Below are positions 1 to 31,189 of a stretch of 31,189 bases of DNA, piece by piece. The stretch spans positions 1 through 31,189 of IMG/VR virus record IMGVR_UViG_3300009528_000029; one strand, 5' to 3'. The notes beneath the pieces were generated by a model. It saw only the letters and a program-made list of their open reading frames with translations, did no database searches and was not told where the DNA came from. How positions within the stretch are numbered: the first letter of the stretch is position 1; each line of letters begins with the position of its first letter. Made by a program: the position numbers and the translations under genes. The stretch comes from a virus.

Positions 1-933
1 GTCGATTGGGTCCACATAGACGAAGAACCGAAGGACCAGAGCATCAGGCCCCAGGTTCTGACTCGTACGATCAACGGAGACAGAGGCAATGGTGGCAGGA
101 TCATTTACACCTTCACTCCCGAGAACGGCAGGACCGATCTAGTTATAAAGTTCATGGATGACCCCAGCCAGGATCAGTTCTTCATGCGTAAAGGGTGGGA
201 CGATGCCCCTCACATGACTCCTGACAAGCGAACCCGGCTCTTCGCTCAATACCCAGAGCATCAGCGCAAAATGAGGACACAGGGCGAGCCAATGCTGGGG
301 CATGGCCGCATCTATGACATTGCTGATGAGTACGTTGAATGCGACCCATTCGAGATCCCCGCCTTTTGGAATGTCATATGTGGTCTAGACTTCGGGTGGG
401 ACCATCCACAGGGACTAATCAAACTGGCAATCGATCCAGACAACGATATTATCTATCTGGTCAATAGCTGGAAGGCCTCCAAAGTTAGCGCAAACGATGC
501 TTTCGGAGCTACCCAGGCATGGTCCAAGGACATACCCATAGCGTGGCCCCAGGACGGACTACAGCACGAGAAGGCCAGGGACAGCTCCGTGCAGTTAAAG
601 GACCATTACGTCAAAGCCGGGTTCAAAATGGTCGAAAGCCATGCGACATGGATGAAAGGCGGTAACTCCGTGGAGGCTGGAATCTATGAGATATTGGACA
701 GGGCCCGCAAAGGCCTGTTCAGGATATTCCGGGGGCAGAATGATTTCATGGACGAGTGGAGGCAGTACCACCGAGACGAGGGAGGCAAGATAGTCAAGGT
801 GCGTGATGACCTCCTGGACCCAGTAAGGTATGCTATAATGATGAGTAGGTACGCCAAGGCCAAGGGCAGTATAGGAGCCCCGACAAAGGTGAGGATGCCG
901 CAGCCGTTGAAGGCCAGGGAGCGGCGAAGATAA
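1..933 (+). CDS. Terminase large subunit, 3' part (5' end outside window)
   Basis: Packaging motor: ATPase plus headful nuclease that cuts and pumps concatemeric DNA through the portal. The frame is open from base 1 (310 residues visible). Residues 4-10 read VHIDEEP, a Walker B with catalytic acid; residues 37-40 (TFTP) fit the coupling motif that follows it. The RNase H-fold nuclease starts at GLDFG (Asp130) and ends with the acidic DDLLDP segment near residues 269-273. The Walker A half is missing because the window starts inside the gene, not because the gene is broken. It is followed by a terminator, so packaging genes are uncoupled from the portal operon. Family assignment is firm; the exact subfamily is not. 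Confidence 0.95.
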   Translation, partial: VDWVHIDEEPKDQSIRPQVLTRTINGDRGNGGRIIYTFTPENGRTDLVIKFMDDPSQDQFFMRKGWDDAPHMTPDKRTRLFAQYPEHQRKMRTQGEPMLGHGRIYDIADEYVECDPFEIPAFWNVICGLDFGWDHPQGLIKLAIDPDNDIIYLVNSWKASKVSANDAFGATQAWSKDIPIAWPQDGLQHEKARDSSVQLKDHYVKAGFKMVESHATWMKGGNSVEAGIYEILDRARKGLFRIFRGQNDFMDEWRQYHRDEGGKIVKVRDDLLDPVRYAIMMSRYAKAKGSIGAPTKVRMPQPLKARERRR

Positions 934-957
934 ACACAACCCGACATCCACACAGAA

Positions 958-984
958 GAGGCTCCCACGACGGGGGCCTTTTTT
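958..984 (+). terminator. Intrinsic terminator after terminase
   Basis: Stem of nine pairs (958-966 with 972-980, including G-U) around the loop ACGAC, running into six T residues. It ends the terminase transcript 25 bases past the stop. Confidence 0.8.
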
Positions 985-999
985 GTGCTGACTTTTCGC

Positions 1000-1028
1000 T
1001 TGACGATAGCTCTAGGGTAAGTTATGGT
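1000..1028 (+). promoter_or_regulatory. Sigma70-like promoter of the four-gene cassette
   Basis: TTGACG at 1000-1005, a 17-base spacer and TATGGT at 1023-1028. It lies directly after a terminator and 32 bases before the next start codon, so it would drive genes 1061-1852 independently. Confidence 0.65.
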
Positions 1029-1060
1029 TAGGTACACACTAACGAGAGGAGGGCATAATA

Positions 1061-1279
1061 ATGTGGTATGTTCTTAACAGACTGTTTGGCTGGGATTATG
1101 TGGCATGGTCAAACTCGGCGGCCCAAGGAGTGGCTCGCGTACACAATGACGGTACAGGCAGATGTTATTACTGGAGATACAAGGGCACTCAACTGGCAGA
1201 CGAAATAAAAACAGAAGAACAAGTGTTTTGGCTGACATGTGAACCGTCTAAGTACTTAGTTAAAACGGAGGCCCAATGA
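1061..1279 (+). CDS. Small hypothetical protein (72 aa)
   Basis: Unrecognised. A good ribosome binding site (GAGAGGAGGG) stands 7-8 bases before the ATG. The product is aromatic-rich with five Trp in 72 residues and no membrane helix or signal peptide. It is the first gene of a four-gene cassette with its own promoter and terminator, and its stop overlaps the next start (ATGA at 1276-1279), so translation is probably coupled. Confidence 0.7.
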   Translation: MWYVLNRLFGWDYVAWSNSAAQGVARVHNDGTGRCYYWRYKGTQLADEIKTEEQVFWLTCEPSKYLVKTEAQ

Positions 1280-1503
1280 AAAACCTAACCCCCGGCTGCT
1301 ACTGCATCCATGAGTGGAAGAGGCGGAAGGATGAATCACAGACCCGTGCATACAGCCCAGGCATGCAGCGTCTTAGGGATGCCGAGCGAGCGCGCACCGC
1401 ATATGTGTCATCATTATTGCAAGGAGTTGGAGCTATAGAACCCCGACCATCTAGTCCCCAGCCAGAGAGCCCAAAAAACCCATGGTGGAGGTTCTGGAAA
1501 TGA
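1276..1503 (+). CDS. Small hypothetical protein (75 aa)
   Basis: Unrecognised. It is linked by 4-base overlaps to the genes on both sides (ATGA at 1276 and again at 1500). It has two Cys near the N-terminus (residues 8 and 10), a basic helix-prone middle and a Pro-rich tail ending in WWRFWK. The overlaps and coherent spacing are the main support that it is real. Confidence 0.6.
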   Translation: MKNLTPGCYCIHEWKRRKDESQTRAYSPGMQRLRDAERARTAYVSSLLQGVGAIEPRPSSPQPESPKNPWWRFWK

Positions 1504-1682
1504 CACCACAAGACATCAAGGCCATCCGCCTCCGCAAAGGATGGACGCAGACCGAGCTAGGCGACTACTGCGGCGTCCTGGGTCAGGCTGTGTGCCATTG
1601 GGAGCGTGGGAACAAGCCACCGGGGAGGCTTGCGCGGAAGAGGTTGGAGGAGTTGACAAGCCAGGAAGGTGGAATCAGGTGA
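1500..1682 (+). CDS. XRE/Cro-type helix-turn-helix protein (60 aa)
   Basis: A minimal DNA-binding protein. From the chosen ATG the sequence runs IKAIRLRKGWTQTELGDYCG, then a helix ending in CHWERGNKPP, the classic HTH_3 pattern where W-E-R-G follows the recognition helix. An in-frame ATG at 1482 would add six residues; 1500 is preferred because it makes an ATGA overlap with the upstream stop and has GGTGGAGG upstream. A regulator of this kind between terminase and portal is unusual. It may control the cassette promoter at 1000-1028 or a host gene; the target is not visible. Confidence 0.85.
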   Translation: MTPQDIKAIRLRKGWTQTELGDYCGVLGQAVCHWERGNKPPGRLARKRLEELTSQEGGIR

Positions 1683-1852
1683 TGCACATAGGCTACCTTG
1701 AAGACGGGAGAAAGATACTCATATCAACATCTAAATTTGAAATATTGCACCTCACGAAAGACGGGAAAGAAGAGCCAACGTTATATGCTGTCGTACTAAC
1801 AGAGGAAATGGAGAACGTTATAAGACAAGGCAACTACGGATTGAGCGCATAA
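1682..1852 (+). CDS. Small hypothetical protein (56 aa)
   Basis: Unrecognised. The start is set by the TGATG overlap with the HTH gene stop at 1680-1682; a longer in-frame reading from 1541 would run inside the HTH gene and is not needed. Beta-rich N-terminal half (HIGYLEDGRKILIST), acidic C-terminus. Last gene before the terminator at 1887-1919, so it belongs to the HTH cassette. Confidence 0.55.
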   Translation: MHIGYLEDGRKILISTSKFEILHLTKDGKEEPTLYAVVLTEEMENVIRQGNYGLSA

Positions 1853-1886
1853 TAGCACCTACAACAACACGGATATTTGCAGAAGA

Positions 1887-1919
1887 AGGGCGGTTCCCAA
1901 TCCGGGGCCGCCTTTCTTT
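1887..1919 (+). terminator. Intrinsic terminator of the small-gene cassette
   Basis: GGCGG-UUCC pairs with GGGG-CCGCC (two G-U pairs) around a six-base loop, followed by TTTCTTT. It isolates the cassette from the portal operon. Confidence 0.75.
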
Positions 1920-1937
1920 GTGCCTAAATAATAACCA

Positions 1938-1966
1938 TTGCGATAAACGAAACGAAATGCTAATAT
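1938..1966 (+). promoter_or_regulatory. Promoter before the portal gene
   Basis: TTGCGA at 1938-1943, a 17-base spacer and TAATAT at 1961-1966, just after a terminator and 40 bases before the portal start. It is a candidate entry point for transcription of the virion genes. Confidence 0.55.
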
Positions 1967-2006
1967 AGCCGCATTAGGCGCAACGTATCAGGGGGCCGTG
2001 CGGCAT

Positions 2007-4133
2007 ATGGATCTAAAGAAACTAAAGTCGCTTCACGATAAAGCCTTTTCGCACGGTCAGGTTGTCCGCGAACAGGCAGCTAATGACAGCACCTTCTATT
2101 GGATAACGCAATGGGATGACAACTCCCTGTCTGACTCGCAAAGCCTCTTCCGTGGTGAATTCAACATCATCCGCAAAGCTGGCAGGCAGATCATGGCTGA
2201 CCTTGCCTCCAATCCCGTCTCTATAGACTTCTCTCCCAAAGCCGACAGCCGAGACGATGGTGCTGACCTCATCGACGGCCTGTATCTGTCCAGTCTCCGC
2301 AACAACCAAGCTATAGAGTCCTTTGGCAATGCCGACAACGAGGCTGTTGTGTGTGGCGTAGGTGCTTGGGTCCTCTACACCGATTACGAGTCTACGCGTA
2401 GTGGCGACAACCACCAGGTAATCCTCCGCAAGCCTGTCTATGAAGCCAACAACGGCCTCTTCTGGGACCCCAACGCGAAGCTGGCCGACAAGTCAGACGC
2501 CGATTATGTGTCTGTACTCTATACCTATTCGGAAGACGGATACAACAAGCTCGTTGAAGACTTGACCGGCGAAGAGTCTACGGGCATGGGTCCATCCTTT
2601 GCTTCGCCCGATGAGTCCTACGTGTTCCCCTGGTTCGGAGAGAATGCCAAGGTTTACGTTACGGAATTCTATCACCGCGAGAAAGTCAAAGACAAAATTT
2701 TAACTATGGTTGATCCGTTCGACCAGACGTTGCAGCTTCGGGAGTCGGATCTCGAAGATGTAATGGATGACATGATTGACTCTGGTTACACCATCGAGTC
2801 GGAAAAAGTCATTGAGCGGTGGCAGGTCACTAAGTACATAGCTTCTGGCAGTGATATTCTCAACGGTGAAATAGGGGAAGATGGCGATAGGGTAGGCGAG
2901 GTAATAGCAGGTGAGAATATCCCTGTGGTTCCAGAGTACGGGGAACGTGCCTTCATCGAAGGTGAAGAGTATTACGAAGGCATCACCCGCCTTGCCAAAG
3001 ACCCACAGCGTCTCCGTAATTTCCAGATGTCCTACCTTGCCGACATCGTAAGTCGTTCGCCCCGGCCTAAGCCCATCTTCTTCCCGGAAGAGATTCAAGG
3101 CTTTGAGCATATGTATGAGGAGGCCGGGTCAGAAAACAATCTGCCGTATTACCTGAGAAATAGACTCTCGGCAAACGGAGAGCCTCTTAACATGGGCGAT
3201 CCTGCACGGATGCCCGAGCAGCCTATACCCTCTGCACTCATTGCATCAATCAACCTCTCCCGTGAAGCCGTGGCCGATGTTGCTAACCCTGGCCTTCCTC
3301 AAGACATAGCGGATCCTGACCTGTCCGGTAAGGCCGTGTATGCCCTCCAGAACCGTCTCGATCAGCAAAGCATGGTCTACCAGACGAACCGGAAACACGC
3401 AAGGCGCAGGGATGCCGTTATCTACGCTTCCATGGCATCAGAGATTCACGACGCCCCCCGGAATGTGACTATCACCAAGCCGGATGGGGCTAGGGAGAAC
3501 GTGCAGATTATGGAGATGGTGATCGACAAGGAGACGGGTGAGCCTACCGTCCTTAACGACATCACCAACATGGAGTTTGAGGTATTTGCCGACATTGGGC
3601 CTTCCTACACATCCCAGAAGCAGCAAGACCGCGACTCTCTCGAAACCCTCATCAGCAGACTTCCTACTGGCGACCCCATGGGGAACGCTCTCATGCTGAA
3701 GTACATTATGCTGATGGATGGTATCTACTTCGAGGACATGCGCAAATATGCCAATAAGCAGCTCCTCCTCACCGGCATCAAAGAGCCTGAGACAGACGAA
3801 GACAAGGCCATTGTCCAGCAGGCGCAGGAAGCCTCACAGGGCCAAGATGATCCCAACATGGTACTTGCCATGGCAGAGGACAAGAAGGGCGATGCGGCGT
3901 TGATGGAGGCCCAGCGGAAGGGTGTCGAGACGAAAGCCAAGATTGTCAACGAGCAAGGTAAGCTCCAAGTGTCTGTCTTTGAAGCTCAGACCGGCAGAAT
4001 GAATAGCCAAGTTGACGCTGAGAAGGCTGGAGCAGACATCAGATATAAAAAAATAGAGACATTCGGCAAGCAGCTTGAGAATGCCGCTAAAGCATCAGGT
4101 TTTCGGGCTAGTGTGAATCAGCCCAGACTATAG
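2007..4133 (+). CDS. Portal protein, P22 gp1-like
   Basis: Dodecameric ring at the packaging vertex, docking site for terminase and later for the tail. It resembles P22 gp1 in length (about 708 aa) and in its N-terminal blocks: YWITQWDD, FRGEFNIIRKAGRQIMADL, then a VVCGVGAWVLYTDYE segment. The C-terminal part (residues ~590-700) is long, helical and charged, as expected for the barrel. GTG at 1998 would add three residues, but AGGGGG ends only two bases from it, so the ATG at 2007 is preferred. It is the first gene of the late block after the promoter at 1938. Confidence 0.95.
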   Translation: MDLKKLKSLHDKAFSHGQVVREQAANDSTFYWITQWDDNSLSDSQSLFRGEFNIIRKAGRQIMADLASNPVSIDFSPKADSRDDGADLIDGLYLSSLRNNQAIESFGNADNEAVVCGVGAWVLYTDYESTRSGDNHQVILRKPVYEANNGLFWDPNAKLADKSDADYVSVLYTYSEDGYNKLVEDLTGEESTGMGPSFASPDESYVFPWFGENAKVYVTEFYHREKVKDKILTMVDPFDQTLQLRESDLEDVMDDMIDSGYTIESEKVIERWQVTKYIASGSDILNGEIGEDGDRVGEVIAGENIPVVPEYGERAFIEGEEYYEGITRLAKDPQRLRNFQMSYLADIVSRSPRPKPIFFPEEIQGFEHMYEEAGSENNLPYYLRNRLSANGEPLNMGDPARMPEQPIPSALIASINLSREAVADVANPGLPQDIADPDLSGKAVYALQNRLDQQSMVYQTNRKHARRRDAVIYASMASEIHDAPRNVTITKPDGARENVQIMEMVIDKETGEPTVLNDITNMEFEVFADIGPSYTSQKQQDRDSLETLISRLPTGDPMGNALMLKYIMLMDGIYFEDMRKYANKQLLLTGIKEPETDEDKAIVQQAQEASQGQDDPNMVLAMAEDKKGDAALMEAQRKGVETKAKIVNEQGKLQVSVFEAQTGRMNSQVDAEKAGADIRYKKIETFGKQLENAAKASGFRASVNQPRL

Positions 4134-4167
4134 CACCACCCTACAGAGGCGTCCTGGTTAAACGCAA

Positions 4168-4194
4168 CGCTACCCATAGCGCAAATGGGGCTAT
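4168..4194 (+). promoter_or_regulatory. Overlapping hairpins in the leader before the scaffold gene
   Basis: In the 88-base gap before the scaffold start three short stems share bases and exclude each other: CGCTA/TAGCG (4168-4172 with 4177-4181), CCCAT/ATGGG (4173-4177 with 4185-4189) and ATAGC/GCTAT (4176-4180 with 4190-4194). A post-transcriptional switch is possible; no regulator or ligand can be named. Confidence 0.35.
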
Positions 4195-4221
4195 CGTGGC
4201 AACGACGAGAGGACAACGTTG

Positions 4222-5244
4222 ATGAGTATGACTCTGGCAGAGCTGAAGGAGCAAAACGCTGCAAAAGAACTTGAAGCCGCAAAGCCTCCGCAGGCTGAGG
4301 CGGAAGAGGAAGAGATTGTAGCGGATGAGGTGGCAACGGACGAACCCGGCAAGGTTGCGGAACCTGGCGGGGAAGACGATACCATCGAATCAGAGCCCTG
4401 GATGCTCAGCGATGAACAGACATCGCAGGAAGAAGGCGGCGAAAAGGCATTCACCGGAAGCGATATCGCAGCGGCAAAGAGAAAGCTGCGCGCTAAGCTC
4501 GAAAAGAGCAACGATGAAGTTGCAGATCTCCGAGCCGAAATCGAGAAACTGAAGACGCAAAGGTTGGCTCCGGCAGCAAGTCACGACTCGCACCAAGCCA
4601 TTAAGCGGCCCATGCTCAACGATTTCGACACCACCGATGAGTACGGGGAAGCTCTTGACGAATACATCGAGGCCAAGACCCTGGCAACGGTGCAGAAGGC
4701 GACCAACGGGCAGGCACAGACAGCCCAGCAGGAGCAAGCCAAGGAAGCATTTACCGCCGCCGTAGATCAGCATTATGAAAGGGCCGCAACCCTGGCTGAG
4801 AAATATGGCATCACCGCAGAAGTCTATCAACAGGCAGACCTTGCGGTAAGGACAGCCATCGAACAGATTATGCCGAACCAAGGCGATTTGGTTACTGACC
4901 AACTCATCAACTCCATCGGTGAGGGTTCGGAAAAAGTCATGCTCTACGTGGGCAGAAACAAGGGCAAGACTGCGCAGCTCCAGCAGGCCCTTTTGTCGGA
5001 TCCCACCGGCATGAAAGCTGTTGCATTTCTCGGCAGGATGAGCGGCGAAGTCACCGCACCTAAAAAACGAAACAGTCAAGCACCTAAGCCTGCAACGCAG
5101 CTTAAAGGTGGATCAGCCGTGCCAGTGTCAGCCGAAGCCAAAGCATTGAGAAAGACGTATCAGGCTGCGAAAGGCAATCCCCAGGCACGATACGATGCAC
5201 GGAAAGCAGCAAGGAAGGCAGGGCTTGACCCTAGCGACTGGTAA
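4222..5244 (+). CDS. Scaffolding protein, P22 gp8-like
   Basis: Internal assembly chaperone that directs coat subunits into a procapsid and then leaves. Evidence: position between portal and coat, a very acidic N-terminus (residues ~10-75, runs of Glu), a central coiled-coil-prone region and a basic helix-loop-helix-like C-terminus (residues ~318-340, KAARKAGLDPSDW), the arrangement of podoviral scaffolds in which the basic end binds coat. GAGAGGA lies eight bases before the ATG at 4222; a TTG one codon earlier is less likely. Sequence identity to known scaffolds is not evident by eye; context carries the call. Confidence 0.85.
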   Translation: MSMTLAELKEQNAAKELEAAKPPQAEAEEEEIVADEVATDEPGKVAEPGGEDDTIESEPWMLSDEQTSQEEGGEKAFTGSDIAAAKRKLRAKLEKSNDEVADLRAEIEKLKTQRLAPAASHDSHQAIKRPMLNDFDTTDEYGEALDEYIEAKTLATVQKATNGQAQTAQQEQAKEAFTAAVDQHYERAATLAEKYGITAEVYQQADLAVRTAIEQIMPNQGDLVTDQLINSIGEGSEKVMLYVGRNKGKTAQLQQALLSDPTGMKAVAFLGRMSGEVTAPKKRNSQAPKPATQLKGGSAVPVSAEAKALRKTYQAAKGNPQARYDARKAARKAGLDPSDW

Positions 5245-5255
5245 GGAGTCAAGAA

Positions 5256-6533
5256 ATGGCAGATACAGGAAAGATTGTTGAGGTCCTCTTTGAGAAGACC
5301 ATCGAAACTTACGAGCATCAGGAGCAGCTCCTCGGGCTGGTGAATCACTTCGAGCCCCCTAGTGACAGGATGCAGAACAGCAACAACTTCATTTGGCGAC
5401 CGGTGCAGCAACATGCGCCGATCATCGACGGTTTTGATGTTTCGGGCAAAGCTACCGACATCATTGAGGAAACCTACCCGGCTATCCTCGGCACTCCCGC
5501 GAATGATGTCTTTACGCAGCGCGTCGATGATCTCCGTGACCTCCAGTTCTGGGAGCGTCGTGGCGAGCAGTCGGGCATGAGGCAGGCAACCGAGCTCAAC
5601 AAGAGGATTGCGGCTCTGGTTGCAAATACCGGCTCTCTTTTCTACCGGTCCAATGCGTCCAGTGGTTATCCCTTCATCGCTGAGGGTCAGGCCATCCTCA
5701 ATGAGCGGCAGTCGGCTCCTGACATGCGTTACTTCTGCCTCAACGACAGGGACACCCTGACCTACTCCAGCGATCTTGCTGCACGGCAGACCCTCCAGGG
5801 CCGCCCCGAGGATCAGGCGTGGGTCAAGGGGCAGATCGGCACTAACGTTGCAGAATTCGACGTTATGACTGGCTCTTATCTCCCCAACCTCACCGGAGGG
5901 GCTAACCCTGCAACGACCGTCACGGCAGATGTAAGCGAGGTGCCCGAAGGCGGTAGCGTCAATGCAACCACCGGCGTTGTCACCAATGTGGACTATCGTA
6001 TCGGCACCATCGCAGTCACGGCGACCGCATCGTACAATGTTGGAGATAGAATTTCCTTTTCCAACAGCGCCGTGCCGGTGCAGTCTGTCGGACTTGCCGA
6101 CAAGAACCCCAGCGGGGAGGCCATGACCTTTGTCATTACGGCCATCCCTGACGGAACCACCATTCAGGTGTTCCCGAAGCCGATTGCCCTGGATGATTCT
6201 GCACTCTCTGACCTGGAAGCGGCTTATGCCAACATCGACACCCAGATCCTCAACACTGCAACTGTTGACCGTCTCAACGTCGATGCCAGCGCCAAGGTCA
6301 ATATCTTCTGGTGCAAGAATTCCATCGAGGTTCTCGGAGGTGATGCCCCCATTCAGCTCCTCAGCGAGTTCGGCGGGATGAAGGTTATCTCCAGCACCAT
6401 GAAAAACGGCCAGAAGATGTACATGGCATACGACGGAGATATCGACACTCTCAACTTCAAGTGCCGCCTCTTTACTTGGTACGGCCTCACTAATGCCAAC
6501 CCTTCGGCAAACGGTGTTGCCATTTCCTTCTAA
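5256..6533 (+). CDS. Major coat protein, P22 gp5-like
   Basis: HK97-fold shell protein. The whole chain follows P22 gp5: N-terminal MQNSNNFIWRPVQQ (P22 has MQRSSNTIWMPVEQ), a VDDLRDLQFWERR spine segment, and the inserted domain around residues 235-320, where VDYRIGTIAVTATASYNVGDRISF and VFPKPIALDDSALSDLEAAYANI match the telokin-like I-domain edge and its return to the core. The end (FTWYGLTNANPSANGVAI) matches [21 protein letters not shown]-type P22 ends. Length 425 aa is usual. It lies 11 bases after the scaffold stop, with AAGGAG upstream, and is followed by a hairpin. Confidence 0.96.
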   Translation: MADTGKIVEVLFEKTIETYEHQEQLLGLVNHFEPPSDRMQNSNNFIWRPVQQHAPIIDGFDVSGKATDIIEETYPAILGTPANDVFTQRVDDLRDLQFWERRGEQSGMRQATELNKRIAALVANTGSLFYRSNASSGYPFIAEGQAILNERQSAPDMRYFCLNDRDTLTYSSDLAARQTLQGRPEDQAWVKGQIGTNVAEFDVMTGSYLPNLTGGANPATTVTADVSEVPEGGSVNATTGVVTNVDYRIGTIAVTATASYNVGDRISFSNSAVPVQSVGLADKNPSGEAMTFVITAIPDGTTIQVFPKPIALDDSALSDLEAAYANIDTQILNTATVDRLNVDASAKVNIFWCKNSIEVLGGDAPIQLLSEFGGMKVISSTMKNGQKMYMAYDGDIDTLNFKCRLFTWYGLTNANPSANGVAISF

Positions 6534-6538
6534 GCCAA

Positions 6539-6564
6539 CGGCGGGGGCCTCAAAACCCCCGCCG
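6539..6564 (+). promoter_or_regulatory. GC-rich hairpin after the coat gene
   Basis: A perfect nine-pair stem, CGGCGGGGG with CCCCCGCCG, with an eight-base loop. There is no T-tract, so it is not a normal intrinsic terminator. It ends just before the ribosome binding site of the next gene. It is more likely an mRNA 3'-end stabiliser, a processing site or a translation damper. Confidence 0.6.
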
Positions 6565-6580
6565 CAGTGAGGAGAACGCT

Positions 6581-7513
6581 ATGACTACTAAGAAATTCGT
6601 CCAAACATGCACAACTCTTGAGACTACCAATAGGGTGATCGCCAGCCTTGCGGCTAGTCTTGTTCCCCCCGAAAACACCTATTATGTCTCTCGCAACGTG
6701 GGAAAGTCTGGCGATGGGAAGTCGTGGGACGAGGCTTTCGTCACAATCGGAGAGGCAGTTGCTGCGGTAAACCTCGCGTATGATCTGGCTCAATTCCCGA
6801 CCCGTGGGCGGAATACGGTTATTGTCGTTGACGAAGGGTGGTACTCTGAGACTCCGCTCACCCTCACCGCAAGTGATTGCCATATCATCGCAGCCGCTCC
6901 AGGCTCTCACGATTCCACAGTCTTGTACGGAAGTGCTACGGCTGGCGGCTTTGACGGGCCTTCCGGTGCTCCTGCATTGACCTCCACCGGCAGCAACAAC
7001 ACTATCGAAGGGTTGGGCATGTTCACGCATGACCCTCTCTTCCCGAGCCTGTCGCTCGGAGTGAATGGTACTGCCAGCTTTGGGAACAAGGCTGTCGGAT
7101 GCAGCTTTATTCGAGACGTGGATGATGGCTCTCTTGGTGGAGTCCTGGATCTTGGCGAAGATGGGTCCGTTATTGAAGGCTGCTTCTTCTCTACGTCCTG
7201 CAAAGACTACGGCATTCGAACCGCCTCAAATGGCCTCACCAACCCAGTCAATCCGGTCTACAAATTCAACAGGTTCGTGGGCTGTCCCGCTGGAATCGTT
7301 CAGGATGCAGGGCATGATGTGTTCTGCCATGGAAATTGGTTCATGGACGATACTTCCGATAGGCCCGGAACTATGGCGACTCCGATTGTCTGCAATGCTA
7401 CCAGTAACTATTCCTCGTCCAACTGGAGCATGTCTACCAACAAGGCTGGCATTGTGACAGGAGCCGGAACCATTGCCGAAGCTGGCAACTACGGTACTGA
7501 CTCCGCCACCTAA
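6581..7513 (+). CDS. Right-handed beta-helix protein, putative capsid decoration or head spike
   Basis: 310 aa. The N-terminus (~residues 30-60) contains YYVSRNVGKSGDGKSWDEAF leading into a parallel beta-helix (pectin-lyase-like fold), a pattern common at the start of such repeats. Rungs are suggested by periodic G-x-x-F/I segments such as VIEGCFFSTS and YKFNRFVGCPAGI. No catalytic residues can be assigned. Its place between coat and gp4-like genes is where some P22-like phages carry capsid decoration or knob genes, so a virion surface role is inferred. It is flanked by two similar GC hairpins that set it apart as a unit with high-level translation signals (AGTGAGGAG before ATG). Confidence 0.7.
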   Translation: MTTKKFVQTCTTLETTNRVIASLAASLVPPENTYYVSRNVGKSGDGKSWDEAFVTIGEAVAAVNLAYDLAQFPTRGRNTVIVVDEGWYSETPLTLTASDCHIIAAAPGSHDSTVLYGSATAGGFDGPSGAPALTSTGSNNTIEGLGMFTHDPLFPSLSLGVNGTASFGNKAVGCSFIRDVDDGSLGGVLDLGEDGSVIEGCFFSTSCKDYGIRTASNGLTNPVNPVYKFNRFVGCPAGIVQDAGHDVFCHGNWFMDDTSDRPGTMATPIVCNATSNYSSSNWSMSTNKAGIVTGAGTIAEAGNYGTDSAT

Positions 7514-7518
7514 ACACA

Positions 7519-7545
7519 CGGCGGGGGCTTAACGGCCCCCGCCCG
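7519..7545 (+). promoter_or_regulatory. GC-rich hairpin after the beta-helix gene
   Basis: Stem GGCGGGGGC (7520-7528) with GCCCCCGCC (7535-7543), loop TTAACG, no T-tract. Its 5' arm is almost identical to that of the hairpin at 6539 and it stands at the same place relative to the next ribosome binding site. Confidence 0.6.
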
Positions 7546-7559
7546 TAATGAGGAATGCC

Positions 7560-7844
7560 ATGGCGTGTGTACTCTACAAATGCGGCGATGAAAAAGAAAT
7601 CAGGGGAGTCATGTGCAAAGTTGGCAGATTCCCAGCTAACCAAGTTCAGCAGAGGAAAGATGAAGGATGGGTATCTGACCCTCAGACGCTCTATCAGATC
7701 CCGACCGAAGAAGATGCAGACTCCAACGGGACCGGCAAACTGAGCAATCAAGAGATTCGCGCAGCGGCACAGGTTGCTGGTATCGAGGATTGGGACACAG
7801 CTCGAATCAAACGTCTCAAGAAGGAACTAGGCTATTATGGCTAA
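7560..7844 (+). CDS. Hypothetical small virion-region protein with SAP/HeH-like C-terminus
   Basis: 94 aa from the ATG at 7560, chosen over ATG 7548 because the AGGA lies between them, five bases before 7560. The C-terminal ~35 residues (LSNQEIRAAAQVAGIEDWDTARIKRLKKELGYY) look like a two-helix SAP/HeH fold that in phages often sits in small head-region proteins. The N-terminal half has Cys3, Cys8 and Cys18 and no known motif. It overlaps the gp4-like start by eight bases, so translation is probably coupled to the connector genes. Function not known. Confidence 0.6.
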   Translation: MACVLYKCGDEKEIRGVMCKVGRFPANQVQQRKDEGWVSDPQTLYQIPTEEDADSNGTGKLSNQEIRAAAQVAGIEDWDTARIKRLKKELGYYG

Positions 7845-8574
7845 AGGCGATCTCAAGGGCGACTTCATAAACGAAGCTTATTCTCAGATGAGAATATCAG
7901 GCCTCACCGTAAATCCAACCTCCGAGGATCTGGAAGTTGCACTGATGCGCCTGGAAAACATGATGGCAGAATTGAGCGGGCGCAGCATATGCGTGGGTTA
8001 TAGCTTTGAAGATGATCCTGACCCCAACAGTTTGCACAATGTCAACCGCGAATTCTGGCACGGCATAGCCACGAACCTTGCCATTAGACTCATACCGGAC
8101 TTCAATAAAGAAGTCCCTCCGACCTTGCACATGCAGGCGAATCAAAGCCTTTCAAATATGAGTGGCAGAACTGCCCTTATCCGTCAAGTCAACTACCCTT
8201 CCCGCCAACCCAGAGGCGCAGGCAACACCCTAAGATGGGGACGGTGGGCCCGTTTCTACCATCCTCAACCTGGGGCTCCGCTCGAATGTGCTACCGTTAC
8301 GATAGCTATTGATGACATCAATGATTTTGTGGAACATTTCGACGCATACCTGCGAGATGCCGAAACCATCCAGTCATACACTATTTCGGCAGACACCGGG
8401 TTAAACATCATTAGCGATTCGCTGGCGTCTCCCGATGTGCTGTATAGGATCGAGGCAGTTGGAAACGCCGATGCTACCACTAACATTTTTCAGCAAGTCA
8501 CTATTATAGCGACTACTAGCACCGGACGCATAGAGACTCGACGTATCAACTTTCAGATAGTCGGAGCGGAATGA
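7837..8574 (+). CDS. Head-to-tail connector, P22 gp4-like, with extra C-terminal domain
   Basis: The gp4 ring sits under the portal and closes the filled head. Residues 1-135 match P22 gp4 features: DLEVALMRLENMMAEL, a GYSFEDDPDPNS block (P22 GYVFSDDENPP), then YPSRQPRGAGNT (P22 YPSRMPTGSGNS). P22 gp4 ends soon after that motif at 166 aa; this protein continues to 245 aa. Residues ~152-243 form a beta-rich segment (DDINDFVEHFDAYLRDAETIQSYTIS... ending TSTGRIETRRINFQIVG) resembling the phage fiber-tail adaptor family, where an ordinarily separate domain links fibre to tail. The fusion is inference. It overlaps the gp10-like gene by ATGA. Confidence 0.9.
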   Translation: MAKGDLKGDFINEAYSQMRISGLTVNPTSEDLEVALMRLENMMAELSGRSICVGYSFEDDPDPNSLHNVNREFWHGIATNLAIRLIPDFNKEVPPTLHMQANQSLSNMSGRTALIRQVNYPSRQPRGAGNTLRWGRWARFYHPQPGAPLECATVTIAIDDINDFVEHFDAYLRDAETIQSYTISADTGLNIISDSLASPDVLYRIEAVGNADATTNIFQQVTIIATTSTGRIETRRINFQIVGAE

Positions 8575-9980
8575 TGCAGACCCCTATCAATCTCATCAAA
8601 GGCGACAGCATAGGCACTGAGACGGATTACCGTGACCAGTTGCCGGTCAACATGTATGCCGTTATCCGACAGATATTCGGGGCAGACGGCTACATGGTTC
8701 AGGAGCCTGGGTTGAGGCAGTACGGCACAGGCATTGGAATTGATAGGGGCGGGCTATGGAACGAGGAACAGGCGCAGCACTTCAGGGTGAGTGCAGCAGA
8801 AATGATCTCTGTGAGTACTGTCGGTGCCGTAACCTCACTTGGTTCTGTACCTGGGTCAGACACGGTGTCCTTGCCTTACTCGTTCAATACTCAGGGCGTG
8901 GTTGCTAATCGCAAGTTCTACCTTTACGATGCCACTAATGGATTCAGAGAGGTAACAGATTCAGACCTTGGCGATCCGCTGGATTGTGTGTGGGTCGATG
9001 GGTACTATTTCTTCACCGATGGCGCTTACATTTACCATAGCGACCTGGCCGACGAATCGTCTATTGACCCCCTCAAGTTCGCCACCGCAGAATTCATGCC
9101 TGACCCCTCTTTGGGAGTCGGCAAAACCCAGGATAACAAAGTGATCGTCTTCGGGCGCTACACCACCGAGTATTTTGTCAATGTGGCTCAACCGAACTTC
9201 GCTTTCCAGCGTGTCCCTACTAGAGCCGTCAAGATCGGGATCGTCGGCACTCACGCTAAGGCAGAGGCTGGGGATGCATGGTTCATTCTGGGGGGCCGGA
9301 AGGAAGAGGCTGTATCGGTTCATCGACTGGGGGTCGGATCGGCGGAGAAGGTGGCCACTAGGGAGATTGACAAGATCATTGGCATCTATTCTGAAACAGA
9401 GCTTTCAACGGCTGTAGTCGAGTCCTACGAGGAGGACGGATACTCCTTCATCGTGGTCCATCTCCCCGGCCATGTCCTGAAGTTCAACCTCACCTTTGCC
9501 AAAAATGCAGGCATCGCACAGGCGTGGACTATCCTGAAGTCCGATGTCGCAGGGGACAATCCATGGAGAGCCAAGCACGGTGTATTTGAGCCGCGTTTAG
9601 GCGAGTGGGTATATGGTGACAAGCTGACCAGCATCATTGGCATCCTGGACAGCACTATAGCCACACACTACGGAGATATTGCGGAATGGCTACTGCATAC
9701 GCCTTTCCAGATGATCGAAGGGCACTCCATTGATGAGCTCGAAATAGAGACTTTGCCGGGGCACACTGGCACATCAGACGGCACAATATTCACATCTCTG
9801 ACATACGATGGAGTGACACACGGCAGCGAATGGACGGAGATGTATGGGCTTCCTAGCGCATTTGGCAAGAGGTTCATCCTCAGGCGGCTAGGATATGTTA
9901 GCGATTGGGTAGGGTTCAAATTTAGAGGAGCCACAAGATCCAGAATGGCATTCTCCAGGGCAGTTATCAAACATGGCTGA
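8571..9980 (+). CDS. Tail tube/DNA-stabilisation protein, P22 gp10-like
   Basis: The gp10 hexamer forms the lower tail tube and retains packaged DNA. 469 aa, essentially the P22 gp10 length, with matching landmarks: LPVNMYA near the N-terminus (P22 LPVNMLA), VIVFGRYTTEYF (P22 IVCFGSSTIEYF), KIGIVGTHAKAEAGDAWFILGG, EIDKIIGIYSETELSTAVVES, and FIVVHLPGHVLKFN (P22 LLIIHLPRHVLVYD). The ATGA overlap with gp4 fixes the start; a second ATG follows at 8574. The two tail-closure proteins are therefore made in coupled fashion. Confidence 0.95.
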   Translation: MMQTPINLIKGDSIGTETDYRDQLPVNMYAVIRQIFGADGYMVQEPGLRQYGTGIGIDRGGLWNEEQAQHFRVSAAEMISVSTVGAVTSLGSVPGSDTVSLPYSFNTQGVVANRKFYLYDATNGFREVTDSDLGDPLDCVWVDGYYFFTDGAYIYHSDLADESSIDPLKFATAEFMPDPSLGVGKTQDNKVIVFGRYTTEYFVNVAQPNFAFQRVPTRAVKIGIVGTHAKAEAGDAWFILGGRKEEAVSVHRLGVGSAEKVATREIDKIIGIYSETELSTAVVESYEEDGYSFIVVHLPGHVLKFNLTFAKNAGIAQAWTILKSDVAGDNPWRAKHGVFEPRLGEWVYGDKLTSIIGILDSTIATHYGDIAEWLLHTPFQMIEGHSIDELEIETLPGHTGTSDGTIFTSLTYDGVTHGSEWTEMYGLPSAFGKRFILRRLGYVSDWVGFKFRGATRSRMAFSRAVIKHG

Positions 9981-10410
9981 CCCGACTACAGCTCAGAGGT
10001 TGAGGGGGCTAATCCTGAGTGCTGCTGAACTCCAGCAGTTGACCGATTGGCCGGATGCTCTTATTGAGGACTACTTAACTATCCTCGAAAACCTAATCTT
10101 GCTGGCTGGCGAGATAGACACAAAAAACAACATTATCAAAAACACAATCCTTGTTACCACTTCGCCATATGTACCATTGGCTACGGATGAGGAGTTATTT
10201 ATTGATACCGATGTCGGACCTATATCAATAACTCTTCCAGTTGGCATAGATGGCACAAACTACCGGATGATAAATGTCGGGTCTTCTGGCAATGATGTTA
10301 CACTCATCCCGGCATTGACAGACAAGCTTTTTGGTGAGAATGCGAACGAGAGGATTGCTGACTCGGAAGTTTTGCTTATGACATTTGAGACTACAGAGGG
10401 CTGGTACTGA
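9973..10410 (+). CDS. Small tail structural protein, possible short tail needle or fibre-tip protein
   Basis: 145 aa. Residues 1-60 are helix-prone (LSAAELQQLTDWPDALIEDYLTILENLILL) with heptad-like Leu/Ile. Residues 62-145 form a beta domain of the kind common at phage fibre ends: TTSPYVPLATDEELFIDTDVG... ITLPVG... VTLIPALTDKLFG... ending TTEGWY. By order it occupies the place of P22 gp26, the trimeric needle plugging the tail, but it is far shorter than gp26 (233 aa). Its start overlaps the end of the gp10-like gene by eight bases. Tail location is likely; needle role is a guess. Confidence 0.6.
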   Translation: MADPTTAQRLRGLILSAAELQQLTDWPDALIEDYLTILENLILLAGEIDTKNNIIKNTILVTTSPYVPLATDEELFIDTDVGPISITLPVGIDGTNYRMINVGSSGNDVTLIPALTDKLFGENANERIADSEVLLMTFETTEGWY

Positions 10411-12092
10411 TGAGCAGAATTCGTGAAATAGAAACCATTGACAACGCCAAAGTGTCAACAGACAACTCTTCATCTGCTTTCCTTGGTGCCGGAATAGCGT
10501 TTGAAGGTACAGGCGAAGACGTTATTGACTTTGGGACTATTGAGGTTTCTGTTTACTCTGATGTAGCTTCAGCCGTAGATGGTCTATCCATCGAGTTCTC
10601 GTCTGATGGTACGAATTGGGACCACAAAGACGTTTACACTGTTCCAGCAGCAACTGGCAAGAATTACAGTGTTCAAAGGGTTGCGGAATGGTTTCGTATT
10701 GTCTATACCAACGGAGGAGATCCGCAGACAGAATTTAGACTTCAGACCATTCTAAATAAATACTACATCAAGCCTTCCTCTCATCGCCTTAAAGACGATA
10801 TAAACAGTGATGATGATGCAGAGTTAGGGATATGTATCATAAAGACTGAAGGTAGTTCACCGGAAAACTACAAAACCGTGAGTGCCCAATATCCTCTACC
10901 CACAGACGGAGACAGCGTTTACTCTAAAGACATATGGGCAGACGAAAGCAACATTGGAAACTTCAGCGGGTTAATAACTGATCCATTTGATAACCTCCAC
11001 ACGACCATAGTAGACAGCACGGCCAACAACCCTAAGATAATATTGATTCATTTCCAGCGCACTATATTTACGTCTTCTATTGGGATAGGTGCCACATCTG
11101 GGGACTTCTCTAATGTGAAGATTGAGCTACTAGGAAGCTCAGGCGCAGTAAGGCAGACGATAGACGAGAGCGCAGACAACACAAAATATACGTCAAGAAA
11201 CTTTGAGTTTGCACCAGATGCAACGAATGCAGTTCGTATATCATTCTTTACTGCTGATGCAGTGTCAATGTCAAACATCATTGCTAGGAAAGCTACAAGT
11301 GTCGATGCTAGGCTATCAGCAATAAGCGAGTTAACAAATAAAGTTGAGGATATAGGAAGCTTCAGGGGAGCCATAAATGTCAATCTGGCCCTAGTCCATC
11401 AGACTGGTATAAATGAATATTTCAGAAGAGATCTCGGAGCTTCAACAACTATATCGATAGCCGCAACCGCTGGCGATACAGATATAAACGTAGTAGATTC
11501 CACCGGATTTGTCATAGGTGATTTTCTGCGGATTGAATCTGACCCTATCACTAGGGGGCATTTTCACATAATAAATGTTGTGGCAAATGTGATTACGCTC
11601 AGCAGGCCGTTGGATAATGATTTAATAATTGGAGACAGTATAATCGAAACTGATTTCCAGATGGTAGATGTTGGTACCCTAGCAGCACCAATAGCATTTA
11701 GGATTGCTCCGCCGTCAAGCGAACGCTGGCAGATAACTAGGCTTATGACAACAATGCTGGACGCTACAGCAATGGATGACGGCAAGTTCGGAGGCATGTC
11801 AGCACTTCCTAATGGATTTGTACTCAGAGTTAACAATGATGGAGTAATTACCACACTGACACACTGGAACACCAATTTAGACATGAAGGATGACATGTTT
11901 GACGTTGAGTATGCTGACAAGGCACCAGCGGGTCAGTATGGGTTATCTGCTCGTTGGACACTGACTCAGGCGCAATTCGTGGCAGACCTCGATGGAGCCA
12001 CCGGAGACTATCTGGAAGGACTGAACCAAGACGATACTACGCCTCTGGATGAGTTCAAGATAAAAGCTCAAGGCAGGCTGTTTGGAGGGTGA
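10410..12092 (+). CDS. Putative tail/virion structural protein (560 aa)
   Basis: It begins inside the previous stop (TGATG). Residues ~30-115 form a beta-sandwich-like unit (TIEVSVYSDVASAVDGLSIEFSS, then VAEWFRIVYTNGGDPQTEFRLQTIL) that recurs in phage tail-associated proteins and resembles carbohydrate-binding jelly rolls. A later stretch, residues ~355-410 (AATAGDTDINVVDSTGFVIGDFLRIES... VANVITLSRPLDND), is a small beta fold also seen in fibre proteins. It is rich in Asp, Ser and Thr and has no membrane segment. A tail accessory or receptor-contact role is inferred from fold hints and position. Confidence 0.7.
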   Translation: MSRIREIETIDNAKVSTDNSSSAFLGAGIAFEGTGEDVIDFGTIEVSVYSDVASAVDGLSIEFSSDGTNWDHKDVYTVPAATGKNYSVQRVAEWFRIVYTNGGDPQTEFRLQTILNKYYIKPSSHRLKDDINSDDDAELGICIIKTEGSSPENYKTVSAQYPLPTDGDSVYSKDIWADESNIGNFSGLITDPFDNLHTTIVDSTANNPKIILIHFQRTIFTSSIGIGATSGDFSNVKIELLGSSGAVRQTIDESADNTKYTSRNFEFAPDATNAVRISFFTADAVSMSNIIARKATSVDARLSAISELTNKVEDIGSFRGAINVNLALVHQTGINEYFRRDLGASTTISIAATAGDTDINVVDSTGFVIGDFLRIESDPITRGHFHIINVVANVITLSRPLDNDLIIGDSIIETDFQMVDVGTLAAPIAFRIAPPSSERWQITRLMTTMLDATAMDDGKFGGMSALPNGFVLRVNNDGVITTLTHWNTNLDMKDDMFDVEYADKAPAGQYGLSARWTLTQAQFVADLDGATGDYLEGLNQDDTTPLDEFKIKAQGRLFGG

Positions 12093-12094
12093 CG

Positions 12095-12130
12095 ATGATT
12101 CCTAGGAAAGTATTGATAGTCAGGTTGTGA
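12095..12130 (+). pseudogene. Well-initiated 11-codon reading frame, possible lost N-terminus of the GNAT gene
   Basis: A strong ribosome binding site (TTTGGAGGG) lies seven bases before ATG 12095, which reads MIPRKVLIVRL and stops. In the next frame the bases after it read EILDNVRQ, and 12148 onward continues into the GNAT frame. MIPRK... followed by a helix is how many phage GNAT proteins begin, so this may be the true 5' end broken by two frame changes, or an upstream leader peptide. Confidence 0.4.
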
Positions 12131-12159
12131 GATTCTCGATAATGTGAGACAATGCACCA

Positions 12160-12579
12160 ATGTTTCAAGAGATGTCAGACATGCAGGAAGCTGAACGTCT
12201 GGGGTTACCCGTAACCTCCGACTATTTGGTCTTCAGATACATTCCAGGTAATGGGTCGGTCTTCTTCTCTGCGACACGACAGGGCGATGCGGTCACTATC
12301 CATATAGCCGCAGACAGGACCGGGAAGAGCAAGCTCCGGGAGGCTGTAGATAGATTTTGCAGCAAAATATTTCTAGACTTCCCATGGTGCAAGATCATAA
12401 TGGGGGTTGTCGGCCCAAGGTCAGTGGTAAATCTAGCCCTTAAATGTGGCTTCCACATTATAGGGACTATGGACATAAAAGACACCGAGTCAAAACAGAA
12501 CGCAAAAATAGTTGGGAGGTGGCGGCATGAGTTTTGTGCAGAAAGCATGGGACGATATAAGGGGCAAGACGGCAGCTAA
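12160..12579 (+). CDS. GNAT-fold acetyltransferase-like protein, possibly N-terminally disrupted
   Basis: 139 aa from ATG 12160. The core shows a beta strand AVTIHIAADR, a helix, the KIIMGVVG strand and then RSVVNLALKCGFHIIGTMD, the GNAT ending where a residue pair (here S-V-V-N) precedes the helix and GF strand. Small GNAT-like proteins occur in the internal-virion/ejection region of podoviruses, including T7 gp13, which fits its place just before the ejection genes. The first ATG has no good binding site, whereas a strong one precedes an 11-codon frame at 12095; see that entry. Its end overlaps the next gene by 53 bases. Confidence 0.65.
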   Translation: MFQEMSDMQEAERLGLPVTSDYLVFRYIPGNGSVFFSATRQGDAVTIHIAADRTGKSKLREAVDRFCSKIFLDFPWCKIIMGVVGPRSVVNLALKCGFHIIGTMDIKDTESKQNAKIVGRWRHEFCAESMGRYKGQDGS

Positions 12580-13111
12580 AGCAGCAGGAGAAGCATCTGA
12601 AGTTTCTGCGGCTTCTCAAGAAGAAGCTCTTCAGTATCTCAGGGAAACCGAAGCCCTACCTCAAGAACTCAGAGAGAGCGCACTCTCCCAGCTAGGATCA
12701 ATTTATGGTCTTCCTGGCTTTGGGGCGGGAGAGGAAGGTGCGGTGCCTGGGGCAGGTCGAGAAGAGTTTATAGCAGGCCTCCGAACAGATCCATTCTATT
12801 CAGAGCTTGTAGGGGCAGGAGAAGAGGCCGTGCTAAGGGGCGCAAGTGCTACAGGCGGACTCAGATCAGGATCCACTAGTGAAAACCTTGCTAGGGTCAA
12901 CCAGGACGTATTGAGGGGGCTCTATCAGGAGAGGGTGGGCGGTCTTACTGGTCTGGCAAACCTACCCTCCTACGCTCCGCAGATAGCCGGTGGAATAGCC
13001 GGGGTAGGCCAAACTCTAGCCTCTGGAATTACCGCCGCTGGCCAGGCTAGACAATCAGGAATAGGTCAAGTGGCTGGCCTCGGGCTTCAAGCTGCTAAAC
13101 TCTTTATTTGA
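12527..13111 (+). CDS. DNA ejection protein, P22 gp7-like
   Basis: 194 aa. Small internal virion protein released into the cell with the genome. The centre (residues ~80-130) reads LRTDPFYSELVGAGEEAVLRGASATGGLRSG, then LARVNQDVLRGLYQERVGGLTGLANLPSYA, a Gly/Ala/Gln pattern typical of this ejection-protein class (x-P-F-x...GE-x-A-x-L-x-x-ASATGG). The Gly/Ala-rich end may insert into membrane. The start at 12527 has GGGAGGTGG upstream; a TTG at 12512 would add five residues (mostly Gly) and is rejected. It is the first of three ejection genes in a row. Confidence 0.85.
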   Translation: MSFVQKAWDDIRGKTAAKAAGEASEVSAASQEEALQYLRETEALPQELRESALSQLGSIYGLPGFGAGEEGAVPGAGREEFIAGLRTDPFYSELVGAGEEAVLRGASATGGLRSGSTSENLARVNQDVLRGLYQERVGGLTGLANLPSYAPQIAGGIAGVGQTLASGITAAGQARQSGIGQVAGLGLQAAKLFI

Positions 13112-13120
13112 GGTGACGAT

Positions 13121-14344
13121 ATGTCCAACGGAAACCCTTTTTATGTCGAACCTCTCGGAGGGTATGGCCCCGAAATAGGCAAGGGGCTTGCAGGCCTTGG
13201 TACTGCCTTGAAAGCTCGCGTCGCTCTCAAGAAGGGCCAAGAGTTAAAAGAGGAAGGCGCTAGACTCCTCAGAGAAGGGACACCTGATGAGATAGCGGAG
13301 TTTTCTATTTCTAATCCAGATATAGGCAAATCCATACTGGAGCAAATGGATATTACAGCAAAAGGGACAGAGCAAGACGTTATCAAGACACTCCAGAAAA
13401 CAATGTCAGACCCAGAAGGTACCGAAAAATATTTGACCGACAGGGTTAGCACCATAGTGGAGGCAGGCGGCAATCCATCTGACACCATTCTGGAACTTAA
13501 AAGATTTAGAGAAGACCCTGAATCTTACAGGAAATCCGTCGAGACTGCGTATTCAATGCTTGACCCGGAAGGCTACAAGTCCTATCGAACTGCCAGCGGT
13601 AAAGAGGCAGAGGAGGCGGCAACTAAATCATTACTAGGCACTGCCGACATCCAGAGTTTTGAGTATTTGACGGCAAACTTACCCCCCGAAGATAAGGCAA
13701 AAGCAAAACGCATCAAGCTGGGTCTGTCTCCTCGTGCGACAGAGAGCGCAAAACTTAAAGCTGAAAAATCATTCGCAACCGAGGCTGCAAAACTTGAGGC
13801 TAAATTAGGCTTGGAACCGCTAGTGGCTGGAGCCGTTGTCGCGGCAAAGAATCAGGCTAATGCAGCGGCTAGTGAGTTAGTTACGCAGAAATCAAACATA
13901 TCGGCATGGGAAGTCTACAACGGAGCAATGAGCAATCTGGCTGCTGCTATGAGTGGCACAGCAACAGGGCCTATGGTTGGATTCATCCCCGCCATAACTG
14001 CGAACAGTCAGATTGCAGAGGGCGCAATCGCTGTTATGGCCCCTGTTCTGAAGCAGATGTTTAGAACCGCAGGAGAGGGCATATTCACCGACAAAGACCA
14101 AGAACTGCTTATGAAGATGGTGCCTACACGTAAAGATCTGCCTGAAGCTAGAACAGCCAAGATCACGGCCATCGACCGAATCGTAAGAGCGAAATTAGAC
14201 ATAGGAGAAGAGGGGGCTCTTGGAGGTGGCAGAGTTACAGAGGAAGAGGCCCAGCCATCAAGTGTGACATCTCAAGCGCAATATGATGCCCTGCCTTCCG
14301 GCGCGCTGTTTGTTGAAGACGGCGTACAATACAGGAAACCATAA
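13121..14344 (+). CDS. DNA ejection protein (gp20/gp16-type role)
   Basis: 407 aa, Ala/Lys/Glu-rich and mostly helical, with a long Gly-Ala-containing segment at ~240-310 and a C-terminal tail after a Gly-rich linker. The terminal ~25 residues (SQAQYDALPSGALFVEDGVQYRKP) are a widespread C-terminal module of phage internal/virion proteins. GAGGTGACGATATG gives a clear start. Position between the gp7-like and the large ejection gene supports the role; the sequence itself does not reveal which P22 ejection protein it replaces. Confidence 0.8.
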   Translation: MSNGNPFYVEPLGGYGPEIGKGLAGLGTALKARVALKKGQELKEEGARLLREGTPDEIAEFSISNPDIGKSILEQMDITAKGTEQDVIKTLQKTMSDPEGTEKYLTDRVSTIVEAGGNPSDTILELKRFREDPESYRKSVETAYSMLDPEGYKSYRTASGKEAEEAATKSLLGTADIQSFEYLTANLPPEDKAKAKRIKLGLSPRATESAKLKAEKSFATEAAKLEAKLGLEPLVAGAVVAAKNQANAAASELVTQKSNISAWEVYNGAMSNLAAAMSGTATGPMVGFIPAITANSQIAEGAIAVMAPVLKQMFRTAGEGIFTDKDQELLMKMVPTRKDLPEARTAKITAIDRIVRAKLDIGEEGALGGGRVTEEEAQPSSVTSQAQYDALPSGALFVEDGVQYRKP

Positions 14345-16536
14345 TGGCAAGCAAATACGGCGGAATCCCAACGACACAGCAGGGCAGCAAGTACGGAGGC
14401 CTTCCCGTTGAACAGGCGGCAACGTCCGACATTCCCCAAGGCTATCAGCCTCCGTCGAGGGCCGTTGTGGGCATCAGCGAAGCCCCGGCGCAAGCAGTAG
14501 AGGCACCCCTCACGGCACGGCAGGAAGCAATAAGGGAGATAGCGCAGGAGATAGGACCTATCCAAGCGGGCTTCATTGCAGCCGGGAAAGGCATGTACGA
14601 CATTGGGCGCGGACTTGGCATCATAGAGCCAGCAGGCGAAGTCGAGCGAGAGGCTTACGAGGCCCTGGAGCGTGAGCGGCCTATATCTACTTTCGTGGGC
14701 GAAGTCGCGGGAGAAGCAGCACCTTTTGCTGCTCTAGGGCCCATTGCTGGTGGTGTAAGAGCATTAGGAGCGCGGGCAATACCTGCATTGGCTGGACCTG
14801 TTGGGTTGTCCGCTAGAGTTGCCGGGACAGCCGGTATAGGCGCATTAGAAGGAGGCATCCTAGCAGGAGCAGAGGAGGCAGGATTTGAAGACACAGCAAA
14901 AGCAGCGGGTTTCGGTGGATTGGTGGCGGGTGGCGCGGAGCTTCTTATTCCCGTTGTTGGTCGCCTTGGCGGTAAGATTGTTCGCAAGGTAACAGGCAAG
15001 CAGCCCAAGGGCTCTCTTGTCCGACCCGATGGAATGCCTACCGACGAAATGGCGGACGCCCTAGAGAAGGCTGGCATGACCTGGGAAGACATGAAGCTTG
15101 ACGCCCAGGACCTAATAGCCAAGCTGGAACCTGGCACGATACCGGAGCAGGCCGCAAGGCTGGCAGGCTTTGAGCAGATTGGAGCCCCGGCACTAAAGGG
15201 CCAAATCAGCAAGGAGTTCGCACAGAGGAAGCTTGAGCAGGGGCTTATCGAATCCGGCACAGAAGCAGCCGGTGAGCCTGTGCGCCAAGTCTTCAAACAG
15301 CAGAGCGAGGCCATCAGGGGAGAGCTTGACAGCATCGTTGACGCCATGGGAGTCACCGGGGAGACTGGCGAGGCAATGAAGGATGCCCTCAGTGGCCGCA
15401 GGAAGACTCTCAAGGCCGACAGGAAAGAACTGTACGGCAGACTGGCAGAAGAGGCGAAAGAAGTTGACACGGTGCCTGTGGCTACTCATGACATCTACAA
15501 CGCCTTGCCAGACCGGGGAACTCTCCGGGATATCGCATCACTTGCACCTAATCAATTCAAGGCTCTGAATGACATCCTGGTCGAATTTGGAATCGAGCAG
15601 GGCCAAGAAGCTGTTGAGAGCGCCGCCAAGCGTGGCGTAACATCTGACCCGCTTGGCCTGGAGAACTTTGAGAGTCTCAGGAAGCGACTCGGAGCAATTG
15701 AGCGCAGCGATCAAACGGGTGCTATTAGCGTAGTCACTGGCCCCCTGAAGAGAGCCCTAGACAATGAAATTGACTTGGTGACTGAGGCCATGGAAGGGGC
15801 AGGAGGCAAGATAGCAGAGACAGCCAAGGCCGCAAGGTTGTCGAATGTTGCTCTCAAGACCGAATTCGACGAAGCTAAAATCACCTCCAAGCTGATTGAT
15901 TCAGTAAAGCGTGGCTCCACCCAGCCAAAGGTCGAAGTTAGCAAGGCTTACCAGAAGGTCATGAATCCGAATGAGCCCATCGAGAACCTTGATCGAGTCT
16001 TGACTTCGCTCAAAAAAGGAGGAGCTCTTGGCGCCAAGGCGATTGACGAGATGAAGGGAAGGGCTGTCCTAGACCTCATAGATTCGGCCTTCACCTCCCA
16101 ATACAGGCAGGTTAGCGGGCAGCGCATTTTCGGTGCCGATCCATTCTCCAAACAATACGAAAAAATGCTGCCTAAGCTTGAGATGCTTTTCGATGGAGAC
16201 GCTAAGGCCCTCAAGAGGATCAAGAATGTTTACGAGAGGGCACAAGACATCATCCCACCGGGAGGAGCTGTTCCGAAGGGATCCGCAGGATTCTTCATCG
16301 ACGCTCTCAACAAGATCGGAATTTACAGCATATCCCTGAAGGTTCCATTCGTCAGGGAAGTATTTGAGGTAGCACAGATGGCAGGGCGAAGCGCAACGGC
16401 TCGTCAGCAGGCTAAGAAGTCCTTGGACGCAAAGCCTCAAGTCAAAGAAATGGCTCAGCTCATATCTAGAGATTATCCACAGATTGCCGCAACTCTCGGG
16501 ATTGCTGCAATCATCGAAAGAGAAGAGGAGAATTGA
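14344..16536 (+). CDS. Large DNA ejection protein (P22 gp16-like role)
   Basis: 730 aa. The N-terminal ~30 residues carry a KYGGIP/KYGGLP repeat seen at the beginning of podoviral internal proteins. Residues ~115-200 are Gly/Ala-rich hydrophobic stretches (APFAALGPIAGGVRALGARAIPALAG, TAGIGALEGGILAG), expected for a protein that lines or crosses the envelope during ejection. The remainder is helical and charged. TAATG at 14342-14346 overlaps the previous gene by one base, so the two are translated together. Length is near P22 gp16 (609 aa). Confidence 0.8.
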   Translation: MASKYGGIPTTQQGSKYGGLPVEQAATSDIPQGYQPPSRAVVGISEAPAQAVEAPLTARQEAIREIAQEIGPIQAGFIAAGKGMYDIGRGLGIIEPAGEVEREAYEALERERPISTFVGEVAGEAAPFAALGPIAGGVRALGARAIPALAGPVGLSARVAGTAGIGALEGGILAGAEEAGFEDTAKAAGFGGLVAGGAELLIPVVGRLGGKIVRKVTGKQPKGSLVRPDGMPTDEMADALEKAGMTWEDMKLDAQDLIAKLEPGTIPEQAARLAGFEQIGAPALKGQISKEFAQRKLEQGLIESGTEAAGEPVRQVFKQQSEAIRGELDSIVDAMGVTGETGEAMKDALSGRRKTLKADRKELYGRLAEEAKEVDTVPVATHDIYNALPDRGTLRDIASLAPNQFKALNDILVEFGIEQGQEAVESAAKRGVTSDPLGLENFESLRKRLGAIERSDQTGAISVVTGPLKRALDNEIDLVTEAMEGAGGKIAETAKAARLSNVALKTEFDEAKITSKLIDSVKRGSTQPKVEVSKAYQKVMNPNEPIENLDRVLTSLKKGGALGAKAIDEMKGRAVLDLIDSAFTSQYRQVSGQRIFGADPFSKQYEKMLPKLEMLFDGDAKALKRIKNVYERAQDIIPPGGAVPKGSAGFFIDALNKIGIYSISLKVPFVREVFEVAQMAGRSATARQQAKKSLDAKPQVKEMAQLISRDYPQIAATLGIAAIIEREEEN

Positions 16537-16539
16537 TTT

Positions 16540-18639
16540 ATGTCTCTCAAAATTGTTCAACTTTCGCCGGGGTATTTTCCCAGCCCATCAATTGGTAGAC
16601 CTATCTCCAATGCAGATATATTTGTAGGCATTCCCGATCTTGATCCTGAAATATTGGGAAATCAAAAACAGATCAGTATTCAAGAAGAAAACGGAGATAT
16701 TACTCCTATTTCTCAACCAATATCCACAGGCTCTGGGGGAGTACCACTATTCAATGGATCCCCTGTCACTATTTTGGCTGAAGGAAACCATTCCTTAAAA
16801 GTTTTGGATAAACAAGGAAGTCAAATTTATTTTGTCCCCAATGTTGCTGGATTCACTCAAAATGAAGAGGTTGAAGATATATTTGGACTTGTAAGTATTT
16901 TGAATCCTACAGACGGAGACACAACAGATGTTTTAGGTTTTTTTGTCACTTTTCCTCAATCTAAATTTAAAGGGGGAGGGTTATTTGTTTGGCAAACCGA
17001 GTTGGATAAAACCCTTGCTAATGGCGGAACAATTATTGATCCAGACAACATTGGTGGTTTTGATGGAAGTCCATCAACTAGAGATGCTTTTCTCGCAGCG
17101 CAAGGCGGTGGGTCAGGTACGGGTTGTTGGGTTAGGATATTTTCGTGCACAACAAATGTTTATATGTTTGGGGCTGAAGGCACTGGTGCTATAGCATCAG
17201 ATGATAGTGGTGCGTTTCAAGCTACGTTTGATAATAGCGTTGATGTTCATATCCCACTTGGAACATATAAATTAACTACACCTATTACATTTGAGGCATT
17301 AGATAAAAGACGAAGTATTTTCGGTGATGGTGCCAGTACGCAAATTGTTCCAGTCTTCTCGGTTACAGGATCGACACAGTGGGTATTTGAGAGTGTCAAT
17401 GTCGTAATGGGATTTTTTGGTAAAATGAGGCTTGTGGAGCCCTTCATGGAGTCTGCTCCTACTGTGGATATAGGATTGCTTAAAGTAGATTCAAGCCTAC
17501 GAGGAATGACTATAGAGCAAACATATGTATGGGGTTTGTATCATGGGATTTTTCTAGGAGGAGATGTTTTTGCAAAAGCATCCGTGCGAGATTATCATCA
17601 CCATATTTTAACAGATTCTGCCGCCTCCATAGCCGCAGGAGCAACAAGCATTACTTGCAACGGCAATACTGTATTCATGGATGGTTTAGATATTATCGGT
17701 GGATTTTTTGAAGGAGTTGCAATCAATACGCCTGGAACAGGCGACACCGAAGTTTTAACTATCAAGAATTTCAATATTGCAGGTGCAAGCGATACTCGGA
17801 AAATGCGAACAGCTATAAGAATGACTAGCGTCAGGAAAATAGGGATAGAAGCCGGATGGATAGAGCAAATAGATCAACCTGGCACTGTCGGCAGGCAAGA
17901 ATCCATTTTAATCGAAAACGGTACAAATATTTCTGTTAGAGACCTCAATTTAGCAGCTGGGAGTATTTATATTGACAATGTAACGCAAGGAACTTTTGAT
18001 AATATAAGTTTTGGCAATGCCAACGCTGGCATATTTACCAAAGATCCCACGGTTGAAAATGACATATCTATTTTCAACTTGCATCAGCAATCAACTTCCG
18101 AAAACGATATGGCCGACTTCGGATTGAATTATAGCGGAAAGATTACTGTTGTGGATGAGGATAGATATCACATGCCCAAAGAGAGATACATAGCTCTTCC
18201 CTTCATTAGCAGCGGATTCCCTGCACAGATCAGCAATGACCCTGGTGATATGTCTTCAGCACAAAACCTTGTGACATATTTAACAGGAAACCGTGCTATG
18301 ACTGTAAATGCCAAAGATAATTTTGGCTTGAAGTGGGATTTTGCAGGTCTACTTTCTAATCAAAAATATACATTTGTATGTTGGGCACAAGTCTCTGCTG
18401 CTAATACTGATAAGATTTTTTTGTCTCAATCCATAGGATCTCATGATTTCAGATCTCCTCAGATCAATTTCGCCGTAACTCAGGATGAATGGAGGAAATT
18501 ATTCAGAACATACAAAACTGATGGATCTGGAGATTTAACTGTATTGCTTAAGGCTGATGTAAACGATGCCAATTTTGGCCAATTCATTCTCGACAGCACC
18601 CAATTATGGCTTGGTGTTCGCTCTGATGATCCGTCCTAA
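16540..18639 (+). CDS. Tail spike with P22-like head-binding domain
   Basis: Residues 1-110 match the P22 tailspike head-binding domain: GRPISNADIFVGIPDLDP, ISIQEENGDITPISQPI, GVPLFNGSPVTI, GNHSLKVLDKQGSQIYFVPN (P22: [49 protein letters not shown]). From ~190 a parallel beta-helix of pectate-lyase type follows (FGAEGTGAIASDDSGAF, then coils), and the last ~150 residues form a beta-rich C-terminal domain (FVCWAQVSAANTDKIFL). The receptor-binding body is not recognisable as P22's endorhamnosidase. The gene is visibly more AT-rich than its neighbours, as expected for an exchanged receptor-binding module. Ribosome binding site AGAGGAG. Confidence 0.92.
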   Translation: MSLKIVQLSPGYFPSPSIGRPISNADIFVGIPDLDPEILGNQKQISIQEENGDITPISQPISTGSGGVPLFNGSPVTILAEGNHSLKVLDKQGSQIYFVPNVAGFTQNEEVEDIFGLVSILNPTDGDTTDVLGFFVTFPQSKFKGGGLFVWQTELDKTLANGGTIIDPDNIGGFDGSPSTRDAFLAAQGGGSGTGCWVRIFSCTTNVYMFGAEGTGAIASDDSGAFQATFDNSVDVHIPLGTYKLTTPITFEALDKRRSIFGDGASTQIVPVFSVTGSTQWVFESVNVVMGFFGKMRLVEPFMESAPTVDIGLLKVDSSLRGMTIEQTYVWGLYHGIFLGGDVFAKASVRDYHHHILTDSAASIAAGATSITCNGNTVFMDGLDIIGGFFEGVAINTPGTGDTEVLTIKNFNIAGASDTRKMRTAIRMTSVRKIGIEAGWIEQIDQPGTVGRQESILIENGTNISVRDLNLAAGSIYIDNVTQGTFDNISFGNANAGIFTKDPTVENDISIFNLHQQSTSENDMADFGLNYSGKITVVDEDRYHMPKERYIALPFISSGFPAQISNDPGDMSSAQNLVTYLTGNRAMTVNAKDNFGLKWDFAGLLSNQKYTFVCWAQVSAANTDKIFLSQSIGSHDFRSPQINFAVTQDEWRKLFRTYKTDGSGDLTVLLKADVNDANFGQFILDSTQLWLGVRSDDPS

Positions 18640-19083
18640 ATGAAGCTCACAATGTCCAGATACGCAAATGGGAGTGATTCCACTGGAGGCATTCTGTACG
18701 TTAACGACCGCTTTTTCTGTTACACCTGCGAGGATGAAAAGCGGGAAGTGAAGGTCAAGGGTGAAACGAGAGTACCAGCAGGCACATATGCTATAAAGCT
18801 GCGGGACGCTGGTGGAATGCATAATAAATATCTCGTCAAATATTCATTTCATCGGGGAATGATCCATCTCCAGGACGTGCCAGGATTCGAATGGATCTAC
18901 ATCCACACCGGCAACAACGAAGGGCACACGGAAGGCTGCATCCTTGTCGGCTACCAAGCTCACAAGGTCAACGGAGAGCATCAGGTCTTCGCTTCCCGGC
19001 AGGCCTACACCGACCTGTACCAACTGATTCTTATTGCCCTTGATAGGGGCGAAGACATCGAAATAGAGATAAGGGAGAGATAA
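18640..19083 (+). CDS. DUF5675 protein, candidate lysis/peptidoglycan enzyme
   Basis: 147 aa, full-length match to the DUF5675 pattern: an N-terminal strand then CYTCEDEKREVKVKGETRVPAGTY, HRGMIHLQDVPGFEWIYIHTGN (71-92) and GHTEGCILVG (95-104). His89 and Cys100 in the IH-T-G-N...T-x-G-C context recall the catalytic His/Cys of L,D-transpeptidase folds, suggesting action on peptidoglycan; this is inference, as the family has no settled function. It directly follows the spike stop with no gap and is followed without gap by a holin. No other lytic enzyme is seen, so it is the best endolysin candidate in the window. Confidence 0.8.
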   Translation: MKLTMSRYANGSDSTGGILYVNDRFFCYTCEDEKREVKVKGETRVPAGTYAIKLRDAGGMHNKYLVKYSFHRGMIHLQDVPGFEWIYIHTGNNEGHTEGCILVGYQAHKVNGEHQVFASRQAYTDLYQLILIALDRGEDIEIEIRER

Positions 19084-19503
19084 ATGGACCCGATCACCAT
19101 TAGCGGAATACTCGGCATTGGCGGAAAGCTCATAGACAAGTTCTTTCCTGACCCTGAGAACGCTGCCAGGGCTAGGGCCGAACTCTTGAGAATGCAACAG
19201 GCGGGGGAACTTAAAGAGCTGGAAGTTAGAATGTCGGCCATCCTTGCGGAGGCCAAGAGCGCAGACCCTTGGACCTCCAGGGCCCGGCCATCCTTCATGT
19301 ATGTCATCTACATCATGATTCTGGCGTCCATACCCATGGGAATATTATCAGCATTCCGGCCCGATACCGCCCTTGCTATCGCCGCAGGAATGAAGGCATG
19401 GCTGGCTGCGATACCCGATGGGCTCTGGGCTACCTTTGGGATCGGTTACACCGGCTATTCTGTGGCTCGGTCGATGGATAAGAAGGCTGTCACCAAGATG
19501 TGA
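19084..19503 (+). CDS. Holin, 3TM type
   Basis: 139 aa. An N-terminal amphipathic/hydrophobic stretch (ITISGILGIGGKLIDKFF), a charged helix (RARAELLRMQQAGELKELEVRMS), then the family signature ADPWTSRARPSF before a first clear membrane helix (MYVIYIMILASIPMGILSAF, ~72-91), a second hydrophobic region (LAIAAGMKAWLAAIPDGLWATFGIGYTGYSVA, ~95-126) and a short basic tail. This matches the 3TM holin family (PF11351), which permeabilises the inner membrane to release lytic enzymes. ATAAATG overlaps the stop of the DUF5675 gene spacing. Last gene of the late transcript. Confidence 0.88.
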   Translation: MDPITISGILGIGGKLIDKFFPDPENAARARAELLRMQQAGELKELEVRMSAILAEAKSADPWTSRARPSFMYVIYIMILASIPMGILSAFRPDTALAIAAGMKAWLAAIPDGLWATFGIGYTGYSVARSMDKKAVTKM

Positions 19504-19512
19504 ACAAACCAT

Positions 19513-19540
19513 AAAGGCCCCTCCGATCAGAGGGGCCTTT
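19513..19540. terminator. Bidirectional terminator at the end of the late block
   Basis: Perfect 11-pair stem AAAGGCCCCTC/GAGGGGCCTTT with loop CGATCA. The A-run on the left and T-run on the right let it work for both the rightward late transcript and the leftward two-gene transcript that meets it. Confidence 0.85.
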
Positions 19541-19545
19541 AGCCA

Positions 19546-19752
19546 TCATACCAACACCCCCACCGTGCGCCCTCCCACCACCTCCACCCTGACAACTCCC
19601 TCCATCTCCAACGCCATCACACTCTCCCGGCTTACAAGATACCGCTCATCATCCCTGAACTCCTCCTTGCTGCCACTGATGAACCATTGACCCAGGCCGC
19701 TATGTTCCTCCAGCGTCCATCCTCTTTCCAGGCGTTCACGTAGATCCTCCAT
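19546..19752 (-). CDS. Small hypothetical protein (68 aa), leftward
   Basis: Unrecognised. Read leftward, starting at the ATG that shares its A with the stop of the upstream gene (TGATG at 19752); GGAGGGG lies just before. A GTG one codon earlier is possible. The product is charged (MEDLRERLERGWTLEEHSG) with a beta-like C-terminus (GVVRVEVVGGRTVGVLV). It ends next to the shared terminator. Confidence 0.65.
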   Translation of the reverse strand: MEDLRERLERGWTLEEHSGLGQWFISGSKEEFRDDERYLVSRESVMALEMEGVVRVEVVGGRTVGVLV

Positions 19753-19952
19753 CACATCCCCTCCTTTATCCGCTTCAGCTTCAGCGCGTCATTGATCCTT
19801 TCCCACACTGCCTCACCAGCCATCAGCCTACGCTTATACGACCGCATATCCCGGTAGACTTCCGGGTGAACCCCCACCACTTCGGGCATACCTGCCACCG
19901 AGATGCCAAGATCTATCTCTGCCATGCGTAGCTCTGAGACTGTGTGGGTCAT
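19752..19952 (-). CDS. Small hypothetical protein (66 aa), leftward
   Basis: Unrecognised. First gene of the leftward pair, about 35 bases downstream of the predicted start of transcription from the promoter at 19992-20020. GAGGAGG precedes the ATG. It contains a Lys/Arg-rich helical C-terminus (RRLMAGEAVWERINDALKLKRIKEG). Being expressed against the early operon from a divergent control region, it could be a regulator, but no DNA-binding fold is evident. Confidence 0.65.
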   Translation of the reverse strand: MTHTVSELRMAEIDLGISVAGMPEVVGVHPEVYRDMRSYKRRLMAGEAVWERINDALKLKRIKEGM

Positions 19953-19991
19953 GTGCGCCTCCTCTATTTATTTATCGTTAGCGACATGGAA

Positions 19992-20020
19992 AGAATAGCG
20001 CCGTTGGTACTGCGTGTCAA
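19992..20020 (-). promoter_or_regulatory. Leftward promoter, divergent from the early promoter
   Basis: On the minus strand: TTGACA (20020-20015), exactly 17 bases, TATTCT (19997-19992). Near-consensus. Its -35 lies 26 bases from the -35 of the rightward promoter. Confidence 0.8.
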
Positions 20021-20046
20021 CTTTTATTCTTTTTTATTCTTTTTTG

Positions 20047-20075
20047 TTGACAGCCTGCCAGAGTCAGGATATAAC
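20047..20075 (+). promoter_or_regulatory. Strong rightward early promoter
   Basis: TTGACA at 20047-20052, a 17-base spacer and TATAAC at 20070-20075. Between it and the leftward promoter is a T-rich stretch with two TTTTATTCTTTTT units (20021-20046), possible operator or polymerase-wrapping DNA. It would begin the early transcript starting with the gene at 20113. Confidence 0.85.
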
Positions 20076-20112
20076 TTTTCTCACAAACGCAACGAAACGA
20101 AACGGAGGCAGC

Positions 20113-20262
20113 ATGGCAGACAAGCGTGAATCGGTACATATCACAAATGGTACACATAAGCAGCTCAAGGAGTATGTTGATCTGCGAGGACTGAAAATCA
20201 AGAACGTGGCGGATGCGGCAATATCGGAATTCCTGGCCCGCAACAAGAAGGAGGAAAAGTGA
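20113..20262 (+). CDS. Ribbon-helix-helix-like small DNA-binding protein (49 aa)
   Basis: Starts at ATG 20113 (ACGGAGG upstream). The sequence RESVHITNGTHKQLKEYVDLRGLKIKNVADAAISEFLARN fits a beta strand, helix, turn, helix of the Arc/CopG class: one strand with alternating polar residues, then two helices. As the first gene after a divergent promoter pair it is well placed to repress one or both promoters. The ribbon-helix-helix fold is inferred from pattern, not from a close relative. Confidence 0.7.
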   Translation: MADKRESVHITNGTHKQLKEYVDLRGLKIKNVADAAISEFLARNKKEEK

Positions 20263-20265
20263 GCG

Positions 20266-20466
20266 ATGCGAAAGAAAAGGCGGAACGGCTGGCATTCTTT
20301 GACGGCTGCTGGAAAGTTCGCTGCCCTTGCGGTGCTTGTCGCTGCGATTCTATCGGCGGCTCTCCTGGGGCAAGCTTACGGCAACCGTGCGGATGCGGCG
20401 GACACGGCAAGGACGGCGGAGCTGATGCGGTCGGGAATCCAGATGGGCAACATGGCGAGGAGGTAG
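20266..20466 (+). CDS. Small membrane protein (66 aa)
   Basis: A basic N-terminus (MRKKRRNGW), one hydrophobic helix (~residues 19-36, AALAVLVAAILSAALLGQ) and a polar, Ala/Arg-rich C-terminus, so a single-pass protein with positive-inside N-terminus is predicted. The overlapping GTG frame from 20259 gives a Cys/Gly-rich product that looks like a shadow. GAGGAA lies about 10 bases upstream. Function unknown; it might be an inner-membrane exclusion or lysis-control protein. Confidence 0.65.
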   Translation: MRKKRRNGWHSLTAAGKFAALAVLVAAILSAALLGQAYGNRADAADTARTAELMRSGIQMGNMARR

Positions 20467-20467
20467 C

Positions 20468-20653
20468 ATGACCTTCAACTTCAGCACCATCACACCCGAG
20501 CAGCACCGAGAAGACATTGAGTCAATCTGGGGCAGTTTTGACCGCAGGCATAAGCCTAAGAAGCCCATGGGTGTCAGTATCGGAGATGTATCGTTCGGTG
20601 GTGGCATCAACGAGATACCTGTTGGCATACTTGCCGGGGAGAGACAGAAATGA
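20468..20653 (+). CDS. Small hypothetical protein (61 aa)
   Basis: Unrecognised, 61 aa, soluble. Starts two bases after the previous stop with GAGGAGG before it and overlaps the next start by ATGA (20650-20653). The body has a Gly-rich middle (SIGDVSFGGGINEIP). Coupling in the early operon is the main support. Confidence 0.6.
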   Translation: MTFNFSTITPEQHREDIESIWGSFDRRHKPKKPMGVSIGDVSFGGGINEIPVGILAGERQK

Positions 20654-20886
20654 CATTCAAGGCAGCAGCAAAAAAGCTCAAGAAGATGGCGGTCGGAAAA
20701 TATCACTCACTCAGTTACGAGCTTGTCACGTTCGGCGATGGTATAAGTGATAAGTCAGAAGCGACATGCTCGGTCTATATCTCCGGCATGAACCATCACA
20801 AGGGCGCAACCTGGGAGCAGGCATTGCTCCTTATACAGCAGGCCATTGACTCCTCGGCCCCAGACACCACCGAAGCACCGGAGTAA
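20650..20886 (+). CDS. Small hypothetical protein (78 aa)
   Basis: Unrecognised. ATGA start overlap. The pattern is a basic N-terminal helix (FKAAAKKLKKMAV), then strand-rich SYELVTFGDG...SEATCSVYISGMNHHKGATWEQALLLIQQAI, a layout of a small alpha/beta phage protein. No catalytic motif. Early operon. Confidence 0.65.
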   Translation: MTFKAAAKKLKKMAVGKYHSLSYELVTFGDGISDKSEATCSVYISGMNHHKGATWEQALLLIQQAIDSSAPDTTEAPE

Positions 20887-20889
20887 GCC

Positions 20890-21237
20890 ATGGGCAAGCT
20901 ATGGAGCCACGAAAAGCAGGATTGGGTCGAACAGACGGCATGGTGCCCACAGTGCCGCAGTGTCCATGTCCTGCTCCGCGCAAAGCACGGTGAGCCTAAG
21001 CTTCTATGCCCAGTATCATATGGCTGGCGCTGGATGCACAACGATGAAAAGATGCAAGAGTGGCGGATAGAATTGGAGTGGGCGTCACTGGATCACTATT
21101 TGAGCTCGGCAGAGGCCATCAGGAGACGCTTAGACGCTCCGATGCATACCGTGACATGCCCCGACTGCCACACGCCCCGACAGAGCTACGACAGCACCGG
21201 AACCCAATGCGTTAATTGCAGCATGGAGAGGGAATAG
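20890..21237 (+). CDS. Zinc-ribbon-like protein (115 aa)
   Basis: Three CxxC pairs. CPQC at residues 19-22 is followed by another Cys near 40 (LLCPVSYGW). The C-terminal CPDC (~94-97) and CVNC (~108-111) are 14 residues apart and would make a compact zinc ribbon. The middle is helical and acidic. Such ribbons usually bind nucleic acid or protein partners; no partner is visible. It lies four bases after the preceding stop and ten bases before Erf, so a recombination-related accessory role is conceivable. Confidence 0.65.
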   Translation: MGKLWSHEKQDWVEQTAWCPQCRSVHVLLRAKHGEPKLLCPVSYGWRWMHNDEKMQEWRIELEWASLDHYLSSAEAIRRRLDAPMHTVTCPDCHTPRQSYDSTGTQCVNCSMERE

Positions 21238-21246
21238 GGGGAGAAG

Positions 21247-21915
21247 ATGGCGCTTAATATTTACCAACGCATCAACGCTGTGATGAAGGAAGTATCCTAT
21301 GTCAAGAAGGACGCCGAGGTTGGGTTCGGACAGAACAAATATAAGGCCGTATCCCACGATGCCGTGATAGCCCTGGTCAGAAAGTCATGCGTTGACCACG
21401 GTATCCTGATCGTAACAAGTCAGGTAGGTGCAGGAAAGGTCGTACCAGGAGAAACCGCCACCGGAAAACCTAAAATAAGGTACGAAGCGTTTTACGATGT
21501 CACTTTCGTGAACATCGATGATCCCACCGATAAGTTCACAGCTTCAGCCGAGGCCCATGGAGATGACGGCGGGGATAAGGGCCCTGGTAAAACCATGTCC
21601 TACGCCTCCAAGATGGTTATCCTCAAAACGTTTATGCTGGAAACAGGCATTGCAGACGAAAGCAGATACGGAGACGAGCAAGGGGGGCAGGGCCCTCAAG
21701 GCAAACCTCCGCAGGCCAAGCAGGAAGACAGGCAAGACAATGGCGCCTCCAGCAGGGCACAATACGCCATCATCTCCAAGAAGATTGCAGCATTCCCTCC
21801 CAACAAAGCTCAGTCAGTGCTGAATGATTACCGCAAGGAGATCGCAGAAATGCCGAAGGAAGGGCAGGAGGGTTTAACGAAGTTGGCGAGAGAACGAGAA
21901 GCATCTAACCAGTAA
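21247..21915 (+). CDS. erf: Erf-type single-strand annealing recombinase
   Basis: 222 aa, P22 Erf class. It anneals homologous single strands, and in P22 helps circularise the incoming DNA. The N-terminal domain (1-~140) shows the family blocks NIYQRINAVMKEV, YVKKDAEVGFGQNKYKAVSHDAVIALV and, later, GPGKTMSYASKMVILKTFMLETG. A Gln/Gly-rich linker (residues ~147-175) is followed by a small basic C-terminal domain (AIISKKIAAFPPNKAQSVLNDYRKEI). Start at ATG 21247 after GGGGGAGAAG. A recombinase followed by replication genes is the usual early order. Confidence 0.93.
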   Translation: MALNIYQRINAVMKEVSYVKKDAEVGFGQNKYKAVSHDAVIALVRKSCVDHGILIVTSQVGAGKVVPGETATGKPKIRYEAFYDVTFVNIDDPTDKFTASAEAHGDDGGDKGPGKTMSYASKMVILKTFMLETGIADESRYGDEQGGQGPQGKPPQAKQEDRQDNGASSRAQYAIISKKIAAFPPNKAQSVLNDYRKEIAEMPKEGQEGLTKLAREREASNQ

Positions 21916-21929
21916 GGGAGACGAGGGAC

Positions 21930-22232
21930 ATGCTGCAACAAATCAAGGAACGCCTCCAAAAGGCATCTCCAGGACCATGGAACGTTGACGGGAAGCTCGT
22001 TTACAAGCTCGTTCAATCCACCAACTCCGAACACCTCGTCAACAGATTTTCGGCCGGAGTGCAGTCCGCAAGGCAGCTACACGAGGCACAAGACGCAGAG
22101 TTAGATGCCAACGCTCAGTTGATGGCCCACGCCCCCACCGACATTGCCTTTCTCATCGAAGAGGTGGAGCGGCTGCGAGAGGTGGAGGGCATACTTGCCC
22201 GATCGCTCGGAGGATCAGCCAACGAATATTAG
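21930..22232 (+). CDS. Ead/Ea22-like protein
   Basis: 100 aa. The signature is an N-terminal LQKASPGPWNVDGKLVY and a C-terminal ANAQLMAHAPTDIAFLIEEVERLREVEG, the ASPGPW...D-A-x-L-x-A-x-AP-x-D-x-x-x-L pattern found in the Ead/Ea22 phage family of unknown function, usually in early operons. GGGAGACGAGG lies before the ATG. It ends at a 190-base non-coding gap with strong inverted repeats. Confidence 0.75.
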   Translation: MLQQIKERLQKASPGPWNVDGKLVYKLVQSTNSEHLVNRFSAGVQSARQLHEAQDAELDANAQLMAHAPTDIAFLIEEVERLREVEGILARSLGGSANEY

Positions 22233-22241
22233 TTCCGCAAC

Positions 22242-22401
22242 CCTCGGAGCATGTGGTTTGGCGACTGCGCTGCGCCGAGGTAAGCAGCCTCCCCGCAATA
22301 GCGCGGGGAGGAAATTAAACTCCGCAGCCCCTCATTCGGAGCCGGTGCTAACTCATCTACTGGATGTTTAGATTGCACACCGGAGCGGCTGCGGAGCTTT
22401 T
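22242..22401 (+). ncRNA. Candidate structured RNA or regulatory region in a 190-base gap
   Basis: Between the Ead-like gene and the next start there is no supported gene but three stems in a row. (1) CCTCGG/CCGAGG (22242-22247 with 22275-22280), continued past one mismatch by GCA/TGC. (2) CCTCCCCGC/GCGGGGAGG (22288-22296 with 22303-22311), six-base loop. (3) CTCCGCAGCC/GGCTGCGGAG (22320-22329 with 22387-22396), ten perfect pairs, enclosing CCGGTG/CACCGG (22342-22347 with 22378-22383). CTTTT follows stem 3, so it could also end transcription. It does not match a tRNA or a ribozyme I know. Confidence 0.5.
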
Positions 22402-22421
22402 CACAACACACTGGAGGATGT

Positions 22422-22592
22422 ATGCGAGACGCAGAGGAAAAACCGAACGTAGCTGGCATTACTCGTCACGGTGGCACCAATTACAAATCAGTCCCAGGCA
22501 TTCACGGCTGCATGGGGTGCGATGCTACAGGATTCAGCGTTTTATGCGATAAATGCAGGGTTGGCCATATCTTCCAGGAGGTGACATCATGA
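22422..22592 (+). CDS. Small Cys-rich, zinc-binding-like protein (56 aa)
   Basis: Starts at ATG 22422, eight bases after GGAGG. Two Cys pairs, CMGC (residues 30-33) and CDKC (42-45), spaced for a treble-clef or ribbon zinc site. The stop overlaps the next start (ATGA at 22589-22592), which has AGGAGGTGA before it, so both frames support each other. The longer frames across this region do not have a binding site and are shadows. Confidence 0.65.
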   Translation: MRDAEEKPNVAGITRHGGTNYKSVPGIHGCMGCDATGFSVLCDKCRVGHIFQEVTS

Positions 22593-22993
22593 TCGGAAAG
22601 CAAGGCAACAAACCTGCGATTCCTGCCGGATATCAACGAGCGAGAGTGCGCTGCATGAACGGCTGCACAGGCAACAGGAGCAACCCTATCAAGACATGGC
22701 CCAAGGGTGAGCCAGCTCCCAACGTGCTATGCACTCAGTGTAAGCGCAAAGGCACCGACCGCTTGATGTCCCTGTCCGGTAAGGATAAGCCCCGAGCACT
22801 TGACCCCGAATCATGGTACGGTCCTCCAGTCATCATCTACCGGCCAGGAGATCCAGGCTTCGCTGAGAGGGCTGCGGAGTGTACCTTTATCCAGGACATC
22901 AGCAACGTATCCAAGGGTGCCGTTTTCTGCTTCGATCTGGAGGAAAAGCAGCGCAGAATACGCAGAGAGAAAAGGGAAGCATTGGCTAATTAA
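22589..22993 (+). CDS. Zinc-binding-like hypothetical protein (134 aa)
   Basis: 134 aa from ATG 22589, chosen because AGGAGGTGACATC precedes it. The N-terminal part carries C-x3-C (CMNGC) and CTQC about 22 residues later, a zinc-ribbon geometry; the C-terminal end is a basic helix (EEKQRRIRREKREAL). Unrecognised beyond that. Coupled to the small Cys-rich gene before it; both are probably DNA- or RNA-contacting factors of the early operon. Confidence 0.7.
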   Translation: MIGKQGNKPAIPAGYQRARVRCMNGCTGNRSNPIKTWPKGEPAPNVLCTQCKRKGTDRLMSLSGKDKPRALDPESWYGPPVIIYRPGDPGFAERAAECTFIQDISNVSKGAVFCFDLEEKQRRIRREKREALAN

Positions 22994-23000
22994 CCACAGC

Positions 23001-23020
23001 AGCGGGGAGACTCGCGGAGG
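23001..23020 (+). repeat. Direct repeat, copy 1, leader of the gene at 23031
   Basis: A 20-base sequence (AGCGGGGAGA...GCGGAGG) ending in a ribosome binding site. It recurs without mismatch at 23229-23248, and the ten bases after it are nearly the same too. The copies bracket one small AT-rich gene. Confidence 0.85.
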
Positions 23021-23030
23021 GTAGAAGAAT

Positions 23031-23222
23031 ATGGGGAGAACTTTTGGAGAGACTGTTAAAGCCTTAACGACTACTGGTAATTATCTTGCTGAAAGAATTA
23101 AGGTTTCAGATGAGTTTATAGGCTTAATGGATTTAATGTTCCCTGACGAATATGAACAAATTAAACAAAAGGAGGAAGATTATCAAGCGCTATTGACCAT
23201 GATGACCGCTGCTGAAAATTAA
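23031..23222 (+). CDS. Small hypothetical protein (63 aa)
   Basis: Unrecognised, helical and acidic (GNYLAERIKVSDEFIGLMDLMFPDEYEQIKQKEEDYQAL). Notably more AT-rich than the genes around it, and the leader in front of it is repeated exactly in front of the next gene, which suggests a recently acquired or duplicated one-gene insert. The GGAGGG ribosome binding site is part of the repeat. Confidence 0.65.
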   Translation: MGRTFGETVKALTTTGNYLAERIKVSDEFIGLMDLMFPDEYEQIKQKEEDYQALLTMMTAAEN

Positions 23223-23228
23223 TATCAA

Positions 23229-23248
23229 AGCGGGGAGACTCGCGGAGG
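23229..23248 (+). repeat. Direct repeat, copy 2, leader of the lipoprotein gene
   Basis: Identical to 23001-23020; here it supplies GGAGGAG eight or so bases before ATG 23257. Confidence 0.85.
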
Positions 23249-23256
23249 AGAGAAGA

Positions 23257-23523
23257 ATGAAAAAGTTAATGATGTTGGCAACGGTATTGGTCGCTGTATC
23301 ACTGACAGGATGTGCAGACACCATGTCATTTCAGCAGGCCATAGGTGCTGAACAAGTGGGGTTCTGGTATGGATTGCAGCACGGAACGATTGCCCCTTTC
23401 GCGTGGCTGGTGTCGCTCTTTAGCGATTCAACATCCATCTATGCCATTTATAACAACGGTGGATGGTATGACTTCGGATTCATGCTGGGCATCGGTGCTC
23501 TGGGCACTGCCGCTAACATATAA
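23257..23523 (+). CDS. Small lipoprotein with hydrophobic core, possible moron
   Basis: 88 aa. The N-terminus is a lipoprotein signal: MKK, hydrophobic core LMMLATVLVAVSLTG and lipobox LTGC, so Cys19 would be lipidated after cleavage. The mature part has two hydrophobic blocks, GFWYGLQHGTIAPFAWLVSLFS and YNNGGWYDFGFMLGIGALG, resembling a short protein family seen in many bacteria. Envelope location in a Gram-negative host is predicted. Phage lipoproteins often alter the cell surface or block superinfection; that role is inference. A terminator follows. Confidence 0.8.
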   Translation: MKKLMMLATVLVAVSLTGCADTMSFQQAIGAEQVGFWYGLQHGTIAPFAWLVSLFSDSTSIYAIYNNGGWYDFGFMLGIGALGTAANI

Positions 23524-23542
23524 CTAATTTTAACCCCCACCG

Positions 23543-23567
23543 GGGCGGGTCGCAAGGCTCGCCCTTT
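23543..23567 (+). terminator. Intrinsic terminator after the lipoprotein gene
   Basis: Nine-pair stem GGGCGGGTC/GGCTCGCCC (with two G-U pairs) closed by a GCAA tetraloop, followed by TTT. It ends the first early transcript. Confidence 0.75.
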
Positions 23568-23594
23568 CGCTTGGCCAGAAACTTACATTAGGTG

Positions 23595-23623
23595 TTGACA
23601 CCACATAGATATACGTGTAGTAT
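23595..23623 (+). promoter_or_regulatory. Promoter of the replication module
   Basis: TTGACA (23595-23600), 17 bases, TAGTAT (23618-23623), 37 bases before the next start codon and just behind a terminator. Confidence 0.7.
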
Positions 23624-23660
23624 TCATATCAACGATACACAACACAGAGGAGAGAGAGCA

Positions 23661-23816
23661 ATGGACGCACCGATCAGAAAGATGACTGTCGAGATTTACG
23701 AATTAACGTGTCAGAGGTGTGGACACAAGTGGATACCTGTCAAGCATCATTCACAAGTCAGGCAGTGTTCCAAGTGCCGCACGGCGTACTGGGACACCCC
23801 CAAGGACGCAAAATAG
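23661..23816 (+). CDS. Small zinc-ribbon protein (51 aa)
   Basis: Starts at ATG 23661 after GAGGAGAG. CQRCGHKWIPV (Cys17, Cys20) and CSKCRTAYWDTP (Cys36, Cys39) make a textbook rubredoxin-like knuckle pair with the CGHxWxP and C-x-C-x-x-x-YW flanks that recur in short bacterial and phage zinc ribbons. First gene of the replication operon; it could be a small transcription factor or a replication accessory. Confidence 0.75.
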   Translation: MDAPIRKMTVEIYELTCQRCGHKWIPVKHHSQVRQCSKCRTAYWDTPKDAK

Positions 23817-23828
23817 GGGGCATGAGGG

Positions 23829-24602
23829 ATGGATGAAGGATTCATAAAATTATATAGAAAGCTCCTTCATAGCTCGATCCTTCTCGATGCCGAAGCCCTA
23901 CAGGTTTTTATCTACTTCCTGCTCAGAGCAAGACATCAAAAGGGGTCGGCCAGGATGAACGGCCAAACCGTGATGCTCGAACCTGGGCAGTTAATAACCG
24001 GAAGATTTGTTCTTTCCGAAGCTCTCGGGCTAACCCCCGCAAAGGTCAGGAGAATCATATCTCTCCTTAAGGAAGAACAGCAAATCAACCAGCAGGCTAA
24101 GGGTAAATACTCAATAATTACAATAGTTAACTGGTCAGAGTACCAAGGAAACAACCAGCAGACAACCAGCAGACCGCCAGCAGACAACCAGCAGACCGCC
24201 ACAAATAAGAATGAGAAGAATGGGGAGAATGATAAGAAAGAACCTCTGGACTCTGATGGATGCCCAACCATGGAAATGAATTTCGGAGAAGAGAAAAAGC
24301 CGAAGAAAGCAAAGCCAATCCCTTTCTCCCCACCCGATTGGATTGAGGTAGACGCCTGGGCAGGACTGCTAGAGATAAGGAGACAGAAAAAGACGCCCAA
24401 CACCGAGAGGGCACTCAGGGGCATCCTCCGAGAGTTGGAGAAGATCCGCGCTGCCGGTCACGACCCGAACGTTGAACTTGACAGAGCCACCACAAACGGA
24501 TGGAAGACGGTCTACATGCCAATGGGTGTGGCGCCTCGTAAAGAAATCGAACAGAAGCCACTTTCACCAGAACTTAAAGCAGCTCTCAACGAGGAATTCT
24601 AA
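23829..24602 (+). CDS. Replication initiator, lambda O / P22 gp18-like role
   Basis: 257 aa. Residues 1-105 look like a winged-helix initiator domain (FIKLYRKLLHSSILLDAEALQVFIYFLLRA, then LITGRFVLSEALGLTPAKVRRIISLLKEE, ending KYSIITIVNWSEYQ). A low-complexity linker (residues 107-165) is coded by 11-bp DNA repeats and an AG-rich stretch. The C-terminal part (LLEIRRQKKTPNTERALRGILRELEKIRAAGHDPNVELDRATTNGWKTVYMP) is a module that often ends phage replication proteins and is expected to recruit the helicase. It is directly followed, with TAATG overlap, by DnaB, supporting an origin-binding loader role. Confidence 0.82.
   Translation: MDEGFIKLYRKLLHSSILLDAEALQVFIYFLLRARHQKGSARMNGQTVMLEPGQLITGRFVLSEALGLTPAKVRRIISLLKEEQQINQQAKGKYSIITIVNWSEYQGNNQQTTSRPPADNQQTATNKNEKNGENDKKEPLDSDGCPTMEMNFGEEKKPKKAKPIPFSPPDWIEVDAWAGLLEIRRQKKTPNTERALRGILRELEKIRAAGHDPNVELDRATTNGWKTVYMPMGVAPRKEIEQKPLSPELKAALNEEF
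24151..24201 (+). repeat. 11-bp tandem repeats inside the initiator gene, candidate origin iterons
   Basis: CAACCAGCAGA at 24152, 24163 and 24185 with the variant CCGCCAGCAGA at 24174, i.e. one unit per DNA turn. Two units also form a 22-base period (21 identical bases at 24159-24179 and 24181-24201). An AG-rich, AT-richer stretch (24201-24244) follows, like the layout of lambda ori inside gene O. Confidence 0.65.
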
Positions 24603-25936
24603 TGCAGCAACTCCAAGCGCCACCCCACAGCAAAATAGCAGAGGAGTCGCTGCTTTCAAACATCGTCCACATGCCTGAATATTTCGGTCAAGTGGCATGG
24701 ATGAAATCGGAAGACTTCTACTTCCCCACCCATCGTAAGATTTGGGAGCTGATCGTTGACCTGGACTCCGTGGGAACTCCACCGGATCTCCCCACCGTCA
24801 TGACGGCATCCAACGGCAGTCTGAAGCTTGATGACGTCGAAGCCATCGTTAACCCTATCACCCTGTCTCGTAAGATCGTTCATTACGCCCAGGCCATCAG
24901 AAAGCTATCCACTCGCCGCAAACTGATACTCGGAGCCCAAGAGGTTATGGCGATGGGATACGACATCAACAGCGACCTTGACGAGATCCTCGACAGCTCC
25001 GAATCTAAAATGTTAGCCGTGAGAGAGGGCCAAGATTCAAGCGAGACGATCGGCAGAGACTTCAAGGAGATTTGCCGGGACGTGGCTAAAGACCTGCAAG
25101 ACAGGCATGATAATGACGGGGGCATGACGGGCATCCCTACCGGCATCGAAGACCTCGACGAAATCACTGCTGGGTTCCAGCGTAAAGACCTCATCATAGT
25201 GGCTGGAAGGCCGTCTATGGGCAAAACTGCCTTCGCGGTAGGGGTAGCAAGGGGGGCGGCAAAGATTGGTCATAAGACGCTTATTTTCAGTTTTGAGATG
25301 GACGAAGGAAAATTAGTTGAGCGCGTCATTTCCGCAGAGGGTAGAGTTAATTCCAAGCGGATGAGAAATGGACAGTTCAGGGATGACGATTGGGACAGGA
25401 TAACCAACGGTTTTGAGAAAACTGTAAAGCTGCCGTGCCATGTCGTTCATAGGCAAAACATGTCGGTGATGGAAATACGGGCATACGCCAGGAGGCGCAA
25501 GCGCAATGTCGGCCTTGACATGATAATCATCGACTACCTGGGGTATATACGTCTAGGCCGTGCCAACTCAACACCCGAAGCCGTGGGGGATGCGGTGAGA
25601 TCCCTGAAGGGCTTGGCCAGCGAGCTTAATGTTCCCGTGGTTCTTATCGCCCAACTCAACAGGAAAGTCGATGACAGACCCGACAAGCGGCCCCTCATGT
25701 CTGACCTGAAGTCTTCGGGCGATATTGAGCAGGATGCAGACCTGATCATCTTTCCCTACCGAGAGTCCGTGTATTGCGATGATTGCAAGAAGGGCACATG
25801 CACCATAGACAAGCACAGCAAGAGAGGGGAGGCCATAGTAGCCAAGCAGCGCAATGGCGAAACTGGCACGGTCAAGATGATGTGGCATGGCGAAATAACA
25901 AGTTATGAAAACGTGCCTGAAGGCACCAACTGGTGA
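24602..25936 (+). CDS. Replicative DNA helicase, DnaB family
   Basis: 444 aa. Unwinds the fork ahead of the host polymerase. The N-terminal DnaB domain (1-~110) begins with KIAEESLLSNIV...DFYFPTHRKIWELI. The RecA-like C-terminal domain begins GIPTGIEDLDEITAGFQRKDLIIVAGRPSMGKT, with Walker A at 202-209, then FSFEMDEGKLVERVI, Walker B MIIIDYL (307-313), VVLIAQLNR (346-354) and LKSSGDIEQDADLIIF (370-385, the motif lining the neighbouring site). Odd: after it an inserted loop YCDDCKKGTCTIDKHSKR (~391-408) carries three Cys. The TAATG overlap ties translation to the initiator. Confidence 0.95.
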   Translation: MQQLQAPPHSKIAEESLLSNIVHMPEYFGQVAWMKSEDFYFPTHRKIWELIVDLDSVGTPPDLPTVMTASNGSLKLDDVEAIVNPITLSRKIVHYAQAIRKLSTRRKLILGAQEVMAMGYDINSDLDEILDSSESKMLAVREGQDSSETIGRDFKEICRDVAKDLQDRHDNDGGMTGIPTGIEDLDEITAGFQRKDLIIVAGRPSMGKTAFAVGVARGAAKIGHKTLIFSFEMDEGKLVERVISAEGRVNSKRMRNGQFRDDDWDRITNGFEKTVKLPCHVVHRQNMSVMEIRAYARRRKRNVGLDMIIIDYLGYIRLGRANSTPEAVGDAVRSLKGLASELNVPVVLIAQLNRKVDDRPDKRPLMSDLKSSGDIEQDADLIIFPYRESVYCDDCKKGTCTIDKHSKRGEAIVAKQRNGETGTVKMMWHGEITSYENVPEGTNW

Positions 25937-25952
25937 ACAAGGGAGGTAAAAG

Positions 25953-26102
25953 ATGAGCGATCTTGAAGTAATGAAGAAGCAGCGTGACGAATGGAAGTAC
26001 GAGGCTAAGGCCCTCCGAGCTGCTCTTGCTGCCATCTACAACATCAGAGAGATAGAGACGGTACGGGTGTTCGTTACCAAATTCGTTGGAACTCAGGCGT
26101 AA
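25953..26102 (+). CDS. Very small hypothetical protein (49 aa)
   Basis: ATG 25953 follows GGGAGGTAAAAG with ideal spacing. The product starts MSDLEVMKKQRDEWKYEAKALRAAL, a strongly helical, coiled-coil-like segment, then INREIETVRV-like strand residues. Unknown function; supported by position 16 bases after dnaB and by the binding site. Confidence 0.55.
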   Translation: MSDLEVMKKQRDEWKYEAKALRAALAAIYNIREIETVRVFVTKFVGTQA

Positions 26103-26129
26103 CAATACGCATGGGAATAGGGGGACGAT

Positions 26130-26390
26130 ATGACCAAGATACGGGCCGAGGTTCTACATGAGAGGGGCCACTATATACCGTCTCTCGGGGAACGGGTAGA
26201 TGCTGATGGGGAGATCAATATAGGCGTCAAGGTTGTCGAGCAAATATGTCCTATCTGTTCAAAGGTATGGCATAGCGTGTATCTGAATGGGTGCGTGGTC
26301 TTTGGGGGAGAGAGTGCAACTTCCCATGGAGACAAATTTGTTGAACATTGCGGGTGTTACATGACCAGTCATGTGGGGGGGTGTGGATGA
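26130..26390 (+). CDS. Small Cys-rich hypothetical protein (86 aa)
   Basis: Unrecognised. CPIC (~40-43) and a C-terminal CGCYMTSHVGGC region, with several His, suggest metal binding. AGGGGGACG lies before the ATG. Ends in an ATGA overlap with the next gene. Beta-rich N-terminus (ERGHYIPSLGERVDADGEINI). Confidence 0.55.
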   Translation: MTKIRAEVLHERGHYIPSLGERVDADGEINIGVKVVEQICPICSKVWHSVYLNGCVVFGGESATSHGDKFVEHCGCYMTSHVGGCG

Positions 26391-26569
26391 TTAAGAGGGA
26401 AATAGTGGGCTTTCGTTGCAAGCACGCGGGCATTGGAGGGTACGAACCTGGCATATGTGAGCCTGTATATGGAAAGGATGTTTTATGCACATCGAGCAAG
26501 AAGGAAAAGGTGTCCTTCATCGGTGTTATGCGTAAGGCTCTGGGCATTGACAAGAAAGCAGGGGAATAG
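26387..26569 (+). CDS. Small Cys-containing hypothetical protein (60 aa)
   Basis: Start set at ATG 26387 by the ATGA overlap and the G-rich binding site before it. Cys at residues 11, 24 and 34 (FRCKHAG, GICEP, VLCTSS) could bind metal with a His. Basic C-terminal helix (MRKALGIDKKAGE). Unknown. Confidence 0.5.
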   Translation: MIKREIVGFRCKHAGIGGYEPGICEPVYGKDVLCTSSKKEKVSFIGVMRKALGIDKKAGE

Positions 26570-26583
26570 GTGGAGGTCAGCGA

Positions 26584-26790
26584 ATGAGATGTGATACATG
26601 CAAAAAATGGACATGGCTGAAGGAGAGTAACCAATACCTCCCCGAAGACTCCGTGGGAATATGCGATGGTCTGCCCGGCGAAGGTATGGATATCGAAATA
26701 AGCGCTGGGTGGGATGGAGGCATAGTGGAACGAATTGAAACGAAATGCTCATTTTTCTGCGCTTATTACGATCACGACAAGTCCAAGTAA
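26584..26790 (+). CDS. Small Cys-rich hypothetical protein (68 aa)
   Basis: ATG 26584 after GTGGAGGTCAGCG. CDTC at residues 3-6, Cys27, and a pair at 55/59 (CSFFC) give a possible zinc-stabilised fold. Third in a row of small Cys-rich genes. Unknown function. Confidence 0.55.
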   Translation: MRCDTCKKWTWLKESNQYLPEDSVGICDGLPGEGMDIEISAGWDGGIVERIETKCSFFCAYYDHDKSK

Positions 26791-26803
26791 CGGGGAGGCA
26801 ATC

Positions 26804-26956
26804 ATGGGCAAAGCCGTAGAAGACCCTAAGATCCACATCGTCAGCTTCCGAGTGACCAAAGGAGAACGAGAGGCCATCGACGCAGCAAGGGGAAGCCAGT
26901 CAGTCAGCGAGTACGTTTTCGGGGCAATCAAGAGAGCACAGGGAAACGGGAGGTAG
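26804..26956 (+). CDS. Ribbon-helix-helix-like small protein (50 aa)
   Basis: Starts at ATG 26804 (CGGGGAGG upstream). PKIHIVSFRVTKGEREAIDAARGSQSVSEYVFGAIKRA matches the strand-helix-turn-helix of Arc/CopG-like proteins, including the S-V-S-E-Y-V second helix entry. A second such protein in the window besides the one at 20113. Possible local regulator. Confidence 0.65.
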   Translation: MGKAVEDPKIHIVSFRVTKGEREAIDAARGSQSVSEYVFGAIKRAQGNGR

Positions 26957-26959
26957 GAC

Positions 26960-27208
26960 ATGACAACCCTTGAACAAGCACTCATTCAACTCACCATAGG
27001 CACACCAATGGACCTGAAAACAAGGACTCTCATCTTGGTAGCATTCGACAGGCTGGAAGCCCGCAACGCTGACATGGAGTCACAGCTCAAGGAGGCCGCA
27101 GTCGTTACCGGGCAGCTCACCGAGAGCATCACCAACTTCATCAACCGCCATTCCGTTCTTGCCACCATAGGCACCAACGCTCTGATGGCATGTGGGAGGG
27201 AAGAATGA
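26960..27208 (+). CDS. Small helical hypothetical protein (82 aa)
   Basis: Unrecognised. Mostly helical (LKTRTLILVAFDRLEARNADMESQLKEAAVVTGQLTESITNFINR), with coiled-coil-like heptads. Starts four bases after the previous stop; GGGAGGTAGG before the ATG. Its stop overlaps the next start (ATGA). Confidence 0.6.
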   Translation: MTTLEQALIQLTIGTPMDLKTRTLILVAFDRLEARNADMESQLKEAAVVTGQLTESITNFINRHSVLATIGTNALMACGREE

Positions 27209-27489
27209 GCGAAGCAAAGAACAGGTCCGCAGTGCTGCGGAAGAAGTCAGCAGTCAGGGATCTGATGCAGGAGGCGTTCGACAGGATTGACGATCCTAAG
27301 AATTCGGTCAAGCCTAGCCCAAATGGCTTATCTAAACTCAGGTTGTGGCTACTCATGACGGAGGAATACCTGGAGGTGACATGGGCCATGTTGACAGGAA
27401 ATGGCATCAAGAATGAATGTGGCGATCTCGCAGTAACGACAGCATTCATCCATCAGGACGACATCTTACATAACTCTACCACTATGTAG
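27205..27489 (+). CDS. Small hypothetical protein (94 aa)
   Basis: Starts at ATG 27205 by ATGA overlap, with GGGAGGGAAG upstream. The first 40 residues are basic and helical (KNRSAVLRKKSAVRDLMQEAFDRID), the remainder helical (KLRLWLLMTEEYLEVTWAML). Unrecognised. Last gene before a new promoter. Confidence 0.6.
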   Translation: MSEAKNRSAVLRKKSAVRDLMQEAFDRIDDPKNSVKPSPNGLSKLRLWLLMTEEYLEVTWAMLTGNGIKNECGDLAVTTAFIHQDDILHNSTTM

Positions 27490-27496
27490 TTTTCGC

Positions 27497-27525
27497 TTGA
27501 AAAGTGCAATCAGGTGTAGTATCTT
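27497..27525 (+). promoter_or_regulatory. Weak promoter before the HTH gene
   Basis: TTGAAA (27497-27502), 17 bases, TATCTT (27520-27525). The GTGTAGTAT around the -10 is shared with the promoter at 23595, so the real -10 could be TAGTAT three bases earlier. Confidence 0.5.
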
Positions 27526-27548
27526 CAAGAAATCGAAAGGAGGTTAAA

Positions 27549-27713
27549 ATGAAGGACTACACAGCGCAAGCGAGAAGAAGCGGGTGGAACCTAAAGGCCA
27601 TAGCAGAAAGATGGGGCATGACTCCCGGAGGCCTTAACGCTATAGCCAGCAACCCCAAGCGGAGAGACTGGGACGCATTGGCAGGGCTTCCGGTAAAGGA
27701 GGTGCCCAAGTGA
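27549..27713 (+). CDS. Small HTH-like protein (54 aa)
   Basis: ATG 27549 after AAAGGAGGTT. The centre reads GWNLKAIAERWGMTPGGLNAIASNPKRRDWDALAGLP, a helix-turn-helix shape (IAERWGMTPGGLNAIA) found in very short phage proteins with this spacing before an A-G-L-P end. DNA binding is inferred. It shares a GTGA overlap with the endonuclease-like gene, so that gene is translated from its message. Confidence 0.65.
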   Translation: MKDYTAQARRSGWNLKAIAERWGMTPGGLNAIASNPKRRDWDALAGLPVKEVPK

Positions 27714-28414
27714 TAAAACATAGACTTTCAAGGGCGCATAGAGATGCCAACAGCCACGACATTAACCCCAAGTGCTATGACATGACAGGCATGACATTCG
27801 CTAGACTATCAGTCTTGAAATACGAAGGATATGGGTTGGGCACCGCAACAAGGTGGTTGTGCATGTGTTCGTGTGGAAAGCCAAAGATAATAAACGGTGA
27901 GTCTCTGAAATATGGAAATACTCTTAGTTGCGGGTGTCTGCAAAAGTCGATAGCATCCATAAATTCCAAAACACATGGCGAATCAACAACACCATTATAC
28001 GCTGTTTGGTCACAAATGAGATTTAGGTGCAGCAACCCCAACGATAAAGAGTTTAAGAATTATGGTGGGAGAGGTATATCGGTATGCATAGAATGGATGG
28101 ACTATATTGAATTCTCTACATGGGCCAAAAGCGCAGGATATGGCAAGGGGCTTACACTCGACAGGATAGATAACGGTGGAAATTATTGCCCCAGTAATTG
28201 CAGGTGGACAGATTGGGTTACACAGGCCAACAATTCAAGGCAGAATGTCTTGCTTACGATGGATGGAGTAACCATGACTGCAGCAGAATGGGGCAGAAAA
28301 GTGGGAATTAAATCTAGCGTCATAAGAGATAGATTGCGCCTTGGATGGTCAGATGAAGACGCGATATCGATACCACTGAATAGCATAATTGGACGATGTA
28401 ATAAGACGAAATAA
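27710..28414 (+). CDS. HNH/AP2-type homing-endonuclease-like protein
   Basis: 234 aa. The sequence follows a widespread free-standing phage nuclease family: MTGMTFARLSVLKYEGYG, WLCMCSCGKPKIINGESLKYGNTLSCGC (two zinc-type Cys clusters), HGESTTPLYAVWSQMRFRCSNPNDKEFKNYGGRGISVCIEW, then GLTLDRIDNGGNYCPSNCRWTDWVTQANN, where D-x-I-D and N-C-R-W are the core. The C-terminal 60 residues look like a DNA-binding helix unit (TMTAAEWGRKVGIKSSVIRDRLRLGWSDEDA). GTG start, overlapping the upstream stop, with AAAGGAGGTG. Likely a mobile gene; no intron is seen at its borders. Confidence 0.85.
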   Translation: MIKHRLSRAHRDANSHDINPKCYDMTGMTFARLSVLKYEGYGLGTATRWLCMCSCGKPKIINGESLKYGNTLSCGCLQKSIASINSKTHGESTTPLYAVWSQMRFRCSNPNDKEFKNYGGRGISVCIEWMDYIEFSTWAKSAGYGKGLTLDRIDNGGNYCPSNCRWTDWVTQANNSRQNVLLTMDGVTMTAAEWGRKVGIKSSVIRDRLRLGWSDEDAISIPLNSIIGRCNKTK

Positions 28415-28428
28415 TTGGAGGAAGAGAA

Positions 28429-28602
28429 ATGAGAGCTATCATCACCAAAGACAACCGCATCATCGTACCCGTAGACAGCCCCACCGAGTCTTGCCTCGGC
28501 TGCGACTGCAACCACCCAGGCGCAGAGGGTGCACCTTGCTCGTATGTGCAAGCGGCTGGGGAGAACTGTGATGGGATTGTGTGGCAGGAGGTTGGCATCT
28601 AG
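28429..28602 (+). CDS. Small Cys-rich protein (57 aa)
   Basis: ATG 28429 follows TTGGAGGAAGAG. Cys at 22, 25, 27, 37 and 48 (SCLGCDC, PCSY, NCDG) in 57 residues suggest a zinc or disulfide knot. Codon-rich GC third positions like the flanking phage genes. Unrecognised; it precedes a hairpin-rich terminator region. Confidence 0.6.
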   Translation: MRAIITKDNRIIVPVDSPTESCLGCDCNHPGAEGAPCSYVQAAGENCDGIVWQEVGI

Positions 28603-28667
28603 CCACCATCTTCCCACCATCAGGAAAATGGTAGAGCAGCTAGGAGGTGATGCGATTAGGTTGTAGC

Positions 28668-28704
28668 TCTCCATAGTGGAGAACATATTGTGTGGTGCAA
28701 TATG
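28668..28704 (+). other. Two tandem hairpins before a terminator
   Basis: TCTCCA/TGGAGA (28668-28673 with 28677-28682) and CATATTG/CAATATG (28684-28690 with 28698-28704), back to back with the terminator stem. The 100-base gap holds no gene with a usable start, so this may be a structured 3' end or the tail of a small RNA. Confidence 0.5.
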
Positions 28705-28705
28705 A

Positions 28706-28746
28706 GAGGAGGCCCCTATCTGGGCGGAGGGGGCCTCCTCTTTTTT
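28706..28746 (+). terminator. Strong intrinsic terminator
   Basis: Perfect 11-pair stem GAGGAGGCCCC/GGGGCCTCCTC (28706-28716 with 28730-28740) followed by TTTTTT. It ends the transcript carrying the HTH and endonuclease genes. Confidence 0.9.
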
Positions 28747-28758
28747 GTCTTTTTTGTG

Positions 28759-28787
28759 TTGACATAAAGTCACACAGCGGCTATAAC
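28759..28787 (+). promoter_or_regulatory. Strong promoter of the pentapeptide-repeat gene
   Basis: TTGACA (28759-28764), 17 bases, TATAAC (28782-28787). The same hexamers and spacing occur in the early promoter at 20047. It is followed by TTAAATCACAC, which recurs at 30337. Confidence 0.85.
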
Positions 28788-28795
28788 TTAAATCA

Positions 28796-28821
28796 CACAG
28801 AGGGAACAATAACAGGGGAGG
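28796..28821 (+). repeat. Leader repeat, copy 1
   Basis: CACAGAGGGAACA, a short spacer and GGGGAGG. The same leader lies at 29299-29323 before the next gene. Confidence 0.75.
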
Positions 28822-28826
28822 ACAGT

Positions 28827-29294
28827 ATGGATTTGATGGTAGTATTAAAATTGCACTTGTCGTGGCTGAACAATGAAAGTGAGGGCAAACGTGCCAACCT
28901 GCGCGATGCCGACCTGCGCGGTGCCAACCTGCGCGGTGCCGACCTGCGCGGTGCCGACCTGCGCGGTGCCGACCTGCGCGGTGCCGACCTGCGCGATGCC
29001 GACCTGCGCGATGCCGACCTGCGCGGTGCCGACCTGCGCGATGCCGACCTGCGCGATGCCGAACTGCGCGGTGCCGACCTGCGCGATGCCGACCTTGATT
29101 TTGCGTCGTGGCCCTTATGTTGCGGAAGCTTAGGCGTGAAAGTGGATGTCAAGATTTCAGCGCAACTCGCCTATCACTTCTGCCGCATTGAATGTGAAGA
29201 TGATGAAGTCAAGGCGGCTCAAGAGGCTTTGAGGGTACTGGCTAATAAGTTTCACCGTGTGGATGAGTGCGGGGAGATCGAATCCAAAAAGTAA
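28827..29294 (+). CDS. Pentapeptide-repeat protein (155 aa)
   Basis: Starts at ATG 28827 (GGGGAGGACAGT). After a 22-residue lead-in there are 13 full A(D/N/E)LR(D/G) units plus one degenerate unit (residues 23-92), which form a right-handed quadrilateral beta-helix of ~3.5 turns. Members with DNA-like shape (Qnr, MfpA) protect or inhibit gyrase, but these need more turns, so that role is only possible. The C-terminal domain ([31 protein letters not shown]...[10 protein letters not shown]) matches a tail seen on many bacterial pentapeptide proteins. Driven by its own strong promoter. Confidence 0.88.
28893..29087 (+). repeat. Thirteen 15-bp tandem repeats inside the pentapeptide gene
   Basis: Unit GCC(g/a)ACCTGCGCG(g/a)T, thirteen full copies, almost all differing at only two positions. 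The DNA itself, not just the protein, is conserved. Confidence 0.95.
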
Positions 29295-29298
29295 ACCT

Positions 29299-29323
29299 CA
29301 CAGAGGGAACACAAAAGGGGAGG
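29299..29323 (+). repeat. Leader repeat, copy 2
   Basis: CACAGAGGGAACA, a five-base spacer and GGGGAGG, as at 28796, before the gene at 29332. Confidence 0.75.
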
Positions 29324-29331
29324 GAAGAGAG

Positions 29332-29553
29332 ATGGAAGCTGAAATGGATATTCTGAGACAGGTATATTCTGCGGATGGTTGCTTTATGACCGTTCGACCA
29401 TGGCCGGAAGGTCCAGACTCAGTTGCCTTGATGACAGTAGGCAAAGAGAATGAGGAATATTTCGGCAAATATGAAACAGCAATGTCGCCTGAATTTGCCA
29501 GACTCCTCGGCAAGGCCTTGATAGCCTGCGCTGATGAGATTGATTCTATTTAG
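29332..29553 (+). CDS. Small hypothetical protein (73 aa)
   Basis: Unrecognised. ATG 29332 follows GGGGAGGGAAGAGAG. Compact alpha/beta pattern (ILRQVYSADGCFMTVRPWPEGPDSVALMTVG...FARLLGKALIACADEI). Same duplicated leader as the pentapeptide gene, so both may be expressed alike. Confidence 0.65.
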   Translation: MEAEMDILRQVYSADGCFMTVRPWPEGPDSVALMTVGKENEEYFGKYETAMSPEFARLLGKALIACADEIDSI

Positions 29554-29605
29554 CCTCCCACCATCGGCAAAGGGGCGCAGCAACTAACCAAGAGGAGAGA
29601 CGAGG

Positions 29606-29959
29606 ATGTGCGAATTAGCAGTGTTGAAAGGCAAGACCCTTTCGGATATCAGCAATACGGTAGAAGAGATTATCTTCACCTGCGACGATGGCACAAAGTA
29701 TAGGATGTACCACGATCAGGACTGTTGCGAGAGTGTGACTGTCGAGGACATCTGCGGAGACTTGAACGATCTTATCGGGGCTCCTATTCTCGCGGCGGAA
29801 GAACGGTCTAACAGCGAGGACCCCAAGGAGGAGTGCGACGAGTCGTGGACATGGACGTTCTACGAGCTGGCCACCATCAAGGGCGCAGTCACGATCCGGT
29901 GGTATGGTGAGTCTAACGGCTACTATGGTGAAGAAGTAAGTTTCCAGGAATGGTGGTGA
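29606..29959 (+). CDS. DUF7448-like protein
   Basis: 117 aa. The signature blocks are [60 protein letters not shown] and [32 protein letters not shown], strongly conserved in short phage and bacterial proteins of unknown function (the D-Q-D-C-C-E-S motif in particular). No enzyme role assigned. AGAGGAGAGACGAGG lies upstream. Confidence 0.8.
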
Positions 29960-29978
29960 GGTAGACTCCGAGGAGGCA

Positions 29979-30044
29979 ATGATTAGCCTTGATTTCCAGC
30001 ACCAAGGGGTGGTAACAGCGAAAGGGAGACGAGATGAGGATTGA
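29979..30044 (+). CDS. Possible 21-aa leader peptide or mini-ORF
   Basis: ATG 29979 follows GAGGAGGCA and reads MISLDFQHQGVVTAKGRRDED, ending after the next start codon. Good binding site, but length alone cannot prove it is made. Confidence 0.25.
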   Translation: MISLDFQHQGVVTAKGRRDED

Positions 30045-30276
30045 GGTATCCGAAGGCAAGATAGAAGGTCTATGTAGGATTCCGGGATGGAATTATGATT
30101 CCGTTGTGATATGTCTCATGCGAAACCTGGGGAGATGGACGGTAGGCTCCTCGATGACTCTGGTAAGCGACATTGACGTGGCAAGGGAGATGTCGGAATG
30201 CGTAAGTGCTGTGTTTGCCAAGTTGTACGAGATCAAGGCAAGTCCAAAGTTTGACGCCACGAAGACTGAGGATTAG
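30034..30276 (+). CDS. Small hypothetical protein (80 aa)
   Basis: Unrecognised. AGGGAGACGAG lies before the ATG. Beta-rich first half (EGLCRIPGWNYDSVVICLMRNLGRWTVGSSMTLV), then a helix (VAREMSECVSAVFAKLYEI). Last gene before a 527-base gap. Confidence 0.6.
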   Translation: MRIEVSEGKIEGLCRIPGWNYDSVVICLMRNLGRWTVGSSMTLVSDIDVAREMSECVSAVFAKLYEIKASPKFDATKTED

Positions 30277-30318
30277 ACTTGCAATAGCGGCGGTATGTGA
30301 TAGACTTGTGTCTCCTTG

Positions 30319-30347
30319 TTGCAGATAAAGACACAATTAAATCACAC
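30319..30347 (+). promoter_or_regulatory. Promoter-like remnant
   Basis: TTGCAG-ATAAAGACACA-TTAAATCACAC resembles the promoter at 28759 (TTGACATAAAGTCACA...TTAAATCACAC) but lacks the ~12 bases that hold its -10 box. The 11 bases TTAAATCACAC are identical (28788 and 30337). Probably inactive or weak. Confidence 0.35.
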
Positions 30348-30421
30348 TATCTAGAAGGGATGTCTCGCGAGAGCGTCCGGCCAAAGGCTTTATCGGCGAC
30401 AAGGACTTCTAGGTGGCTCAC

Positions 30422-30452
30422 GGGGGCTACCGATTACGGTGGCCCCCTTTTT
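30422..30452 (+). terminator. Strong intrinsic terminator
   Basis: Eleven-pair stem GGGGGCTACCG/CGGTGGCCCCC with one U-G pair, four-base loop ATTA, then TTTTT. Ends any transcript from the left. Confidence 0.9.
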
Positions 30453-30456
30453 ATTT

Positions 30457-30763
30457 GCTGCCCTGGTCCCGCCAGTGAGACCTTTAGCAAATCCGGCAAA
30501 GTGTCCGGGGAAGGCTGGCAGCGAAATCCAGAAGGCAATGCCTGCCCGGCAACCTTCGCCCCAAGCGACAAGTTCAAAAGTCCAGTCATGGCCCCGACGA
30601 TTCGTTATCGGCATCCGCATATAGCGGAAAGAATCGGAAGGGTGGCAGAGGACTATAAACTTTCTGTCCTGTGGGAACCATCACCTGATCCGGTCTTGTA
30701 GGTGGTGGGAGTCTTGAGCAGTCAAGGCTAAGGGAACCGAGTACCCCTGCTTCGTCGCGGGGG
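30457..30763 (+). ncRNA. Candidate structured non-coding RNA (~300 nt)
   Basis: Stems in order: TTTGCTGCC/GGCAGCGAA (30454-30462 with 30517-30525) enclosing CTGG/CCAG and CCGG/CCGG; CGATTC/GAATCG (30598-30603 with 30631-30636) enclosing CCGC/GCGG; AGGAC/GTCCT (30649-30653 with 30666-30670); CCATCACCT/AGGTGGTGG (30678-30686 with 30700-30708); AGTCTTGA/TCAAGGCT (30710-30717 with 30722-30729); CCCCTGC/GCGGGGG (30744-30750 with 30757-30763). The last three each contain one U-G pair that would be an A-C mismatch on the other strand, favouring a plus-strand RNA. Known classes such as tRNA, tmRNA or RNase P were not recognised. Confidence 0.55.
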
Positions 30764-30803
30764 GAAAGGGCGTGAGCTATGCACAAAACAAAAACCAGGG
30801 GAG

Positions 30804-31058
30804 ATGAGCGTGGATATAACAGATAAATATATTGAGGATCTTTTTGAAGGCACAGACTTCGGCGCGTCAACTAACAGCAGCGTTAAAGCAAAACGGAAGC
30901 AGATACTCAAAACCTTGCGCGACCAAGCTTCTGGCTATTGGTCTGGCCAAACGGCATACCACATCGTAGTCCATGGCGGTTTTCTGGTGGACGCAAAACG
31001 CGGAGCCAGCAAGCATCTTACTATGCTGGGCAAGGCATTTATGAAGGCAGAAGGCTAG
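30804..31058 (+). CDS. Small hypothetical protein (84 aa)
   Basis: Unrecognised. The ATG at 30804 abuts GGGGAG, so the GTG two codons on (30810) may be the true start. Sequence: an acidic start (TDKYIEDLFEGTDFG), a basic helix (KAKRKQILKTLRDQASGYWSG), then HIVVHGGFLVDAKRG. Soluble. Confidence 0.6.
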   Translation: MSVDITDKYIEDLFEGTDFGASTNSSVKAKRKQILKTLRDQASGYWSGQTAYHIVVHGGFLVDAKRGASKHLTMLGKAFMKAEG

Positions 31059-31067
31059 GCAGGGGAG

Positions 31068-31189
31068 ATGCAGGTTAGTACGGCCACAACTATGTTCAAC
31101 AACCGGGGAGGGGATGACATGCTAATTTTGGAGAAGAGGGACGGCGGTGACTTCGCAGGGGTAGCTTTTGTGGTGAAGGCAAGGGAAAA
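31068..31189 (+). CDS. Partial reading frame at the window end
   Basis: Open to the last base. Starts at ATG 31068 (adjacent to GGGGAG) or, with better spacing after GGGGAGGGG, at ATG 31119 (MLILEKRDGGDFAGV). Too short to identify. Confidence 0.5.
   Translation, partial: MQVSTATTMFNNRGGDDMLILEKRDGGDFAGVAFVVKARE

What the first reader, a model, noticed from the sequence alone, without database searches (positions are those of the whole stretch)
30457..30763. A ~300-nt series of tandem hairpins in a gene-free region
Six stem groups follow one another with short spacers; the last three have 7-9 pairs and each holds a single U-G that works only in a plus-strand RNA. No coding frame explains them and no known RNA family was recognised. 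Position directly behind a strong terminator suggests a separately transcribed phage RNA or a 5' leader of the gene at 30804.
Basis: partly seen in the sequence, partly recalled or inferred. Interest (0 to 1): 0.68.

Follow-up and report, generated by a model that had tools for sequence, protein, structure and literature searches.

The report
Hairpin-rich untranslated leader in a phage
Behind a strong transcription stop signal, a P22-like phage carries a 533-base gene-free stretch whose last part folds into a row of four hairpins as plus-strand RNA; the hairpins are real, but no relative was found anywhere, so it is most likely an ordinary structured gene leader, and a new kind of RNA cannot be shown.

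Summary
The hairpins exist and are on the plus strand. Four stem-loops of 7-10 pairs lie within 120 nt (30644-30763). Only 4 of 5000 dinucleotide shuffles of the region do as well, and the minus strand has none. The only other stretch of this phage that reaches four lies at the pentapeptide-repeat gene. The 5' half (30457-30560) folds no better than chance. The folding energy of the whole region (z -2.1 to -2.5) is matched by coding parts of the same phage. The true gene-free gap is larger, 30277-30809. It also holds a dyad, a branched stem-loop and a strong intrinsic terminator upstream. The next gene probably starts at GTG 30810, not at 30804. No Rfam family, no supported coding frame, no promoter-like site inside the region, and no homologue were found in any collection searched. 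Covariation therefore could not be tested. Homologues of the downstream gene in other phages have no such leader. Best reading: a lineage-specific, read-through 5' untranslated leader placed behind a terminator that controls or insulates the next operon. A free-standing new RNA is not excluded, but nothing positive supports it.

The parts
30251..30279 (+). promoter-like site TTGACG-17-TAGACT at the end of the preceding gene; a second, weaker one TTGCAA-16-TAGACT with an extended -10 (TGATAGACT) at 30279-30306
   Evidence: 9/12 and 8/12 consensus matches; about 1.6 such sites are expected by chance in the 2.7 kb scanned, so weak
30296..30346 (.). A1: long imperfect dyad TGTGAT..TTGTGTCT / AGACACAA..ATCACA; operator-like in DNA or a hairpin in RNA
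   Evidence: fold of 30286-30420
30347..30416 (+). A2: branched stem-loop closed by an 11-pair stem (30347-30357 with 30406-30416)
   Evidence: fold, z -2.2 on the plus strand and -1.1 on the minus strand; no Rfam family
30422..30456 (+). strong intrinsic terminator: 11 pairs, loop of 4, T-rich tail TTTTTATTT
   Evidence: 30286-30456 folds at z -4.5
30457..30560 (+). 5' half of the reported region; predicted stems not better than chance
   Evidence: z -0.86, 41 of 200 shuffles as good
30644..30763 (+). cluster of four tandem hairpins: 30644-30668, 30678-30708, 30710-30729, 30744-30763
   Evidence: 4 of 5000 shuffles reach four or more in 125 nt; none on the minus strand
30798..30803 (+). Shine-Dalgarno (GGGGAG) of the next gene; may pair with CCCTGGT 30461-30467 if the RNA starts near 30457
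   Evidence: sequence; pairing probability about 1.0 for RNA 30457-30850 but 0.11 for RNA 30286-30850
30810..31058 (+). next gene, 82 codons plus stop, probable start GTG 30810 (ATG 30804 abuts the Shine-Dalgarno); unknown function, phrog_18088

Best explanation
The region is the untranslated leader of the operon that begins at GTG 30810. It is made as plus-strand RNA by polymerases that pass, or are allowed to pass, the strong terminator at 30422-30456. The 533-nt gap 30277-30809 works as a transcription and translation control segment between two gene blocks of a P22-like podophage: promoter/operator-like DNA, then a stem-loop and terminator that stop most transcription, then a structured leader. 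The hairpins at 30644-30763 would protect or insulate the mRNA 5' end, and may modulate ribosome access to the Shine-Dalgarno at 30798-30803. Shown: the geometry, the strand preference, the terminator, and the lack of homologues in the collections searched. Inferred: transcription, read-through and any regulatory effect.
For: Plus-strand-only folding. A hairpin cluster rarer than chance. By my reading of the ORF list it is by far the largest gene-free gap of the phage; the next largest are about 190-225 nt. Strong terminator upstream, no terminator downstream, and no 9/12 promoter-like site inside. A gene with a good Shine-Dalgarno follows directly and has homologues in other phages.
Against: Homologues of the downstream gene have no such leader: gaps of 77, 115, 249, 3 and 11 nt and one overlap. 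The long-range pairing with the Shine-Dalgarno depends on where the RNA starts. An alternative helix that could act as an antiterminator (30412-30431) is matched in length in 7.5% of shuffles. No expression data, no covariation.
Confidence: 0.42

Rival explanations
1. No dedicated function: GC-rich, partly decayed intergenic sequence (for example remains of a lost gene or of DNA gained by recombination) in which some hairpins arose by chance.
For: No homologue anywhere searched. Energy z-scores within the range of coding windows. The 5' half is not better than shuffles. The phage is mosaic: a 99.6-99.99% identical contig switches to an unrelated terminase sequence at about window 888.
Against: Four or more tandem hairpins in 4 of 5000 shuffles and strand asymmetry. 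Phages rarely keep 500 nt without use (general knowledge).
Confidence: 0.33
2. A free-standing structured non-coding RNA of the phage, about 300-350 nt, of a kind not in Rfam.
For: No Rfam family even at E up to 10. Well-defined 3' hairpins. Size and gene-free location.
Against: No promoter-like site of 9/12 within it and no terminator behind it. A Shine-Dalgarno and gene follow directly. Not found in 95 related or neighbour-sharing loci plus 78 DUF7448-neighbour loci with a covariance model of the 3' part.
Confidence: 0.12
3. A DNA-level site: replication origin, packaging (pac) site or attachment site; the RNA-like folds are incidental.
For: Long gene-free stretch with inverted repeats. It lies between the early genes and, presumably, the terminase genes, where lambdoid phages keep control sites. 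A1 is a good DNA dyad.
Against: The U-G pairs and the weak minus-strand fold of 30457-30800 favour RNA over duplex-DNA symmetry there. No direct repeats or iterons. No integrase gene was seen among the ORFs examined.
Confidence: 0.07
4. A group I intron or another ribozyme or retroelement RNA.
For: The segment GGCAGAGGACTATAAAC followed by a P8-like stem and GGGAGTC recalls group I core motifs (from memory only).
Against: RF00028 gives no match at E up to 10 in this genome, while the same search rings in control genomes. No reverse transcriptase, IscB or TnpB gene was seen nearby, and no split gene. The 17-mer recurs elsewhere only in unrelated contexts.
Confidence: 0.02

Closest known systems
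Lambdoid late-operon control region (late promoter, short leader RNA, terminator tR', antitermination into the late operon); from general knowledge
   Same: The order promoter-like DNA, structured RNA, intrinsic terminator, next operon, in a phage with a P22-type terminase
   Different: No Q-like antiterminator recognised among the proteins scanned. The promoter is weak by consensus. About 350 nt of structured RNA lie after the terminator, and the genes behind it are not identified as late genes
HK022 put RNA (PMC9378689)
   Same: Cis-acting structured phage RNA beside terminators, made of stem-loops
   Different: put RNAs are about 70 nt, two stem-loops, and lie downstream of the early promoters. 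The reported region is about 300 nt and lies behind the terminator; put similarity itself was not tested
GOLLD and ROOL RNAs (PMC12286853)
   Same: Structured RNAs encoded in phages
   Different: Rfam holds these families and none matched here. They are often near tRNA islands, which are absent here. They show extensive covariation and GOLLD exceeds 800 nt in many members; here about 300 nt and a single sequence

Membership tests
Any Rfam 15 RNA family | Covariance-model score at or above the family's gathering score | tested here: not met
   0 matches in the window; best weak hits concern the terminator only or are far below cut-off
Group I intron (RF00028) | Match to the conserved catalytic core | tested here: not met
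   No match at E up to 10; controls ring
GOLLD / ROOL | Match to the Rfam model, typical size and tRNA neighbourhood | tested here: not met
   No Rfam match, no tRNA in the window
Terminator-regulated (attenuated or antiterminated) leader | Intrinsic terminator between promoter and the operon it controls | tested here: inconclusive
   Terminator 30422-30456 is present; the promoter before it is only consensus-like and its use is not shown
Terminator-regulated (attenuated or antiterminated) leader | Mutually exclusive antiterminator pairing | tested here: inconclusive
   An 8-pair helix 30412-30431 competes with the terminator, but 8 pairs or more occur in 7.5% of shuffles
Terminator-regulated (attenuated or antiterminated) leader | Measured read-through under a regulating factor | not testable with these tools
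   Needs transcription assays or RNA-seq
Structured RNA under selection | Compensatory base changes in homologues | not testable with these tools
   No homologue found

The most novel reading that the evidence does not exclude
An orphan class of about 300-350 nt phage structured RNA, not represented in Rfam, that acts as a discrete RNA or as a regulatory leader behind a terminator.
Probability: 0.1. Interest if true: 0.55.

Novelty: new member of a known kind. Interest (0 to 1): 0.22.

Why it matters
If it is a leader, it is one more example of a phage placing a long structured untranslated region behind a terminator between gene blocks; useful for annotation, not surprising. It would matter more only if homologues with covariation, or a discrete transcript, were found.

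Tried and rejected
Coding: a 134-codon plus-strand frame and two minus-strand frames were tested; no Pfam match, and for the 134-codon frame no convincing phage homologue and codon statistics like non-coding. The codon test is not decisive, since one plausible real gene scored lower. Group I intron idea from motif resemblance: tested and dropped. Motif scans (18-, 16-, 17- and 18-mers) of viral and genome collections returned nothing or unrelated contexts. Relatives by terminase, DnaB, DUF7448, the 80-aa and the 84-aa neighbour genes: none carries the region by blastn, nhmmer or, for the subsets searched, single-sequence covariance models. Antiterminator in the upstream part: geometrically possible, but expected at this length in 7.5% of shuffles. 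Shine-Dalgarno sequestration: depends on the assumed 5' end (that script stopped with an index error after printing the two results used). Repeat within the window: none of note. Limits: models of single sequences are weak, exact-pattern scans find only close relatives, and no metagenome scan was available. The tandem-hairpin criterion (7 pairs, loop up to 15, 3 G-C pairs, 125 nt) was chosen after seeing the hairpins, so its p-value is optimistic.

Full report
What the window is. The window is an entire virus record of 31,189 bases. Its terminase is related to those of P22, Sodalis phage phiSG1 and Pseudomonas podophages at about 45-54% identity. It also has a P22-type portal, a head protein, an Erf-like annealing protein, a DnaD-like loader and a DnaB helicase. 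A second contig (L083) is 99.6-99.99% identical to the window where compared within 888-25377, but stops inside dnaB and so does not reach the region.

Observation. The three last hairpins are present as reported, and a fourth (30644-30668) precedes them. In the partition function the three are nearly certain (probability 0.98-1.0). Each carries one or more U-G pairs that would be mismatches on the other strand. The whole region folds at z -2.1 to -2.5 on the plus strand and -0.3 on the minus strand. Four perfect stems of at least 7 pairs within 125 nt were reached by 4 of 5000 dinucleotide shuffles. In the phage itself the only other stretch that reaches this is 28675-29204, over the pentapeptide-repeat gene and the terminator before it; no minus-strand window does. 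The criterion was set after seeing the hairpins, so this is supportive but not a clean p-value. Against it, the 5' half is ordinary (z -0.9), and 12 of 103 plus-strand 300-nt windows of this phage, most of them coding, have z of about -2.3 or lower. Folding energy alone therefore says little.

Surroundings. The gap between the 80-aa gene (ends 30276) and the next gene is 533 nt, by my reading of the ORF list the largest in the phage. The next gene has its Shine-Dalgarno GGGGAG at 30798-30803, which leaves no spacing to the ATG at 30804 and six bases to GTG 30810. The homologue in L002 aligns with a start at that GTG. The upstream 180 nt hold a long dyad (30296-30346), a branched stem-loop (30347-30416) and an 11-pair intrinsic terminator (30422-30447 with its T tail). 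Together these fold at z -4.5. Promoter-like matches lie at 30251-30279 and 30279-30306; none of 9/12 or better lies in 30457-30803, and no terminator follows the hairpins. The region is therefore more simply read as part of a transcript that continues into the gene at 30810 than as a separate RNA.

Coding. A frame of 134 codons crosses the terminator and the region (30297-30701). It has non-coding-like codon statistics (0.00 against about 0.04-0.33 for most genes, though two plausible genes also score at or below zero), no Pfam match, and only a chance-level phage match. Coding is unlikely but not strictly excluded.

Homologues. None was found. Methods: blastn against 50,697 phage and 72,556 plasmid records; search of 39 related viral records; blastn and nhmmer over the loci held; covariance models of the 3' part (R1) and of the upstream part (R2) over 95 loci plus the window, and over 78 more loci; exact motif scans of IMG/VR and of GTDB genomes, whose hits were checked one by one and lie in unrelated contexts. 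Relatives found through the terminase, DnaB and DUF7448 genes do not carry it. The gene after it has homologues in Aeromonas and Vibrio phages, but with 115, 249, 3 and 11 nt, or an overlap, before it, and 77 nt in L002. So there is no conserved leader of that gene family, and covariation cannot be tested.

Known families. No Rfam family matches, even at E up to 10 apart from chance hits and hits to the terminator. A resemblance to group I core motifs was tested and not met. GOLLD and ROOL are not matched and no tRNA is near. The arrangement works like a terminator-controlled phage operon boundary, as in lambdoid late control, or distantly like put RNA antitermination. But no Q-like protein was recognised among those scanned, and an antiterminator helix in the upstream part is within chance.

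Verdict. A real plus-strand hairpin cluster in a real gene-free control segment. Most likely it is a lineage-specific structured 5' leader behind a terminator (0.42), with chance or decayed intergenic sequence the main rival (0.33). A free-standing new RNA stays possible (about 0.1), with nothing positive to support it. Interest 0.22.

Noticed in passing
window 1-890: A contig (IMGVR_UViG_3300024429_000030) that is 99.6-99.99% identical to the window over the parts compared within 888-25377 has a terminase with no blastn similarity to the window upstream of about 888: a recombination boundary at the end of the terminase large-subunit gene.
   Followed up: partly
28758-28798 and 30320-30347: The 11-mer TTAAATCACAC occurs exactly twice. 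At 28788 it directly follows a good promoter-like sequence (TTGACA-17-TATAAC); at 30337 the flanking sequence looks like the same promoter with its -10 part deleted.
   Followed up: partly
30412-30456: GGTGGCTC (30412-30419) can form an 8-pair helix with the 5' arm of the terminator and is the preferred fold before the 3' arm is made; 7.5% of shuffles do as well.
   Followed up: yes
28827-29294: Pentapeptide-repeat protein gene made of a tandem DNA repeat (GCCGACCTGCGCGGT and variants), behind a terminator and the best promoter-like sequence of the region.
   Followed up: no
29606-29959: DUF7448 protein (Pfam E 4e-32), common in unrelated environmental phages; function unknown.
   Followed up: no
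30804-30810: The gene called at ATG 30804 most likely starts at GTG 30810, judged from Shine-Dalgarno spacing and the L002 homologue.
   Followed up: yes
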